From Holdemania massiliensis AP2 (GTDB lineage: Bacteria > Bacillota_I > Bacilli_A > Erysipelotrichales > Erysipelotrichaceae), in the NCBI RefSeq assembly GCF_000327285.1, contig NZ_HE998568.1:876461-940460 (forward strand): a stretch of 64,000 nt of DNA, written 5' to 3'. The notes beneath the pieces are model-generated. The model saw only the letters and a program-made list of their open reading frames with translations, was not told the origin of the DNA and searched no databases. Positions 1 to 64,000 of the stretch are shown here, in pieces. A program made the translations under genes and the position numbers. The first letter of the stretch is position 1. Each line of letters starts with the position of its first letter.

Positions 1-266
1 TTGACTCCGCCTGGCCCGGGCTGAATGTAATTCCACATTTCCATCATCTGATCCAGCAGACACTGACGGCTTGACAACAACGGTTTGCGCTGCAGAAGAC
101 GCTGCTTCTGTTTTTGATAAAAGATCAGGGAAGCCGCCGCACTCGGACCGCAGCCTGCTTTACGCTGCCATAAATCGCCATACCACAGCTGATTCGCACC
201 CCAGCTCACCTGACCGCTGACCGGCTCCACCAAACACATCGCCTCGGGAAACAAAATTGCCGACAT
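1..266 (-). CDS. C39-like papain-fold cysteine peptidase, 3' truncated by window edge
   Basis: Only the first 88 codons are visible; the gene runs off the left edge. The start at 266 follows an AAAGGGGCGG ribosome binding site. The visible protein has a WGANQLWYGDLWQ segment followed by a GCGPSAAASLIFY motif, with the Cys near residue 39. A Gly-Cys-Gly-Pro followed by small residues is the nucleophile motif of the papain-like/C39-like peptidase superfamily found in Firmicutes. The catalytic His and Asp would lie beyond the edge. No signal peptide is visible, so the peptidase assignment rests on one motif. Confidence 0.5.
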   Translation of the reverse strand, partial: MSAILFPEAMCLVEPVSGQVSWGANQLWYGDLWQRKAGCGPSAAASLIFYQKQKQRLLQRKPLLSSRQCLLDQMMEMWNYIQPGPGGV

Positions 267-688
267 GATTACCGCCCCTTTCTTTTCTTTCGCATCATTC
301 GATATCCCTAATCATAGTCCTAACTTCACCCAAAAGCAAATAATCTGTTCCCTTTGCTTTTTTCCCTTTTTAGTTTTTGGCTATGACTTCCTGTCTATTT
401 TCTAACTTCGGTTTAAAGCCGTGGAAAATAAGGGGAATTTAACAAAAAGAATCTTGAATCTATAGACAAATTTTTTTCTTTCCCCGGGCTTTCCATCATG
501 ATTCAAAACGCTGATCCAGGCCTTTTATCCAAGCTTTTTATCTTTGATATTGATGTCTTAATCCATAAAAATGATATAATTAATTTATAAAACATAACTT
601 TCATAGGTTTAATCCGTTTCATCCGGTCCGCATTGCCACCTTATCAAGACAATTGTTTTTTATTTCATCACGGGAAAGGATGCGTTTT
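267..688. other. AT-rich divergent intergenic region
   Basis: This 422-base gap separates the divergent genes at 266 and 689. I see no convincing gene in it. The only defined signal is a weak plus-strand promoter near 550-580. The stretch from 460 to 600 is strongly AT-rich. Confidence 0.6.
550..580 (+). promoter_or_regulatory. Weak sigma-A promoter, extended -10
   Basis: TTGATG at 550-555 and TATAAT at 575-580 are separated by 19 bases, which is longer than ideal. A TGA precedes the -10 as an extended -10 element. It would serve the small membrane protein at 689. Assignment is by eye only. Confidence 0.35.
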
Positions 689-1036
689 ATGAAAAAACTG
701 AATGTCTTCAACACTGTCCTTTTGGTTCTCGGATTGTCAGCCTTGTTATTTGCGATCAATGCTTATCGAAAAACACTGCTTCTTTTTAATCCTCAAGCAG
801 TCATCGCAGCGTATTTCACTTTCGGTTTGTTTATCGGACTGGCATTCCACCGCAAAGACATCCAAAAGATTTCCAAAGCCTCAATCATTTCCGCTTTCTG
901 CATCGGCTTGCTTTATCTCTTTCTGCTCTCTTTGACCGCGCCGCAGTTCAATGCTTTCCGCCTGATCTTAATCAGCGATACTTCCATGCTACTTTTGGGA
1001 TTAGGGCTGATCGAAATTCTGTTTTGCGGCAAATAA
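689..1036 (+). CDS. Small polytopic membrane protein, unknown function
   Basis: A 115-residue protein starting MKKLNVFNT. The ATG at 689 is preferred over earlier in-frame starts because a GGAAAGGA ribosome binding site lies at 672-679, nine bases upstream; the ATG at 680 abuts that site. The protein is almost entirely hydrophobic, with about four membrane segments (roughly residues 5-25, 35-52, 63-83 and 92-112) and short polar turns containing HRKD. I do not recognise the family. It precedes a DUF421 gene by about 120 bases, so co-transcription is possible. Confidence 0.6.
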   Translation: MKKLNVFNTVLLVLGLSALLFAINAYRKTLLLFNPQAVIAAYFTFGLFIGLAFHRKDIQKISKASIISAFCIGLLYLFLLSLTAPQFNAFRLILISDTSMLLLGLGLIEILFCGK

Positions 1037-1156
1037 AACTCTCTGCGGCAAAGTTGATCTGTCTTGACGCCTTGTTGATAAGCATCGATTACCGGATTGA
1101 ATAGAGATGATAATCCAGTTCAATCCGGCCATGCTAAGACAAAAGGAGTTGAACGC

Positions 1157-1864
1157 ATGACTTTTTTTGAAATGATCCTGCGCAGTGTGGGTGCAATTCT
1201 GGTTCTCGTTCTGGTCGCCCGGCTGAACGGACCGAAGCAGATTTCACAAATGACGTTCTATGATTACATCGTGGGAATTACTACCGGTTCCTTAGCGGCC
1301 ACAACCGCTTTATCCGCAGATATTCCTTTGCTTCATGGACTGGCTGCGATTGCCTTCTTTCTGCTGGCGGGCATCTTCATGTCAAAACTGACCAATAAAA
1401 ATAGGCTGATGCGGCGCGTTTTAACCGGAACGCCGATTGTCGTTATTGCGCAGGGACAAATTCAATGGACGGGCTTAAAACAAGCCCGGCTGAATATTAA
1501 CGAACTGCTCAGCTGTCTGCGCAGCGGCGGTTATTTTAATCTTGAAGAAGTGAACTATGCGGTCTTAGAGCCGACAGGAAATCTGTCCGTTCTGCCCCAT
1601 GATGCCGCCCGGCCGCTGAAGCTTACCGATCTGAAACAGGATTTCATTCCGGCAGCATTGCCGGCCAACGTCATCATCGACGGACAGATTCTCCATCAAA
1701 ATCTGCAAGCCCTCGGACAAAGCGCAGATAAACTGCTTGATCAAATCCAGACGCAGAAAGCATGCAGGATAGATGAGATTGCACTGGCAACCTTAGACGA
1801 TCAAGGAAAGCTCGTTCTTTATTTAAAGAACAAAGCCCAGCCGCAGTCAATCCACCGCTTCTAA
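1157..1864 (+). CDS. DUF421 (YetF/YcaP-like) membrane protein
   Basis: A 235-residue protein. The start at 1157 follows an AAAAGGAGTTG ribosome binding site; the longer in-frame extension from 1097 has no such site. The N-terminal third has three hydrophobic helices, including the family-typical MTFYDYIVGITTGSLAA stretch. The rest is a soluble alpha/beta domain with the RSGGYFNLEEVNYAVLEPTG segment characteristic of DUF421. Family members in Bacillus include YetF and YdfR, which are linked to sporulation and envelope but lack an established activity. Membrane location with a cytoplasmic C-terminal domain is inferred. Confidence 0.85.
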   Translation: MTFFEMILRSVGAILVLVLVARLNGPKQISQMTFYDYIVGITTGSLAATTALSADIPLLHGLAAIAFFLLAGIFMSKLTNKNRLMRRVLTGTPIVVIAQGQIQWTGLKQARLNINELLSCLRSGGYFNLEEVNYAVLEPTGNLSVLPHDAARPLKLTDLKQDFIPAALPANVIIDGQILHQNLQALGQSADKLLDQIQTQKACRIDEIALATLDDQGKLVLYLKNKAQPQSIHRF

Positions 1865-1961
1865 ACTGTCCTTGTCTTCCTCCACTTTGCCCAAGCGTCT
1901 TTTTTCAGCCGGATGACAGCCGTTTTTTCCTGGAATGACACTATCTTTTAAAAAAAGAATC

Positions 1962-1995
1962 TGTTATAATCCTTTTAAAGTTAACATATTAAGTT
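1962..1995 (+). promoter_or_regulatory. gntR promoter with overlapping operator
   Basis: TATAAT at 1965-1970 is preceded by TG at 1962-1963, an extended -10 promoter with no clear -35. Ten bases downstream lies GTTAACATATTAA at 1980-1992. The reverse complement of this 13-mer recurs at 2804-2816 in front of the adjacent operon. The position over the transcription start fits autorepression by the GntR-family protein encoded at 2011. Confidence 0.6.
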
Positions 1996-2010
1996 AGGGA
2001 GTGAAAGGGT

Positions 2011-2724
2011 ATGGAATACAAAGTCGCTAAGTATTTCCAAATCGAACAGGATATTATTGAAGCCATCAAATCCGGCAGACTGAAACCCGGAGATAAAGTT
2101 GACAGCGAATCCGTGCTGAAAAAGAAATATAATGTTTCCACAATCACGGTGCGCAAAGCTTTCACCGATCTGATTAATGAGGGTTATCTCACCGGCATTC
2201 AGGGGTTGGGAACGTTTGTCGCCAAAAAACAGATGATCCGCGGGCTGACCTCCTTGAGTTTCAGTGATGAGCTGCTTCAGCAAGGCTATGAAATCGACAT
2301 GCATGTCGATAAGATTGAACTGATCACCAATACACAGATTGCGGAGAAACTGACGATTGATCCGCAGCAGCCGATTGTCTGCGTCCGCCGCATTCGACTG
2401 GCCAACGGAGAGCCCATTGCTTACCAAAGCTCCTTTGTTGACAGCCGTCTGCTTCCGCTGGAAAAAGCACAGACAGTCCATGAAACGAAATCCTTTTACA
2501 AAACCCTGGCTCAGGTTAATGTCACGCCTGTTTGGGTCAATGAAAATTATTCTGTTCGGGAAGTGGGCGACGCCCCAATCGCAAAGCTGATGAATATCCG
2601 CAAAAACACCGCGACCTTCTTCGTCAAGCGTCTGACCTTTGATCAGCGGGATGAAATCATCGAATATGCTGAAACCTATTTCAATAAGGATTGGTATTCT
2701 GTAACCGTCAATATTAAAGTTTAA
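2011..2724 (+). CDS. GntR-family regulator, HutC subfamily (UTRA effector domain)
   Basis: A 237-residue one-component regulator. Residues 5-75 form the winged helix of GntR proteins, with SGRLKPGDKVDSE, the recognition helix region NVSTITVRKAF and the wing GIQGLGTFVAKK. Residues about 85-230 match a UTRA domain, which binds phosphorylated sugars or amino sugars in relatives such as NagR. It lies directly upstream of a GNAT/PIG-L/PTS operon. A 13-base element overlaps both its own promoter and the operon promoter. The inferred role is substrate-relieved repression of that operon. The AGGGAG at 1996-2001 places the start at 2011. Confidence 0.9.
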   Translation: MEYKVAKYFQIEQDIIEAIKSGRLKPGDKVDSESVLKKKYNVSTITVRKAFTDLINEGYLTGIQGLGTFVAKKQMIRGLTSLSFSDELLQQGYEIDMHVDKIELITNTQIAEKLTIDPQQPIVCVRRIRLANGEPIAYQSSFVDSRLLPLEKAQTVHETKSFYKTLAQVNVTPVWVNENYSVREVGDAPIAKLMNIRKNTATFFVKRLTFDQRDEIIEYAETYFNKDWYSVTVNIKV

Positions 2725-2725
2725 A

Positions 2726-2754
2726 GGACATTCTTCGAGCGAATGTTCTTTTTT
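2726..2754 (+). terminator. Intrinsic terminator after gntR
   Basis: The arms ACATTC and GAATGT enclose a seven-base loop and are followed by TCTTTTTT. It lies two bases past the gntR stop and separates the regulator from the operon promoter. Confidence 0.75.
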
Positions 2755-2766
2755 CTGTGAAAGGGC

Positions 2767-2824
2767 TTGCATAAAATCAAAGGACACCGTATAATGAAAT
2801 CAGTTAATATGTTAACATATCAAT
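2767..2824 (+). promoter_or_regulatory. Operon promoter with palindromic GntR operator
   Basis: TTGCAT at 2767-2772 and TATAAT at 2790-2795 are separated by exactly 17 bases. Downstream, 2807-2820 is a perfect 14-base palindrome, ATATGTTAACATAT. It sits inside a longer element that contains the reverse complement of the 13-mer found at the gntR promoter. The operator would cover the start region (+1 to about +20), a typical repressor position. Confidence 0.75.
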
Positions 2825-2883
2825 ATTATGAGTATTTCTGATTGCTTTGTTAATATACTTGACTGAGGAGGAATGGAGAAAGC

Positions 2884-3825
2884 ATGGAAATTCAGAATTA
2901 TAATCAGAACTATGAACAGGCTGTTGTTGATCTGTGGAATCAGTGTCTGCCCTTCGATCCGCTGACTGTTCACAAATTCCGCAAACAAGCCTTACTGGAT
3001 GACAATTTTGACCCGTCACTTTGTTATGCTGCACTCTGCGATCAGAAGCCGGTTGGCTTCCTATTGGCGACCCGCCGCAAATTTCCTTATCTTGAACGCG
3101 GTTTAGAGCCGGAACGGGGCTGGATCAACGTCTTATTTGTTCATCCGGATTACCGCCGTCAGGGAATTGGACGGAGGCTGGTGGAAAAAGCCGAAACCGA
3201 CATGAAAGAACGCGGGGCAAACAATGTGACTGTCGCCGCTTACAGTCCGAATTATTTCTTTCCGGGGATTGATAAACAGAACTATCCGCAGGCCGCGGCT
3301 TTCTTTGACGCGATGGGATATCAGAGCGGAGAAGAAAGTTACTCCATGTGCAAGGATCTGCATGGTTATCAGTTGGATGAAACAGCGCTGTCCCGCAAAG
3401 CAAAAGCGGAAGCTGCAGGGTTTCGTTTCGTTCCATTCAGCTGGAAATACTGCGTGGATCTGCTTGAATTTGCCAAGGTCGAATTTGGCGGAGGCTGGAA
3501 GCGCAATCTGCTGATCAGCATGCAGAACAGCCTGGCGGAAGACAACGTATTATTGTGTGTTGATCAAAACGACCAGATTGCCGGCTTCTGCATGCGGCAG
3601 ATCGACGGCAATCCGATGCGCTTCGGCCCGATCGGCGTCAAAGCTTCCCAGCGCAATTGGGGCTTAGGCAGCATTCTGCTGGACCTCATGCAGCTGGAAA
3701 TGGAAAAACGCGGGATCTACCACATGTATTTTGTTTCTACCGACGCTCCCGGCCGGCGCTTCTACCAACGCCATGGGATTACCGTTTTCCGCACCTTTAC
3801 CGATTACCGTAAGAATTTAGATTAA
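2884..3825 (+). CDS. Tandem GNAT-domain N-acetyltransferase
   Basis: A 313-residue protein with two GNAT folds. The N-terminal domain (about 1-155) carries the acetyl-CoA pyrophosphate loop RRQGIGRRLV near residue 92. The C-terminal domain (about 170-310) carries RNWGLGSILL and the GNAT ending FYQRHGITVFRTF. It is the first gene of an operon with a PIG-L deacetylase and PTS genes, 28 bases before the next start. AGGAGG lies at 2866-2871 upstream. GNAT proteins transfer acetyl from acetyl-CoA to amines; the substrate is unknown. The context suggests an amino sugar or aminoacyl sugar, which is inference. Confidence 0.85.
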   Translation: MEIQNYNQNYEQAVVDLWNQCLPFDPLTVHKFRKQALLDDNFDPSLCYAALCDQKPVGFLLATRRKFPYLERGLEPERGWINVLFVHPDYRRQGIGRRLVEKAETDMKERGANNVTVAAYSPNYFFPGIDKQNYPQAAAFFDAMGYQSGEESYSMCKDLHGYQLDETALSRKAKAEAAGFRFVPFSWKYCVDLLEFAKVEFGGGWKRNLLISMQNSLAEDNVLLCVDQNDQIAGFCMRQIDGNPMRFGPIGVKASQRNWGLGSILLDLMQLEMEKRGIYHMYFVSTDAPGRRFYQRHGITVFRTFTDYRKNLD

Positions 3826-3853
3826 TAAAAAGCAAAAGAAAGGAAGAACAAAT

Positions 3854-4534
3854 ATGACATCGATTCAACGCGTCGTCAGCATCGGCGCTCATTCTCTGGA
3901 CGCGGAGCTGATGGGCGGACCTCTGGTTCTCAAATATGCCAAACAAGGCGCGCACTGCACACTGATCCACGTCACTCAAGGCCGGTTGGAAGATCCGGCT
4001 GCCACAGAGGAAGCCAAACAGGCTTATCTGAAGGATTTGTTAACGATGAATCAGAAAGCCGCGGAAAAGCTGGGAGCCGATACGCTTTGGCTTGGCTACG
4101 TTTCCAGCAGCATGCCTTCCCTGGAGGAATTCAGCCAGCGGATGGAACACTATTTCATTGATGAGAAAGTCGATCTGGTCATCACCCACTGGCGCGGATC
4201 CATGCATCCCCGTCACATCAACACCCATGACGCGGTCGTAACCGCTGTTAAACGGCTGCGGGAAAAGGGCAATCCGATCCGCTTAGTCTATGGCGAAACC
4301 TTTGAGGATCTTGTCGGCTTTATCCCGCAGGCCTATTTCACGCTGAATCAGGAAGAAATTGACCAGTGGTACAGTGCGATGCAAGAATACGCTGTGTTCC
4401 GCGGCGAAGTCAACAATTTCCCTTATCAGCAGTATTATCCGACGATCGGCCAAGTCCGCCAAATTGAGTCCAACAACAGCGGCTATACCGTTGCGTATAT
4501 GTATGCGAGTCTGATCGAACCGCAGCTGTGGTGA
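3854..4534 (+). CDS. PIG-L (LmbE-like) deacetylase family protein, atypical active site
   Basis: A 226-residue protein starting MTSIQRVVSIGAHSLDAE. PIG-L enzymes are zinc-dependent N-deacetylases of GlcNAc-type substrates with an AHPDDE motif. Here His13 and Asp16 (zinc ligands) are kept, but the catalytic-base Asp at position 15 is Leu and the motif reads HSLDAE. The second zinc motif is present as HPRHINTHDAV. The protein may be a divergent H-x-x-D subfamily that uses another base, or it may be non-catalytic. It sits between an acetyltransferase gene and PTS genes, which supports a role with an N-acylated sugar. AAAGGA precedes the start. Confidence 0.8.
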   Translation: MTSIQRVVSIGAHSLDAELMGGPLVLKYAKQGAHCTLIHVTQGRLEDPAATEEAKQAYLKDLLTMNQKAAEKLGADTLWLGYVSSSMPSLEEFSQRMEHYFIDEKVDLVITHWRGSMHPRHINTHDAVVTAVKRLREKGNPIRLVYGETFEDLVGFIPQAYFTLNQEEIDQWYSAMQEYAVFRGEVNNFPYQQYYPTIGQVRQIESNNSGYTVAYMYASLIEPQLW

Positions 4535-4555
4535 TGAAAGAGAGGAGAATAAACC

Positions 4556-5047
4556 ATGGGTAAAATTGTAATCCGCGTCGATGACCGGCTGATTCACGGT
4601 CAGACCATTGTCGCCTGGTGTCCAACCTTGGCGATCCAAGAAATCATTGCGATCGACGATGAAAGCGCCAAAAATCCAATGCTGAAATCGATCATGACGA
4701 TGAGCGTACCGCCGCTATATAAAACGCATATTGTCACTACGGAGGAAGCGCGCTCGCTGTTGAGCGAACAGAGCGCCGCCAACCGTTTGGTGATCGTGCG
4801 CTTCCCGAAGCAGCTGGCAGATCTGGAAGAAACCGTTCTCAGCGCTGAATTTGTCATGCTCGGCAATATCGCTAAACGTCCGGATTCCGTGCATAAGGTT
4901 TCCGGAGCTACCGGGATCTTCTACCTCAGCCAGCAGGACGTTGAAGTGATCGACGCGCTGAGTGCCAAAGGGGCAGACGTCTGCTTCCAGCAGCTGCCTA
5001 ACACGCTACGGACAAGCTGGGACGCTTTCCGCAAAACGATTGAATAG
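4556..5047 (+). CDS. PTS EIIB, mannose/fructose/sorbose family
   Basis: A 163-residue cytoplasmic phosphocarrier starting MGKIVIRVDDRLIHGQ. His14 in the DDRLIHGQ motif is the phosphorylation site of mannose-family EIIB domains. The length matches stand-alone EIIB proteins. It would receive phosphate from an EIIA and pass it to the sugar entering through the EIIC/EIID pair encoded just downstream. No mannose-family EIIA lies in this operon; one lies far away at 48321. The substrate cannot be read from sequence. Confidence 0.93.
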   Translation: MGKIVIRVDDRLIHGQTIVAWCPTLAIQEIIAIDDESAKNPMLKSIMTMSVPPLYKTHIVTTEEARSLLSEQSAANRLVIVRFPKQLADLEETVLSAEFVMLGNIAKRPDSVHKVSGATGIFYLSQQDVEVIDALSAKGADVCFQQLPNTLRTSWDAFRKTIE

Positions 5048-5065
5048 AAAGTCAGAGGGGTAATT

Positions 5066-5854
5066 ATGTCAATCATTCAAATCATCCTGATCGCACTCTT
5101 TGTGTATCTGGGATCCATCGGTTCTATCGTCGGCAATACGATCGGCTGGTACACCTTAGGCCGTCCGTTAGTCGCGGCCTTCGTTGTCGGCGTAATTTTA
5201 GGGGATATTCAGACGGCCATGGTCGTCGGGATTCCGTTGCAGATCATGTATATGGGCAACGTCACGCCAGGGGGCGCCGTGGCCTGGGACTTATCGTATG
5301 CGACCTATATCGGCGTCGCCGCGGCCATCGTCTTCGGTCAGGGTATGGATGCCACCGGAGCGATTGGTTTAGCTGTCGTCTTCGCCGGGATCGGCGGATT
5401 GGTCGGTCAGGTTATGTGGAACCTGTCCTACGCCTTAAATCTGCCGCTGAACCGCTTTGCCGCAAACTATGCTGAAGCGGGAGAAACAAAGAAAATGATC
5501 ATCCCGAACGTTGTGATGGGACAGGCGATTGGTTTCTTATGCCGCTTTGTTCCGGCGGTGCTGGTTCTGACTTCCATGACCGCAGCTTCCGGACAAGCTG
5601 ATTTTGCCACCCTGATTCCAGGCTGGGTCACCACCGCGCTGAGCATTTTCGGCGGCATGATGGCATCGCTGGGAATGGGCATTATCCTGTCCTTCTTATT
5701 AAAGAAGAAATATCATATTGTGATCTTCTTAGCCGGGTTCATTCTGGTGACCTACTTCGGTTTAAGCACAATGGCCGTCGCCGTCGTCGCGATCATCACC
5801 GCAATTCTCTATTATGTCGCAGCTTCTTCGCAGGCTGATCGGAAAGGAGCATAA
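5066..5854 (+). CDS. PTS EIIC, mannose/sorbose family
   Basis: A 262-residue polytopic membrane protein and one of the two membrane subunits of a mannose-family PTS transporter. It contains the VGIPLQIMYMGNVTPGGAVAWD region conserved in this family near residues 53-75 and several long hydrophobic helices. The ribosome binding site is AGAGGGG, and the gene starts 18 bases after EIIB. EIID follows after two bases, so they are probably translationally coupled. Confidence 0.93.
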   Translation: MSIIQIILIALFVYLGSIGSIVGNTIGWYTLGRPLVAAFVVGVILGDIQTAMVVGIPLQIMYMGNVTPGGAVAWDLSYATYIGVAAAIVFGQGMDATGAIGLAVVFAGIGGLVGQVMWNLSYALNLPLNRFAANYAEAGETKKMIIPNVVMGQAIGFLCRFVPAVLVLTSMTAASGQADFATLIPGWVTTALSIFGGMMASLGMGIILSFLLKKKYHIVIFLAGFILVTYFGLSTMAVAVVAIITAILYYVAASSQADRKGA

Positions 5855-5856
5855 TC

Positions 5857-6723
5857 ATGGCTAAGAAAATCAGTGAAAAAACATTAAAGAAATCTTTTAG
5901 AACCTGGTTCTTCTGGAACGGCTGTTCCCAACAGGCTGAATCCATGCTGGGTATGGCCTTCGGCCAGGCCATGGCGCCGGTGATTGATGAATTATATGAT
6001 ACTCAGGAAGAAAAGGCAGCGGCTCTGCAGCGGCATATCACACTGTTCAACACCGAAGCTCAGGTAGGCTCCATCTGCAATGGTATTGTCTGCGGTCTGG
6101 AAGAAGCCAATGCCAACGGGCAATGTACGCCGGAGCTGATCAGCAGCGTCAAGGTCGCATTGATCGGTCCGACTTCGGCAATCGGCGATTCCCTGTGGGT
6201 TGCCACGATCATTCCGATTCTGTTAACGATCTGTCTGTCAATCTCCCAAGCTTCCGCCAATATGCTTTGGCTGGGACCGGTGATCTACATGCTTGTCTAT
6301 CCGATCGGCACCGCGGCACTGAGCTGGTTTTTATTCAAACTGGGTTATAAATCCGGATTGGAAGGCATGCAGACGTTTATGGCAACGGGCCGGCTGAACT
6401 TACTGACAGATACCATGACGGTTTTGGGCCTGATCGTGGTCGGAGCGTTAACCGCTTCCTTCGTTTCCTGCACACTGCCGATTCAAATTGTCAAAGATGT
6501 TTACGATGCAACAACCAACACAATTCTGGAAAGTCAGGTTTTGTTTAATGCCGATTCCGTCTTGAACTCGATCTTCCCGCAGATTCTGCCGTTGAGCTTG
6601 ACCTTAGGCGTTTACGGCCTGTATGCCAAAAAGAAATGGTCGCCGCTGAAACTGATGGGTTTGATTCTGGTTCTGGCCTGCCTCTTAACCTTTGTCGGCT
6701 ACGCGACAGGTTTCTATGCCTAA
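5857..6723 (+). CDS. PTS EIID, mannose/sorbose family
   Basis: A 288-residue membrane subunit that pairs with EIIC to form the sugar channel. The soluble N-terminal part has the family segment FRTWFFWNGCSQQAESMLGM and HITLFNTEAQVGSICNGIVCGLEEA. The centre has KVALIGPTSAIGDSLW, typical of EIID, and hydrophobic helices fill the C-terminal half. It is the last gene of the operon and is followed by a strong terminator at 6748. Confidence 0.93.
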   Translation: MAKKISEKTLKKSFRTWFFWNGCSQQAESMLGMAFGQAMAPVIDELYDTQEEKAAALQRHITLFNTEAQVGSICNGIVCGLEEANANGQCTPELISSVKVALIGPTSAIGDSLWVATIIPILLTICLSISQASANMLWLGPVIYMLVYPIGTAALSWFLFKLGYKSGLEGMQTFMATGRLNLLTDTMTVLGLIVVGALTASFVSCTLPIQIVKDVYDATTNTILESQVLFNADSVLNSIFPQILPLSLTLGVYGLYAKKKWSPLKLMGLILVLACLLTFVGYATGFYA

Positions 6724-6747
6724 GCTTGGCTGAATTTCTAAAATAAA

Positions 6748-6784
6748 TAAAAAGCTCGGATTCCTTAAGATTCGAGCTTTTCTT
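6748..6784 (+). terminator. Intrinsic terminator after the PTS operon
   Basis: The arms AAAAGCTCG and CGAGCTTTT form a long hairpin around TTCCTTAAG and are followed by TCTTTG. It ends the operon that begins at 2884. The reverse strand also has an A/T tract, so it may act in both directions. Confidence 0.8.
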
Positions 6785-6843
6785 TGTTCAATTGAGAACT
6801 AAAATTCACAGCTGTATCAACTGCTTTCCTATGCCGATTACAG

Positions 6844-7050
6844 CTAAATCAATCTGCTGCAGTCAAAATCAAATAAGGACCCCTGCTGATCCATGCCGAT
6901 TAAGGCACGGCCGGAAACCGTCCAGACAAGCAGCTGACCTCTAAGCTGCTCGGCCGCGCATTCTTCCTGTCTTAAAGAATAGGGAATCAGATCTTCCTGC
7001 AAAGTTGGATTCAGAAGATGGATATCCAGCTTTTTTCTACTGCCGGTCAT
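6844..7050 (-). CDS. Hypothetical 68-residue protein
   Basis: The ATG at 7050 overlaps the last 14 bases of the zinc peptidase gene, which would allow translational coupling, but there is no clear Shine-Dalgarno sequence. The protein is soluble and Leu/Gln-rich with no motif I recognise. Support is positional: it fills an otherwise empty stretch on the same strand right after the peptidase. It may be chance. Confidence 0.4.
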   Translation of the reverse strand: MTGSRKKLDIHLLNPTLQEDLIPYSLRQEECAAEQLRGQLLVWTVSGRALIGMDQQGSLFDFDCSRLI

Positions 7051-7750
7051 TGCGCTGCACCATATTCAGCAAGCGTAGAAATTGTGTAATGGCGACGGCC
7101 AAGGCCGCGACATACGTCATCGCCGCCGCGGAAAGAACTTTTTTCGTGGAGCCGACTTCCTCGCTGCTCAGCAAGCCGCATCCTTCAATCGCCGCGACTG
7201 CCCGGCGGCTGGCGTCAAATTCTGTCGGCAATGTGACCAGCTGAAACACAACGCTGAGTGCAAAACAAGCCACACCCACATAAGCAAGTGTGATCGCAAA
7301 CTGACCCAGCCCGGAAAAAAGCAAACCCATTAAAATTAATGGAGTTGACAACCGGGAACCAATATTGGTCAGCGGAATGATTGCATTGCGAATTTTTAAC
7401 GGTGCATAGCCCTTGGCATATTGTATCGCATGACCGGCTTCATGCGCAGCCACGCCGACGGCCGCCGTGGAAGCAGAGCTATAAACTGAATCCGAGAGCC
7501 GGATCACATTCGTTCGCGGATCAAAATGATCGGTTAAATTTCCTGCCGTGCGTTCAATTCGGACATCATGCAAGCCGTTGGCATCGAGCACCTCACGCGC
7601 GGCGTCATATCCGGTCATTCCGTTGCGCGTACGCTGTTGACTATACGTACGAAATGTCGAATTCACCCGGGCGCTGGCCCACATGGAAAAACCAATCGCC
7701 AACAAAACTAATAAATAAAAAATATCGTAAAATGCGTAGAACATAGACAT
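7037..7750 (-). CDS. Neutral zinc metallopeptidase, YugP family
   Basis: A 237-residue membrane metalloprotease. An N-terminal helix (about 10-27) is followed by the zinc site AAHEAGHAIQ near residue 103, in which the two His bind zinc and the Glu is catalytic. Two or three further helices (about 122-175) follow. The segment GYAPLKIRNAIIPL after the zinc site is typical of the Zn_peptidase_2 (YugP) family. The substrate is unknown in this family; a membrane-associated quality-control role is often proposed. It appears monocistronic, apart from the small overlapping ORF downstream. Confidence 0.88.
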   Translation of the reverse strand: MSMFYAFYDIFYLLVLLAIGFSMWASARVNSTFRTYSQQRTRNGMTGYDAAREVLDANGLHDVRIERTAGNLTDHFDPRTNVIRLSDSVYSSASTAAVGVAAHEAGHAIQYAKGYAPLKIRNAIIPLTNIGSRLSTPLILMGLLFSGLGQFAITLAYVGVACFALSVVFQLVTLPTEFDASRRAVAAIEGCGLLSSEEVGSTKKVLSAAAMTYVAALAVAITQFLRLLNMVQRNDRQ

Positions 7751-7859
7751 TCCTCCCTTATGGTAGGTTTATTCTACACAATTTTTTAAGGTTTTCCACT
7801 AGACAACCCGGCTGCTTTGTCAACGAAACGAACAAATACAGGCCTTTATCCAAAATAGA

Positions 7860-8402
7860 TTACGGAAAAACACGTTCATCTACCAGCTTTCCCTGTGCGT
7901 CATAGGCTCGGACTGTTCCCTGCCAAAAAACGGAATCAGCGCCGCTGCGGGGCAAAACTATCATGGCAAAATCATCCTTCCATTGATCCAAGAGAACCTT
8001 GCGGCTGTCTTCTGCCAATTCCCATTCTACTTTCGCAATATCAGGACGATTTCGATGAACCAGAAAAACTTCATTCACTTGATCGGCACTGAAGTCCAGA
8101 TCAAAAGGTTCCGTTGATTTCGGATAATCGTTATGCGTGCTGCCGCCGGCTGCGACATAGAAAAACAAAGCTGTTTTTCTGACACTGTGCAGCGCGTACT
8201 GATGATCGTTGGCGTACAGATAATAAACATAATTCTCTGTACGAATATCAAATATTTTCTCTGCCGGCATGAAATAGAGTCCTCTCAATGAATCCTCAAC
8301 GCAAGCCTGCGGCGAAAAATAGAATCCGCTTGTCCAATAAATTAAGAAAAGGGTCAGAATCAGCACACCCAGGCTTATTCCAATCTGTTTTATTCTTTTC
8401 AA
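7860..8402 (-). CDS. Membrane-anchored hypothetical protein of the PadR/HAAS cluster
   Basis: A 180-residue protein with a single N-terminal membrane helix (about 8-26) and an outside domain of mainly beta character, including YYLYANDHQYALHSV. The start is a TTG whose last two bases fall within the stop codon of the preceding gene (TTGA), with AGGAGGGG seven bases before it, so translation is probably coupled. I do not recognise the fold. As the last gene of a padR-HAAS-protein cluster it is likely a co-regulated membrane partner. Confidence 0.65.
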   Translation of the reverse strand: MKRIKQIGISLGVLILTLFLIYWTSGFYFSPQACVEDSLRGLYFMPAEKIFDIRTENYVYYLYANDHQYALHSVRKTALFFYVAAGGSTHNDYPKSTEPFDLDFSADQVNEVFLVHRNRPDIAKVEWELAEDSRKVLLDQWKDDFAMIVLPRSGADSVFWQGTVRAYDAQGKLVDERVFP

Positions 8403-9085
8403 GGCTGCCCCTCCTGTTCTGACACATTCAAAATTCTCTGCTGCCCATCAATAAAGGTCAGTTTCACTTTTCCCGAATCAGGACGTTCAATCCGAATCAT
8501 TCCCCGGGATCCCAGCAGTGAATTTCCCTCAAAGTACGGACTGATTCCCTCATTTCCGTCTTGATCTACGATCTGAAATAAAGTAACCGACCAGCCAGAT
8601 CGGGAATAATTCAGCTTATTCTGGATTCGATAGGTCAGGATTAACTGGTCTTCCTGCTCTTCCCACACAGCATCAAACCGAACAACATGGCCTGCCATAT
8701 CCACACTTTCGTTTAGATCTCTGATTTTCACCGCCGCCTTGGGATGAACCGGAAAACTGCAGGAGAAGATATCCCACGCATAATTCACCGTTAAACCAAC
8801 CAGGGCAATCCCCGCAATGAAAGCCAGCGACAGCGTAATCAGCCAGATCCAGCCGATTACCGGGTGATGGATTTGATTGAACTGCTGTCCAATCGTTTTT
8901 CCATCCCCCATTCGCTTCACAGCTTCCGCCTGCGCTTCCTCGGCTGACAGATTTTCTTCTTCCATTAAAGCTTCAGCACTGTCTGTCAGATGATCCCGCA
9001 GTTCTTCTGCAATCGCCGTGCGGTCCCAAATAAAATGAACCTGCGAAGTGACCGTCTGAATGTATTCTTCAATGGAATTCATCAT
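8399..9085 (-). CDS. HAAS (DUF1700-like) membrane protein
   Basis: A 228-residue protein starting MMNSIEEYIQTV. Residues 1-65 form the helical HAAS-type domain, with the EELRDHLTDSAEALMEEE and AQAEAVKRMGDGKTIGQQF segments that typically accompany PadR regulators. Membrane helices lie at about 77-101, followed by an outside beta-rich domain. The start at 9085 overlaps the padR stop in an ATGA arrangement with AGGGG upstream; the longer reading from 9139 would run through padR. HAAS proteins are thought to act with PadR partners, but the mechanism is not established. Confidence 0.75.
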   Translation of the reverse strand: MMNSIEEYIQTVTSQVHFIWDRTAIAEELRDHLTDSAEALMEEENLSAEEAQAEAVKRMGDGKTIGQQFNQIHHPVIGWIWLITLSLAFIAGIALVGLTVNYAWDIFSCSFPVHPKAAVKIRDLNESVDMAGHVVRFDAVWEEQEDQLILTYRIQNKLNYSRSGWSVTLFQIVDQDGNEGISPYFEGNSLLGSRGMIRIERPDSGKVKLTFIDGQQRILNVSEQEGQP

Positions 9086-9417
9086 CCGTTCCCCTGAAAG
9101 GAAAGCACTTGATTTACCGCGGAAGAAAAACTGATCCACTGTTCCTGCTGCGCCTTCAGCTGCCTTAACCCTTGGGCTGTAATCGCATAATAACGGCGTG
9201 TCCGGCCATTCACCGCTTTGTTTGCTGAACGGATCCAGCCTTCATTTTCCATTTTGTGCAGGATCGGATAAAGCGTCCCTTCTTTGAAATCAAAGGCGTC
9301 GCTGGAACGTTCTTTCAGCAGTTTGATCAGCTCATAACCATAGCATTCCTTTTCCTGCAGCAAGCTCAGCACCAACATCCCGGAACTGCCGGCAATCAGC
9401 CCTTTATCATAGTTCAT
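9082..9417 (-). CDS. PadR-family transcriptional regulator
   Basis: A 111-residue winged-helix protein. Residues 10-85 hold the PadR signature: LVLSLLQEKECYGYELIK, FKEGTLYPILHKMENEGWI and the wing RTRRYYAITAQG. It is short and lacks a long C-terminal helix (PadR-s2 type). It is the first gene of a three-gene cluster with overlapping stops and starts. Its promoter carries two CATA-N11-TATG elements around the -10, which suggests autorepression. Confidence 0.92.
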   Translation of the reverse strand: MNYDKGLIAGSSGMLVLSLLQEKECYGYELIKLLKERSSDAFDFKEGTLYPILHKMENEGWIRSANKAVNGRTRRYYAITAQGLRQLKAQQEQWISFSSAVNQVLSFQGNG

Positions 9418-9431
9418 GATTAGTCCCCCTT

Positions 9432-9484
9432 CATACCTAGAGTTTCTATGCTTCCATTATACATAGATATGCTAGGTATGTAAA
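9432..9484 (-). promoter_or_regulatory. padR promoter with two CATA-N11-TATG operators
   Basis: On the minus strand, TTTACA (9484-9479) and TATAAT (9461-9456) are separated by 17 bases. One copy of CATA-N11-TATG lies in the spacer (9462-9480) and a second lies over the start region (9432-9450). The outer ends form a perfect 9-base inverted repeat, CATACCTAG and CTAGGTATG. PadR proteins commonly bind ATGT/ACAT-type dyads, so this is the likely autoregulatory site. Confidence 0.7.
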
Positions 9485-9739
9485 GAGGAGTCTTTTAGAG
9501 TTTTCACAAATTCAAACACAATCGATGCTAAATGGTTTAAATATTATAATTCACAGACTCACCTCGAGCTTTAAAATTAATACATTTTACTTTTAATAGT
9601 AAGTAATTCGCGTTAATTTTAAATGATTCAAGTTATATCGATCTTCATTATTTTCTTTAACGGATAGAACTTTTCCAGTAGATAAAAAGCCTCTGTTCCC
9701 AGTGAACAAAGGCTTTTTTGTGAAAACTCTATTCTGTAA
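9485..9739. other. AT-rich intergenic region between kdgK and padR
   Basis: The padR-kdgK gap totals 322 bases (9418-9739). Apart from the padR promoter and the terminator at 9684-9720, it is an AT-rich stretch (about 9520-9660) in which I see no gene. Confidence 0.6.
9684..9720 (-). terminator. Terminator after kdgK
   Basis: The stem AAAGCCTCTGTTC / GTGAACAAAGGCTTT has a short CCA loop and T-runs on both strands. It lies 20 bases beyond the kdgK stop and could act in both directions. Confidence 0.75.
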
Positions 9740-10762
9740 TTAACGCTGAACCCGGCCTGAACCATCGCCGTTGGCTAAGGCTTCGACTTCTTCCGCACTA
9801 ACTAGGTTGAAATCACCGTTGATTGTATGCTTCAACGCAGAAGCCGCAACCGCGAATTCGAGAGCTTCGCCCTGTGTTTTCTTGGTCAGCAGACCATGGA
9901 TCAGACCCCCAGAGAAGGAATCACCGCCGCCGACCCGGTCAACAATCGGATTGATTTCATAACGTTTGGACTGATAGAATTCCTCGCCGTCATAGATCAG
10001 AGCTGACCAGCCGTTATGCGTGGCCGAGAAGCTTTCCCGCAGCGTGGTGCAGACAGTCTTGAAACCAAACTGAGTGCGCATCTGTTCAAAAATGGTCTTA
10101 TAACCATTCAGATCCAGCTTGCCGCTGGAAACATCCGTTCCCTCCGGCTTAAAGCCCAAGCACAGTTCAGCATCTTCTTCATTGCCGATGCAGACATCTA
10201 CGTACTGCATCAGATCTTTCATGACGGTCTGAGCTTCGGCGGGTGTCCATAATTTCTTGCGGTAGTTTAAATCGCAGGATACCGTTACACCATGTTTCTT
10301 CGCTGCGATGCAGGCAGCCTTGGTTAACGCCGCACCGTTGGCGCTGATCGCCGGCGTGATGCCTGACCAATGGAACCAATCTGCCCCTTCCATGATCGCA
10401 TCAAAATCAAAATCTTCCACGGAAGCTTCAGCAATCGAAGATCCGGCGCGGTCATAAATAACCTTGGAAGCCCGCATTGAAGCTCCGGTTTCCAGATAAT
10501 AGATACCCACCCGATTACCGCCGCGGGCGATGTAATCCGTGTGGACGCCAAACCGGCGCAAAGCGTTGACGGCCGACTGACCGATTTCATGTTTCGGCAG
10601 TTTAGTGACATAATACGCATCGTGACCATAATTGGCCAGAGAAACCGCCACATTGGCTTCTCCGCCGCCGTAAACGACGTCAAAGGCATCGGACTGAACA
10701 AAACGAGTGTTGCCCGGAGTGGACAGACGAAGCATGATTTCGCCTAATGTAATAATTTTCAT
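9740..10762 (-). CDS. kdgK: 2-dehydro-3-deoxygluconokinase (PfkB family)
   Basis: A 340-residue cytoplasmic ribokinase-fold kinase. It starts MKIITLGEIMLRLS and has the substrate-binding GGGEANVAVSLANYG (PfkB signature 1 region). The ATP/anion-hole motif VDRVGGGDSFSGGLIHGL contains the catalytic Asp near residue 277. It phosphorylates 2-keto-3-deoxygluconate to KDPG, the substrate of the aldolase encoded 18 bases upstream in the same operon. That pairing makes KDG kinase more likely than another PfkB sugar kinase. Confidence 0.88.
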   Translation of the reverse strand: MKIITLGEIMLRLSTPGNTRFVQSDAFDVVYGGGEANVAVSLANYGHDAYYVTKLPKHEIGQSAVNALRRFGVHTDYIARGGNRVGIYYLETGASMRASKVIYDRAGSSIAEASVEDFDFDAIMEGADWFHWSGITPAISANGAALTKAACIAAKKHGVTVSCDLNYRKKLWTPAEAQTVMKDLMQYVDVCIGNEEDAELCLGFKPEGTDVSSGKLDLNGYKTIFEQMRTQFGFKTVCTTLRESFSATHNGWSALIYDGEEFYQSKRYEINPIVDRVGGGDSFSGGLIHGLLTKKTQGEALEFAVAASALKHTINGDFNLVSAEEVEALANGDGSGRVQR

Positions 10763-10780
10763 AATGAATTTATCCTTTCC

Positions 10781-11743
10781 TTATGCCGCATTTTTCAGAT
10801 GGATTGCAAAGCCGCCGATTTCGCCTTCAAAGTAAGCGAACGTCAGATGACCTTTCGCATCAAACTGTTTTGTTTCCTCAGCAAACTTGTAGCCGCGGGC
10901 TTCAAAATAACGAACCGCACGATCAACTGAATTCACAGTATAGCAGATATGACCATGAGTTCCGCGGCCATTTTCGTTCATGACTTCAACGGTATCCCCC
11001 GCAAAGAAGCTCTTGGATGTCGCACGGATATCACACTGAAGCAGACCCGCCATTTCCTTCGCAATGCCCTCAGAGGTGGACGGTGTTGCATTGATGCCGA
11101 CATGATCCAGCTTCAGCCCCAGCATCGTCTTGACTGCCTGCTGCGTCAGTTCCTTAATCTTATCGAACTCGCCGTTGGCAATCAGCTTGGAATCGATCAT
11201 CCAGGTACCGCCGCAGGCGACAATCCGATCATACGCCAGATAATCGCAGATATTATTTTCTTTGACGCCGCCGGTTGGCATAAAGTTGACATTCACATAC
11301 GGAGCAGCCAGCGCTTTAATCATCTTCAGACCGCCTAACGGCTCAGCTGGAAAGAATTTAACCGTCGTTAACCCGAAGGACAGCGCCGCTTCAATATCGC
11401 TGGCATTGGCGCAGCCCGGCAGAATCATGATGTTTTTAGACTGACAGTAACGGACAATTTCCGGATTCAGTCCCGGTGAAACAATGAACTTGGCCCCGGC
11501 CTCTATCGCATCGTCGACCTGCTTTGCCGTTAATACGGTGCCGGCGCCCAGAATCATTTCCGGAAACTTCTCGTTGATGATCTGCATTGCTTTTTTGGCA
11601 TGTTCAGTCCGGAAGGTGACCTCAGCGACAGGCAGTCCGCCCTCGCACAGCGCTTTTGCCAGCGGTTCAGCGTCTTCTATCCGGTCGATTTTGATGACCG
11701 GCACAATGCCGATCCGGCTGATTTTTTCTAAAATTGCATCCAT
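10781..11743 (-). CDS. eda: KDPG aldolase fused to a C-terminal VOC/glyoxalase-like domain
   Basis: A 320-residue fusion. Residues 1-210 are a class I KDPG/KHG aldolase with VTFRTEHAKKAM, GAGTVLT and the Schiff-base lysine in TVKFFPAEPLGG. This domain alone matches the usual length of about 210. Residues 220-320 form a VOC-like domain: KLDHVGINATPSTSEGIAKEM, GTHGHICYTVNSVDRAVRYFE and a FAIHLKN end. The aldolase splits KDPG into pyruvate and glyceraldehyde-3-phosphate; the role of the VOC domain is unknown. The start at 11743 follows AAAGGAGTGG; the extension to 11779 has no ribosome binding site. Confidence 0.88.
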   Translation of the reverse strand: MDAILEKISRIGIVPVIKIDRIEDAEPLAKALCEGGLPVAEVTFRTEHAKKAMQIINEKFPEMILGAGTVLTAKQVDDAIEAGAKFIVSPGLNPEIVRYCQSKNIMILPGCANASDIEAALSFGLTTVKFFPAEPLGGLKMIKALAAPYVNVNFMPTGGVKENNICDYLAYDRIVACGGTWMIDSKLIANGEFDKIKELTQQAVKTMLGLKLDHVGINATPSTSEGIAKEMAGLLQCDIRATSKSFFAGDTVEVMNENGRGTHGHICYTVNSVDRAVRYFEARGYKFAEETKQFDAKGHLTFAYFEGEIGGFAIHLKNAA

Positions 11744-11783
11744 GATTTCCACTCCTTTTCCTTGAATGAGTTGATACACTTCT

Positions 11784-11811
11784 AGTATACATGCTTTCCC
11801 TTAATTGTAAA
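11784..11811 (-). promoter_or_regulatory. eda-kdgK operon promoter
   Basis: On the minus strand, TTTACA (11811-11806) and TATACT (11789-11784) are separated by 16 bases, about 40 bases before the eda start. It lies in the divergent intergenic region shared with the YheO-like regulator. Confidence 0.6.
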
Positions 11812-11910
11812 GAGCGGTTCTAACTTTTTTTTAGATATTCACTTATATACTAAAAATATTTTAGGTTATATTCAGGTCTGGCTTGACTTTTTTCTGCTCC
11901 TCTGGAACAA

Positions 11911-11926
11911 TATTCTTTAGAGAATA
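11911..11926. repeat. Inverted repeat before the YheO-like gene
   Basis: TATTCTTTAGAGAATA has six-base arms around TTAG and lies just before the GGAGGGAG ribosome binding site. It could be an operator or an mRNA hairpin near the start region. A weak TTGACT lies at 11883-11888 upstream. Confidence 0.4.
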
Positions 11927-11941
11927 AAGGAGGGAGCGCAG

Positions 11942-12598
11942 GTGAATTCAATCGAAGAACAACGTCTGCTTTTTTCACAGATTATGGACTTGCTTGAACA
12001 TCATTTCGGACCGCAGTGCGAAATTGTTCTGCATGACAACACAAAAGATTACGCGCACACGATTATTGATATCCGCAACGGACAGATCAGCGGCCGGCAG
12101 ATCGGCGACGGCGGCGGAGCCTGGGGTTTGGAGGTTCTTTCCAGCGAACAGACTGAATCGCACCGCTATAATAAGGTCATGGTCACGGATGACGGCCGGA
12201 TTATCCGCAACAGTTCAATTTTCTTTCAGAATGAACAGGGACAGAATATCGGCTCACTGTGTCTGAACACCGATATTACGCCGCTGGTGGAGGCGCAGAA
12301 AAAGCTGGATTCGTTTACCTTGCTTCCGCAGGAAGAAAATAACGGTGGCAAGGAACCGTTTACCAATGACGTCAATCAGATCCTGGAGCTGCTTCTGCAG
12401 GAATGCCGCAAGCATATGGATAAGCCGGCAAAGGATATGAATAAAGAAGAAAAGATGGAAATCGTGCGCTTTCTCGATCATAAGGGGGCTTTCCTGATTA
12501 CCAAGAGCGGCGATAAAATCTGCTCCTTCCTCGACATCTCCAAATTTACGCTTTACAGTTATTTGGATACAATCCGCAAAGAAGGCACAGATGAATGA
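11942..12598 (+). CDS. YheO-like PAS / DauR-type HTH transcriptional regulator
   Basis: A 218-residue protein using a GTG start after GGAGGGAG. The N-terminal YheO-like PAS domain (about 5-125) has FGPQCEIVLHDNTKD and IGSLCLNTDITPL. The C-terminal HTH_22 domain (about 165-215) has EEKMEIVRFLDHKGAFLITKSG and the helix-turn-helix FLDISKFTLYSYLDTI. The gene is divergent from eda-kdgK, so control of KDG catabolism is a reasonable inference. It overlaps the start of cca by eight bases, which couples a sugar regulator to a tRNA-maturation gene. Confidence 0.82.
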   Translation: MNSIEEQRLLFSQIMDLLEHHFGPQCEIVLHDNTKDYAHTIIDIRNGQISGRQIGDGGGAWGLEVLSSEQTESHRYNKVMVTDDGRIIRNSSIFFQNEQGQNIGSLCLNTDITPLVEAQKKLDSFTLLPQEENNGGKEPFTNDVNQILELLLQECRKHMDKPAKDMNKEEKMEIVRFLDHKGAFLITKSGDKICSFLDISKFTLYSYLDTIRKEGTDE

Positions 12599-13841
12599 GG
12601 CCCTGCGCTGCGCCGGACTAACCTGTCTGAAGCTGCTGAACGACGCGGGTTATGAGGCCTGGTGGGTCGGCGGATGTGTTCGCGATGGGTTAATAGGACG
12701 TCCCGTACAGGATATCGATATTACCACCTCAGCGCTTCCGGAACAAACGATGGAATGCTTTCAAAGTCAGGGTCACACCGTAATTCCGACCGGGATAAAG
12801 CATGGCACAGTCACCGTCATGATGCAGAATTTCCCGATTGAAGTCACCGTTTATCGAACCGACAGGGATTATCAGGATCATCGTCATCCCCATTCCATTC
12901 AATTTGTCCGATCTTTAAAAGAGGATTGCGCTCGCCGGGACTTCACGGTCAATGCCTTATGCTGGCATCCTGAACTTGGCTTGCAGGATTATTTCGGCGG
13001 GCAGCAGGATCTGAAAATGAAAAGCATCCGCTGCATTGGTAATCCTTGTCAGCGGTTGGATGAGGATGCCCTGCGGATCCTGCGGGCGCTGCGTTTTTCC
13101 GCAGCCTTGGATTTTACGATTGAGTCCGAAACTCATGCGGCGCTGTTTCAAAAAAAGGAGCTGCTGCGTGTTCTTTCCGCAGAACGCATTGCCCGGGAAA
13201 TAGAGAAAATGGTGATCGGCCGGCGCTGGCCGGAAGTCTTCACTGTTTATCACGAATTACTGGCCGTCTTGTTTCCGCAGCTTCCCGCTCTCCAATCACT
13301 GGCAGCCATCCAAAAAGCTTTCGGCGCTTTCCGCCTTTGTCCTCGGATAACCCTGCCGCGTTTGGCGTGCTTTTTTCTTGTGTCGCAGCAAACCCCGCTG
13401 GCGTTCTGCCTTGATCAGGCTCAGCGCTGGAGCCGGCAGTTGAAGCTTTCCAATCATGACCGGAAAAGCCTGACTCAACTCGTTCAGAATCAGAACCGGC
13501 CGCTGCCGAAAAATCGAATCGATCTGCGCCGGCTGATTTGTGAGCTTCCTGATCTGAGTGTAGAATGGATTCAGCTTCAGCAGGCACTGCGCCGCCTCAG
13601 TGCAAAACAAGCTGGACAGTGGATCGCCGCGATTGAAGAAATTCAAAGTTCTGATTGTTTAACCTTGAAGCAGCTGGCGGTCAACGGCTATGATCTGATC
13701 GCCGCCGGTTGTCCGAAAACAGAGATTTCCGTCTGTTTAAATCAAGCGCTGTCTGCGGTGATTGAAGACCAAGTACCTAATCAAAAAGAAGCGCTGTTAA
13801 CCTATATCCAACAGCAAGCAAAGCCGGAGTCTCAGGATTAA
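12591..13841 (+). CDS. cca: CCA-adding tRNA nucleotidyltransferase
   Basis: A 416-residue class II nucleotidyltransferase that builds or repairs the 3' CCA end of tRNAs. The head domain has WWVGGCVRDGLIGR and the catalytic acids in VQDIDITTSA (near residues 41-46). The motif RRDFTVNALCW and the nucleotide-selecting motif EDALRILRALRFSAAL are both present, followed by a helical tRNA-binding body. No HD domain is evident. Its start lies inside the previous gene. The terminator overlaps its last codons. Confidence 0.95.
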   Translation: MNEALRCAGLTCLKLLNDAGYEAWWVGGCVRDGLIGRPVQDIDITTSALPEQTMECFQSQGHTVIPTGIKHGTVTVMMQNFPIEVTVYRTDRDYQDHRHPHSIQFVRSLKEDCARRDFTVNALCWHPELGLQDYFGGQQDLKMKSIRCIGNPCQRLDEDALRILRALRFSAALDFTIESETHAALFQKKELLRVLSAERIAREIEKMVIGRRWPEVFTVYHELLAVLFPQLPALQSLAAIQKAFGAFRLCPRITLPRLACFFLVSQQTPLAFCLDQAQRWSRQLKLSNHDRKSLTQLVQNQNRPLPKNRIDLRRLICELPDLSVEWIQLQQALRRLSAKQAGQWIAAIEEIQSSDCLTLKQLAVNGYDLIAAGCPKTEISVCLNQALSAVIEDQVPNQKEALLTYIQQQAKPESQD

Positions 13842-13866
13842 ACCTCCCCGAAACTCCGGCTTTTAT
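13823..13866 (+). terminator. Terminator overlapping the cca 3' end
   Basis: The arms GCCGGAGT (13823-13830) and ACTCCGGC (13853-13860) are followed by TTTTATT. The 5' arm lies within the last coding codons of cca. Confidence 0.75.
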
Positions 13867-13911
13867 TAGTTCTGAATTAACAACAGACTTTCTGATACTC
13901 AAAGAAGTATT

Positions 13912-14814
13912 TTACTTCCAAGTCGTTGTAAAATATCCGTTTTCCTGAATGGATTCCAGAGTCCGCCACATTTGAACCGCATAGGTTAGTCCCTGTTCAT
14001 AATCCGGCAGCGGCCAGCGGAAAAACTCAAAGGTCGCGGCGCCTGGGTAGCGGATAGAATTCAGCGCTTCGATCACTTCAATCCAATTCACGGTGCCAAA
14101 TCCAATCGGCAGATGCTGATCTTTTTTTCCATCGTTGTCATGCAGATGAATTTCATAGAGTTTCCGGCCCATCCGTTGGACAGCAGACGGGATATCAACA
14201 CCGTCGATATTCGCATGTCCGACGTCCAGACAGAAACCGACGTTGTCCCGACTGACTTCTTCCACCAACTGAATCAGTTCATCGATCTGACTGTAGAACC
14301 GGCCGCCGTAGATATTCTCAACCGCCAGCCGAATCCCTTTTTCAGCAGCGCGATCTCCAAACCAGCGCAGGTTTTCAACTACCCGCCGGTGGGTTTCCTC
14401 AGCTCCCCATTTTTCCAAGGAAGCTTGATGCACCAGCTTGTTTTTCTTAAATCCGCCGTCAGAAAACGTTCCAGGATGAACGACAAACACCCCCGGCTCC
14501 AAGACACTGTATAGGTCTAAGCTTTTCTGCATATAATGACGTACTCGTTTTTGTTCAGGATCATCCTCATCCAATACCGAACCGATAAAATGATATGACG
14601 ACAGCTTCATCCCTTTCTTCTTTGCCAGCGCATGAATCTGTTCGGCAAAAGCTCGATCTTCGTCCTCCGCTTCCGGATAGACATTTTGATTCCAATAAGT
14701 GTTAAACGTATGAATGTCTAATTTCAGCGCCATATCCATTAAGGCATCGGCTTTATCCAGATCCAATTTTCCTTCCGCATTGGAAAAATCAAAGTGCAGT
14801 GAACATTCTCGCAT
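13912..14814 (-). CDS. Sugar phosphate isomerase/epimerase family (xylose-isomerase-like TIM barrel)
   Basis: A 300-residue TIM-barrel protein of the AP_endonuc_2 superfamily. Metal-binding positions are visible in VFVVHPGTF, LAVENIYGG (Glu), NVGFCLDVGHANI (Asp, His), LYEIHLHDNDGK (His, Asp) and GAATFEFFRW (Glu). Such proteins isomerise or epimerise keto-sugars or inositol derivatives, but the substrate cannot be assigned. It stands alone, convergent with cca. Confidence 0.8.
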   Translation of the reverse strand: MRECSLHFDFSNAEGKLDLDKADALMDMALKLDIHTFNTYWNQNVYPEAEDEDRAFAEQIHALAKKKGMKLSSYHFIGSVLDEDDPEQKRVRHYMQKSLDLYSVLEPGVFVVHPGTFSDGGFKKNKLVHQASLEKWGAEETHRRVVENLRWFGDRAAEKGIRLAVENIYGGRFYSQIDELIQLVEEVSRDNVGFCLDVGHANIDGVDIPSAVQRMGRKLYEIHLHDNDGKKDQHLPIGFGTVNWIEVIEALNSIRYPGAATFEFFRWPLPDYEQGLTYAVQMWRTLESIQENGYFTTTWK

Positions 14815-14980
14815 AAATTCCTCCTGTTTCTGTCCATTCCCGACAGAAATTCTTTTTTAATTATACGGCGAAACGAAAGGGGAAGCAAGCAAGCTTGCCG
14901 CTATGAACAGTCCATTTCCCACTGATGAAAAGAAGTCCTCCCTCGGCAGGAAAACTTCTCAGCTGTTTGGTTCCGTGAAT

Positions 14981-15427
14981 TTACTTTTTCCCTTTTTGAA
15001 ACTGAAAACGATTGAGCAGCTGCTGAAACAACAGAACCTCGGCATCGGAAAAGCCTTCCATGCACTGCATGCAGTAGCTTCGGAATTCAGACTGAATAAG
15101 ATCTGAAGCGGATTTTCCTTTCTCTGTCAGGAAGATGTTCATTACTCGGCGGTCTGTATCGTTGCCGATCCGCACCACAAGATCTTCACTCTCCATTTCT
15201 GATATAATTTCTGAGATTGTAGAGCGCTTGCTGGCGGAAATGACCGCAATTTCCTGTTGGTTGATTCCATTATGATCAGACAACAGATGGAGGATTTTAA
15301 GATGGGATAGCTTCAGATCCAAAACTTTCAAGGTTTCTGATTTGACTTCATAAAATTGTTTGATCAGATCAGAAAACATGATAAACGCCTTCGTATCTAA
15401 ATTCACTACGTCCCGAATTTGATTCAT
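14981..15427 (-). CDS. MarR-family transcriptional regulator
   Basis: A 148-residue winged-helix regulator. The DNA-binding core (about 40-110) has LKLSHLKILHLLSDHNGINQ, the recognition helix ISASKRSTISEIISEME and the wing VVRIGNDTDRRVMNIFLTEKG. Long terminal helices supply the dimer interface. It appears monocistronic, with a TATAAT-like -10 at 15456-15451 on the minus strand. No obvious target gene is divergent from it, so the ligand and regulon are unknown. Confidence 0.88.
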   Translation of the reverse strand: MNQIRDVVNLDTKAFIMFSDLIKQFYEVKSETLKVLDLKLSHLKILHLLSDHNGINQQEIAVISASKRSTISEIISEMESEDLVVRIGNDTDRRVMNIFLTEKGKSASDLIQSEFRSYCMQCMEGFSDAEVLLFQQLLNRFQFQKGKK

Positions 15428-15542
15428 GAACTCACTCCTTTCTTGGCTTCATTATAAATCAAAATTCACGGAAAACGATAGATATTTACTGAATTTAATG
15501 TGAATTAAACGCTAATTTTCACTTTTTAGACTGAACAAAAAC

Positions 15543-15568
15543 AAAAGAACAGGAAAACTGTTCTTTTA
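15543..15568 (-). terminator. Terminator after the metallophosphoesterase gene
   Basis: On the minus strand, AAAAGAACAG pairs with CTGTTCTTTT and is followed by a T-rich run (TTTTGTTTTTG). The 5' arm overlaps the stop codon. Confidence 0.75.
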
Positions 15569-16405
15569 CTTGTCTAGAGGATGGATTTCAAGAATTGGAA
15601 TTTCGACGGGATTGTAAATGCGCGGCAGATACCAGCGCTGACACAAGCCGCGGGAAACGATCAGTTCCGTGTTCTTTTCATGATACAGACCGCCTGCCCG
15701 CTTCGGGAACCAGCCTTGCCGGGGAGCGAACAATCCGTTGATCAATCCGGGAATCCGTACTTGTCCGCCATGGGCATGCCCGGACACAATCAGGTCGAAG
15801 CCAAACTGCGCGTAGATCTCTGCCCGCTCCGGCCGGTGGGCTAACAAGATTGTATACTCTGAACTGGCCTTCATATCGCCTAGATTTTTCATCAGCTGAA
15901 TTTCTTCCTGGCGGTCACGATCCACATAGGCGTATTGACGGGGATCGTCAATCCCGCAGATTGTCAGCGCTGTTCCCCGAATCTTAATCGTTTCTTTTTT
16001 GCTGTCCAGCACGGTAATTCCAGCCTGACGCACCCGCTTTTTCACTTCTTCCAGCGAAATCAGCGTATCGATGTTCTCATGGTTGCCTGTACAGTAATAA
16101 CAGGGCGCGATCGCCGGCGCCTGATCCAGGAATTGTTCAGCCCCTTTCAGCGGCTTGATGTCGTCAATGATATCGCCCGGCATTAGTATCAGATCACATT
16201 GCGACTGCCGCAGCTTATGAAGCAGACGCTGCTGATTCTGTCCATAAATCGTACTGTGCAGATCCGATACCACCGCGATCCGCACCGAAGATGAGAGCTT
16301 GGAACTGGACAGGGAATAAGTCCGCAGTTTTATTGGAAAACTGACAAGCCAGCCAATGAAAAGGTAAAGGACAGCCATTCCAAGAAAGAGAAGGGCCAGC
16401 TTCAT
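15566..16405 (-). CDS. Membrane-anchored metallophosphoesterase (YkuE-like)
   Basis: A 279-residue protein with an N-terminal membrane helix (about 3-22) and a calcineurin-like phosphoesterase domain. All metal motifs are present: VSDLHST, LMPGDIIDD, CTGNHEN and LLAHRP...VSGHAHGGQVRIP. The family hydrolyses phosphoester or lipid pyrophosphate groups at the membrane (UDP-2,3-diacylglucosamine-like or cell-wall substrates). The start follows GGGGAGG. It lies 108 bases after gdhA on the same strand. Confidence 0.9.
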   Translation of the reverse strand: MKLALLFLGMAVLYLFIGWLVSFPIKLRTYSLSSSKLSSSVRIAVVSDLHSTIYGQNQQRLLHKLRQSQCDLILMPGDIIDDIKPLKGAEQFLDQAPAIAPCYYCTGNHENIDTLISLEEVKKRVRQAGITVLDSKKETIKIRGTALTICGIDDPRQYAYVDRDRQEEIQLMKNLGDMKASSEYTILLAHRPERAEIYAQFGFDLIVSGHAHGGQVRIPGLINGLFAPRQGWFPKRAGGLYHEKNTELIVSRGLCQRWYLPRIYNPVEIPILEIHPLDK

Positions 16406-16513
16406 CGCCAGCCTCCCCCTGTATTGCCTATGGTTAATTCGTTCGGTTGCTTCATTGTGATTCTCCTTTTATCTGTGAATCCTGTCAGGGGTAAGATGAA
16501 CAGGAAGAATTGA

Positions 16514-17854
16514 TTAATAATCGCCCATGGCGATCATTCCGTCGATGACCTTTTGAACGCCCGCAATATTTGCGGCCGTCACATAGTCTTTCGGGTCAAG
16601 CAGATACTGGTTCATCGCAGCCTGACATTGTTCATGAATCGACCGCATGATCCCGCGCAGCTTATCATCCACTTCCTCAAACGTCCAGGCTAACCGCATG
16701 CTGTTCTGGCTCATTTCCAAGGCCGATGTCGCAACTCCGCCGGCATTGGAAGCTTTCCCTGGGGCAAACAGAATGCCTTTTTCGTGATACAGCGCGATGG
16801 CCTCGTTATTGTTAGGCATATTGGCGCCTTCCGCGACTAACAGGCAGCCTTGATCCAACAGCCGCCCCGCCCGCTCCTTGTTGATTTCATTCTGCGTGGC
16901 ACACGGCAGCGCCAGCTCAGCCTTCAACCCGGCATCATAGACCGATCCTTCATGATATTCACCATGCCCGGCCATTTCCGGATAAGCGGACAAGGATGTC
17001 CGCAGCTGCTCTTTAATCTTCTTCACGACGTTCAGATCCAGCTGGTCATCGACAATGTAGCCGCGGGAATCGCTCATCGCTATGACCTGAATGCCATTTT
17101 GCATCGCTTTTTCCGCCGCATAGATCGCGACGTTGCCGCTGCCGCTGACAATCGCCCGCTTGCCTTGAGGATCCAGCTGGTGAGCCCGCATCATTTCCAG
17201 CACAAAATAGATCAAACCATAGCCGGTTGCTTCCTTGCGCGCCAGACTGCCGCCGTAGCCTATGCCTTTGCCAGTCAGCACGCCGCGTTCACTGACTCCT
17301 TTCAGGCGCCGGTATTGGCCGTACAAATATCCGATTTCCCGCGCGCCGACGCCCATATCCCCAGCCGGGACATCGACATCCGGACCGATATGCTTGGACA
17401 ATTCGATCATGAAGCTCTGACAGAACCGCATCACTTCCTGATCACTCTTGCCTTTCGGATCAAAGTCGCTGCCGCCCTTGCCGCCGCCGATCGGCAGTGT
17501 CGTCAGGGCGTTCTTAAATATCTGCTCAAACGCCAGAAATTTCATCATTCCCAGCGTAACAGCCGGATGAAAACGCAGTCCGCCTTTATACGGGCCTAAA
17601 ACGCTGCTGTACTGGACGCGGTAGCCGCGATTGACATGCATCTGTCCCTGATCGTCCATCCATGGTACTTTGAACTGAATCATCCGCTCCGGTTCCGTTA
17701 ATCGTTCCAGGATCGCCATCTTTTCATATTCCGGATGCTGATCAAAAATCAAGCTGACGGAATTCAGAACTTCCTCGACGGCCTGCAGAAACTCCGGCTG
17801 TGAAGCGTCCTTTTCTTTCAGCTGATGTAAAACTCGTTCGCAATAGTGATTCAT
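16514..17854 (-). CDS. gdhA: NADP-type glutamate dehydrogenase
   Basis: A 446-residue hexameric-type glutamate dehydrogenase that interconverts 2-oxoglutarate plus ammonium and glutamate. The substrate-binding and catalytic motifs KGGLRFHP and LPIGGGKGGSDFDPKGKSD are present, with the active Lys in GGGKGG. PAGDMGVGAREIGY and the nucleotide-binding ...AIVSGSGNVAIYAAEKA follow. Length and motifs match the class that usually uses NADPH. It has no close operon partner upstream; rpoC ends 95 bases away. Confidence 0.95.
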   Translation of the reverse strand: MNHYCERVLHQLKEKDASQPEFLQAVEEVLNSVSLIFDQHPEYEKMAILERLTEPERMIQFKVPWMDDQGQMHVNRGYRVQYSSVLGPYKGGLRFHPAVTLGMMKFLAFEQIFKNALTTLPIGGGKGGSDFDPKGKSDQEVMRFCQSFMIELSKHIGPDVDVPAGDMGVGAREIGYLYGQYRRLKGVSERGVLTGKGIGYGGSLARKEATGYGLIYFVLEMMRAHQLDPQGKRAIVSGSGNVAIYAAEKAMQNGIQVIAMSDSRGYIVDDQLDLNVVKKIKEQLRTSLSAYPEMAGHGEYHEGSVYDAGLKAELALPCATQNEINKERAGRLLDQGCLLVAEGANMPNNNEAIALYHEKGILFAPGKASNAGGVATSALEMSQNSMRLAWTFEEVDDKLRGIMRSIHEQCQAAMNQYLLDPKDYVTAANIAGVQKVIDGMIAMGDY

Positions 17855-17905
17855 TGTTATCCCACCTTTTTTACTATGATATGATACTCACGCTGAAAAT
17901 TCAAT

Positions 17906-17937
17906 GAAAAAAAGGGGCATCTGTTTCAGATACTCCC
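17906..17937 (-). terminator. Terminator of the rpoBC transcript
   Basis: On the minus strand, GGGAGTATCTG pairs with CAGATGCCCC around AAA and is followed by TTTTTTTC. It lies 13 bases past the rpoC stop. Confidence 0.8.
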
Positions 17938-17949
17938 TCTTTGAGTGAT

Positions 17950-20900
17950 TTATGCCGCTGGTTCAGCGTGATTGCTCAGCATTTCTTCCGGAAGCTTAAC
18001 CTCTTCTTCCAGATCAGCAGCCCGTTCTTCGCGTTCTTCACGCAGTTCGGCGGCCCGTTCTTCAATCAGCCGGGTTGTTTCACGCTCAAATTTCGAGCCG
18101 GTTCCCGCTGGAATCAGTTTGCCGATGATGACGTTTTCCTTCAAGCCGATCAGATGGTCAACTTTACCCTTGATCGCCGCTTCCGTCAGAACCTTGGTGG
18201 TTTCCTGGAAGGATGCCGCAGACAGGAAGGAATCCGTTTCAACAGAAGCCTTGGAAATACCTAACAGCGTAGGTCCAAAGACAGCCGGATGCTTGCCCGC
18301 CAACAGACAGGCTCGGTTGATGCCGGTGATGTTGTTCAGCGACAACGTCTGACCCGCGCTTAAGCCCGTATCTCCGCCGTCGATGACAATGATCTTCCGC
18401 AGCATCTGCCGGATCATGACTTCGATATGCTTATCGGAAATTTCGATACCCTGAGAAGCATAAACTTTCTTCACTTCCTTCAGGATATAGTTCTGTACTT
18501 CCATTACGCCTGCGACTTCCAGCAGTTCCTTCGGATTGACCTGACCTTCGGTCAGCTTATCGCCGGCAACGACTTTCGATCCGACTTTCAGCCAGGAGCG
18601 AATTGTCTGTGTCAAATCGCATTTGTGTTCGATGCTTTCTTTTTCATTGGTGACGACAATCCGCATGCCGCTCTTGTTTTCCAGTTCGCTGATGTCGGTG
18701 ATTTCACCGTCAATCTTGGACAGGACTGCGACATGTTTCGGACAGCGCGCTTCAAACAGTTCTTCAACTCGCGGCAGACCCTGTGTGATATCACCATCAT
18801 TGCCGGAAGCTACGCCGCCGGTATGGAAAGTACGCATGGTCAGCTGAGTACCGGGTTCACCAATCGACTGAGCCGCCATGATCCCAATCGCTTCACCCGC
18901 TTCCGCCAGCTTGCCGGTCGCCATGTTGCGGCCGTAGCACTTGCGGCAGACGCCGTTGGTGCTTTCGCAGGTAAAGGTATTGCGGATATAGGCCTGCGTG
19001 ACGCCGGCGTTGACAACACGCTGCGCCATGGCTTCATCCATATAGGTATCGGCTTCAACCAGAACCTCACCGGTCTTCGGATCGACAATCGCATCCTGGC
19101 TGTAACGGCCGATTAACCGTTCCGCCAGCGGTTCGAGAATCGTGTTGGTCTTGCGGTCGATGATATCCTCAACCAGATAGCCGCGGTCGGTGCCGCAGTC
19201 TTCTTCAATAATGACGACATCCTGCGCAACATCGACCAGTCGGCGGGTCAGGTATCCGGATTCCGCCGTCTTCAGCGCGGTATCGGTCAGACCTTTACGC
19301 ACGCCGTGAGTCGAAATAAAGAATTCAGACACATTCAAGCCTTCACGGAAGGAAGAATAAATCGGAACCTCGATAATCGAAGGCTGATATTCTTTCTTCG
19401 ACTTGGACTGCGTCGGACGCGCCATCAGGCCGCGCATGCCGCACAGCTGAGTAAAGTGAGATTTATTGCCTCGCGCTCCGGAAACCGCCATCATGTTGAT
19501 CGGATTCTTACGCGGCAGGGATTTCATAACGGCATCGCCGATTTCATCCTTGATATCCGCCCACAGCTTCGAGAAGTGACGCTCCCATTCCGGCGGCGTC
19601 AGCATGCCTCGCTGCAGCAGCTTATCCAGCTTATCGGCCTGAGCACGGCCTTCCTCAACATATTTCTGCTTGTTTGGAACGACGTTGATATCCGCCAGGG
19701 AAACGGTCATGCCCGCCACCGTGGAATATTCAAAGCCCAGATCCTTGATGTTGTCCATGATATCGGAAGTGCCTTCGGTTCTGTAGCGATTGAACACTTC
19801 CGCGATGACATTGGACAGATCCTTCTTCTTAAATTCCGGATTCAGCGGCATCGCGGCAATCGCTTCCTTGATATTCGTGCCTAACGGCAGGAAGAACTTC
19901 TCCGGTGTTGCCTGCAGACTGGCCTTGTTGACATCGTTGATATACGGGAAGTCGGCTGGGAACATTTCGTTGAAAATAACCTTACCGACCGTCGTTACCA
20001 GATAGGAATGATTCTGCTTTTCGGTAAAGCAGCTCTTATTCAGCGCATAACCCGGCAAAGCAATACGGGTATGCAGATGCACCTGCTTGTTCTGATATGC
20101 GATCCGGATTTCATTGGTATCCTTGAAGACATGGCCTTCATTGGTACCGAACCGGCGCCACATCTCAGCGGCTTCATGATCGCCCAGCGAATCCAGGAAA
20201 TCAGCTTTCGCAAAGAATTCATCGGCGGTTTCTTCCATGTTTAGATAGAAGTTGCCCAAAACCATGTCCTGGCCCGGCGTAACGATCGGCTTACCATCTT
20301 TCGGACCGAGGATATTGTTGGAACCCAGCATCAGGATTTCAGCTTCCGCCCGAGCTTCTTCCGACAACGGCAGATGGACAGCCATCTGGTCACCGTCAAA
20401 GTCGGCGTTAAACGCCGTACAGACTAATGGATGCAGACGGATCGCACGGCCTTCAACCAGCTTCGGCTTAAATGCCTGAATACCTAAGCGGTGCAGCGTC
20501 GGAGCACGGTTCAGGAAAACCGGGTGATTGTCAATGACCTGTTCCACGACGTCCCAGACGCGCGGATCCTGACGGTCGATCAGTTTCTCAGCCGTCTTCG
20601 GATTGCCGGCAATGCCCTGATTGACAATTTCATTGATGACGAACGGCTTATACAGCTGAATCGCCATTTCACGCGGAATTCCGCACTGATACATCTTTAA
20701 GTCCGGTCCAACCGCGATAACGGAACGGCCGGAGAAATCGACACGCTTGCCTAACAGGTTCTGACGGAAACGTCCCTGCTTTCCCTTTAAGGAATGCGAC
20801 AGGGATTTCAAGGCGCGTCCGCCCGCGCCGGTGATCGGCTTGGAACGGCGGCCGTTGTCGATTAGAGCATCGACCGCTTCCTGCAGCATACGTTTTTCGT

Positions 20901-21747
20901 TCTGCACGATGATCGCCGGTGTACCCAGCTCCAACAGTTTCTTCAAACGGTTGTTGCGGGTGATGACGCGGCGGTACAGATCGTTTAAGTCAGAGGTCGC
21001 AAAGCGGCCGCCGTCCAGCTGCAGCATCGGACGCAGATCCGGCGGAATAACCGGCAGAACACTCAAAACCATCCATTCCGGCTTGTTGTCGGAATGCCGG
21101 AAAGCGTCGATCGTTTCCAAACGCTTGATCAGTTTCTTGCGCTTATCGCCGTTCGCGTTTTCCAGTTCTTTGATGACAATCTCATGTTCTTTTTCGATGT
21201 CAACCTTTTCCAACAAGGTCTTGACCGCTTCGGCGCCGGTCTGGGCGACAAAGCTGCCCGGACCGTACAGCGCGGTATTTTCGCGATATTCTTTTTCAGA
21301 CAAAATCTGTTTGACAGCCAGCGGGGTGTCCATCGGATCGGTAACGACCCAGGATACGAAGTAAACCACTTCTTCCAGCGCTTTCGGCGTGATGTTGAGC
21401 AGCAGGCTCATGCGGCTTGGAATGCCGCGCAGATACCAGATATGCGCAACCGGAGCTGCCAGTTCAATGTGACCCATCCGTTCACGGCGGACAGAACTCT
21501 TGGTGATTTCTACGCCGCAGCGGTCACAGATTACGCCCTTATAGCGTACTTTCTTGTATTTTCCGCAATAGCACTCCCAGTCCTTTGAGGGACCGAAAAT
21601 CCGTTCGCAGAATAAGCCGTCCCGTTCTGGTTTCTGAGAACGGTAGTTAATCGTTTCCGGCTTTTTGACTTCGCCATAGGACCATTCGCGGATTCGTTCC
21701 GGGGATGCCAGACCGACCTGAATGGCGGCAAATTTATTGACACTCAT
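17950..21747 (-). CDS. rpoC: RNA polymerase beta' subunit
   Basis: A 1265-residue subunit. The N-terminal zinc site [20 protein letters not shown] is near residues 59-78. The catalytic [14 protein letters not shown] binds the active-site magnesium, and the second zinc cluster includes [16 protein letters not shown]. The bridge/trigger region [24 protein letters not shown] is intact. The C-terminal tail is acidic and Glu-rich. It lies 14 bases after rpoB and shares its transcript. Confidence 0.98.
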
Positions 21748-21761
21748 CGCTTACGCCTCCT

Positions 21762-24700
21762 TTACTCAACGTCTTCGTCATCAAATCCGATTACAGCCGC
21801 TTCTTCCGGCAGATCCTCCTCGTCGATGACCTGGGCCGGAATCTCTGTCGAGGTTTCGGATACGACGTTCTCCAGGGCTGCAACTTCGTTAATTTCGTCT
21901 GCTTCCATCTTCTTCATATCGACTTCCAGACCTTCTTCATCCAGCATCTTGACGTCGATGGCCAACGCCTGCAGCTCGTGCTTAAGAACGCGGAAGGATT
22001 CAGGAATTCCCGGTTCCGGCAGATCTCTGCCCTTGATGATGGCTTCATAGGTCTTCGTCCGGCCGACGATATCATCCGACTTCACAGTCAGAATTTCCTG
22101 CAGCGTATGCGCGGCGCCGTAAGCTTCCAGCGCCCAGACTTCCATTTCACCGAAACGCTGACCGCCATTTTGCGCCTTACCGCCTAACGGCTGCTGCGTA
22201 ACTAAGCTGTATGGGCCGGTAGCACGGGCGTGCAGCTTATCGTCAACCATGTGCGCCAGCTTGATCATATACATAACGCCGACCGAAATCCGTTCATCGT
22301 ACGGTTCGCCGGTCTTGCCGTCATGCAGCACCAGCTTGCCGTCTTGAGAGGTCTGCGCTTCTTCCATGATCGACTTCAGTTCATCATTGGAAATCCCGTC
22401 GAAAACCGGGGTTGCAAATTTGATGCCCAAGGCTTTCGCAGCCATGCCCAGATGGATTTCCAGAACCTGTCCGATGTTCATACGGGACGGAACGCCGAAC
22501 GGGTTCAGCATGATATCAATCGGGGTGCCATCCGGCAGATACGGCATATCTTCGATCGGCAGGATCTTGGAGATAACGCCCTTGTTGCCATGACGGCCAG
22601 CCATTTTATCACCTTCAGAAATTTTACGTTTCTGAACGATGTAGACTTTAACCACTTCATTGACTCCCGGCGGCAGATCGTGGCCTTCATTCCGTTTGAA
22701 AATCCGGATGGAGTGAACGATACCGGCGCCGCCGTGCGGCACTTTCAGCGAGTTATCACGGACTTCTCGGGATTTTTCACCAAAGATCGCCAATAACAGC
22801 TTTTCTTCCGGGGAAATTTCGCTCTGGCCTTTCGGGGTCACCTTACCGACCAGGATGTCGCCTTCCTTCACTTCCGCACCGACCATGACAATCCCGCGTC
22901 CGTCAAGATGACGGCAGGCATTTTCACTGACGTTTGGAATATCGCGGGTAATTTCTTCCGGTCCCAGCTTGGTTTCTCGGCATTCAATGTCATATTCCTC
23001 AATATGAATAGAAGTGTAGACATCGTCGCGAACCATCCGCTCGGACATGATGATCGCATCTTCGTAATTGTAGCCATGCCAGGTCATAAACGCGATCGTC
23101 ACATTCTGACCCAAAGCCAGTTCGCCTTTTTCCATCGAAGGACCGTCAGCCAGAATATCCCCGCGTTCAACGCGTTCGCCATGCTTGACGATCGGCCGCT
23201 GATTGATGCAGGTGCCGGCGTTGGAACGGCGGAATTTCTGCAGCTCGTAGACGCGCTGTTCGCCTTCGTCTTCCGTGACGACGATCTTATTGGCGTCCAC
23301 ATAGGTAACGACGCCGTTGCCGGTGCAAATACAGGCGCTGCCGGAATCCCGCGCAATGCGGTGCTCCATGCCGGTTCCGACATAAGGCGAATGCGGATTG
23401 AGCAGCGGAACCGCCTGACGCTGCATGTTCGCCCCCATCAGGGCACGGGAAGCATCGTCATTTTCCAAGAACGGAATACATGCGGTCGCAACCGAAACAA
23501 TCTGTTTCGGCGAAACGTCCGCCAGTTCTACCTGATCACGGTGCGCCATGATCGTTTCACCCGCTTTACGGGCAACGACCATATCGTTGATCAGCCGGCC
23601 TTCGTGAACTTCGTTGGCCTGGGCGATGACAAAATCATTTTCTTCATCCGCGGACAGATAAACATAGTCTTCCGTGACTTCGCCATCGGCTTTCACTAAC
23701 CGGTACGGTGTTTCGATAAAACCGTATTCGTTGATTTTGGCATAGGTCGTCAGGTTGGAAATCAGACCGATATTCGGACCTTCCGGCGTTTCAATCGGAC
23801 AGATTCGGCCGTAATGGCTGTTGTGAACGTCACGGACTTCAAAGCCGGCGCGCTCACGGGTTAAACCGCCCGGACCTAACGCGGAAATACGGCGCTTGTT
23901 GGTCAGTTCAGCTAACGGATTCTGCTGATCCATAAACTGCGACAGCTGCGAAGAGGAGAAGAACTCCTTGATCGCCGCGGTTAACGGACGGATATTGGTC
24001 AGCTGCTTCGGCGTTAAGCCGGCAGCTTCCGCAATCGACATTCTTTCTTTAACGACCCGTTCCATCCGGCTCAAACCGATGCGGAACTGATTTTGAATCA
24101 GTTCGCCGACCGTCCGAATGCGGCGGTTGCCCAGCATATCGATATCATCAACGCTGCCGACGCCGTCCATCATGTTCAGCTCATAGCTGTAAAAGGCATA
24201 CATGTCGGAAATCGTGATGGTTTTCTTCTGATTGATCGGGTCAATCGCCACGATCTTAATCGGATTGCTGCAGTCGGAAGAAGTGGAAACCAGAATCGTC
24301 TGAACCGCAGCTCCGACTAACCACGCGGTGATCGCCTGGTTCTGATGCGCGCGTTCAATGATGACCTGCTGCTCGGAAGCGCTCAGTTTGGAATACTCTT
24401 CATCCGGGATGTAGCGTTCAACAACCAGCTCGCCATTGTTGGTCATATCTTCATTATTGGCAGTCAGACGGCCGATGACAAAGAAACGATGACCATAGTT
24501 CAGCACTGCCGAAGCATTTTCCGCTGTCAAAGCGACCGGTTTGGCAACCAGCCCGGAATAAACGCGGACTTCCTTGACTTCCTTCGCCAGGGCTTCGATG
24601 TCTTTTTCAGTCAGAACCGTGCCTTTTTCAAACAGGCGTTCGCCGCAGTCCACATCATTGGCCAGAATACGGCCGATCAAGCCCAAACTCCAGGATGTAT

Positions 24701-25901
24701 CCATCATGGAAGTATCTGGATGAGAGAAATCATGAACGAATGGGAATGCTGTTACATGGCTGCCCTTCAGCATTTCTTCACGCAGGACATTCCGTTCCTT
24801 CTTGGTCACAAACGTACCCTTTTCAAACAGCACTTTGCCTTCGCCGCTGAGTACGTCTTCCGCCAGGTAGGTCCCTTCCATGCGGTCGGTCAGCGACAGT
24901 TTCTTATTTAATTTATAACGTCCGGCTTTGGTCAGATCATACCGGCGGTGATCGAAGAACTTGGCGTTCATCAAGTTGATCGAGCCGTCGATCGTCGGAA
25001 CTTCATCAGAACGCTGGTTTTCATAAATCGCCAGCAGCGCTTCGTTGCTCGTCTTGATCTTATCGGCAGCCAGCGTGTTGCGGATTTCTTCATAGTTGCC
25101 GAAGAACGAAGTATACAGCAGCATATACAGGTTCAGGAATTCGCGCGGTTCACCCTCGACGATGTTCTCCTCGAACACTTCCAGACCCAAGGCTTTTAAG
25201 AAGCGGCGGATTTCCGCCGTATCAAAGCCATCCTCGCTCTTTTCCAAATTCAAAGACATACCAATGGCTTTGAACAGAATCGTGGATAAAATTTTACGTT
25301 TGCGGTCTACCGACATGTTGACAATGCGGCCCAATGCCGCCTTCTTGCCGTCGGTCATGAACTCCAGCCACGTACCGCGGCTTGGGATCAGTTCACAGTT
25401 GAAGCTATCTTTGCCAGTTTTGTCTTCGGAAGCAATATCAAAATAAGCGCCTGGCGAACGTACGATCTGAGAAACGATAACACGTTCAGCGCCGTTGATA
25501 ATGAAAGTTCCGGTTTCCGTCATCATTGGGAATTCGCCCAGGAAAACGTCTTCCCATTTTGTCAGTACCTCACCGGTTGTATTGTCGACCATTTCCAGCT
25601 CCATTTTCGCTTTCAATGGCGCGGCGAAGTTCGCCTCCCGGTATTTGCACTCGTTGACGGTATACTTTGGCGTGCCGAATTCGTAGTCTACGAATTTCAG
25701 GCGAATATTTCCACCGTAGTTCTGAATCGGGTAAATATCTTCAAAAACTTCTCTGATGCCTTCTCTGATAAACCATTCAAAAGACTGAGTCTGCACTTCA
25801 ACCAGATCGGGAAGATCGAGGCTGCCGCTGACTTTGGAATAATTCCGGCGTTCTGCCTTTTTACCCAGTTTTTCAATACGGTAGTTCTGCATTTTTTCCA
25901 T
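21762..25901 (-). CDS. rpoB: RNA polymerase beta subunit with enlarged middle lobe
   Basis: A subunit of about 1379 residues, well above the roughly 1190 of Bacillus. The start at 25901 ([13 protein letters not shown]) is preferred because GAAAGGA lies eight bases upstream; for the ATG at 25910 that site would abut the codon. The rifampicin region [22 protein letters not shown] and the catalytic-side [14 protein letters not shown] are intact. Residues about 345-560 contain extra sequence. A module with LA(E/N)DV and LFEKGT appears twice (about 349-380 and 416-447), where Bacillus has one LAE...AEKG unit. The C-terminus is very acidic. Confidence 0.97.
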
Positions 25902-25985
25902 GTACGCCATCCTTTCATAACAGTGTTAACAACGGCTAAAAGGGCCTAAAACCCCCTTAACTTTTATACATTTTTGCAATTTAAT

Positions 25986-26014
25986 ATAATACCAAACTTA
26001 AAACAAGTTGTCAA
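25986..26014 (-). promoter_or_regulatory. rpoBC promoter
   Basis: On the minus strand, TTGACA (26014-26009) and TATTAT (25991-25986) are separated by exactly 17 bases and overlap the stop of the rsmC-like gene. rpoBC can therefore be transcribed independently of the ribosomal genes. A GC-containing hairpin (GGGGG/GCCCTT, about 25940-25957) lies in the leader. Confidence 0.75.
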
Positions 26015-26607
26015 TCTGTTTTTGTCGATTTTAAAATGTAATATCCTTTTTCTTTGTTGATTACTTCACAGTTGCCAAATAGTTCCTCAATCTTGGCTTT
26101 CGCACTGAGTGCGCCCTGCTGCTTGCGGATCACCACGTACAGATGCCCCTGCGGACGCAAATGATCATACGCCTGCTCAAACATCGCGTAAATCACTTTC
26201 TTGCCGGCACGGATCGGCGGATTGGTCAGAATATCGCTCAACGTTTCAGTGACATTCTCAAAGATATCCGATACCCGAACTTCAGCTTCCACACTGTTCT
26301 TCTGCGCATTAAGAACAGCCAGCTCTACCGCCCGGGGATTGACATCCACCATCAGCATTTCAGCATCGGGAAATAATTTCTTTACCGTGACGCCGATGAC
26401 GCCGTAGCCGCAGCCCAGATCCAGGACATGATCACCCAGCGGTTCTTCCTTAATCGTTTTCAACAGGACATACGATCCAAAATCCACTTCGCCTTTACAG
26501 AACACTCCATTGTCTGTAATAAGAGGGATAATAAAGCCCGAAAACCGGAAAGAAATCTCCTTCCGGTTTTGTGGTAGTTGACGATTGTCAGTAAAGTAAT
26601 GACTCAT
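26011..26607 (-). CDS. RsmC-like class I SAM-dependent methyltransferase
   Basis: A protein of about 198 residues starting MSHYFTDNRQLPQNRK. The SAM-binding motif DHVLDLGCGYGVIGV is near residue 57, followed by MLMVDVNPRAVELA. The catalytic motif ILTNPPIRAGK matches the NPPF/I motif of RsmC/YbxB-type rRNA guanine-N2 methyltransferases. The start at 26607 has GGGAGG eight bases upstream, unlike the longer reading from 26622. Its place between rplL and rpoB is a common Firmicutes arrangement (ybxB in Bacillus). Confidence 0.9.
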   Translation of the reverse strand: MSHYFTDNRQLPQNRKEISFRFSGFIIPLITDNGVFCKGEVDFGSYVLLKTIKEEPLGDHVLDLGCGYGVIGVTVKKLFPDAEMLMVDVNPRAVELAVLNAQKNSVEAEVRVSDIFENVTETLSDILTNPPIRAGKKVIYAMFEQAYDHLRPQGHLYVVIRKQQGALSAKAKIEELFGNCEVINKEKGYYILKSTKTD

Positions 26608-26632
26608 TCCATCGCCTCCCATGGGCTAATTT

Positions 26633-26655
26633 CATTCCGCAGATTTTGCGGAATG
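26633..26655 (-). terminator. Hairpin between rplL and the rsmC-like gene
   Basis: CATTCCGC and GCGGAATG form a perfect 8-base stem around a short AT loop, with no U-run after it. It is more likely a processing or attenuating hairpin than a full terminator. Such sites after rplL commonly reduce read-through into rpoB. Confidence 0.5.
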
Positions 26656-26676
26656 GATAACGTGTGTTTGCGAAAC

Positions 26677-27048
26677 TTATTTGATTTCGACAGAAGCGCC
26701 GGCATCCATCAGTTTCTTCTTGATTTCTTCGGCTTCTTCCGGTTTGATGTTTTCCTTGATTGCGCTTGGGCACTTATCAACTAAGCCCTTCGCTTCAACC
26801 AGACCTAAGCCTGTGATTTCACGAACGATCTTGATAACGCCAACCTTTGAAGCGCCGACTTCCTTCAGGAATACGGAAACTTCTGTCGGTCCTGTAGGCG
26901 CTGCAGCTTCAGCTGGAGCCGCTGCTGCAACCGGAGCCGCAGCCGTTACGCCGAATTCTTCTTCGATCGCTTTTACCAGTTCGTTCAGTTCCAGAATTGT
27001 CATCTCTTTCAGAGATTCGATGATTTCAGCATTTGTTAACTTTGCCAT
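26677..27048 (-). CDS. rplL: 50S ribosomal protein L7/L12
   Basis: A 123-residue stalk protein. It has an N-terminal dimerisation helix region ([30 protein letters not shown]), an Ala/Pro hinge (about 38-55) and the factor-binding C-terminal domain with [20 protein letters not shown]. It recruits translation GTPases. It lies 27 bases after rplJ. Confidence 0.98.
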
Positions 27049-27075
27049 GTTCTTATTCCTCCTTGGTCAGTTTTG

Positions 27076-27597
27076 TTATTCAGCAGCTGCTTCTTCAGCG
27101 GGAGCAGCTTCTCCGTCTTTGTCTGCGACTGCTTTAACAGCGCAAGCGAAGCTGCGAACCGGTGCCTGCAGGCAGCTCAGCAGCATCGACAGCATGCCAT
27201 CACGGTTCGGCAGGCTGGAGAGTTCTTTAATCGTATCGACGCCGACGACTTTGCCTTCGACGATCGCACCCTTCAGAACTAATTTGTCGTGCTTCTTGGC
27301 GAACTTCGCCAGCACGCGGCTTGGCGCAACAGCATCATCAGAGAATGCGATTGCGTTTGGTCCGGTCAGCTGTTCTGTCAGCTCATTGAATCCGGCAGCC
27401 TCAGCGGCACGCTGGGACATGGAATTCTTGTAAACCTTGAATTCAATGCCTTCAGCCCGCAGGCTTCTTCTCAATTCAGTGACTTCGGCAACTGTCAGAC
27501 CACGGTATTCAACAACAACTGTTGACTGGCTGTTCGTCATCTTTTCCTGAATCGCAGAGACGATTGCCTTTTTGGATTCTAATACCGCATCTTTCAT
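27076..27597 (-). CDS. rplJ: 50S ribosomal protein L10
   Basis: A 173-residue stalk base protein that binds 23S rRNA and L7/L12 dimers. It starts MKDAVLESKKAIV, with VVVEYRGLTVAEVTELRRSL near residue 32 and an Ala/Glu-rich C-terminal tail. The start at 27597 has GGAGGTG seven bases upstream. Preceding it are a terminator hairpin and leader typical of autogenous control by the L10-L12 complex. Confidence 0.97.
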   Translation of the reverse strand: MKDAVLESKKAIVSAIQEKMTNSQSTVVVEYRGLTVAEVTELRRSLRAEGIEFKVYKNSMSQRAAEAAGFNELTEQLTGPNAIAFSDDAVAPSRVLAKFAKKHDKLVLKGAIVEGKVVGVDTIKELSSLPNRDGMLSMLLSCLQAPVRSFACAVKAVADKDGEAAPAEEAAAE

Positions 27598-27640
27598 TCC
27601 GTACACCTCCATTTTATACTGTCACAATATACCTGAATAT

Positions 27641-27755
27641 AAAAACCCGCACTCAAGACAGCACGGGTTTTGAAAGTTCAAAGTTGATCTTCCTACCTCG
27701 GCAACATGATTAAGCCGTGCGGCCGTTGCTGTCTATGGTATATTGATAACAAACT
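27641..27755 (-). ncRNA. L10-type ribosomal leader with attenuator
   Basis: The transcribed region before rplJ ends in an intrinsic terminator: ACCCGTGC pairs with GTGCGGGT and is followed by TTTTT (27668-27641). Upstream sequence including GCACGGCTTAATCATG and GCCGAGGTAGGAAG can fold alternatively, and GCACGG resembles the terminator arm. Firmicutes rplJL operons carry an L10(L12)4-responsive leader at this position. The assignment rests on location, the terminator and competing complementarity. Confidence 0.7.
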
Positions 27756-27756
27756 A

Positions 27757-27784
27757 ATCTTAACAGGGTTTTCGTAATTGTCAA
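27757..27784 (-). promoter_or_regulatory. rplJL promoter
   Basis: On the minus strand, TTGACA (27784-27779) and TAAGAT (27762-27757) are separated by 16 bases, just beyond the rplA stop. It starts the L10 leader. Confidence 0.65.
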
Positions 27785-27788
27785 GCAA

Positions 27789-28472
27789 TTACTCAGCAGC
27801 AACACGAATTGCCGGTCCCATGGTTGTGGAAACCGTGATGCTCTTCATGTAGTTACCCTTAACTGCAGCCGGACGAGCCTTGGCAATGACGCCGTACAGC
27901 GCTTTTGCGTTTTCTGCCAGCTGTTCATCGGTGAAGGAGCACTTGCCGATCATGACGTTGATGTTGCCTTCCTTGTCAACGCGGTAAGTAACCTTACCTT
28001 TCTTAATTTCGTTGACAGCGTTGGCGATGTTCATCGTCACGGTGCCCGTCTTCGGGTTTGGCATTAAGCCTTTCGGACCCAGAATTTTACCCAGCTTACC
28101 GAGTTCGCCCATCATATCCGGAGTCGCGACGATAACGTCAAATCCGAACCAGCCCTTTTTGATATCTTCCAGGATTTCCTTGCCGCCGACAAAATCTGCG
28201 CCGGCGTCCTTGGCTTCCTGTTCCTTCGCGCCCTGAGTGACGACTAAGACTTTCTGGGAACGGCCTGTGCCGTTTGGCAGAACCATCGCGCCGCGGATCT
28301 GCTGATCTGCGTGACGTGGGTCAACGTTCAGGTTGAAGGAGATTTCGACAGATGCGTCGAATTTTGCAGTGTTGATTTTCTTCGCCAGAGCGACCGCTTC
28401 AGTCAGGCTGTACAGCTTCGCTGCATCGACCTGCTTCAGTGCCTCTGTGTATTTCTTACCTCTTTTTGCCAT
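27789..28472 (-). CDS. rplA: 50S ribosomal protein L1
   Basis: A 227-residue L1-stalk protein that binds 23S rRNA and assists tRNA exit; in many bacteria it represses its own operon. It starts [16 protein letters not shown] and has the conserved [18 protein letters not shown] near residues 130-147. It lies 15 bases after rplK. Confidence 0.98.
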
Positions 28473-28487
28473 CGTGATGTCCCTCTC

Positions 28488-28907
28488 TTATTCCATGCCT
28501 TCAACAGCTACGCCCATATTGCGCGCTGTTCCGGCGATAATCCGCATTGCTGCTTCTACATCATTGGCGTTCAGATCCGGCATCTTGTACTCAGCGATTT
28601 CTCTGCACTTTTCCAGAGAGATCTTTCCGACGATGTTGGCTTTGGCGCTGCCTGATCCGGACTTGATACCGGCAGCCTTCTTAATCAGAACTGAGGCTGG
28701 TGTCGTTTTCAGAACGAAATCAAAGCTCTTGTCTTCATACGCTGTGATGATGACAGGGACGATATCGCCTGCACGATCCTTGGTCGCATCGTTAAATGCG
28801 TTGCAGAACTGCGGCATGTTGATGCCTGCAGAAGCCAGTGCCGGTCCCGGACGGGCTCCGCCTGCCTGGAACTGGAGCTTACAAATTTTTGCAACTTTCT
28901 TGCTCAC
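28488..28907 (-). CDS. rplK: 50S ribosomal protein L11
   Basis: A 139-residue protein of the GTPase-associated centre. It begins [28 protein letters not shown], with prolines typical of the N-terminal domain, followed by the rRNA-binding C-terminal domain ([32 protein letters not shown], split across about 82-113). Its ribosome binding site is AAGGAGG. It is not preceded by nusG, unlike the usual order. Confidence 0.98.
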
Positions 28908-29041
28908 AAGACATTCCTCCTTAAAATTGATTGTCTGTGCTGTGGTTTTGTGGACAGGTGCAACACCGTCCTCCCACGCATAATAAAACTTGCTGCCTTC
29001 GACAGCATTACTATTCTAAGCGCCTTTTCGCCTTTAGTCAA
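28908..29041 (-). promoter_or_regulatory. rplK promoter and leader
   Basis: On the minus strand, TTGACT (29041-29036) and TAGAAT (29018-29013) are separated by 17 bases. The leader of about 100 nt contains GTGGGAGGACGG and CCTGTCCACAAAACCACAG, which can pair into a hairpin. A GTGGGAGG...CCAC structure is common before rplK in Firmicutes and resembles the L1 binding site, so autogenous control by L1 is plausible but inferred. Confidence 0.6.
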
Positions 29042-29080
29042 GGGCTATTTTTGATTTTAAGCCGAGTTTGAGCGGTTTTT

Positions 29081-29557
29081 TCAGCGATTCGCGCAAAGGA
29101 CAAGATCCCCGGTCTTCACCTGACCCGCCGGCATGATTTCAATCTGATATTCCCGGCTGTTGGTCACAACGATCATCGTCGTCAAATCGATCTGTTTCTG
29201 CTCCATAAACGCCCGGTCAATCCGAACCAACGGATCGCCGGCTTTGACCTTCTGCCCGGGCTTAACAAAGACTTCCAACCCGCGGCCCTGAAGCTCGACC
29301 GTATCCATGCCGATATGCAGCAGCACTTCCGCTCCGTTAGCGCCTTTCAGACCTACCGCATGGCGGGTTTCCGCCACCAGCAGCACCGTTGCGTTCATCG
29401 GAGAGGCCACCCATTCTCCCGCATAGCGAAAACCAATGCCCTCCCCCATCATTTTCTGGGCAAAAACCGGATCCGGCACTTCCTCCAGGGGTATGCTGAC
29501 GCCGTCCACAGGTGACACGATCTCACATCGCACAGGTTTTTTAAATAAATTAAACAT
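29081..29557 (-). CDS. PTS glucose-type EIIA (Crr-like)
   Basis: A 158-residue stand-alone EIIA-Glc domain. The beta-sandwich motifs are VSPVDGVSIPLEEVPDPVFAQ, ETRHAVGLKG (supporting His) and the phosphorylated His in EVLLHIGMDTV near residue 89. It carries phosphate from HPr to one or more glucose-family EIIBC permeases, none of which lies in this window. It appears monocistronic. Confidence 0.92.
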   Translation of the reverse strand: MFNLFKKPVRCEIVSPVDGVSIPLEEVPDPVFAQKMMGEGIGFRYAGEWVASPMNATVLLVAETRHAVGLKGANGAEVLLHIGMDTVELQGRGLEVFVKPGQKVKAGDPLVRIDRAFMEQKQIDLTTMIVVTNSREYQIEIMPAGQVKTGDLVLCANR

Positions 29558-29644
29558 TGCAGCCTCCTCAAGTCATCGTTTTTGGATATCCGCCGCCTTT
29601 GCATAATTGAACGATTTCGGACTATCCGTGATTTTACTTTTCTC

Positions 29645-29673
29645 ATTTTAAAGAAGTGCGCTTATTTAATCAA
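29645..29673 (-). promoter_or_regulatory. EIIA promoter
   Basis: On the minus strand, TTGATT (29673-29668) and TAAAAT (29650-29645) are separated by 17 bases. An inverted repeat begins immediately upstream at 29674 and could be an operator. Confidence 0.6.
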
Positions 29674-29961
29674 CGATAAATGCTGACATTTCATGATTTA
29701 TCGTTTTTTATTCCGTTCTGTTTCGGCTTTTCACTGCCGGTAATTTCCTGGGCTGTGTTTATTCCGGCATCCGCCCAGCGCCTTAAAGCAAAAAGAATGC
29801 AGGCCTGCTTAACCCCGGCCTTCTGCCTGCTTGCCTGCTTGCCTGCTATAACATTATCCTTACGGCAGGCCTTGAGATCAACGCGTTCTGAAAAACAAAC
29901 CGATCCGTTGCCTTGGCTTTGCCTAACTTATGAATTTCAGAATTCCCCTCTCTGAAAATAC

Positions 29962-29985
29962 AAAAAACCGCTGTATTCAACGGTT
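29962..29985 (-). terminator. Terminator after the ROK-like gene
   Basis: On the minus strand, AACCGTTG pairs with CAGCGGTT (one wobble) around AATA and is followed by TTTTTTG. Confidence 0.75.
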
Positions 29986-30073
29986 CTTCCTCTTTCGGAT
30001 GTCATGGATAAGCGGACAAGCTGTTGCCCTGCCCGCTTTTTCCTGACCCCAATGATTTAATCCATTATCAAGC

Positions 30074-31018
30074 TTAAACCTGCCGATCTTTGAATTCCTC
30101 CAGCAGTGCCATAGCCTGCCTGCTTAGGCCGATTTCATAATCCAATTGGAAGTTTTCCGCAGTTACGATCTTCGGAACCGGCAGGGTGTTATAACGTTGC
30201 TTTAAACCAGCAAGGATCTCTTCTTTATGCTGTTCAAAGAAAGGATGCGCATAGAACACAACGACATCCGGACTCGCGGCAAGCACGCTGTTTTCGATCC
30301 ACTGCAGCTGCGCTGACAGAAGTTCGCCCGAAGAATTTTCAGCATGAAGCTCCGGTAATGGTTTCGATGCGTCAGTCCAATTCGGCATGTCCTTTTGAAC
30401 TTTGCCGTTGACCACGAAGCTGCCGCTCAAACCGGATTGTCCAAAACCGAAACTGATCAGTGAATTGTTTTCTTTTAACCGCAGCCGCTGGCCGCTGCCC
30501 TCAGCGCTGAAGTGCATGCGGCTGCCGATTATTCCTTTTAATCCGCTGGCCATTTCCAGCTCTTTCAGCAGATCATCGTCAGCTTCACCCTCAGCTTCAA
30601 AATCCACGCCCAAAGCAAAGCAGCAAAGCGAAGGCTCACAGCGGCGCATTGTCTGAAGCAGAAGCCGCATTGTTTCCTGCCGATCTGATTCAACTTCAAT
30701 TTGCCCCTGATTTTTGGTCATCCCCAGGCTGTCCAACAGAAACCAGTCAAGCGTCTGTCCCTGCAGCATCAGCCCAATAACGCTGCGGCAGTCGGGATTG
30801 TATTGATAAACCCGGCAGCTCTTTCCTTTTCCGGTGGACTGCGTTCCAACCGCTTGGATTTCCCGTGTTTTTACTAATTCATCTACAAGCCTAATGACAA
30901 GCGGCAGATCAAGTCCTGTCATTTCTGCCAGCGCCGCTTTGCTCATCGGATATCCGTTTGCTAGAACTTCCTTTAACTTCTCACGATTGATTTCATTAAG
31001 AACCGGTGAATTTGTCAT
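30074..31018 (-). CDS. ROK-like regulator with winged-helix N-terminus
   Basis: A protein of about 314 residues. Residues 1-70 form a winged helix: MTNSPVLNEINREKLKEVL, with the recognition region SKAALAEMTGLDLPLVIRLVDEL. The remainder has the outline of a ROK/NagC-type fold (SVIGLMLQGQTLDWFLLDSLG, CFALGVDF, NNSLISFGFGQSGLSGSFVVNGK), but I see no zinc-binding GHxxxxxxGxxCxCGxxGC motif. It is therefore probably a sugar-sensing regulator that lost kinase features. The start at 31018 has AGGAGG six to seven bases upstream. It follows the orphan EIIB gene in the same direction. Confidence 0.7.
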   Translation of the reverse strand: MTNSPVLNEINREKLKEVLANGYPMSKAALAEMTGLDLPLVIRLVDELVKTREIQAVGTQSTGKGKSCRVYQYNPDCRSVIGLMLQGQTLDWFLLDSLGMTKNQGQIEVESDRQETMRLLLQTMRRCEPSLCCFALGVDFEAEGEADDDLLKELEMASGLKGIIGSRMHFSAEGSGQRLRLKENNSLISFGFGQSGLSGSFVVNGKVQKDMPNWTDASKPLPELHAENSSGELLSAQLQWIENSVLAASPDVVVFYAHPFFEQHKEEILAGLKQRYNTLPVPKIVTAENFQLDYEIGLSRQAMALLEEFKDRQV

Positions 31019-31091
31019 ATCCATCCTCCTTTTCCTCCGCATTTTGACTGCGAATTTTCATGATTGAAAGCGATTCCGGCCGGCGCAGATT

Positions 31092-31577
31092 TCAGAACGC
31101 CCGTTCAAGCAGCGGCATGAATTCCTTCAGTTCATCGCTCGGCACCATCTGCGCGGTGATCCGAATACCTTTTCCCGCTAGCTCGCGAAACTGCTGCGCT
31201 TCCTCAGGCGTGACGCTGGTCGTTCCGACAACACGAACAGAACCCAATTTGTTGGAGATATTTCCGACGTTAATCACAGGAAAGGTGTACCCCAGATCTA
31301 AAACTTTTTTTGCCGTTGCAACACCGCGCATGACGACAAACAGTCTTTCGTTGGGATAAGCTTGCTGCTGCAGACGCTGAACTGCTTTCTCAGCGCTGAG
31401 AATTGACAGTTTAACAGTAGACGGACAAGCCATGCGCAGCGCCATTTTCTGAATGTCATCCGACGCAGCCTGATCGTCGATGACTAAAATACGTGTAGCG
31501 TTTAATGAATTCGTCCAAAACGCCGCTACCTGACCGTGGATCATGCGTTCGTCAATTCTTACGTTGACAATTTCCAT
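31092..31577 (-). CDS. Orphan PTS EIIB, mannose/sorbose family
   Basis: A 161-residue EIIB starting MEIVNVRIDERMIHGQ, with His14 as phosphorylation site. It has the same fold and length as the EIIBs at 4556 and 49814 but no EIIC or EIID beside it. It lies 73 bases before the ROK-like regulator gene in the same direction, suggesting a regulator/phosphocarrier pair. A regulatory use of its phosphorylation state is possible but inferred. Confidence 0.92.
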   Translation of the reverse strand: MEIVNVRIDERMIHGQVAAFWTNSLNATRILVIDDQAASDDIQKMALRMACPSTVKLSILSAEKAVQRLQQQAYPNERLFVVMRGVATAKKVLDLGYTFPVINVGNISNKLGSVRVVGTTSVTPEEAQQFRELAGKGIRITAQMVPSDELKEFMPLLERAF

Positions 31578-31594
31578 CTTCTTTTCCTCCTCAG

Positions 31595-31686
31595 TAACTT
31601 TTTAAATTACTTTTTAAATCTATTTTAATAATAAGTCAGAAAGCGCTTTCTGTCAATCTATTTTTAAAACTATTTTAAAAAGTATT
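31595..31686. repeat. Phased AT-rich repeats around the EIIB promoter
   Basis: Units of the type ACTTTTTAAAT or CTATTTTAAAA recur at about 31595, 31607, 31620, 31658 and 31669. Spacing within each group is 11-13 bases, roughly one helical turn. They flank the promoter and its cre on both sides. They could be binding sites for the ROK-like regulator or bent DNA. Confidence 0.5.
31628..31656 (-). promoter_or_regulatory. EIIB promoter with cre site in the spacer
   Basis: On the minus strand, TTGACA (31656-31651) and TATTAT (31633-31628) are separated by 17 bases. A perfect 16-base palindrome CAGAAAGCGCTTTCTG (31637-31652) fills the spacer and matches the catabolite response element consensus. 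Repression by CcpA is expected. Confidence 0.75.
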
Positions 31687-31781
31687 CAGTTTGATCCCGT
31701 CCTTCCCTCAACACCGTCTATGATATTCGGCATCGGCGTCCTTCTGCCGCTTAATCGGCTTGCCTTTTCTGTTTTGTTCAA
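31686..31781 (-). CDS. Possible 31-residue small protein (TTG start)
   Basis: A short reading frame begins with TTG at 31781, eight bases after a perfect GGAGGTG, and ends with TGA at 31686. The peptide is basic and polar (MNKTEKASRLSGRRTPMPN... ). Only the strong ribosome binding site supports it; it may be chance. Confidence 0.25.
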   Translation of the reverse strand: MNKTEKASRLSGRRTPMPNIIDGVEGRTGSN

Positions 31782-31807
31782 AGTAAATTCACCTCCGGCT
31801 CAGGCAT

Positions 31808-31832
31808 GCAAAAAGGCGGAATTTCCCGCCTT
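31808..31832 (-). terminator. Terminator of the MMPL operon
   Basis: On the minus strand, AAGGCGGG pairs with CCGCCTT around a short AAATT loop and is followed by TTTTG, after the stop at 31900. Confidence 0.75.
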
Positions 31833-31899
31833 CATTGTTTGCTGCTCAATCTGATGACAAATTCGATCATCCGTTTTCTTCCGACTTATTTTCGACGGT

Positions 31900-34062
31900 T
31901 TAATGAAACAAGTTCTTAACCCGCTCCCAGAATGTGGTTTTTACTTCCGGCTGAGCTTCGGCATCCGGTGTTTTTTCTTCCGGGCGTTTGATCTCATCTG
32001 TTTTCATGATGAACTTGACGGAAGTTTCCATGTCGTCACTCGCTCCTGCATAACTGCGGTATTCCTGAGATTGATCCAGCGCCGCATGCGCCGTATCCAG
32101 CACCTCGTTGAGATCATCCATGGCCTCCGTCACCTTGCCGCTTAATTCATCGATGCCCTCGCGGCTGAATTCATGAACTCCGTCATTCAGTTCGCCGGTC
32201 TTTTCCGCCAGTTTTTGCGTCGCGGCTTTAAACTTATCAATGGCATCCGCAATCTCTCCGGAAGCACCGTTGAGTTTATCCAAGCCTGCCTTCATCGCCG
32301 CGGTTCCCTCAGCCAGCTGATCGGTTCCTGTTTTCAGCGTTTTGAGTCCTTCCGGCAGCTGCTGCAGCGCGCCCAATGCATTTTTCAGCGCATCCACGCC
32401 GCCGATCTGTTCAATCATGCCGTTGATCTGCTCGATCATGGCGATCATTTCCGTGGTCAGCTGCTGGGCCTGGCTCATTAATCCGGCCATTTCCTGAACC
32501 TTCTCATTCATCGTTTCCTGAACGGATGCGGCAATTGTTTCAATTGTACCGGCAGCGACCTGCTTCCCCGCCTGCCCCATGGCATCCACGCCGGCCTCAG
32601 CAGCCTGCCCTAACCCCGCTTTCCATGTCTGCTGTGCGGTGGTCAGCTGAGCATCCAGCTGTTCTTTCACCTTCCCGGCAACCGCCTGGGTTAAATCCGG
32701 AATCTGCCCCTCCTCGATGCCCTGCTCAATCAGCGCCTGACTGATTGCAGAAACCAGCGCTTCCTGATTCACTTCAATCGAAACATCCGGCAAATTTGCG
32801 GTTACCCCCGCTTTGACCTGATCCGTTGCCGATGCCCAGGCTGTATTGAAGCTTTCACTTTGTGCCGCACCGCGGATCGCATCGCCGGTTGCCTGCGGCA
32901 TTTCCGCCAATCCCTGCATCGAGTGCGCCAGCTGCTGCATCAGCGCCGAAGCATTCTGCAGCTGGGTCAGACTGTCGTTGAGCTGCCGCAGCAACCCCAT
33001 CAGCTGTTCATCCGTCAGATTGTATTTCTGCAGCATCGCGCTCAGCTGCTGCTGGATCTCGCCTACGCCCTCCGACAATTTCCGCGCGCCTTCCTGCAAG
33101 TCTTTTGACGACGTGGAAGCTGTGTTCAGGCCGTCGGAAAACGTTTTATATTCAGACTGAAACTCACCCATTTTATCATTGAGTTCAATGTTGGCGTCAT
33201 GCAGCTGCACCGTGCCGTCCAGAATCTTGGCCGTAGCCTCCTTCAGATCATTGACACCGGTGTTCAGCTGATCAAGATCGCTGCGGTCCACTTCCTGATC
33301 TTCCAGATGGGAGGGGGCCGCAGCCGCCAGGATGATCGACGGCATTTCAAAGTTTTCCACTTCCGCCGTAATGACAAACTCATCTTTCAGTTTATCCTTG
33401 ATTTCATCCAGCGCGCTGATCTGGGAGTCCTGCAGCATCTGACTCATGCCGGAAATCGTTGCCAGCGCCACGATTTGATTTTTAGATTCATTGAAAATCA
33501 GACCCGACTCCGCCTTAACATCCTTAAATGTTTCCGTCGGCAGATCGGTCACAATTGCGCAGGGAAACAGTGTGGAAATGTATTTTGTTTTTCCGTTGAT
33601 CGTTTCGGTTTTTTCCAGATGATTAATCAGCTTGATCGTGATCTTCAAACTGCCGTTTTGTCCGACGATCTCCTGCGGTTCTACGGCTTTGCCGTTAAAT
33701 TCGTAGCGGATCTGCATCGATAAGGGCAGCGGCGCGGCCGTTGTGCCTTGATAATACAGATCGTGTTCAGCAGAATTCCACACCAGCGAACTGCCGTTTT
33801 GCTGCGGCAGGTCATCCCCGCTGATATTTTTAATATTCTCTAAAAGGCTCTGATCCGCAGTTTGATGAAAGCCTTGTTCATTATGCAGCCATTCGCTGAC
33901 CGTTGCGGATTTCAGCTCTCCCTGCCAGTCCAGAAAGGCATAAACGGTTTCTTCTTTTCTGGTTTTTTCCTCCGGCTGCTCTTCCGCCAGGACCGGTGTC
34001 CACAAATTCATCGCCAGCACGCCGGAAAGTGCCAGCGACAGGAAGCCTGTTTTCTTCTTCAT
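31900..34062 (-). CDS. Exported long-helix protein with X3-Leu-X2-Gly heptads (YhgE/Pip-like)
   Basis: A 720-residue protein using the ATG at 34062, which overlaps the MMPL stop (TGATG). A signal peptide covers residues 1-27, with cleavage likely after VLA before EEQPEE. Residues about 30-250 are beta-rich. Residues about 265-670 are long amphipathic helices with repeats such as LNTGVNDLKEATAKILDG, LQEGARKLSEGVGEI and LKTGTDQLAEGTAAM. These are characteristic of YhgE-type envelope proteins. The C-terminus ends TTFWERVKNLFH with no clear membrane helix. Translational coupling to an MMPL transporter suggests a joint envelope export complex, which is inference. Confidence 0.75.
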   Translation of the reverse strand: MKKKTGFLSLALSGVLAMNLWTPVLAEEQPEEKTRKEETVYAFLDWQGELKSATVSEWLHNEQGFHQTADQSLLENIKNISGDDLPQQNGSSLVWNSAEHDLYYQGTTAAPLPLSMQIRYEFNGKAVEPQEIVGQNGSLKITIKLINHLEKTETINGKTKYISTLFPCAIVTDLPTETFKDVKAESGLIFNESKNQIVALATISGMSQMLQDSQISALDEIKDKLKDEFVITAEVENFEMPSIILAAAAPSHLEDQEVDRSDLDQLNTGVNDLKEATAKILDGTVQLHDANIELNDKMGEFQSEYKTFSDGLNTASTSSKDLQEGARKLSEGVGEIQQQLSAMLQKYNLTDEQLMGLLRQLNDSLTQLQNASALMQQLAHSMQGLAEMPQATGDAIRGAAQSESFNTAWASATDQVKAGVTANLPDVSIEVNQEALVSAISQALIEQGIEEGQIPDLTQAVAGKVKEQLDAQLTTAQQTWKAGLGQAAEAGVDAMGQAGKQVAAGTIETIAASVQETMNEKVQEMAGLMSQAQQLTTEMIAMIEQINGMIEQIGGVDALKNALGALQQLPEGLKTLKTGTDQLAEGTAAMKAGLDKLNGASGEIADAIDKFKAATQKLAEKTGELNDGVHEFSREGIDELSGKVTEAMDDLNEVLDTAHAALDQSQEYRSYAGASDDMETSVKFIMKTDEIKRPEEKTPDAEAQPEVKTTFWERVKNLFH

Positions 34063-36137
34063 CAATGTTCCTCTCCTTTTTTATTCAAAAATTGAAATGA
34101 CGTCTTTTCAACAATCGGTCCGAAAACCATCAGCAACGCCGGCAGCACCAGCAGAATCACCGCCATGCTGATCAGTGCCCCGCGCGCCAGCATGCCGCAC
34201 AGCGAGCGGATCAAATCGATCTTGGAAACCATCGCCACGCCGACCGTTGCCGAAAAGAAGCTCAGCCCGCTGGTCAAAATCGAGGAGCTGCACGTATAGA
34301 CGGCATGCTCCACAGCGTCCTTGCGCACTTTGCCTAAACGGCGTTCTTCCTGATAACGCGTCATCATTAAGATCGCATAGTCGATCGTCGCGCCCAGCTG
34401 AATCGTTCCAATGACGATGCTGGCGATAAAGGGAATGGTTTCTCCTTCAAAATAGGGAATGCCCATATTGATCGTAATCGCCATTTCAATCGCCGCCACC
34501 AGAACGATCGGAACACTGAGCGACTTAAACGAAATCGCAATAATCGCAAACACTGCCAGAATCGAAACAATATTGACCATTTGAATATCGTGATCGGCAA
34601 TCAGCACCAGATCCCGGTTCAGCGCGCCTTCGCCGGTGATCAAAGCGGTCGGATCAATCGCTTTGACCCGGTTTTCCAGCTCGCTGATCTGGGCGTTTTG
34701 GGCAGGGGTGGCCGAGGTATAGCTGGAATTAGCCATGATCATTTTCCAGCCTCCGGCGCTGAAGACTGATCGGATACTTTCGGGCAGCATGGCTTCCGGA
34801 ATGCCCGCGCCGAGAAACTTGTCGAGCGTCATCACAGAATTGATGCCTTCGGTCGTCCGAATGACTTCCAGCACCTTATCCATCTGCGGACGGCTGAGCT
34901 GATCGCTGACGAGAATGAAATGGGTCGTCGGCATGTCGAATTCATCGCGCAGCTTTTGGGTTCCCGCGGTGGAGGTCAGATCCTGCGGCAGGGAATCCAG
35001 CAGATTATAATACACATCGGTTTTCTTCTGAGCCAGGCCAAACGGGATCAGCAGTGCGACCGCGATGATCAGGATCGCTTTGTAATGCGTCGTTGTCAGT
35101 TTCGCAACCCCGCGGAGCTTGGGAATCAGAACCTTGTGCTTATGCTTATGAATGGGTTTGTCAAACACCAGAATCAGCGCCGGCAGAATGACGACGGCCG
35201 AGAACACGCCCAGCACAACGCCCTTGGCCATGACCACGCCCATGTCGGTGCCCAGCTTTAAATCCATGATGCACATCGCCAGAAAGCCGGCGATTGTCGT
35301 TAAGGAACTGGCGCTGATCGCCGTGAAGGTATTGACCACAGCCTCCGTCATGGCTTCTTCACTTTTTAAGCCTTTGTGCAGCTCCTCGTCATAGCGCTCC
35401 AGCAAAAAGATCGAGAAGTCCATCGACACCGCCAGCTGCAGAATCGCCGCCAGTGCCGAAGTGATATAGGAAACCTCACCTAGAAAAATATTCGTTCCGA
35501 AGTTATACAGTACGGCATACAGAATCCCCAATAAGAAAATCAAAGGCGCGACGCTGTAGCGCAGACCCAGAAACAAGACCGCTAAGGACAACCCCACGGC
35601 AACCGCCACATACAGCGGCAGCTCCTGTTCGATCAGCATCTTCGTATCGTTGATGACCGCGGCCAGTCCGCCTAAGAACATCTGCGAATTCATCATCGCC
35701 TTGATTTCATCCACCGCTTTCAGCGTTCGGTCGGAGCCGTTGCCTTCTTCAAACGTCACAAGCAGCAGCTGACAGACGCCGTTGTCCAGCATTCCCCGCA
35801 AATCCTGAGGAACCATCTCCGGCGGCATGGTCTGTAAGAAATCCCCCAATCCCATGACGTCGCGGACACCGTCAATCCCGCGGATTTTTTCTTCAATCCG
35901 GTCAACCTGTTTCTTTTCCATGTTTTCGACCGTGATCATCGACATACTGGCGGCGTGGAATTGCTGATCCAGAATTTCCTGCCCTTGTATGGAATCCAGC
36001 TGCTCCGGCAGATAACTCAGAATGTCATAGTTGATACGCGTGCCGATATAGCCGACTAACGACGGCACCAGCAGCACCGTAGCCAGCACCAGAATCAGAA
36101 CTCGTTTTTTTACGATCTGTTCTGCAATTTTTCTCAC
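34062..36137 (-). CDS. MMPL/RND-superfamily membrane transporter
   Basis: A 691-residue protein with about 12 membrane helices in two MMPL-type repeats. After the first helix lies an outside loop (about 35-165). Helices then group at about 170-330, followed by a second outside loop and a second helix group at about 535-680. Family motifs include SITSALAAILQLAVSMDFSIFLLERY and GTIQLGATIDYAILMMTRYQEER (split here). Relatives export lipids, glycolipids or siderophores using proton force. A GTG start is used with GGGAGAG upstream. The divergent TetR and three operators indicate repression. Confidence 0.9.
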   Translation of the reverse strand: MRKIAEQIVKKRVLILVLATVLLVPSLVGYIGTRINYDILSYLPEQLDSIQGQEILDQQFHAASMSMITVENMEKKQVDRIEEKIRGIDGVRDVMGLGDFLQTMPPEMVPQDLRGMLDNGVCQLLLVTFEEGNGSDRTLKAVDEIKAMMNSQMFLGGLAAVINDTKMLIEQELPLYVAVAVGLSLAVLFLGLRYSVAPLIFLLGILYAVLYNFGTNIFLGEVSYITSALAAILQLAVSMDFSIFLLERYDEELHKGLKSEEAMTEAVVNTFTAISASSLTTIAGFLAMCIMDLKLGTDMGVVMAKGVVLGVFSAVVILPALILVFDKPIHKHKHKVLIPKLRGVAKLTTTHYKAILIIAVALLIPFGLAQKKTDVYYNLLDSLPQDLTSTAGTQKLRDEFDMPTTHFILVSDQLSRPQMDKVLEVIRTTEGINSVMTLDKFLGAGIPEAMLPESIRSVFSAGGWKMIMANSSYTSATPAQNAQISELENRVKAIDPTALITGEGALNRDLVLIADHDIQMVNIVSILAVFAIIAISFKSLSVPIVLVAAIEMAITINMGIPYFEGETIPFIASIVIGTIQLGATIDYAILMMTRYQEERRLGKVRKDAVEHAVYTCSSSILTSGLSFFSATVGVAMVSKIDLIRSLCGMLARGALISMAVILLVLPALLMVFGPIVEKTSFQFLNKKGEEH

Positions 36138-36158
36138 TGCAGTTCACTCTCCCTTTCC

Positions 36159-36258
36159 AATGACTATTGGTCATTACGTTTGACAGGATACCGCCGAAAT
36201 GACTGTTGGTCAATCGACAGATAAATAGATTTGTCTAGCATAATGACGATCAGTCATT
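36159..36258. promoter_or_regulatory. Divergent control region with three 17-bp TetR operators
   Basis: Three near-identical dyads occur at 36159-36175 (AATGACTATTGGTCATT), 36198-36214 (AATGACTGTTGGTCAAT) and 36242-36258 (AATGACGATCAGTCATT). On the minus strand, TTGACC (36213-36208) and TATCCT (36190-36185) form a 17-base-spaced promoter. The second site overlaps its -35 and the first covers its start. The third lies just upstream of a tetR promoter (TTTAAC at 36264-36269, TACAAT at 36287-36292). Confidence 0.8.
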
Positions 36259-36312
36259 GCATATTTAACTCTTTTACCCGCTATGCTACAATGAGGCTGA
36301 GGAAGTGAGTTT

Positions 36313-36906
36313 ATGGCCCAGCGTACGTTAAAGCAGCAAAAAGAACAGAAGCAAGGCGATTTATTAAATTCAGCGTATCACTGTTTTCTGAACAAAGGCT
36401 TCGCCAAGACGACCATCGATGATATCGTTCAGCGAGCTCAGGTCGCCAAAGGCACGTTTTATCTTTATTTTCATGACAAAGAAGACATCATGAAGCATCT
36501 TGTCATCCAAATCAGTTCACAGATCGTCATCCGGGCCTACGCCCAAACCCAGCAGCAGCAGATTTCGGATTTTCTGCCGGCTGTGCTGTTTTTCATCGAT
36601 ACGATCATCGAATATTTCAAATCCAACAAAGATCTGCTTAAGCTGATTGAACGGAATTTCTCCTGGCCTCTGGTCGTAGAATATCTTAGTGAAGGCAATC
36701 AGGCGGAGATCAATGCGATTCTGGAAGAACTGCTGAGCTATCCGCAGATGCGGCGGCTGGATCAGGATGAGGCTTTCCGGATCCTCTACATGATTGTTGA
36801 GCTGGTCGGTTCGGTTTGTTATTCCTCGATTATCGAGGAACAGCCGGCTTCGATCGATCATCTCAAGCCGACGTTATACCGCATGGTCGAAAAGATGCTG
36901 ATGTAA
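36313..36906 (+). CDS. TetR/AcrR-family transcriptional repressor
   Basis: A 197-residue regulator. Residues 10-60 are the TetR DNA-binding domain: LLNSAYHCFLNKGFAKTTIDD, then RAQVAKGTFYLYFHDKEDIMKH. The C-terminal helices form the ligand and dimer domain. It is divergent from the MMPL operon, and the shared region carries three 17-base dyads. It probably represses itself and the transporter; the ligand is unknown, perhaps a transported compound. Confidence 0.92.
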   Translation: MAQRTLKQQKEQKQGDLLNSAYHCFLNKGFAKTTIDDIVQRAQVAKGTFYLYFHDKEDIMKHLVIQISSQIVIRAYAQTQQQQISDFLPAVLFFIDTIIEYFKSNKDLLKLIERNFSWPLVVEYLSEGNQAEINAILEELLSYPQMRRLDQDEAFRILYMIVELVGSVCYSSIIEEQPASIDHLKPTLYRMVEKMLM

Positions 36907-36941
36907 TCTCAATGCCTAAGTTTGCTGAGCCTCACTCAAAC

Positions 36942-36989
36942 AAAAAAACGCGGGTGAATCTGCCGTTGTGATTCCTCAGCGTTTTTTTG
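36942..36989. terminator. Bidirectional terminator between tetR and the EAL gene
   Basis: AAAAAACGC and GCGTTTTTTT form the outer stem, with GGTGAATC/GATTCCTC extending it. T-runs follow on both strands, serving two convergent genes. Confidence 0.75.
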
Positions 36990-37043
36990 CTTCTAATTCT
37001 ATTGTTATTGCGAAAGACCGCAGGCCTCTGAATCAGAACGATA

Positions 37044-38840
37044 TTATTCTCCGGCTGCAACCGGAGCAGCAAGAAACTGATCCGCAAACTCCTGTTCCGG
37101 CAGCGGCCTGGACAAATAAAACCCCTGTCCCCGTCCGCAATGCAGCCGCCGCAGCATATCCACATCGGCCTGAGTTTCTACTCCCTCGCAGATCACATCG
37201 ATCTCCAGCGTAGCCGCGATATCGACAATCAAGCCGATAATCTGTTCGCGGCGCGCGTTTTCTTCATTCAGAAAAACCCGGTCGATTTTAATCTCATCCA
37301 TCATCAATGTGTTCAGCAGATTCAGCGATGAATAACCGGATCCAAAATCGTCAATTGACAAAATGAAGCCTTCCCGTTTCAGTTGATTCAGCATATCCAG
37401 AACCGTTTTGGCCAAACCGTTAAAAGCACTCTCGGTGATTTCGATCTGCAGACAGCGGGCTGGAATGGCATAGGCGTCGACAATGGCATGAAATTTTTCA
37501 TAGAAGTCCCGATGATGAATCGTCACCCGCGAAAAGTTAACAGAAATCATGAAATGATCCTGCAAATTCCGCTCGCGGATAAACCGGCATACTTGTTTCA
37601 ACATATAAAAATCCAGTTCATGAATAAATCCATTCTCCTCAAACAGCGGAATAAAATCATCCGGAGGCAGTTGGGTGCCGTCCTTGCGGCTCCAGCGCAC
37701 CAGTGCTTCCGCACCGTAAACTTCCAGCGAAGGAATTTCAAATTTAGGCTGCAGGTACAATTTGAATTCATGCTGAGCCAAAGCGGCATGCCGTTGTTTT
37801 ATTAACAACGTTTCCTGATTCATCCGGTTCAGCAGCTGCTGATCATACCAGACAAGGCTGCCTTTTCCGCTTTGTTTCGCGCGCTTATGCGCCAGCATCG
37901 CGTTGTCCAGCATATCATGAAGCTCATCTTTTTTATTCATGATACAGGCACCGACCGTGATTGTCGTTTCGTCAATCACATCCAAAGCCAGCGTTTTCTT
38001 CAGCTGTTTCCGCAGCTTCCGCCTCAGCTTTTCCAAACATTCCTTTTCCAATTTCACACAGACATAAAAATTGTCATTGCCGGCGCGAGCGCAATGATCC
38101 TTTCCATAGGCGGCTGCAAGAATGGATCCGATCGAGGACAAAATCTGATCACCCACCGCATAGCCGTAGGTTGCATTGACATATTTAAAATCATCCAGAT
38201 CAAAATACGCGAGCGCCAATTCTCCTTCATTCAAGGTATCCGTGAGTGTTCGCAAGGACAATTCAAACCCTGACAGATTCGCCAAGCCGGTCAGCTCATC
38301 GACATAACGGACTTTATCCAATTGTTTTTGTTTATTGAAAAACCAAAGCAGGAAAAAGCCGCCCGATAAAATTAAATAAGTAAAAAAGATTCCGATCGCC
38401 AACACCAGCCGGCGGTTGGATATACTTTCCGCGGTTGCGACCATTTCATCAGCCATAACAAAGTATTCCTGACTGGCTTCATACAGGACGTCCTTGTTTT
38501 TTCCTGCCCGAACCTCCGCAATTTCTTCCTTCATCGCATTCCAGGCAAACCGCATTTGCTTAAGCCGGTATTGATAATCACGGGCGCTGATCAGCGTCAG
38601 ATCATACGTTCCCCCGCCGTGCTGCAGACCCTCAAGTATATCGTCCAAATATTGAATGAGCGCATCATCCGGTTCATTGTTCAATTCTTCCTTGACTAGC
38701 TTTTGGGTTGCGCCGCGGACAATTCCGCTGTAATTAATCACTTTGGCAAAGCCCAGATTTTCCAAAAACAAAACGACAAGAATCAGGACGGCTACGCCCC
38801 AGATCATCGTATAGATCAATAAACTGCGTTTGTCTTTCAT
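37044..38840 (-). CDS. Membrane GGDEF-EAL protein, probable c-di-GMP phosphodiesterase
   Basis: A 598-residue protein. Membrane helices at about 8-27 and 146-168 bound an outside sensor of about 118 residues. The GGDEF domain (about 178-335) is degenerate: GNDNF (254-258) replaces GGDEF, so it is probably not a cyclase. The EAL domain (about 345-590) keeps EALVRW (378-383), SVNFS, QIEITESAF, IDDFGSGYSSL, the Lys in DEIKIDR and CEGVE, which are the metal and catalytic residues of active phosphodiesterases. It should hydrolyse c-di-GMP, possibly tuned by GTP bound to the dead GGDEF. A diguanylate cyclase gene lies 125 bases upstream. Confidence 0.9.
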   Translation of the reverse strand: MKDKRSLLIYTMIWGVAVLILVVLFLENLGFAKVINYSGIVRGATQKLVKEELNNEPDDALIQYLDDILEGLQHGGGTYDLTLISARDYQYRLKQMRFAWNAMKEEIAEVRAGKNKDVLYEASQEYFVMADEMVATAESISNRRLVLAIGIFFTYLILSGGFFLLWFFNKQKQLDKVRYVDELTGLANLSGFELSLRTLTDTLNEGELALAYFDLDDFKYVNATYGYAVGDQILSSIGSILAAAYGKDHCARAGNDNFYVCVKLEKECLEKLRRKLRKQLKKTLALDVIDETTITVGACIMNKKDELHDMLDNAMLAHKRAKQSGKGSLVWYDQQLLNRMNQETLLIKQRHAALAQHEFKLYLQPKFEIPSLEVYGAEALVRWSRKDGTQLPPDDFIPLFEENGFIHELDFYMLKQVCRFIRERNLQDHFMISVNFSRVTIHHRDFYEKFHAIVDAYAIPARCLQIEITESAFNGLAKTVLDMLNQLKREGFILSIDDFGSGYSSLNLLNTLMMDEIKIDRVFLNEENARREQIIGLIVDIAATLEIDVICEGVETQADVDMLRRLHCGRGQGFYLSRPLPEQEFADQFLAAPVAAGE

Positions 38841-38965
38841 GCGCGTCCCCTCTTTTCTGCCCGGGTGAAACTGAACCTTCTTGATCTTCCTTGCTTGAGC
38901 TTGTTACGCAGAGCTTCCCATGCGTCTTAAATTCCGCTCGATTCTCCGCAAAAAAGCAGACGGGG

Positions 38966-41443
38966 TTATTCTTCTTCCTGTTTATTTTTGATCACCAGAC
39001 AAGCTGCAAGGCCGCGCCAGGATACGCGAACGGTTTTCTTCGCCGATGCCGCCGCCGATTCGCCAAACGGACAATCCTCGCAGACAGCTGAACGGCCATG
39101 CAGCACTCGGTAACACGGCGTCCCCTTGCCATGATCAGTCTGTGATCCTAAGGATCGTTGATTGGCGTACAGCAGCTCAAATGTATCCTGTCGGATCACA
39201 TAAAGAGATTCTTCCTGCGCGTCCAGAATCATCTGATAGAAATTCATTTTCTTCGCGGTTTCCTGAGCCTGCTTTTTCTGCAGAAACATCGTCAGGATCT
39301 GGGAAACCAGCGTCAGTACGCGGACTTCCTCCGCACTCCACAATCGGCTTCCGGTACACTCATCAAAGCCGACAAAGCCCGCAAACCGGCCGTCCACCTT
39401 AAAAGCGCACTGCAGCGTGGAATGAATATGCTGAGCAGCAAACAAAGCCTGCTGGGCTGGGGAAAGCGTACTGATATCACGGCAATAGAAAATTAAATCT
39501 TCAGAATATAAGCTTTGATAATCGTCCAGCCCATGATAATTCATATGCTGCAGATTCTCTTTCTGCGGTTCAATTCCCGGCTTGCACCATTCATACGTAT
39601 TATCGCAATACAGACCATCCTCACTGCTTTCAAACACATAGGCTCGGCTGACATCAAACTGTCTGCCGATTCTTTCCAGAATCGTCATGATTGCCTGATC
39701 CAGATTCTCGGTGTGATATAATATCTGAAAAACACTGGAAACCGTACGGTCCGAATTCGGCTGCGGCTTCATCTCCGAATCAATCGCTGTCCGCAAGCCG
39801 GAATATTCTAGAGTGCCTAAAGTTTCATTCATCTGCGGGTTATAGATCTGATAGTTGTTCTTCCCCTGCAGCTTCACCTGATATAAAGCTTTATCGGCGC
39901 CGGCATACAATTCTTTAAAAGTTTTTCCATGTTCCGGATAGATTGCAATCCCAATGCTGCAGGTAACCTGCACGGCATTTTTATCTTTTTTGAACAGACT
40001 GCGGAAAATATTCAACATGACTTCCGCTTTTTGCCGGGCATCCTCCACCCGACTAATCGGTTTCATGAAAATTGTAAATTCATCGCCGCCAATCCGGCCC
40101 ACAACATCGCTGGACCGCATAATTTTTTTCATGGCCATCGCCAGTTCCGTCAGCACCACATCGCCAACCATATGTCCCTGGGTATCGTTGATCTGCTTGA
40201 AATCATCAGTATCGATCATAAACAGCGCACCCATCGACTGCGGATTTTCAGCGATGTAGCTGCTGATCTGACTTTCTGTTTCCGCTCGATTATAAATACT
40301 GGTTAAGGCATCTTTTTCAGCCTTGTGCTGCAGTGTTTCAATCTGCCTGCGCTCATCAGTGACATCCAGTCCGATGCTGTAATAGGAGGCAATTCCATCC
40401 CAGCTGTCCTGAGCGCTGACGTAGCCTAGCGTTGTCGTCAGAATGCGTTCCTCTCCATCCCGTTTGCGGATACGCTTGTCAAACACCGCGTTTTCCCCCG
40501 TAGTTTTCAAATTCCCGGCTATTTCCTGCAGCCGCGCCATATCGTCGGGATGAATGTAATTGCATTGACAATGCAGCTCCGATTCAAACTGCGTTTCGGT
40601 ATAACCGATCATCTCCAGAAACTTTTCATTGTACCACAGGACAGTGCTGAGATCGCACGCATCCAATCGCGCCATCCCCACCGGAATCGTGTTCAAAATC
40701 ACTTCCCGCTCCCGGTCTTTTTTAGCCAGCTTGTACTCAGAGCTGTACATATCATAGGAAAGCTCAATCCGGCAACGGCGATTTTGCCAGCGAATCGGCC
40801 GGTCTTTGATTTTAAAGGCCCGTTTCAGCTTCTGATTTTCAAAATTCCATACGTACGATTCATGTTCTTTTAAGAAGGAATTGGTGCAGAAAGAACAAGG
40901 TTTATCCAGTCCCTGAATCACGGCGTAACAGGGCTTGCCCGTCACCTGACTGCGGGCGGCCTGCAGAGTATCGCAGGCGATGGGATTGACATACAACAAT
41001 TCATAATTATCCTGATCGCTGATATAAACATTTCCCGGATATTCCGCCATCAGCCATTCAGCCAGCTCCGTCATTTCCTTTACGTTCCGATCCAGCTCAC
41101 GCTCACGCTGAATCAGATCCTCTATCGGCGTATAGGTCAGCTGCAGCAGCGGTTCTGCCGCTTCCCGCATTTTAACGATGCCTCTCAGCCGAAACCATTG
41201 TTTCGTCCGGTTCAGCTTCATCGGCAGGTCCAAAGTCAGCGCTTCCCCCTTTGGGACAGCGCGGACTGCCCTCAGCAAGTCAGCTTGTCCCGCAGCCTCA
41301 AAGAAGGTCAAGAACTGGGGAGGATTCTCATAAATCTTGGCTAATTCGCAAAATTCGCTGCTGGCCGACACCAGCGTCAGCTTTTCATCCAGCGCATGCC
41401 AGCTTGCCGCAATGCCGAATTGATGATTAATATTAAACGTCAT
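38966..41443 (-). CDS. PAS-GGDEF-GAF diguanylate cyclase with duplicated Cys-containing PAS
   Basis: An 825-residue cytoplasmic protein without membrane helices. Domains in order: an N-terminal PAS-like region (1-105), a Cys-containing PAS (about 125-235; CYAVIQGLDKPCSFC at 172-186), a second PAS (about 245-365), GGDEF (about 370-535), a GAF-like domain (about 570-735) and a partial C-terminal PAS (about 745-825) with CYRVLHGRSAVCEDCPF at 777. The active site GGDEF is intact at 452-456, with an RSSD inhibitory site at 443-446. The two C-x2-C segments are alike in sequence and could sense redox state or bind metal. Confidence 0.9.
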   Translation of the reverse strand: MTFNINHQFGIAASWHALDEKLTLVSASSEFCELAKIYENPPQFLTFFEAAGQADLLRAVRAVPKGEALTLDLPMKLNRTKQWFRLRGIVKMREAAEPLLQLTYTPIEDLIQRERELDRNVKEMTELAEWLMAEYPGNVYISDQDNYELLYVNPIACDTLQAARSQVTGKPCYAVIQGLDKPCSFCTNSFLKEHESYVWNFENQKLKRAFKIKDRPIRWQNRRCRIELSYDMYSSEYKLAKKDREREVILNTIPVGMARLDACDLSTVLWYNEKFLEMIGYTETQFESELHCQCNYIHPDDMARLQEIAGNLKTTGENAVFDKRIRKRDGEERILTTTLGYVSAQDSWDGIASYYSIGLDVTDERRQIETLQHKAEKDALTSIYNRAETESQISSYIAENPQSMGALFMIDTDDFKQINDTQGHMVGDVVLTELAMAMKKIMRSSDVVGRIGGDEFTIFMKPISRVEDARQKAEVMLNIFRSLFKKDKNAVQVTCSIGIAIYPEHGKTFKELYAGADKALYQVKLQGKNNYQIYNPQMNETLGTLEYSGLRTAIDSEMKPQPNSDRTVSSVFQILYHTENLDQAIMTILERIGRQFDVSRAYVFESSEDGLYCDNTYEWCKPGIEPQKENLQHMNYHGLDDYQSLYSEDLIFYCRDISTLSPAQQALFAAQHIHSTLQCAFKVDGRFAGFVGFDECTGSRLWSAEEVRVLTLVSQILTMFLQKKQAQETAKKMNFYQMILDAQEESLYVIRQDTFELLYANQRSLGSQTDHGKGTPCYRVLHGRSAVCEDCPFGESAAASAKKTVRVSWRGLAACLVIKNKQEEE

Positions 41444-41690
41444 AGTTTTGCCTCCGAACTGTCCGAGCCTGATTCCTGAATCGAGTTCGTCATCTTTTCT
41501 TATGCTTCAAAAACCGGACAACGATGCCGGCGGGTCTGATCAATCTCGACAGAGAGCTGCGGAATCTGACTTCAAAGCGGACAATCTCTGGGGTTGAAAG
41601 AAAAGGACCGCCGTTCTCCGAAAGAGAACCCCGAACCTTTTCTGAAATTATCGCAGACCCTTCTTACAACAATTGATTTTATATGTCCCA
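41444..41690 (-). promoter_or_regulatory. Long structured leader of the diguanylate cyclase gene
   Basis: On the minus strand a promoter with an extended -10 (TGCTATAAT, 41697-41689) lies about 250 bases before the ATG. The leader holds a strong hairpin: GGTTCTC/GAGAAC capped by TTTCG, with an outer AAAAGG/CCTTTT stem. Further down, a CCGG/CCGG pair is followed by TTTTT. I do not recognise it as a known riboswitch, and the c-di-GMP-I core is not evident. Confidence 0.45.
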
Positions 41691-41915
41691 TTATAGCACA
41701 AAGAAAAATATAACCTACTCCTAAAAAGTTGAAAACCGTAAAATAATTCCTGCTTGCAGGGGATAAACCTCGCTTTCTGAATTTTCAGCTGTATTTTATC
41801 CCGCGGAATGGCCGTTTCTCATCTTATCGCTGAGAAACAGGCAATCAAACAGGCTCCGTATCCGTTGGATCTGTCAAATACAAAGAGCCTGCGCTAAACC
41901 CTCTTTCCATCGCAT
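41691..41915. other. Intergenic region between the cyclase leader and the nusG terminator
   Basis: Apart from the promoter just described, this stretch contains an 8-base inverted repeat GTTTCTCA/TGAGAAAC (about 41814-41846). I see no gene. Confidence 0.5.
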
Positions 41916-41940
41916 ATAAAAAAACCGCAGCAAATGCGGC
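41916..41940 (-). terminator. Terminator of the rpmG-secE-nusG operon
   Basis: On the minus strand, GCCGCA pairs with TGCGGT around TTTGC and is followed by TTTTTTT. It lies about 80 bases past the nusG stop, so nusG transcription ends here rather than continuing to rplK. Confidence 0.8.
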
Positions 41941-42017
41941 TTTCGTTTTGTATTCTTGGATCCGTTAAATTTTCCGGCCGCGTCTCAAATCAGTCTGCGG
42001 CGCACAGATCTTTCTGT

Positions 42018-42566
42018 TTACAGTTCGACTTTCTCCAAATCGTTATAAGCGATCTCTGTCGGTGTTTCACGGCCAAACAGAATGCACAGAACCGTCGCGG
42101 TCTGCGTATCGTCGTTCATCGCATCAATCGAGCCTTCGATCCCGCTGAACGGACCGGTCAGAATCTTGACGCGGTCGCCCGTCGTAAAGTTGACGCTGAC
42201 CTTGCGGTCGCTCATGCCAATCCGACGCAGAATCGAATCAATTTCCTCCGGCGATACTGGAAACGGCTTGGCGCCGCCGCCGCTGGAACCGATAAATCCG
42301 GTAACCCCCGGTGTATTTCGGACAATGTACCAAGCTTCATCCGTCATAATCATTTCAACGAACAGATAACCTGGAAACAGATTGTGCATCTTCTCTACTT
42401 TTTTTCCGTTTTTAATTTCAATCTCCGGTTCTTCCGCAACCAGGATGCGAAACAGATAGTCGGAAATGCCCATCGTATCCACACGACGCTGCAGATTTTC
42501 CTTTACTCGGTTCTCATGCCCGGCGTAGGTGTTAACCACGTACCATTCTTTTTTAGACTCTGTCAT
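42018..42566 (-). CDS. nusG: Transcription termination/antitermination factor NusG
   Basis: A 182-residue protein. The NGN domain (1-115) starts with KKEWYVVNTYAGHENRVKENL and contains FPGYLFVEM. The C-terminal KOW domain (about 128-180) has FTTGDRVKILTGPFSGIEGSI. It binds RNA polymerase and couples transcription to translation and pausing. It lies three bases after secE. Confidence 0.97.
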   Translation of the reverse strand: MTESKKEWYVVNTYAGHENRVKENLQRRVDTMGISDYLFRILVAEEPEIEIKNGKKVEKMHNLFPGYLFVEMIMTDEAWYIVRNTPGVTGFIGSSGGGAKPFPVSPEEIDSILRRIGMSDRKVSVNFTTGDRVKILTGPFSGIEGSIDAMNDDTQTATVLCILFGRETPTEIAYNDLEKVEL

Positions 42567-42569
42567 GAC

Positions 42570-42755
42570 TTACGCTCCGATTCCAATCAATTTCAGGAAG
42601 AAGGAAACGAAAAATTCACAGGCTACGAAGAAAACGCCGAACGACGCGCAGAAAATCAGAACTTCCATTGAATTTCCGCCCAGTTCTTCTTTCTTCGGCC
42701 AGCGAATACGCTTGACTTCTTTGGAGATACCGCTGAAACTAAACCATTTTAACAT
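42570..42755 (-). CDS. secE: Preprotein translocase subunit SecE
   Basis: A 61-residue protein. An amphipathic N-terminal helix (SKEVKRIRWPKKEEL) is followed by one membrane helix (about 31-55), the usual form in Firmicutes. It stabilises SecY in the translocon. Its ribosome binding site GGAGGATAC overlaps the end of rpmG. Confidence 0.95.
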   Translation of the reverse strand: MLKWFSFSGISKEVKRIRWPKKEELGGNSMEVLIFCASFGVFFVACEFFVSFFLKLIGIGA

Positions 42756-42767
42756 ATCTGTATCCTC

Positions 42768-42923
42768 CTACTTCGTTTCTTTATGAAGTGTATGTTTTCC
42801 ACATTTTTTACAGTATTTCATCAATTCAAGACGTTGATTATGCGTCTTGGGATTCCGGTGTGTTACATAGTTGCGTGAAAGGCACTCTGTGCAGGTCAGA
42901 ATCACTTTTGTTTCTTTCGCCAT
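42768..42923 (-). CDS. rpmG: 50S ribosomal protein L33
   Basis: A 51-residue protein starting [19 protein letters not shown]. It has two C-x2-C pairs (CTEC and CKKC) forming a zinc ribbon, so it is the zinc-binding (C+) form. The [18 protein letters not shown] segment is typical of L33. AAGGAGGG precedes the start. It heads the secE-nusG operon. Confidence 0.95.
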
Positions 42924-42950
42924 CGAGGTCCCTCCTTACCGTGCTTATCC

Positions 42951-43028
42951 ACTTTACCATAAAGAAAAGGGTTCGTCAAACAACCCTTAACTTAAGCGGA
43001 TTATAGCACCTTCCCGAGATCTTTTCAA
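42951..43028 (-). promoter_or_regulatory. Two rpmG promoters with an overlapping terminator
   Basis: On the minus strand, the first promoter is TTGAAA (43028-43023) and TATAAT (43005-43000); the second is TTGACG (42979-42974) and TAAAGT (42956-42951). Both have 17-base spacers. Between them, AAGGGTT pairs with AACCCTT and is followed by TTTTCTTT, an intrinsic terminator whose loop contains the -35 of the second promoter. Confidence 0.75.
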
Positions 43029-43663
43029 GCCTCTTCAGAAAATTTCCGAGTGATGTATTCCAGTTTTTTGCGAACCCGGCTTAATTGGTTGCCGTAACTC
43101 TTCCGAGTGATGTTCAAAAGGGCCGCTGCTTCCTGGTATGAGGTGCTTTCCAATGACAGGCACAATATCTTCCATTCCTTCGGTGTAAAGTATCGGCGCA
43201 GATGTTTGATCTGTTTGGAAGCTTCGTTTAACGCAAAGCAGTAAACCGGATCAAAGAAGCGGTCATTGGACGCCAGCAGCTCAGCTTTGTATGTAGCATG
43301 ATTTTCACCCACGATGATATCCAGAGAATCACAGGCGTAAAACGCAGCGTCACTGGAGCATTGTGAGTGCCGGTAAATCGTTAATAAATGTTTCCTCAGA
43401 CAGTTCTGCAGATAGGTCTTAAAGCTGCAGGGATAATCCTCGCGGTAGTTTTCCGCAGCTCCGACCAGCATCATCCGGCTTTCCTGTTCAAGATCTTCCC
43501 GATAAGCATCGCTGGAAACCGAGCAGCTGTCAAATTGTCCGAAGCGGAAAATCATCCCGCAGATCATCGGTTTGTATTTGTTCAGCAGGTCTTCCACCGC
43601 CCAGTCGTCCTGTTGGTGCATCATATACAGCAGTTCGTTATCTGTGGATACTTCCTCGGTCAT
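43025..43663 (-). CDS. Sigma-70-family sigma factor, SigH-like
   Basis: A 212-residue sigma factor. Region 2 has DDWAVEDLLNKYKPMI and DLEQESRMMLVGAAENYREDYPCSFKTYLQNCL (across about 57-90), similar to SigH. Region 4 has FTPKEWKILCLSLESTSYQEAAALL and KSYGNQLSRVRKKLEYI. It occupies the sigH position between rlmB and rpmG, but the usual yacP gene is missing. Sequence and place support a SigH-like factor; whether it controls sporulation or competence is unknown. Confidence 0.85.
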   Translation of the reverse strand: MTEEVSTDNELLYMMHQQDDWAVEDLLNKYKPMICGMIFRFGQFDSCSVSSDAYREDLEQESRMMLVGAAENYREDYPCSFKTYLQNCLRKHLLTIYRHSQCSSDAAFYACDSLDIIVGENHATYKAELLASNDRFFDPVYCFALNEASKQIKHLRRYFTPKEWKILCLSLESTSYQEAAALLNITRKSYGNQLSRVRKKLEYITRKFSEEA

Positions 43664-43677
43664 ATTTTTTCCTCCTC

Positions 43678-44406
43678 TTATTTCAGAGGGAAACGCTTCT
43701 CATGAATCTGATAAAGCAGAACCGCGCAGGCCACGGAGGCATTCAGCGAAGAAATCGTGCCTTCCATCGGCAATGTCAGCATGACGTCGCATTCTTCCTT
43801 AACAAGCCTCGATATACCCTTACCTTCCGATCCGATGACCAGCACAACCGGCGTATCAAAGGCCGGCTGCCGATAATCCTGAGCGTTCTGCATATCTGTA
43901 CCATACACCCAATACCCTGCTTCTTTCAGCTGTTTGAGCGTCTGAGTCAGATTGGCTACCATCGCCACCGGAACGGTTTCGATGGCACCGGTTGAGACTT
44001 TAGCCACCGTGGAATTCAGCGATACCGATCGGTTCTTGCGCAGAATCACCCCATCCGCTCCAACCGCATCGCAGGTTCTTAACACCGCGCCCAGATTGTG
44101 CGGATCTTCCAGCTCGTCAAGCACGACTATCGTTCCAAGCTTCCCCTGCGGAATCCGGCTGAGCATTTCTTCCACGCTCACCGTTTTGTAATCCTCACAA
44201 TACAAAGCAATGCCCTGATGGTGCGTATCCATGCAGGCTTTGTCCAACTCCTTGCGGCTGACTCTCTGGGTTGGAATGCGGCGGCTTTTTAACAGTGTTT
44301 CTGCTTCCGGAAACCGCATGCCTTCCGCTACGAGTGCTTTCTCAACCTTTTTCTTGCTTTTCAGAATCTGCATTGCTGCGTTTTTCCCGTATATCCATTG
44401 TGCCAT
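43678..44406 (-). CDS. rlmB: 23S rRNA 2'-O-ribose methyltransferase, TrmH/SpoU family
   Basis: A 242-residue SPOUT methyltransferase. The N-terminal RNA-binding domain (MAQWIYGKNAAMQIL) is followed by motif 1 (VVLDELEDPHNLGAVLRTCDAVGADG), motif 2 (VLVIGSEGKGISRLV) and motif 3 (LPMEGTISSLNASVACAVLLY), which form the knotted SAM site. It methylates the guanosine ribose of 23S rRNA. It lies downstream of mrnC and 14 bases before the sigma factor gene. Confidence 0.93.
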   Translation of the reverse strand: MAQWIYGKNAAMQILKSKKKVEKALVAEGMRFPEAETLLKSRRIPTQRVSRKELDKACMDTHHQGIALYCEDYKTVSVEEMLSRIPQGKLGTIVVLDELEDPHNLGAVLRTCDAVGADGVILRKNRSVSLNSTVAKVSTGAIETVPVAMVANLTQTLKQLKEAGYWVYGTDMQNAQDYRQPAFDTPVVLVIGSEGKGISRLVKEECDVMLTLPMEGTISSLNASVACAVLLYQIHEKRFPLK

Positions 44407-44787
44407 ACTCTGACCTCCTGTTTCGTCCTGTTCTAGTCCTGTTTTAATCCCAAATCGTTTCGCAGTTCAAGTTGCTTCGCGGATTCAAGAAAATATCTTG
44501 AACACCCCTGCAGAATTAACCCATCCATTTCTTTTTATTGATCAAAAAAAGAGTACCCTGGGCCACATTACAAAAGTAAGAGGTGCGGGTACTACGGTCA
44601 CGATCAGTATACACAATATGCAAGAAAATGCAAACAGAAAATCGTGATTATTTTCGCATTCCTCTTTCATCCGCAAATAAGCTTTAAAGCTGATTCCGCC
44701 GCTTTTCCCCACTGCCCTACTGAGCAATTTACCTTCATCCTGCGTTGTTTACTGTGATATCCATTCCGGACAGCCGAAATGATTTTT
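44407..44787. other. Intergenic region between mrnC and rlmB
   Basis: This 381-base gap contains a promoter and terminator pair (see 44544-44633) and no convincing gene. A 61-codon frame at 44542-44727 overlaps these signals and is not supported. The yacP gene often found here in Firmicutes is absent. Confidence 0.6.
44544..44600 (-). ncRNA. Short promoter-to-terminator transcript upstream of rlmB
   Basis: On the minus strand, TTGCAT (44633-44628) and TATACT (44611-44606) have a 16-base spacer and predict a start near 44600. Directly after it, AGTACCC (44593-44587) pairs with GGGTACTC (44558-44551). An inner TTAC/GTAA hairpin and a TTTTTTT run follow. The RNA would be about 57 nt, with rlmB starting about 140 bases beyond. 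It could be a small RNA or an attenuated rlmB leader. Confidence 0.5.
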
Positions 44788-45186
44788 TTATCGCGGCTCT
44801 GCCGCCAGCTTCACAGACGTTCTGACCTGTTCCCAGACCTTCCGCAGCCGCTCCTGCTGGCCGCTCAAATGCCACCACCCGGCTAACGCTTCAAAGCCCG
44901 TTGAAATTCGATAAATCTGAACGTCGGTATGCTTTGGAACACTGCCGCTTTTGAAATTGCGTCCGCGGCGGAAGATTTCTTCCTCCTCCTCACTCAGCTG
45001 GCCGGCATCATGCAGCTGCTCGTAAAACCGCGCCTGAGCTTTCGCACTGACAAACTGAACGCTTAAGCGCTGCAGATCCTTGGCGCGGCCATACCCCAGC
45101 TCCACTAAATATTCCCGCACAAGCAGCGACCACACGGCGTCGCCGATATAGGCCAGCGTACTTCCGGACAATTCGTTGAGCTGCAT
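44788..45186 (-). CDS. mrnC: Mini-ribonuclease III
   Basis: A 132-residue RNase III catalytic domain without a double-stranded-RNA-binding domain. It starts MQLNELSGSTLAYIGDAVW, which contains the metal-binding Asp. The second catalytic region FKSGSVPKHTDVQIYRISTGFEALAGW supplies the Glu. It matures 23S rRNA ends. The start overlaps the cysS stop (TAATG); the longer reading from 45267 lies inside cysS. Confidence 0.92.
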   Translation of the reverse strand: MQLNELSGSTLAYIGDAVWSLLVREYLVELGYGRAKDLQRLSVQFVSAKAQARFYEQLHDAGQLSEEEEEIFRRGRNFKSGSVPKHTDVQIYRISTGFEALAGWWHLSGQQERLRKVWEQVRTSVKLAAEPR

Positions 45187-46520
45187 TACATCAGCCCTCG
45201 CTCGATCAAAATCGCCCGCTTTGCATCCGCGGCGGCAAAATCTTTTTCCGCCTTGGCCGCATTCCACTGCGCGAAAACCTCTTTGTCATCCTCGCTCAGC
45301 TCCACCTTTGGCAGACGAATGCCCAAGATTTCCAGCATCGCTTCCAGCGCCGCGGTTTGCGCGCCGACCTGATCCCACTGGATTTCCCGCTGACGTAATG
45401 CCTGATTCAATTTTTTCACCGTTTCAAAAATTTCCGCATATCCATTCGGTGTGTTGAGATCATCGTTCATCGCGGCAATAAACCGCTGCACCGCTTCTTC
45501 ATCGCGGCCGCTCAACTCAGCACCTGCCAGCTGGCTCTTAATATACGCCTGCTTCATTGGCATTCTGACCTTATCCAGCTCCTTGCGGGCCGTTTCAATC
45601 GTTTCATCCGAGAAGTTCAGTTCCCCGCGGTAGTGCACGCTCAGCATCAGCCAGCGCACCAAATCGGCACCCAACTTTTCAATGACATCTTTTGCCCAGG
45701 ACACATTGCCCAGTGATTTTGACATTTTTTCACCATTGATATTGATCATTGCATTATGCAGCCAATAACGGGCAATCGAATTGTGGAAAAGTGCCTGTGA
45801 TTGGGCGACTTCATTTTCATGATGCGGGAAGCGCAGATCCATGCCGCCGCCGTGGATATCGATCTGATCGCCGAATTCCTTATGGATCATCACGACGCAT
45901 TCTGTATGCCAGCCCGGACGGCCTTCTCCCCAAGGAGACTGCCACTTAATCCCCATATCGGTTTCTTTCCACAAGGCAAAATCCAGCGGATTTTCCTTTT
46001 TGGCGTTTTCTTCAATCCGCGCACCGACCTGCAGGTCTTCCAGATTCTGCTTCGAGAAAGTACCGTAGGAAGGAACGCTGCTGACGCGGAAATACACATC
46101 GCCGCCCACGGCATAAGCATGACCAGTGCTGACCAGTTCGTCGATGAAGTGAATGATTTCATCCATCGTTTCCGTCACCCGCGGGGTAGCGTACAGGGTT
46201 TCAGTATTTAGACTTTCCCGAACCTTTTGGTAGGCTTCGATATACCTTGCTGAAATCACGCCCTCCGGGACGTTTTCCTCATGCGCTTTCTTGATGATCT
46301 TGTCATCCACATCCGTGTAGTTGGACACATATTTTACCGTGTAGCCCTGTGCCTCAAATAACCGGCGCAGCGTATCGAAGACAATGATCGGCCGGGCATT
46401 GCCGATGTGGGCATGGTTGTAGACCGTCGGTCCGCAGACATACATGCTGACCTCATTCGGTTTGATCGGCTGAAATTCTTCAATTTTCCCCGACAGGGTG
46501 TTGTAAAGACGTATACTCAT
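45186..46520 (-). CDS. cysS: Cysteinyl-tRNA synthetase
   Basis: A 444-residue class I synthetase. YVCGPTVYNHAHIGNARP contains the zinc Cys and the HIGN motif; GEKMSKSLGN is the KMSKS loop. Other zinc ligands are in WHTECVVM and HGGGMDLRFPHHENE. It charges tRNA-Cys and is preceded by a T-box leader. It lies upstream of mrnC with a one-base overlap. Confidence 0.98.
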   Translation of the reverse strand: MSIRLYNTLSGKIEEFQPIKPNEVSMYVCGPTVYNHAHIGNARPIIVFDTLRRLFEAQGYTVKYVSNYTDVDDKIIKKAHEENVPEGVISARYIEAYQKVRESLNTETLYATPRVTETMDEIIHFIDELVSTGHAYAVGGDVYFRVSSVPSYGTFSKQNLEDLQVGARIEENAKKENPLDFALWKETDMGIKWQSPWGEGRPGWHTECVVMIHKEFGDQIDIHGGGMDLRFPHHENEVAQSQALFHNSIARYWLHNAMININGEKMSKSLGNVSWAKDVIEKLGADLVRWLMLSVHYRGELNFSDETIETARKELDKVRMPMKQAYIKSQLAGAELSGRDEEAVQRFIAAMNDDLNTPNGYAEIFETVKKLNQALRQREIQWDQVGAQTAALEAMLEILGIRLPKVELSEDDKEVFAQWNAAKAEKDFAAADAKRAILIERGLM

Positions 46521-46604
46521 TTCTGTTTTCCTCCTTTAATCCAGCTTGTCCCTTCGGACCTTTGACCAGATGCTTTTCCACAATGATGAAAATCCAGTTT
46601 TCCA

Positions 46605-46846
46605 CAAAAAAAGCATCTCCCGTCAAGAGACGCTTTCCGCGCGGTTCCACTCTTCTTGAACAGAAAGACTTCTGTTCCGCTCATTCTGCCGTTAACGCCG
46701 GCTGCGGCCATCCTACTTCTTTTCAGACCGGCCCTCCAAGAGGCATTCATCCCGGCGCTCCCTGGTCTTTTCACCTGCCAGACCTTCTCTTTGCGAAGCC
46801 TTCCCGGATTACTCGTTCTCATCATCGGTTTTCCTTTTTTATTCTA
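46605..46846 (-). promoter_or_regulatory. T-box leader of cysS (cysteine specific) with promoter
   Basis: The minus strand carries the T-box sequence AGAGTGGAACCGCG (46652-46639), which pairs with uncharged tRNA ends. A terminator follows: AGCGTCTC pairs with GGAGATGCT and runs into TTTTTTT (46636-46605). Upstream, AGAACGAGTAA and GGTGAAAAGACC resemble Stem I elements. TGC (46746-46744) in GAATGCC is the candidate Cys specifier. An extended -10 (TGGTAGAAT, 46849-46841) starts the leader. Confidence 0.85.
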
Positions 46847-47248
46847 CCACTTTTTATTCAGAATTTCCCGTTTTTTCATCGCATACTCGGACTCAGATAT
46901 AATTCCTTCGTCTGCCAGTGCTTTCAGCTTTCTTAACTGCTCCGCCGGATCCCCCTCCGCTTGGGTTTCTTGTTCCGGTAATGTTTCAGTTATGATTTCA
47001 TGTTCGGCAATGCCGCCGCGCTTGAACGCGAAGAGCCCGTAAAGGATGCTGATTGTTCCGCCGATCAATCCAAACCCCATGAAAAACAGGCCCGGATTCA
47101 GCGATGGACCGCCAAAGCCCATTCCCATCGAATCATGAAAACCAAGCATTGAGGAAGCAAAAATTCCAAAAACAATGAAGAGAATCCCGCCGACGATGTT
47201 GCCCATCGCGCCTGAACGTGTGCTGCGGATTTCGGTTTTTCGTTTCAT
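46844..47248 (-). CDS. SHOCT-domain membrane protein
   Basis: A 134-residue protein. Two membrane helices (about 15-37 and 50-74) are separated by a Gly/Met-rich loop. The C-terminus (about 100-133) is a SHOCT domain: EQLRKLKALADEGIISESEYAMKKREIL. SHOCT domains are short oligomerisation or targeting modules at protein ends; no enzymatic role is known. It appears monocistronic, just upstream of the cysS T-box promoter. Confidence 0.8.
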   Translation of the reverse strand: MKRKTEIRSTRSGAMGNIVGGILFIVFGIFASSMLGFHDSMGMGFGGPSLNPGLFFMGFGLIGGTISILYGLFAFKRGGIAEHEIITETLPEQETQAEGDPAEQLRKLKALADEGIISESEYAMKKREILNKKW

Positions 47249-47368
47249 GTTATCGCCTAACCTTCCGTTTTAGATCCATGATCTGACTTTCTGATTAAGC
47301 TCAGTATACCCCAAAATTTGCCCTGGATCAACTTTAGCTTAGGCCTGATAGCGCTGACTCAATCCGAT

Positions 47369-48097
47369 TTACAGAGTTTTATTTTCCTTGATTGCACCCT
47401 TGCGCCATTTCAGCTGCAGTTTTTCGATCAAGCCTGTCTTATAGCGCAGCGACAGATACCCTACAAACGACATGATGAACGCGCCCAGACAATCGACAAT
47501 CAGATCCTTCATCGTATCCATTAAAGCCGCCCGACCGATAAACGGCGTCCCGTTTTCCAGCATGAACTTCTGCATGTTCAAATGCAGAATTCCATCAAAT
47601 GTGAATTCATAGATTTCCCAAAAGACACCTAATGTCACCGCAAAGCAAAAAGCAAACACGGCGACGAACACCGGCGAAAGATTCATCGGAATCTTTTCCG
47701 ACTTATTCAGAATCGTGACGAAGGAAAAGCCCAGCGCTCCTAACATTCCGCCGCTGAAAGTATGCAGAATCGTATCCCAATGCGGCACATTGTAATAGAA
47801 TGCCCGAACTTCCCCCAAATAGATCGCACAGTACAGAAAGATGGCATACAACAAAAGCATGTAGCTGGGAATCTGGATCTGGATTTTATGTTCGATAAAG
47901 TCCGGCAGCCGCATCGCCACCACGCCCAATATACACTGCACCAGCATCAGCACGTAGTCGCTCTTGACACGCACATCTTCGGCCATGGCCTCAGAAGGCG
48001 CCAAAACAATCCGAATCGTTAAGAAGATGACAGACAAAATCATCGTGATAAAGACAAAGTTATAAATAAACGAATTCCAGTTGAATCTTTTCTTCAT
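47369..48097 (-). CDS. DUF2238-like polytopic membrane protein
   Basis: A 242-residue protein with about six to seven membrane helices. Conserved-looking polar positions include PHWDTILHTFSGGMLGALGF (about 112-131), FWEIYEFTFD and GRAALMDTMKDLIVDCLGAF, a pattern seen in the DUF2238/YjdF family. Clustered His, Asp and Glu near the membrane suggest metal or proton handling, but no function is established. It appears to be transcribed alone. Confidence 0.75.
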   Translation of the reverse strand: MKKRFNWNSFIYNFVFITMILSVIFLTIRIVLAPSEAMAEDVRVKSDYVLMLVQCILGVVAMRLPDFIEHKIQIQIPSYMLLLYAIFLYCAIYLGEVRAFYYNVPHWDTILHTFSGGMLGALGFSFVTILNKSEKIPMNLSPVFVAVFAFCFAVTLGVFWEIYEFTFDGILHLNMQKFMLENGTPFIGRAALMDTMKDLIVDCLGAFIMSFVGYLSLRYKTGLIEKLQLKWRKGAIKENKTL

Positions 48098-48249
48098 GCG
48101 TTTTCCCTCTTTCCAAACATATTTCCTATTTTAATCGGGGTCCCTGCGACTTGCAATCTTTTCTCTTCAATTGTATTCAAAATCGTTCAACTGTCAAAAT
48201 TGAACTCCTTCTTTACTGAGCTTTTGCCGTATCCGCTTTGCCGCCGCGA

Positions 48250-48293
48250 CAAAAAACAGAAACCACAAGTTCTAAAAGAACCTGCGGTTTCTG
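48250..48293 (-). terminator. Terminator of the nan PTS operon
   Basis: On the minus strand, CAGAAACCGCAGGTTC pairs with GAACTTGTGGTTTCTG around TTTTA and is followed by TTTTTTG, about 30 bases past the EIIA stop. Confidence 0.85.
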
Positions 48294-48320
48294 ATCTCCG
48301 ATTGGATTGATAAAAGAAAT

Positions 48321-48761
48321 TTATTCGGCTTCTTCTTTGCCGCGCCGGCGGCTGCGGCCGGCTTTTTTCTTCTCTTCCAGCATTTTGTTGAAGTTGACAA
48401 TGCCGGTTTTTGCGGTTTCTTCCAGCTGGTCCACCGAAACCTCGCCGCCCATCCGCAAGCCCAGACATTCCATGACCATCGGCAGATTCATCCCGGTCAG
48501 CACTGTGACCTTCTCATTCAGCACAAAAGCAGACTGATTGCACGGCGTGCCGCCTAACAGATCAGCGAAGACCAATACGCCTTCTCCGGTATCCACTTCC
48601 GCAGCCGCTTCCTGCAGCCGCCCGCGGAAGTCTTCCGGATCGTCCTGGGTATTCAGTACCAGCGCTTTCATCTGCGGGATGTTCTCGCCAAAGAAAATCT
48701 CCGCGGTTTTTAACATGCCCTCGGCTAACGGACCATGACTGATTAATAAAATTCCCTGCAT
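48321..48761 (-). CDS. PTS EIIA, mannose family
   Basis: A 146-residue EIIA-Man domain starting MQGILLISHGPLAEG, with His9 as the phosphorylation site. The motifs VLVFADLLGGTPCNQSAF and VLTGMNLPMVMECL are typical. The basic, Lys/Arg-rich C-terminal tail (EEKKKAGRSRRRGKEE) is unusual. It is the last gene of the nanE operon. It is also the only mannose-family EIIA in the window, so it might serve the EIIB proteins at 4556 and 31092. Confidence 0.93.
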   Translation of the reverse strand: MQGILLISHGPLAEGMLKTAEIFFGENIPQMKALVLNTQDDPEDFRGRLQEAAAEVDTGEGVLVFADLLGGTPCNQSAFVLNEKVTVLTGMNLPMVMECLGLRMGGEVSVDQLEETAKTGIVNFNKMLEEKKKAGRSRRRGKEEAE

Positions 48762-48829
48762 TTCTACCTCCTCGCAGTCTTATTGAAAACTGCCTCCATT
48801 TTGCGTACTTGTTTCTTGGTTATTGAGTC

Positions 48830-49756
48830 TTATTTTCCAGAGCTGTGATCATCTTGTTTTAGATCGGGATGGATCAGTCCGCCGATGACTTCCACGGCCA
48901 GTTGGATCTGATCGCAATCCACCTGCACATCGAATTTACCGCCCGGCATTTCACAGGTCATCGTCGCGGGATCCGCCGTACTGATCAAAATACCCTCGTT
49001 CCAGCTGCGGATCAAACTGTCGTCATTTTCCTGCAAACTTTGCACCATCAGCGACGGCCAGTTTTCAGCAAGCGCTTCCCGCAGCCTTGTCTGTTTGCCT
49101 TTCAGCATCGCACAAAGCGCTTTTTCCCGCCCCAGCTGATGGATGTAAACCAGTCTTGCCTGCGGAAAATTCTCACGCAGCTGCCTGAGTCCCAATTCTG
49201 TTCCTGTTTCTTCCAGGAAACAGAAAGCAGCCGGTTCTTTCCGGTATTGCCGGGCGCATTCCAGAAGCGCAAACATCGCCGCGTTTTTCCCGGCGTTGCC
49301 CGCGGTCTGCCACCGCCCCAGCCAGAAGGCCAGCAAAAACACGCCGGCTGCCAGGACAAACAGATACCACCGCCCTTCCTGTTTGGTCCCCGCGATGCAA
49401 AGCAGCACGCCCATGCTGGCTAACAGCACCGTCAGGACCAAAGATACCGTCAGATTATCCAGCTGATTCCGGCGGTTTGCCGACTGGTTTAATAGCTGTT
49501 GGCGAGCGGGAATCAAGCGGGCTTCCCGCAGATTAAAATCGGCGGCGACAATAACCTTGGCGTGTGAGGGATCGCCGCCCAACAGCAGCTGTCCATGGAT
49601 ACCCTTTTTTCCCATCAGCGTCACCCGGTATCCCAGGGCGCTGAACATTTCACTCAGCTGATACAGCGTGCGTTTTTTCTGTTTCGGACTCTTGCGCCGC
49701 GCCATCCTTTGCGACAGCACCAGCAGCCGTTCCTTCATGTTATCCTGCCCATCCAT
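48830..49756 (-). CDS. Unknown membrane protein in the nan PTS operon, M28-like remnant
   Basis: A 308-residue protein. A basic N-terminus (about 5-30) is followed by KVIVAADFNL (about 68-77). Two membrane helices lie at about 104-125 and 130-148, then a cytoplasmic-looking domain. The stretch GNAGKNAAMFALLECARQY...AAFCFLEETGTELGLRQL resembles the core of M28 aminopeptidases (NxSG..ALLE and EE.GL.GS), but the zinc ligands are not clearly kept. Operon position between EIIB and EIIA is odd for a peptidase fold. Function unknown; the M28 link is tentative. Confidence 0.6.
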   Translation of the reverse strand: MDGQDNMKERLLVLSQRMARRKSPKQKKRTLYQLSEMFSALGYRVTLMGKKGIHGQLLLGGDPSHAKVIVAADFNLREARLIPARQQLLNQSANRRNQLDNLTVSLVLTVLLASMGVLLCIAGTKQEGRWYLFVLAAGVFLLAFWLGRWQTAGNAGKNAAMFALLECARQYRKEPAAFCFLEETGTELGLRQLRENFPQARLVYIHQLGREKALCAMLKGKQTRLREALAENWPSLMVQSLQENDDSLIRSWNEGILISTADPATMTCEMPGGKFDVQVDCDQIQLAVEVIGGLIHPDLKQDDHSSGK

Positions 49757-49781
49757 AGCGATTCTTTCCTTTCCCAGTGAG

Positions 49782-49806
49782 AAAAGGCCGACAAATACCG
49801 TCGGCC
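49782..49806 (-). terminator. Hairpin with T-tract inside the nan PTS operon
   Basis: On the minus strand, GGCCGAC pairs with GTCGGCC and is followed by TTTTCTC. It lies between EIIB and the unknown gene, so part of the transcript probably stops here, lowering expression of the distal unknown protein and EIIA. Confidence 0.65.
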
Positions 49807-49813
49807 CTGTTCA

Positions 49814-50293
49814 TTAAAACTTTACGAGATCATGAACCATTTTTTTGTTATATTCCGGGGAAATCTGATGCGTGAGCAGAACACCATGATCTTCCAGATA
49901 ACGGAACGCTTCCTTATCTTTGTCATCGACAAACAGGCATGCTTCCGCTTTGACCTTATTTTCATTGTCTTTAGCGTACATGCCGCTGATAACGATCTCC
50001 GGCATGGAATAACCGAGCTTCACAAGCTCCACGGCGTCAAAGATCTCTTTAAACACGACCATCACGCGGTAGTCTTCCAGCTCATCGCCGGTTAATAAAT
50101 CATAAGCATCCTCCGGGGAAACGGCGTCGACCTCCGCATTGAGCGCCGCCAGTTCCAGCAGCATGACCTGCGTCGGATCATTCGCCGTTTTTTCGTTGAC
50201 CACCACAAATTCCTCGATGTTCAGCGCCCGTGCAAAGTTACTGACCTGACCATGCAGCATTCTTCCGTCCAGCCGATACTGAATAACTGCCAT
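49814..50293 (-). CDS. PTS EIIB, mannose family (nan operon)
   Basis: A 159-residue EIIB starting MAVIQYRLDGRMLHGQ, with His14 as phosphorylation site. It differs in detail from the EIIBs at 4556 and 31092 (it has GRMLHGQ). It is co-transcribed with EIID and EIIC and follows EIID by 51 bases. Confidence 0.93.
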   Translation of the reverse strand: MAVIQYRLDGRMLHGQVSNFARALNIEEFVVVNEKTANDPTQVMLLELAALNAEVDAVSPEDAYDLLTGDELEDYRVMVVFKEIFDAVELVKLGYSMPEIVISGMYAKDNENKVKAEACLFVDDKDKEAFRYLEDHGVLLTHQISPEYNKKMVHDLVKF

Positions 50294-50344
50294 ATTTTAT
50301 TTCTCCTTTCAAATCGTAGTGTTTCCGCCCTTGAATCTCCGCAA

Positions 50345-51196
50345 TTACAGAATCAGGGAAATGATCAGCGAGAAGACAAAGATTAAACCGACCAGTTTCA
50401 AAGAAGAAATATTCTTCTTATACAGCCAAGCCAGACAGATCGTCAGCGCTAACGGCGCCAGACCCGGAATAATGTTGTCCAATTCCTGCTGAATATTTAA
50501 GACGTAATCGCCGATCTGGATCGCGCTGGTCAGCTTAAAACCAACCCAGGACGGAATCAAAGCACCGACCGCGGTCATGCCTAAGATCGTCGCGCTTTCC
50601 ATCAAGCGATCCAAAATTCCGGATTTATTCATATCACGGATAACTTTCATACCGTTTTTATAGGTATAGAAGAATCCGAAATAGGAAATACCGAAGTAGT
50701 AAGCGTTGCCTAAGACAAAGAATAAGATTGCGCCGAAGATCGATCCATTCATCGCGAAGCCGGCCGCCAGCGCACCGATAATTGCTTCAACCGTCGCGCG
50801 CAATGAATCACCGATGCCCGCCAGCGGACCCATTAAGGAAGCCTTAATCGTATTAACAGAATCTTCTAAAGCCGACCGTTCTTCACCCTGCGGCATATTG
50901 GCGATCTGTTCTTCCTGCGCACAGTTCATGCCCAGGGTAAAGCCCATCCATTCCGGCGTTGTGTTGTAGAACGCCATGTGACGCTTCGCCGCTGAGATCT
51001 GATCTTCTTTATTTGGATATAATTTTTTCAGAACTGGTGCCAATGCTGAGAAATACTGCAGTGTCTGGAAACGTTCGTAGTTGATCGTCACCATTGGGAA
51101 GCAGGAGAAGCGTAAGAAGACGCCCATCAGTTCCTTGCGGTCTAATGAAATGATCTTGTTTTCGTTCATCGGTTGTTCCATTCTGTTTTCAGTCAT
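50345..51196 (-). CDS. PTS EIID, mannose family (nan operon)
   Basis: A 283-residue membrane subunit. The N-terminal soluble part has FLRFSCFPMVTINYERFQTLQY and RHMAFYNTTPEWMGFTLGMNCAQEE (split). The centre has KASLMGPLAGIGDSLRATVEA, the EIID motif. Helices dominate the C-terminal half. Its start shares one base with the EIIC stop, so translation is coupled. Confidence 0.93.
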   Translation of the reverse strand: MTENRMEQPMNENKIISLDRKELMGVFLRFSCFPMVTINYERFQTLQYFSALAPVLKKLYPNKEDQISAAKRHMAFYNTTPEWMGFTLGMNCAQEEQIANMPQGEERSALEDSVNTIKASLMGPLAGIGDSLRATVEAIIGALAAGFAMNGSIFGAILFFVLGNAYYFGISYFGFFYTYKNGMKVIRDMNKSGILDRLMESATILGMTAVGALIPSWVGFKLTSAIQIGDYVLNIQQELDNIIPGLAPLALTICLAWLYKKNISSLKLVGLIFVFSLIISLIL

Positions 51197-51957
51197 TACA
51201 TCGCACCTCCTTTTCTCCGTTTACCCTGCGGGCCGAAGAAGAAGACGAAGATCGCCATCGAAACGCCCAGCAATGCGATCGCCAGCAGTGAACCGCCGAA
51301 TACAGCACACATAACAAAGCCTACGATAAAGAACGGAATGTATTTGACTTTATACATCATTGCCAGCAGCATGCCGAAGCCAAGCGCCGGAAGCATACCG
51401 GTTGCGGCTGAGAGCCATTCAGAAATCCAAACCGGCATATTTTCGTTGACCATCGTAACAAAGCTGGACCCGAAATAGATGCACAGGAAGACCGGAATGA
51501 ATTCGGTGATAAAGAAGACCAGCGAACCCACCAGCTGCAGCCGCGTCATCTTCTTATAATCTGCGGTTTCCGCATACTTATCCGCAATGTGCATCAGCGG
51601 TGTATTGATCGTCCACGCTGCCATACGGCCTAACTGACCCATGACTGAAACCGGAACGGCGATCGCAATCGCGGTTTCCATTTCAACGCCGGTAATAATG
51701 CAGAGCGCTGTCGTAACCGTAGTCGCTGTCGTAGCATTGACCGGAATCGCCGCACCGACACCCTGGACGCCCATATAAACCAAAGTCAGCGTACCGCCGA
51801 TAATAATGCCCGTTCTTAAATCCCCCAAAATAAGACCGACCAAAGCGCCGCAGACGACAGGTTTGGTTGTCTGCAAGTTGACAAAGCCATAGTTTGTCCA
51901 TCCAAAGAATGCACAGACAACAGAAACAAATAAAGCATATCCTAGTCCAATATTCAT
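51196..51957 (-). CDS. PTS EIIC, mannose family (nan operon)
   Basis: A 253-residue polytopic membrane subunit. It contains LILGDLRTGIIIGGTLTLVYMG and GVGAAIPVNATTATTV, the family's conserved substrate region (about 41-82). It follows nanE by 98 bases and precedes EIID. With nanE beside it, N-acetylmannosamine or a related amino sugar is the likely substrate; this is inference from context. Confidence 0.93.
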   Translation of the reverse strand: MNIGLGYALFVSVVCAFFGWTNYGFVNLQTTKPVVCGALVGLILGDLRTGIIIGGTLTLVYMGVQGVGAAIPVNATTATTVTTALCIITGVEMETAIAIAVPVSVMGQLGRMAAWTINTPLMHIADKYAETADYKKMTRLQLVGSLVFFITEFIPVFLCIYFGSSFVTMVNENMPVWISEWLSAATGMLPALGFGMLLAMMYKVKYIPFFIVGFVMCAVFGGSLLAIALLGVSMAIFVFFFGPQGKRRKGGAM

Positions 51958-52055
51958 ATTGTACCTCCTCTCTAGGATTTACTTTCATTCCCACTCTCGC
52001 TTTTTGTTTTCTCAACCTCCTATTCTATTTAATTCAGCCGGCAGATTCGCCATGC

Positions 52056-52760
52056 CTATTTCTTGATATAATCAACAAATCGTTTTGTAATGCTCATTGG
52101 ATTGGTAATCGCCGTACCGACAACGATCACATCCGCACCGCATTCATAAGCTTTCTTCGCTTCTTCACGCGTCCAGATCCGACCTTCCGCATTGATGAAG
52201 ACATCCGGGAATTCTTTGCGGATCTGTTCGATGAGTTCAAAGTCAGCGCCTAGCGCATAACGGTCCAGACTGTCCGCCGTGTACCCGGACAAGGTCGTAG
52301 AGATGATATCGGCTCCGGCCTGAACGCAAAGACGGGCATCGTTGATCGTAGCGATATCGGCCATGACCACCTGATCCGGATATTTTTCCTTGATTTCCCG
52401 AATCAGCTCATAGGCTTTTCGGCCGTTGCAGTTGAGGCGGTCAGTCCCATCGACAGCAATGATGTCGCTGCCGATTTCCCGCAGCACTTCAACTTCCTTC
52501 ATCGTCGGTGTGATATACACGTCACAGCCCTCAGTTTCGACTTTCCAAATCCCGATCATGACTTTATCCGGGAAGGCTTCTTTGATCATCTGAACGTTCT
52601 CCGGCCGGTTTGCCCGGAAGCCGGCGCAGCCGCCGATCGCCGCGGCCTGAGCCATGCGGGTCATTTCTTCCGGTGGATTGAATGGATTTTCTTCCTCATT
52701 GGCTTGGCAGGAAACGATCAGTTTTCCTCGAATCTGTTGAAAAATTTCCTCTTTGTTCAT
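52056..52760 (-). CDS. nanE: N-acetylmannosamine-6-phosphate 2-epimerase
   Basis: A 234-residue TIM-barrel epimerase that converts ManNAc-6-P to GlcNAc-6-P. Motifs include GKLIVSCQA, MIGIWKVE (catalytic Lys region), DIIAVDGTDR, MADIATINDA and INAEGRIWT. The start at 52760 follows GAGAGAGGAGCC; the reading from 52799 has no such site. It is first in an operon with EIIC, EIID, EIIB, an unknown membrane protein and EIIA. No NanA lyase is present, so free ManNAc rather than sialic acid is the probable import. Confidence 0.95.
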   Translation of the reverse strand: MNKEEIFQQIRGKLIVSCQANEEENPFNPPEEMTRMAQAAAIGGCAGFRANRPENVQMIKEAFPDKVMIGIWKVETEGCDVYITPTMKEVEVLREIGSDIIAVDGTDRLNCNGRKAYELIREIKEKYPDQVVMADIATINDARLCVQAGADIISTTLSGYTADSLDRYALGADFELIEQIRKEFPDVFINAEGRIWTREEAKKAYECGADVIVVGTAITNPMSITKRFVDYIKK

Positions 52761-52989
52761 AACGGCTCCTCTCTCTTTTTTGTGTCCGCAAAGGTACACC
52801 TTTATAAAACTTATGCAAGACAGGAAAGAACAGAACTAAAACAGGTAAAAATTAAATCGTTTATTCACCTTTCTCGCGCAAATGAAGGATATTTTATCTA
52901 TTTTCAATTTGAAAGCGCTTGCGTTTTCAACTGGTGATGTTATAATAAAAACATGAAAGCGCTTTTATAAAGGTGTACCTTTATAAACA
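52761..52989. promoter_or_regulatory. Divergent nan control region: two operators and two cre sites
   Basis: A 24-base near-perfect palindrome lies at 52964-52987 (TTTATAAAGGT-GT-ACCTTTATAAA). A copy of most of it, AAAGGTACACCTTTATAAA, lies at 52790-52808. The cre-like sites are TGAAAGCGCTTGCG (52910-52923) and TGAAAGCGCTTTTA (52954-52967). A plus-strand promoter, TTGCGT (52919-52924) and TATAAT (52941-52946) with an extended TGT, points toward the recombinase. Two operators about 175 bases apart allow DNA looping. Confidence 0.7.
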
Positions 52990-53069
52990 GGCAGACAATT
53001 TCAGCTATTCAAGGGAGGGAATAGCTGTTTTTGTCTTCCATGCCAACGTTTGCCAAGGAGGAATTAAAC

Positions 53070-53669
53070 GTGAATTATGGCTATGCGCGAGTCTCTTCTA
53101 AAAGTCAGAATCTGGATCGTCAAATCGAAGAATTAAAAATGTTCGGATTGAGCGAGGCCCAACTCTATGTTGATTGCCAGAGCGGCAAGGATTTTGATCG
53201 TCAAGCTTACCGCCGGTTAAAGCAAGTCCTGCAACCGCAGGACTTGTTGGTGATAAAAAGCATCGATCGGCTGGGCCGCAATTATCAGGCCATCCTGGAG
53301 GAATGGGCGGATTTAACCAAGCGTCTGGAAGTCCAGATTGTCGTGTTGGATATGCCTTTGCTGGACACCCGCAGCCGTCCGGATAATCTGGTCGGCTGTT
53401 TCATCAGTGATCTTGTACTCCAGATCCTCAGCTTTGTCGCTGAAAATGAGCGGATCAACATCAAAACACGGCAGGCTGAGGGCATCCGGATTGCCAAAGA
53501 GAAGGGCAAGCATTTAGGCCGGCCGCGCTACATCCCGCCGAAAAATTTCAGCGAAGTGGCCGCCTGCTATCTGCGTCATGAATGTACGCTTCAACAAGCT
53601 CTGGATCAGCTGCAAATAAAAAAAGTACGTTTTATAAATACATCCGGAACTACAATGCAGTATAATTAA
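53070..53669 (+). CDS. Serine recombinase (resolvase/invertase), 3' end frameshifted
   Basis: A small serine recombinase using a GTG start at 53070 after AAGGAGG. The catalytic domain is intact: NYGYARVSSKSQNLDRQ with the nucleophilic Ser, IKSIDRLGRNY, and the long helix ENERINIKTRQAEGIRIAKEKG. The C-terminal HTH begins at NFSEVAACYL but breaks after LQIKK at an A7 run (about 53617-53623). One extra A would give STFYKYIRNYNAV, the expected recognition-helix ending, with a stop at 53663-53665. This may be a real mutation, a sequencing error or transcriptional slippage. Confidence 0.85.
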   Translation: MNYGYARVSSKSQNLDRQIEELKMFGLSEAQLYVDCQSGKDFDRQAYRRLKQVLQPQDLLVIKSIDRLGRNYQAILEEWADLTKRLEVQIVVLDMPLLDTRSRPDNLVGCFISDLVLQILSFVAENERINIKTRQAEGIRIAKEKGKHLGRPRYIPPKNFSEVAACYLRHECTLQQALDQLQIKKVRFINTSGTTMQYN

Positions 53670-53726
53670 ATCAGGAATTTGGATTGAACAGCGGAATCCG
53701 TTGTGAATCATAGAAAGAGGATTGTT

Positions 53727-54845
53727 ATGAAATACAGAGAAAAAGGCAAAATCCCGGCAAAGACTTCGCTGCTGGGCTTCGGCTGCATGCGTTTTCCAGT
53801 CACCGAGGATGGAAAAATCAACCGTCCGGAGACGATGAAAATGCTTGATTATGCCTATGAACACGGCGTCAATTATATCGACACGGCCTATCCGTATCAC
53901 AACTTTGAAAGTGAAGTCGTCGTAGGCCAGTGGGTCGCCACCAAACCTCGCGACAGTTTCTACTTAGTCACCAAATCCCCGACCTGGATGTGCAAGGACA
54001 TCGCGGATTTTGATCGGATTTTAGATGAACAGCTGACCAAGCTGCAGACATCTTATGTTGATTTCTATCTGCTGCACGCCCTGAGCCGTGAGCGTTGGGA
54101 ACACATTCAGGAAATGAATCTGATTCCGCATTTAAAATCCGTGCTGGAAAGCGGCAAGGTTCGCCGGATCGGTTTCTCATTCCACGATGATTACGAAGTG
54201 TTTGAAGAAATCCTCAATGCTTATGACTGGGATTTCTGTCAGATTCAGTTCAATTATATGGATACCGACATTCAGGCAGGTCTGCGCGGTTATGAGCTGG
54301 CCAAATCCAAGAACATTCCGATAACGATCATGGAACCGGTCAAGGGCGGGATGTTAGCCGATGTTCCGGAAGAAATCAAAGCGGAATTCCGCCGTGTCCA
54401 TCCGGATTGGAGCGATGCTTCCTGGGCGCTGCGCTGGGTCGGCGATCACGATAATGTGCAGACTGTCCTTTCCGGCATGAGTACGCTGGAACAGGTCATC
54501 GACAATGTCAAAACCTTCAGTGAGATCGAACCGCTCAGCACAGAAGAACTGAATACAATTGAACAGGCCCGGCAATTATTCCAGGCTCGAATTCAGGTTC
54601 CTTGCACCGGCTGCCGCTATTGCATGCCATGCCCATTCGGGCTGGATATTCCGAAAAATTTCCGGCTGCTGAACACCGCGCATGTCTACAATGTTCAGGC
54701 CGCCCAAAAAGCCGGTTATGATGCTATGGAGATTACGGAAAAAGCTTCGCATTGTCAAAAATGCGGCGCCTGCAAGACGAAATGTCCGCAGCATATCGAC
54801 ATCCCGAACGAGATGAACAAAGTCGTTCAGGAATTTGAAAAATAA
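53727..54845 (+). CDS. Aldo/keto reductase with C-terminal 2[4Fe-4S] domain
   Basis: A protein of about 372 residues. The aldo/keto reductase barrel (1-290) has LLGFGCMRFP, the catalytic region YIDTAYPYHN and DFYLLHALSR. The C-terminal ferredoxin-like part has CTGCRYCMPCPFGLDIP and CQKCGACKTKCPQHIDIP, each supplying four Cys for a cluster. Such fusions are common in anaerobes and probably accept electrons from ferredoxin; the substrate is unknown. The start at 53727 has AGAGG upstream. Confidence 0.92.
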   Translation: MKYREKGKIPAKTSLLGFGCMRFPVTEDGKINRPETMKMLDYAYEHGVNYIDTAYPYHNFESEVVVGQWVATKPRDSFYLVTKSPTWMCKDIADFDRILDEQLTKLQTSYVDFYLLHALSRERWEHIQEMNLIPHLKSVLESGKVRRIGFSFHDDYEVFEEILNAYDWDFCQIQFNYMDTDIQAGLRGYELAKSKNIPITIMEPVKGGMLADVPEEIKAEFRRVHPDWSDASWALRWVGDHDNVQTVLSGMSTLEQVIDNVKTFSEIEPLSTEELNTIEQARQLFQARIQVPCTGCRYCMPCPFGLDIPKNFRLLNTAHVYNVQAAQKAGYDAMEITEKASHCQKCGACKTKCPQHIDIPNEMNKVVQEFEK

Positions 54846-54856
54846 CTGAATATCAG

Positions 54857-54906
54857 GGCAGACTGTTTCGGAGCTCTCTTCCGGATCAAGTCTGCCTTTT
54901 TCTTTT
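54857..54906 (+). terminator. Terminator after the aldo/keto reductase
   Basis: GGCAGACT (54857-54864) pairs with AGTCTGCC (54889-54896) and is followed by TTTTTCTTTTTT. The next gene's TATAAT (54920-54925) follows closely. Confidence 0.8.
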
Positions 54907-54958
54907 TTCCGGAGTGCGTTATAATGAGAAAGGAATAAACAAGAAAGAGGAATATACC

Positions 54959-56098
54959 ATGAGTCTTTTAGGGATCTCTCTCTACCCGCATCTGCAGTCA
55001 GAAGCGGTGATGAAACAACAATTAGATTTAGCGGTCACACTGGGCTACAGCCAAGTTTATACGACCGTTCAATCGCCGCAGGCCTGGAGTGCACCCAACC
55101 AGTTAAAGGCACCGTTTCAATGGCTGATCAGCGAGTGCCGGAAGATGGGCCTGACGCTGCATGTGGATATCAATCGACGGATCATGGATCAGCTGCATGC
55201 GGAACCCAACGATCTGTCTCCTTTTGTTCATCTGGGAATTCGGATTGTACGGCTAGATTTTGGATTTGAGGAAGATCACGAGCTGGTCGCTCAGATGACC
55301 TGCAATGAAGACGGTGTGTTGATCGAGGACAATGCTTCGATGCAGGCGGAACCCATCAATCGGATCAAAGCGATTCAGCGTCATGGCAATCTGGAAAATT
55401 ACGTCGCTGTCCATAATTTCTTCCCGCATCCGGATACCGGAATGTCGTTTATTGACACGTATAAAAATGCGAAGCTGTTTAAGGCCTGCGGGATCCGCAC
55501 CGGTGTATTCATCAATTCGCTGGATGCCGACAATTTGTTGTTTGCCTATGGCCACGGCTTATGTACTGTGGAAAATCATCGTTACAAACCGGCTTATTTG
55601 AGTGCTGGGGAACTCACGGCAACCGGTATGTTCGACTACATCTTTTTTGGCGATGGCAATCCTTCGCGGACAGAGATGGAACAGGTTCAGGAAATTGTCC
55701 ACAACCATTGTGTCTGCGTACCGGTTTACTTTAACTCCAGCCTGGATACGGACCTGCGCCAAAAGCTGTTGAACATAGTCTTAAAGTCGCGCAGTGATCA
55801 GCCGGAATTTATTTTACGGGCAACTCAGACTCGCGGCCTGGGTTCAGTTTGCGCTCAGCCCGTTTCTGATCGCGATAAATTGTGCATCACGCTGGACAAC
55901 GAGCTCTCGGGCAAATATGAAGGGGAACTGCAGATCGCATTGAAAAGCATGCCTGGCGTTGAATACACCAATGTCATCGGTCAGGTTGACATGTTGGCAG
56001 AAAATCTGATCTCCTTAATTCGCTATGGCAAAGTAGCCTTCCGGTTAGTCGAAGCGGAAAAGATTCAAAACGCCACTGTAGCCCAACACGAAAACTAA
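54959..56098 (+). CDS. MupG-like 6-phospho-N-acetylmuramidase (DUF871)
   Basis: A protein of about 379 residues starting MSLLGISLYPHLQSE. Residues 1-240 form a TIM barrel with LTLHVDINRRIM, IRIVRLDFGF, YVAVHNFFPHPDTGMS and FDYIFFGDGNPS; a C-terminal cyclophilin-like domain (about 250-370) follows. This matches DUF871, whose Staphylococcus member MupG cleaves MurNAc-6P-GlcNAc during peptidoglycan recycling. The start at 54959 follows AAAGAGG; the longer frame covers the promoter. Close to nanE, it suggests linked amino-sugar recycling. Confidence 0.85.
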   Translation: MSLLGISLYPHLQSEAVMKQQLDLAVTLGYSQVYTTVQSPQAWSAPNQLKAPFQWLISECRKMGLTLHVDINRRIMDQLHAEPNDLSPFVHLGIRIVRLDFGFEEDHELVAQMTCNEDGVLIEDNASMQAEPINRIKAIQRHGNLENYVAVHNFFPHPDTGMSFIDTYKNAKLFKACGIRTGVFINSLDADNLLFAYGHGLCTVENHRYKPAYLSAGELTATGMFDYIFFGDGNPSRTEMEQVQEIVHNHCVCVPVYFNSSLDTDLRQKLLNIVLKSRSDQPEFILRATQTRGLGSVCAQPVSDRDKLCITLDNELSGKYEGELQIALKSMPGVEYTNVIGQVDMLAENLISLIRYGKVAFRLVEAEKIQNATVAQHEN

Positions 56099-56265
56099 TC
56101 TTTCATTCTGATCCTCGATGATCAGAAAGATGCATAGTTTAACGGCTGTAATGTTTTCACTGTGCTGATTAGGCTGGTCATTTCCTATTACTGCGCTTTG
56201 TTTAGAAGTGCTGCTGTCTAGTTAAAAATTATTCTTTGATCTGGATAAACGAATAAGTGTAAATC

Positions 56266-56430
56266 ATGAATGGAGTTTATTTCTTCATTGTCGGTCTGAT
56301 GGTAAACTTAGTCGTTTTATTCTTTACTTCAGGAACGGGCAACTTTTTTTGCAGGTCTTTCTATGATCTTTGCATTCATTTTATTAACTTTATGATATTC
56401 CTGCCACGAAGTACAAAAAAAAGAGGATAA
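56266..56430 (+). pseudogene. Possible small membrane protein, perhaps frameshifted
   Basis: A 54-residue frame starts MNGVYFFIVGLMVNLVVLFF, a clear membrane helix. At a T7 run (about 56344-56350) removal of one T gives FFAGLSMIFAFILLTL, a second helix, before a stop. This suggests a broken two-helix protein. There is no strong ribosome binding site. Confidence 0.25.
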
Positions 56431-56470
56431 CTCGGAATAAAGCGCTTATTTAAAAAATAGAAATGAGGAT

Positions 56471-56513
56471 AAGGACTAATTCTAATCAAGAACACGAATT
56501 AGTCCTTTTTCTT
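56471..56513 (+). terminator. Strong intrinsic terminator
   Basis: GGACTAATTC (56473-56482) and GAATTAGTCC (56496-56505) are perfect complements and are followed by TTTTTCTT. Confidence 0.8.
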
Positions 56514-56670
56514 AACAAGGATCCTTAAATATCCTCCAAGTGTATTGCAGCGGCGATTAGACAAAAAAGCGGCCGTTCCCACTTTGATTTGCAAGAACAG
56601 CCGCCAACGAGCCTTTAATTATTAATTTTTATCGTTCATTTTATTAAAATAAAAGCATAGATCCAAGAAT

Positions 56671-58062
56671 TTACTGCAAATCCTCCAATACCGACTGCGC
56701 ACAGAGTCTGCCAAACGTAATGCCGGCAGCTACCGGATCATTGCCCATCAGTTTATTATCCGTAACTTCCCCTGCACCATATAAACCTGGGATTGAATGA
56801 CCTTCCGTATCCAACACCTGCGAACGCAGATTAATTGTCACCCCTCCGCGGGTATGATGAACACCCGGGAAAACCGGTACGGCATAAAACGGAGCCGTGT
56901 CAATCCGGCTGCGCATATCCGTGCGGCCGAATTCTTCATCATTTTGATGATCATAGTATCTTTGATAATTCGTAACGGTTTCATTTAACGCTGCAGGATC
57001 AACGCCGATTTTTTCAGCCAGATCTTCAATGGTATCCGCTTCTACTGCATATTTCGGATTGCAGGCCAGAGATGTTGAATCCATGATCGCAAACGCTTTT
57101 GACCCAATCGCTTTTTCCGCTTCTGAAACCTCCGTATAATTCGCCATTTCATTGGCAAACCGTTTGCCGGTTGGATCAACAAGAATTCCACCTTCATAGC
57201 GGACGCCGCTGACGGACATCGTTGTTCCGTGATCATCATAGAATGTTGGATTCAACGTCAGCTGATCCATGTTGCTTAAAGCTGCTCCGGCTGCCTCGGC
57301 CATCAAAATGCCATCCCCCGTTGTCGCTGCCGTATTGGATGTCGTTCCTCCTGCCCATTCAGGAGCATATTGCTGAAGCATTTCCTGGTTTGCCGCAAAT
57401 CCGCCGCTGGCCAGAATGACTGCCTGAGCATGAATGATGATTTTCCCCTGTGCGTCTTCTGCTTCCACGCCAACTACTTTTCCATCTTCGAGGATCAATG
57501 AAGTTGCCGGACATTCCGTCCGCAGATCGACGCCAATCTGTTGATTCAGTGCCGTCAGCTTACTGACAAATTGAGCTGGGAACTTAGTCCCCTTCTCATC
57601 CACGGCATAGATTTCCCGACCGTTGACACGCGTCACTTCAATTCCCAGTGTATCCACTGCCCATTCCGCGGTCGGACCTGAATTTTCCGCAAACAGCTTG
57701 GCAAACTCCGGATCTGTACCTTCAGTTTCCATCAAAAAGTCAATTTGATCCTGCTGGGTATAAACATCTCCCATCGCTTCCTGCATTTTCGTACTGTTGG
57801 CCGCAAAGAATCCGGCCAAAGCAGTATTCCCGCCTGTCATCGCGCGCTTTTCCAGCAGCACAACCTCATGACCTCCCTGCTGGACAAAATAAGCCGCGGT
57901 CAGCCCGGCTCCGCCTGCTCCCACGACAACAACGTCCGTGGTTTCTTCCCGAACTTCAGTTTGTGCAGAGGGTGTATTCAGATCCTCTTGATTCGGCGCG
58001 GCGGCACAGGCGGACAATGCTAAAAGCAAAGCCAGTCCCACCGTTTTTTTCATTTTCTTCAT
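56671..58062 (-). CDS. Exported lipoprotein FAD-dependent reductase (fumarate reductase-like)
   Basis: A 463-residue protein. MKKMKKTVGLALLLALSAC is a lipoprotein signal with lipobox LSAC (Cys19), so it is probably anchored outside the membrane. The FAD-binding motif VVVVGAGGAGLTAAY and GGNTALAGFFAA follow. Active-site-type motifs include GTDPEFAK, GVRYEGGI and HHTRGGVTIN, and LYGAGEVTDN is a typical flavoprotein end. Related exported reductases use fumarate, urocanate or other acceptors, often with an FMN-binding domain, which is absent here. The start at 58062 has GGAGG seven bases upstream. Substrate unknown. Confidence 0.85.
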   Translation of the reverse strand: MKKMKKTVGLALLLALSACAAAPNQEDLNTPSAQTEVREETTDVVVVGAGGAGLTAAYFVQQGGHEVVLLEKRAMTGGNTALAGFFAANSTKMQEAMGDVYTQQDQIDFLMETEGTDPEFAKLFAENSGPTAEWAVDTLGIEVTRVNGREIYAVDEKGTKFPAQFVSKLTALNQQIGVDLRTECPATSLILEDGKVVGVEAEDAQGKIIIHAQAVILASGGFAANQEMLQQYAPEWAGGTTSNTAATTGDGILMAEAAGAALSNMDQLTLNPTFYDDHGTTMSVSGVRYEGGILVDPTGKRFANEMANYTEVSEAEKAIGSKAFAIMDSTSLACNPKYAVEADTIEDLAEKIGVDPAALNETVTNYQRYYDHQNDEEFGRTDMRSRIDTAPFYAVPVFPGVHHTRGGVTINLRSQVLDTEGHSIPGLYGAGEVTDNKLMGNDPVAAGITFGRLCAQSVLEDLQ

Positions 58063-58141
58063 TTCCTTACCTCCTGTGGTACAGCATAGCATTTCCCTTC
58101 CGGCAGAGAAATAGTAAGAATTTCAAATGTTTTTTCCATAC

Positions 58142-58219
58142 TTGTCAATCTGTACAATGTTTCATATAATGAACATGATTTCTTTTTAACATATTGATTT
58201 TTGCTTGGATAATATCCAA
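58142..58219 (+). promoter_or_regulatory. Promoter and palindrome before the PucR-type regulator
   Basis: TTGTCA (58142-58147) and TATAAT (58165-58170) are separated by 17 bases. In the leader, TTGGAT-AAT-ATCCAA (58205-58219) is a perfect dyad that may be the regulator's operator. Confidence 0.6.
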
Positions 58220-58260
58220 AAACAACGTTAAGTTTTGTTCATTTATCCAGGAGGAAGAAG

Positions 58261-59427
58261 ATGGAACATCCTTTATTTGATTTACTGCTCAAAGGTGCAG
58301 AATTTTCCGAAGTCCTTGACAAGGCTGAAATGGTCCTTGGCAATCCTGTTGCCTTTATTGATACCGCGCAGAATGAAACAACACGCTCCGTCCATTATCC
58401 CCGAGAGGACATGGAGGATAAAGCTTACCGCCGAAAACAGATCAGTGATGAAGAATATCAAAAGGATACGGATTATGTCACCGCTTTATCCCGTACCGGT
58501 ATTCCGCAGGTACTCGTATGGCCGCACATTCGCCGCAAACGCCTGATCTGCGGATGTCTGGTTTATGGCCGGCATGTCGGCGGCATTCGTTTGCCCGACA
58601 TCGGCAACCGTCTGGAAGATATGGATATGGATTTAGTTCAGGCTACAGCAAGACTGATTGGTATGGCTTATGTTCTGCGCAATACACGAAGCGAAGGTGA
58701 AAATTGTCTGTGGAATTTGTTAAATAATAAACTGGATGCTTCTTTGGTGGATCTGCATACGATGTTCTCCGCTTCCATCCCCACCTGGAATAACCTCTGC
58801 CTCTTATGGTTCATCCCTGAATATTATCCCGATTACACAAGCAACCTGCCGCTTTATCAACAAGCCTTTGCCGGACTATCCACCTGCATGACGAATTATG
58901 ATCAGGGTTTTGTCATTTTAGCCGGCGCTGAAGAATTGCGGTCGCATCAGCCTCAATTAACACAGTATTTAAAAGATAATCGACTGACCGTTGGCGTTGG
59001 AAGTCCGGGGAACACCCTAACCGCATTGCAGCGTTCGTATGATCAAGCCCGCTGCAGCCTGCAATTTGCAAAGCAAACCGGAAGACTGGGGTTAGCCCCC
59101 TTCAGCGAATATCAGCTGAATTATTTATTATCCCTGATTCCGTCTGAACAAACGGCTTCACTTCTCGATAACAGTCCTTTAGCGGCGATGGAAATCTGGG
59201 ATCAACAAAATGGCACCGAGTATTTGAAAACTGTTCAGGCGTTTCTGCGCTGCAATGGCAATATCAAAGAAACCGCCGATCTGCTAAGCGTACATAAAAA
59301 TACGGTATTCTATCGAATCAGTAAACTTCGTGAAGAACTCAATCTGGATCTGGCGGATACGGAAACATTAAGTTTATTAAACTGTCTGTTCATTTTGAAA
59401 ACACAGCGCTGCAATCAAGAAGCGTAA
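58261..59427 (+). CDS. PucR/CdaR-type transcriptional regulator
   Basis: A 388-residue regulator. The N-terminal half is a sensory domain without a known motif. The C-terminal HTH_30 (about 328-382) reads YLKTVQAFLRCNGNIKETADLLSVHKNTVFYRISKLREEL, split by about position 350. That is the PucR-family pattern ...NGNIKETA..L.VHKNTV.YR. It is divergent from the flavin reductase lipoprotein and probably activates it in response to a substrate. AGGAGG lies before the start. Confidence 0.85.
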   Translation: MEHPLFDLLLKGAEFSEVLDKAEMVLGNPVAFIDTAQNETTRSVHYPREDMEDKAYRRKQISDEEYQKDTDYVTALSRTGIPQVLVWPHIRRKRLICGCLVYGRHVGGIRLPDIGNRLEDMDMDLVQATARLIGMAYVLRNTRSEGENCLWNLLNNKLDASLVDLHTMFSASIPTWNNLCLLWFIPEYYPDYTSNLPLYQQAFAGLSTCMTNYDQGFVILAGAEELRSHQPQLTQYLKDNRLTVGVGSPGNTLTALQRSYDQARCSLQFAKQTGRLGLAPFSEYQLNYLLSLIPSEQTASLLDNSPLAAMEIWDQQNGTEYLKTVQAFLRCNGNIKETADLLSVHKNTVFYRISKLREELNLDLADTETLSLLNCLFILKTQRCNQEA

Positions 59428-59440
59428 GCGCTGTTTTTCT
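59404..59440 (+). terminator. Terminator overlapping the PucR-type gene end
   Basis: CAGCGCT (59404-59410) pairs with AGCGCTG (59427-59433) and is followed by TTTTTC. The 5' arm lies in the last codons. Confidence 0.7.
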
Positions 59441-59900
59441 GCCGCCTGCTTTGGATAACGGCAAAAATCTGTTCTCCAAATATAGATTCAAAACAACAAG
59501 AAAATGATACTGCGCATCATTCAAAAGTCAAAACCGCCTAGAATCTCACTCTGTTTCTTGTCCGGTGGGGAAACCCAATCTCTGATTCCTGCCTACTCTT
59601 GTTCTGCTTTCAAAGCTCAAGTCTTTCGCGAAGGTTTTTCCCTTCCAGTCTGTTTACGGCTCACAGTTCTTCAGTTTCACTCCGATCCTAAAAACTATCC
59701 TCTATCCTGTGATACCCATCCGAATCCGATTGAAGAACTGTGATGTTTTACTGTTCATGATTCAATTCCTTGGACTGCCGCTAAATGCACAGTACAGCCC
59801 AGCTTCCGGTTGAGATAATGATATACAAACGCCAAGGCGGAAGCAACGCAATTGAGCTTACTTCATGATTTTCTTTTTCTAATCGAACTTTCCCATTAAA
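59441..59900. other. Intergenic region without a recognisable gene
   Basis: This stretch holds a 79-codon plus-strand frame (59504-59743) that has no ribosome binding site and no recognisable motif. I see nothing else. Confidence 0.5.
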
Positions 59901-59901
59901 C

Positions 59902-59943
59902 AAAAAATCAATTCCCGGCTTTCAATGTCAGGAATTGACCTTT
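59902..59943. terminator. Bidirectional terminator after the GYF_2 gene
   Basis: TCAATTCC (59908-59915) pairs with GGAATTGA (59931-59938). T-runs flank it on both strands: TTTTTT on minus and CCTTTTT on plus. Confidence 0.75.
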
Positions 59944-59961
59944 TTACTTTTTTGATCCAGC

Positions 59962-60228
59962 TTACAACAGAATCTCTGAATCTGAATGGACATCCAGCTC
60001 CAGTTCAACAACCGTGTCTTCTAAGACAAATGGTTTTTCTTCCTGCGGCAGATAGAAGCTGTAAATGGAATCTTTCAAAGCCATCCAGTCGGCCATCTTC
60101 ATCGTCCAGATTTCATCCTCCGGTTCGACAATCCCTTTGCGGATCAGTGCGGCTAACTCACTGTCAGAGAAACTGCCGTCCTTTTTGCCGTCTTTTCGGC
60201 GTACATACCAGCGGTTATTCGTTTCCAT
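59962..60228 (-). CDS. GYF_2-domain small protein
   Basis: An 88-residue protein. Residues 4-60 match GYF_2 (DUF4339): WYVRRKDGKKDGSFSDSELAALI, then PEDEIWTMKMADWMALKDS. The domain normally binds peptides or sits beside membrane proteins. The C-terminal tail is acidic (VVELELDVHSDSEILL). Its start overlaps the upstream RCC1 gene by 14 bases, so it is probably co-translated and may be its cytoplasmic partner. It has no membrane helix. Confidence 0.8.
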   Translation of the reverse strand: METNNRWYVRRKDGKKDGSFSDSELAALIRKGIVEPEDEIWTMKMADWMALKDSIYSFYLPQEEKPFVLEDTVVELELDVHSDSEILL

Positions 60229-62314
60229 GATTTCCCTCGCTTTCCGGCTGTGAATCTCCGCCTTCCCCTTCGCCGGCCGGCGTTGTGGAAGGTTCCGTAG
60301 TTTCCGATGGGGTTGGCTCCGGCGTGAGTTCCGGCGTCGGAACCGGCGTCAATTCCGGAGTAGGTACCGGCGTCGGGGCAATATAATTGTAATTGGTGAC
60401 GGACTCCACGGAGTTCTCGTACAGCGTACTGTTGGATCCGGCAACAATCGTGATCGTCACCTGCTTGCCGTCTTCAAAAGAACTGTTCGGAAGCGTGACG
60501 GAAGTGCCGCTGACCTTTTCGTGATAGCCGCTCTGGTTAGTCACGCTGACTTCATAATAATCGGCGTTTTCCACCGCATCCCAGCTGATTCGGACATTGT
60601 TGGCATCCTGGCTGATTTTGACGTTGGCCACGGAGGCGAGGGTCACTGACGGCGTAGCGGTCGGGGCAAAGTAATTAAAGATCTGCGTTGCCGGTTCTGA
60701 CGGTTTGACGTTGTTTTCGCGTGAATTGGCAACAATACTGAATGTCACCTGTTTGCCATCCTCAAACAAATTACCGTTTAAGGATACAGAAGTCCCGTCC
60801 ACTTTGGCGGAATATTCCTTTTTCAAGGCCGCGGATACCTCATAGTAATCCGCATCCGTCACTTTATCCCAGCTGATTTTGATCTGATCTCCGTCCTGGA
60901 TAATCTTGATATTCTTCACGGCTTCCAGCTGTTTTTCTTCTTCACTGCCGCCGTTCATTTCACTTTGACCACGGCTGTTGTCGCCGGCCGCAACCAAACT
61001 GCCGTTTTTCAGTAAGCCAACGGAATGGTTCTTGCCCGCCGCAATTGCGATCACGTCTTTCCACTCCCCAACTTCCAGCCGGCCATATTCCTTGTCGCCC
61101 TCGGCACTCACTGTGCCGTCGCTGCTGAGCATCAACAGATGCTCAGATGAAGCTGCCGCCATTGTAATCTTAGACGGCGTTTTAGCCGGACAGACGCCGG
61201 TTTTGCCTTCGATGCAGTCCAGACTGCCGTTCTTAGTCAGAATTAACAGCGTATCCCCACTGATGACAACATTCTGAATATCGCTGAGCGTGGAAACGTC
61301 AGCCTGACTGCCGGCAATCAGCACTTTCCCTTCCTGGGTAATTCCAACGCTGATGTTGGCTCCGGCAGCAATTTTAGCGACATCTTTCCATTCCGACACT
61401 TCACATTGCTTATTGCTGTTGTCGCCGGTACAGACGACTGTGCCGTCCTTCTTTAAACCCAAGGTATGATGATCCCCCGCCGCAATCGCTGTGATCCCGC
61501 TCCACTCGGCGACCTCTGTCTGCTTCTGTCGGGAACTGCCGGCGGCGACAACCGTTCCGTTTTTCTTTAAGCCGACACTGTGCTGCGCTCCGGCTTTGAT
61601 CGAAGTGATATTGGCCCAGCTGCCAACGTTGATCTGACCCTCGTCATTGCTTCCCTGGCCTTTGACGGTTCCATCGGTATTCAAAACAAGGGTAAATTCA
61701 CTGCCGGCCGCAATGCGGTTCTCTGCGGTCATGATGTTGGTTACTTCCTCTTTTTTCCCACCGCCCAAGCTGTTGAAAACCAGGATGAGAAGCAGCACGA
61801 CGAGCCCCAGGCCAGCCGCTGCCCCGATCAGCTTGGTCTGATTGTTCTTTTTGGACTTCATCGCTTGCGGCTGAGGCCGATTCGCGCCGGCTCCCGCTGC
61901 CGAATGCACCTGTAATTCCGGCTCCTTAACCGCCCTCAGCGGTTTGGTTTTTTCCAAATCCTTCACAGCCGGAATCACCCGGGTCTGTCCCAGATCCGGC
62001 TGCGGCTGAATTGGCTCCTTCATGCTTATCTCCGACGTCGGATACTCTTCCTCCGTTTTTTTCATAAAGGGAATATCTAATGTTTCATGAACATCTTTCT
62101 CCGGCAGTACCGGCACCTCATTACGGATCATCTCATCCAAACTGATGTGGAAAGCGTCCGCCAGCAGAATCAAATGGTCAAGATCAGGAATCGCTCCCCC
62201 GTTTTCCCAAGCCATATAATCCAGAACCGAAACCTCGGCTTTCTCGGCCGCGGCTTGTTGAGATAAGCCGTTATATTTTCTCAGCTGTGTTAATTTCTCA
62301 GGCAGCTTATTCAT
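60215..62314 (-). CDS. XRE HTH-TM-RCC1-FN3 protein, putative transmembrane one-component regulator
   Basis: A 699-residue protein. Residues 4-60 are an XRE HTH: KLTQLRKYNGLSQQAAAEKA, and DYMAWENGGAIPDLDHLILLAD. A linker (65-160) contains basic residues just before a single membrane helix (about 162-181). Residues 200-455 form RCC1-like blades with repeats such as AGAQHSVGLKKNGTVVAAG, AGDHHTLGLKKDGTVVCTG and AGKNHSVGLLKNGSLVAAG. Two FN3-like domains follow (about 464-548 and 560-644), then a Pro/Thr-rich tail (PTPELTPVPTPELTPEPTP). Topology should be N-in, C-out. This architecture implies outside sensing coupled to DNA binding, which is inference. Confidence 0.85.
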   Translation of the reverse strand: MNKLPEKLTQLRKYNGLSQQAAAEKAEVSVLDYMAWENGGAIPDLDHLILLADAFHISLDEMIRNEVPVLPEKDVHETLDIPFMKKTEEEYPTSEISMKEPIQPQPDLGQTRVIPAVKDLEKTKPLRAVKEPELQVHSAAGAGANRPQPQAMKSKKNNQTKLIGAAAGLGLVVLLLILVFNSLGGGKKEEVTNIMTAENRIAAGSEFTLVLNTDGTVKGQGSNDEGQINVGSWANITSIKAGAQHSVGLKKNGTVVAAGSSRQKQTEVAEWSGITAIAAGDHHTLGLKKDGTVVCTGDNSNKQCEVSEWKDVAKIAAGANISVGITQEGKVLIAGSQADVSTLSDIQNVVISGDTLLILTKNGSLDCIEGKTGVCPAKTPSKITMAAASSEHLLMLSSDGTVSAEGDKEYGRLEVGEWKDVIAIAAGKNHSVGLLKNGSLVAAGDNSRGQSEMNGGSEEEKQLEAVKNIKIIQDGDQIKISWDKVTDADYYEVSAALKKEYSAKVDGTSVSLNGNLFEDGKQVTFSIVANSRENNVKPSEPATQIFNYFAPTATPSVTLASVANVKISQDANNVRISWDAVENADYYEVSVTNQSGYHEKVSGTSVTLPNSSFEDGKQVTITIVAGSNSTLYENSVESVTNYNYIAPTPVPTPELTPVPTPELTPEPTPSETTEPSTTPAGEGEGGDSQPESEGNHGNE

Positions 62315-62741
62315 AAATCAGCGCTCCTTTCTCTTCGTTTCTATAAAAAGGGTCATAAAAATCCATTAATATCATCCCTGTTTTTACGCCGATTGTCAAC
62401 CGTTGAGCCAGGCAAAGTCCAATATTCCCGTGGATTTCCAGCAATCTTTTGCCAAAGTTTCCCGCTAATCCTCGGAAAAAGTCAGCTTTGTGCTGTCGAT
62501 GGCTTTGTTTCCTTTCCCCTGCGCTTAACCTTTCTGTAGGTATCCTGCCGGCAGGCTGATCTGGATGAAGCTTTCTTGATGGGATTGATCGCTGTTTCTT
62601 CCCACTCTGTTTCAACATGAAATTTTCGCAAACAAAAAGGACATGACCGAAGTCACATCCTCGATTGAAATTCTGATCCACTTTCTGTCTGCGGACAGAC
62701 TGCCTTATCCTTTTCAATTTCAGCGGCAAGGCTAGAAAAGC
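62315..62741. other. Intergenic region with a terminator
   Basis: This 427-base gap holds the GH13 terminator (62633-62661). A 140-codon minus-strand frame (62307-62729) spans that terminator and has no recognisable motif, so I do not call it a gene. Confidence 0.6.
62633..62661 (-). terminator. Terminator of the GH13 gene with UUCG loop
   Basis: On the minus strand, AGGATGTGAC and GTCATGTCCT form a 10-pair stem with two wobbles around a TTCG tetraloop and are followed by TTTTTG. Confidence 0.85.
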
Positions 62742-64000
62742 TTATTCCGCCGAGAGATTGGAGCACACAAAGATCTGCGGCTTCCGGCTCAGCTTCAACT
62801 GACCCTTTTCGACAATCACCGGCTGATTGTCGATCAGATTGACAAATTCACCTTCCACCTTTGTTAATGGAAGTTCCCCTTCCAGACCGCGGACATTAAA
62901 GATTCCAAAAACCCGGCTGTCTTCGCATTGATATTCGCAAACCAAGACTTCCTGCGGGTTATCGTGCAGAATAAACTGCCGATGTGTACCCATGAAGTCC
63001 ATACGGCGGATTTCATTCAGACGGCGAATCAGCGCTTCATAAGCCGGATCCAGATGCGTCCAGTCGACCGGATCCTTCGTAAATAAGCTTGGCTGATGCG
63101 TATTCCAGGCTTCCTGTCCGGCATAGACAAACGCCGTGCCCTGTGCAAAGAACGAATACCCCACCCAGTTCAGGATTTTATCGTGATCCTGCGTATAACT
63201 GGCAATCCGCGGCTGATCATGATTTTCCAGAAACCGCAGCTTCAGGAAATTAGCCGGATAGCGCCACTGCTGATCACGGACAGCCTGCTTGTATGGCTGC
63301 AAAGAAGATTTTTCAGATACCGCCGCTTTGAACTGATCATAGATGTCATAATCATATAAGCAGTCAAACGCCGTATATAATTCACTGTCGGTTGCCACCT
63401 CAAAGCCTTCTGAACGCAGGGCGCGGATGAATTCCGGCTCCACGCTTTCCGCCAGCCAGAAATGATCCGGATTGATCTTCGCCACAGCTTCTGCCGCCTG
63501 CTGCCAGAACGAAACCGGCACCAGACTGGCCACGTCGCAGCGATAGCCATCAACGCCCAGCTTTGCCCAGTAACAAAGCATATTGATCATTTCCTCTCGC
63601 AAAGCCTCACAGCTATAATTCAAATCGAGGATATCGGTCCAATCCCCAACCCGGTTGCCAAAGTTGCCGTCTGGCTTATGATAATAATATTCCGGATGCG
63701 TTTGGGTAAACGGATGGTCATACGCCGTATGATTAATCACAATGTCGATCATGATCTTCATATGATGATCATGCGTTGCCTGAATCAGCAGCTTGAATTC
63801 TTCCAGCGTTCCATATTCCGGATTGATCGCCCAGTAATCTGAAATTGCATACGGACTGCCCAGATCGCCTTTGCGCTGCTGGACACCGATCGGATGAATC
63901 GGAAGCAGGTAGAGGTAATCAAACCCCATCGCGGCAATGCGGTCCAGATCCTTTTCAACCTCACGGAAAGTCCCGGATGGAGCATAATTGCGGACAAAGA
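62742..64000 (-). CDS. GH13 alpha-glucan-active glycosidase, 5' truncated by window edge
   Basis: About 420 codons are visible. The frame is open to the window edge (FVRNYAPSGTFREVEKDL precedes MGFDYLYLLP), so the true start lies beyond 64000. All GH13 motifs are present: DIVINHTAYDHPF, GYRCDVASLVP (nucleophile Asp), FWLAESVEPEF (acid/base Glu) and FLENHDQPRI. The C-terminus is a short beta domain. It hydrolyses or rearranges alpha-glucans; no signal is visible and the subfamily is uncertain. A UUCG terminator follows. Confidence 0.92.
   Translation of the reverse strand, partial: FVRNYAPSGTFREVEKDLDRIAAMGFDYLYLLPIHPIGVQQRKGDLGSPYAISDYWAINPEYGTLEEFKLLIQATHDHHMKIMIDIVINHTAYDHPFTQTHPEYYYHKPDGNFGNRVGDWTDILDLNYSCEALREEMINMLCYWAKLGVDGYRCDVASLVPVSFWQQAAEAVAKINPDHFWLAESVEPEFIRALRSEGFEVATDSELYTAFDCLYDYDIYDQFKAAVSEKSSLQPYKQAVRDQQWRYPANFLKLRFLENHDQPRIASYTQDHDKILNWVGYSFFAQGTAFVYAGQEAWNTHQPSLFTKDPVDWTHLDPAYEALIRRLNEIRRMDFMGTHRQFILHDNPQEVLVCEYQCEDSRVFGIFNVRGLEGELPLTKVEGEFVNLIDNQPVIVEKGQLKLSRKPQIFVCSNLSAE

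Follow-up and report, generated by a model that had tools for sequence, protein, structure and literature searches.

Our analysis supports a sensor or scaffold in the membrane and a partner for it in the cytoplasm, encoded by two overlapping genes near the end of the window, i.e., the 64,000-nucleotide stretch of the Holdemania massiliensis AP2 genome that was analyzed. According to our preferred reading, to which we assign a probability of roughly 0.45, the larger protein is a receptor or scaffold at the envelope with a dedicated cytoplasmic GYF adaptor, and its helix-turn-helix (HTH) domain is mainly a protein-binding module. The architecture, the predicted fold and topology, the conservation across the family, the fixed gene pairing, and the noncanonical recognition helix are computed results, and both the architecture and the gene pair are far beyond chance. 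The two open reading frames proposed by the first-pass annotation were found at its coordinates on the minus strand, with a 14-base overlap at 60215-60228. The features of the cassette are as follows.

60215..62314, minus strand: receptor gene, 699 aa, with an XRE HTH, a transmembrane (TM) segment, an RCC1 propeller, two FN3 domains, and a Pro/Thr tail (open reading frame, Pfam, AlphaFold2, orthologues).
62117..62314, minus strand: XRE-type HTH domain, aa 1-66, with the noncanonical recognition helix SVLDYMAWENG (HTH_3, pLDDT, conservation).
61841..62116, minus strand: cytoplasmic linker, aa 67-158, disordered and containing the motifs TLDIPF and LGQTRV (pLDDT mostly <50, motif counts).
61763..61840, minus strand: single TM helix, aa 159-184, predicted N-in by the positive-inside rule (hydrophobicity, AlphaFold2).
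60959..61726, minus strand: RCC1-type beta-propeller of seven blades, aa 197-452, predicted outside, with conserved Cys295/Cys304 (Pfam, AlphaFold2, structure match).
60665..60928, minus strand: FN3-like domain 1, aa 463-550 (AlphaFold2; fn3 matches in orthologues L013, L016, and L089).
60380..60637, minus strand: FN3-like domain 2, aa 560-645 (AlphaFold2; sequence repeat of FN3-like domain 1).
60218..60379, minus strand: disordered Pro/Thr-rich C-terminal tail, aa 646-699 (sequence, AlphaFold2).
59962..60228, minus strand: GYF_2 partner protein, 88 aa, without a TM segment (Pfam GYF_2, GYF fold, neighbor conservation).
62340..62399, minus strand: conserved cassette promoter block, TTGACA-17-GATGAT followed by ATTAATGGATTTTTAT (alignment of four Holdemania upstream regions, promoter scan).

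Pfam and AlphaFold2 agree with the order of domains that had been read from the sequence in the first pass. In the receptor, HTH_3 scores an E value of 3.9e-8 (33.6 bits against a curated cutoff of 23) and RCC1_2 an E value of 2.5e-43 over five stretches; PF13540 is the fitting model here, a search of the genome with PF00415 (RCC1) having returned zero matches, controls included. Pfam fn3 has no match in the 699-aa protein itself and is reached in the three orthologues listed above. The AlphaFold2 model, built with a 61-row orthologue alignment, places the HTH (aa 4-63) at a pLDDT of 93 to 97, the TM helix at aa 159-184, seven propeller blades at about aa 197-452, and two FN3-like beta-sandwiches with high confidence at aa 470-547 and 566-643, while the linker (pLDDT mostly <50) and the tail are disordered. 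Compared with solved structures, the propeller matches UVR8 with Z 30 over 257 residues, BLIP-II with Z 28, and the ectodomains of the ACR4/CR4 receptors with Z 26 to 27; BLIP-II is its closest solved relative in sequence (7.8e-15). With seven RCC1-type blades, the domain is an RCC1-like propeller, a fold that by itself shows no function; to our knowledge, Ran is not expected in bacteria.

The hydrophobic segment after the linker (mean KD >2.0) is present in 78/78 orthologues, and Lys/Arg are richer on its N side in 59 of the 78 and poorer in 2. Cys304 occurs in all 78 sequences and is accompanied by Cys295 in 74, a conserved pair that fits a disulfide outside the cell. Together, the charge bias and the cysteine pair support a topology with the HTH inside and the propeller outside, the direction of membrane insertion anticipated in the first pass. 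The outer ends of the orthologues vary and carry a second FN3, Listeria-Bacteroides repeats, or other modules.

The receptor is not unique to H. massiliensis, since about 134 of the 272 Erysipelotrichaceae genomes searched, from 13 genera, have orthologues, by a manual count of genomes scoring >230 bits with a profile made from ten orthologues; no full-length match was found outside the family among 395 genomes sampled from the class. Against the two nearest congeners, dN/dS is ∼0.07 for both the receptor and the GYF_2 genes, with synonymous sites near saturation, which indicates purifying selection on both.

The HTH ranks with the best-conserved parts of the receptor: in 78 orthologues, K7, R12, Y33, E37, and N38 never vary, and N2, P5, Q19, and M34 almost never do. 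Yet the canonical XRE recognition residues S-R-Q-A-[IV]-S-K are absent, and the consensus [DPS]-[VT]-x-[ED]-Y-M-[NSA]-[WY]-E-N-G is fixed instead in 79 sequences: compared with ∼27 ordinary XRE domains from the same and related genomes (of 30 "others," three were receptor-family members that escaped the filter), R30, Q31, S34, and K35 are replaced, and E/D32, Y33, and M34 are fixed. When the pattern [ED]YM[ANS][WY]ENG was searched across 85,000 species genomes, 70 of the 87 stretches recovered were relatives, and the recognition helix is thus close to a signature of the family. A helix both almost invariant and noncanonical implies strong constraint on the HTH for a task different from the usual SRQ-type reading of DNA. 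The first-pass annotation had pictured a sensor wired straight to DNA or to a cytoplasmic partner and had named loss of the residues needed for DNA binding as evidence against this idea; as the usual S-R-Q-x-x-S-K residues are missing and another consensus has taken their place, the DNA half of the proposal is not supported, and the partner half fits better. Judged from these residues, direct wiring of the receptor to DNA appears doubtful.

The main rival to our preferred reading is a membrane-anchored one-component transcription factor with the logic of ToxR/CadC, in which the propeller would sense and the HTH would bind a few promoters, perhaps its own. We consider it possible but less probable. 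Such a regulator would explain an XRE-type HTH that scores above the Pfam cutoff and in which S18/Q19 and N38, presumably the phosphate-contact positions by 434-repressor numbering, are kept across the orthologues; as a whole, the domain carries the same net charge as ordinary XRE domains. However, positions 30, 31, and 35, which we take to correspond to the base-contacting glutamine positions of the 434 repressor, have become V/T, L/T/A, and N/S/A, and an extra acidic residue occupies position 32 in nearly all orthologues. DNA binding is therefore weakened, though still conceivable because the phosphate contacts Q19 and N38 remain and because a related XRE-TM-RCC1 protein (L174) carries a canonical SRQ helix.

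The promoter likewise bears on both sides. The cassette has kept its own promoter, with TTGACA-17-GATGAT and the following sequence conserved among four Holdemania species as a block of ∼40 bp, although the most distant of the four receptors is only 55% identical, which speaks for the transcription-factor rival. Against this, the genome contains no second copy of the block at up to 3 mismatches, so that its use in a search for an operator or regulon recovered its own copy alone, and the upstream regions of the cassette differ wholly between genera whereas the HTH is nearly invariant. In short-linker loci such as L119, L131, L133, L139, and L148 (see below), a -10-like TTAAAAT/TTATAAT lies ∼7 bases before the start codon and the same upstream regions have no Shine-Dalgarno sequence, suggesting leaderless transcripts in this clade. 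As for the neighborhood, cysS follows the cassette in the same direction at 49 loci and gap precedes it at 17, a recurrence that identifies the cassette as an old, vertically inherited chromosomal unit. Unlike these relatives, H. massiliensis has its cassette (locus L038) next to alpha-amylase and sugar-utilization genes (62742-63998) and not in the gap-cysS neighborhood, which implies that a rearrangement moved the cassette or its neighbors.

The 88-aa partner matches Pfam GYF_2 (E value of 1.1e-9), and its predicted structure has seven solved GYF domains among its ten best matches (Z 5.7 to 7.1). The GYF domain of Myxococcus GltJ (7z3c; profile E value of 0.0016, Z 7.1) and peptide-bound Smy2 are among the folds matched. 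As to conservation of this neighbor, raised as a check in the first pass, 72 of 76 readable loci have the gene directly downstream of the receptor and on its strand (68 by the open reading frame test and four, L012, L071, L132, and L134, by tblastn), and start-stop overlaps of 1 to 17 bp are common. The loci without it (L015, L067, L068, and L087) group together on the tree. Retention in 72/76 loci is strong support for a functional unit. Stand-alone GYF genes also co-occur with the receptor within genomes. We sought GYF fusions that might serve as Rosetta stones and rejected them, the GYF_2 domains of other genera of the family belonging to unrelated zinc-ribbon/GYF/TM proteins. Indeed, in family genera without the cassette (L166-L172), GYF_2-like domains occur in one to several copies in zinc-ribbon and TM proteins, and several of these genes adjoin one for a short DUF2752-like membrane protein.

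The receptor linker offers a candidate docking site. In long linkers, an [IVL]-x-I-P-F motif (in which A/S may replace Pro) occurs together with Thr-x-Val motifs; short linkers have either D-E-I-N-I-[ED]-Y-F or no motif at all. The aromatic residues W7, Y8, F20, W41, and W48 of a putative ligand pocket are present in the 88-aa protein, and Y8 and W41 are lost in the short-linker clade: Y/F8 and W41 occur together in 43/43 long-linker loci and in 0/25 short-linker loci, where the acidic motif pairs with mostly Lys/Arg at GYF position 8. Three long-linker loci (L064, L072, and L105) keep Y8/W41 without the IPF motif. This covariation suggests that the GYF domain docks on the linker; we treat docking as a hypothesis only, because the changes in linker type and in GYF residues amount to a single event on the tree and may coincide by chance. 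In the mirror-tree analysis, GYF and HTH show a weak partial correlation (0.12), with no clear signal beyond general relatedness. Thr-x-Val motifs number 72 in the linkers against 17 in shuffled sequences (standard deviation of 4, maximum of 32 in 1,000 shuffles), a caveat being that the sequences are related, and the threonines are possible kinase targets. All 19 cassette genomes checked encode PASTA proteins, which is too general a feature to be informative. An FHA domain was rejected as the reader of these motifs: with FHA in just 7 of the 19, it is no general partner.

Two further rivals place the function elsewhere. The HTH of RodZ serves protein contact, and a RodZ-type morphogenesis scaffold, whose HTH would bind the MreB cytoskeleton while the outside part organizes wall synthesis, would account for the shared order of parts (HTH, basic juxtamembrane stretch, one TM, outside beta domain) and for a recognition helix that is not DNA-like. 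We nevertheless rejected this role as very improbable, since RodZ_C (PF13464) is missing from the receptor up to an E value of 1 and true MreB (E value of about 1e-140) is missing from four genomes that have the cassette (G005, G020, G021, and G034). Their best MreB matches (∼1e-17 to 1e-22) are frames of ∼606 to 611 aa, which we read as DnaK. RodZ_C is also weak or absent in most Erysipelotrichaceae genomes and found in few. Alternatively, the outside part alone might matter, as an adhesin or a BLIP-II-like binder of wall enzymes, the inside being a mere anchor. The sequence kinship with BLIP-II and the variable outer ends fit such a protein, but we find it unlikely, if less so than a RodZ-type role, given that few parts are conserved as well as the inside HTH and that a partner gene lacking a TM segment, for which a mere anchor would have no need, is kept at nearly all loci. 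A defense system was also considered and rejected, PADLOC giving only generic HTH matches and none for the GYF_2 protein.

Our preferred reading, a receptor or scaffold of the envelope served by a GYF adaptor, can be put as a working model in which the two genes would constitute a conserved cell-envelope unit of the Erysipelotrichaceae. Outside the cell, the RCC1 propeller and FN3 arms of the single-pass protein would bind a ligand or a partner in the wall or envelope; the HTH and the flexible linker would stay inside. The soluble GYF_2 adaptor would dock on the cytoplasmic side, most likely at the IPF-type linker motif, and pass on or regulate a signal, and the HTH would serve chiefly to bind proteins, not to read DNA in the canonical way. 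We infer where the adaptor docks, what the HTH does, and that a ligand and a signal are involved. More tentatively, and with odds well below even, the pair may represent a new class of receptor, in which an XRE HTH has turned into a protein-signaling module behind an RCC1 propeller and a GYF adaptor reads a linker motif, possibly modulated by Thr phosphorylation. The cassette, present in about half of Erysipelotrichaceae genomes, has no described function; if our reading is true, it would serve common gut and rumen bacteria (Holdemania, Solobacterium, and Bulleidia) as a family-wide unit of envelope signaling or scaffolding, would provide a natural partner for GYF_2, a bacterial domain of little-known role, and would add a further case, besides RodZ, of a membrane HTH that does not read DNA.

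Several other proteins contain some of these domains. In the H. massiliensis genome, near 851662, a 673-aa XRE protein with several hydrophobic segments (L039:1441-3462) lies beside a cell-division-like gene, and its orthologues in the congeners G002 and G003 carry the canonical SRQ helix. RCC1 repeats also occur in an OppC-type oligopeptide ABC permease, where they separate the OppC N-terminal segment from the permease core (L018:1192-3018, by Pfam), in two other OppC-type permeases seen only as matches of the receptor propeller (L032:691-2550 and L033:784-2637), in a long C-terminal run of a Ser/Thr protein kinase of genus g32 (L175:1096-3954; RCC1_2, 1.4e-71), and after a GIY-YIG-like N-terminal part in a 371-aa protein (L173:2833-3948). 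Closest in layout is L174:2143-3357 of Erysipelotrichaceae G277, which has XRE, TM, and RCC1 in one chain of 404 aa; unlike the receptor, it has a canonical VSRQTISKWE helix, no FN3, and no GYF neighbor gene, and it represents this domain combination in a form that is either separate or older.

The first-pass annotation knew of no described system of this form, and we likewise found no published description of the XRE-TM-RCC1/GYF_2 architecture in the openly licensed PMC literature. Parts of it recur in known systems. ToxR/CadC, which use winged helices, resemble the receptor in having a DNA-binding-type domain inside, one TM, and a sensor outside, and the receptor differs by its XRE domain with a noncanonical recognition helix and by its near-obligate neighbor gene. 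BLIP-II, a beta-lactamase inhibitor, shares the sequence and fold of the propeller but is a secreted single domain with no TM, HTH, or partner. The GYF_2 fold of the partner is found in Myxococcus GltJ (AgmX), as part of a larger motility protein, whereas the cassette GYF_2 proteins stand alone at 60 to 90 aa and are encoded beside the receptor. RodZ (YmfM) likewise has an inside HTH, a basic stretch, one TM, and a beta-rich outside domain; the receptor has no RodZ_C, and its cassette is kept in genomes without MreB. RodZ is known as a membrane HTH protein of the MreB system (reviewed in PMC6946637). The plant receptor kinases ACR4/CR4 (CRINKLY ectodomain) are, like the receptor, single-pass proteins with an RCC1-like seven-bladed propeller outside (7a0j and 7a0k), but they are eukaryotic, carry a kinase inside instead of an HTH, and have no GYF partner. 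Although undescribed so far, the pair is conserved in one family, and its receptor is a variant of known single-pass receptors.
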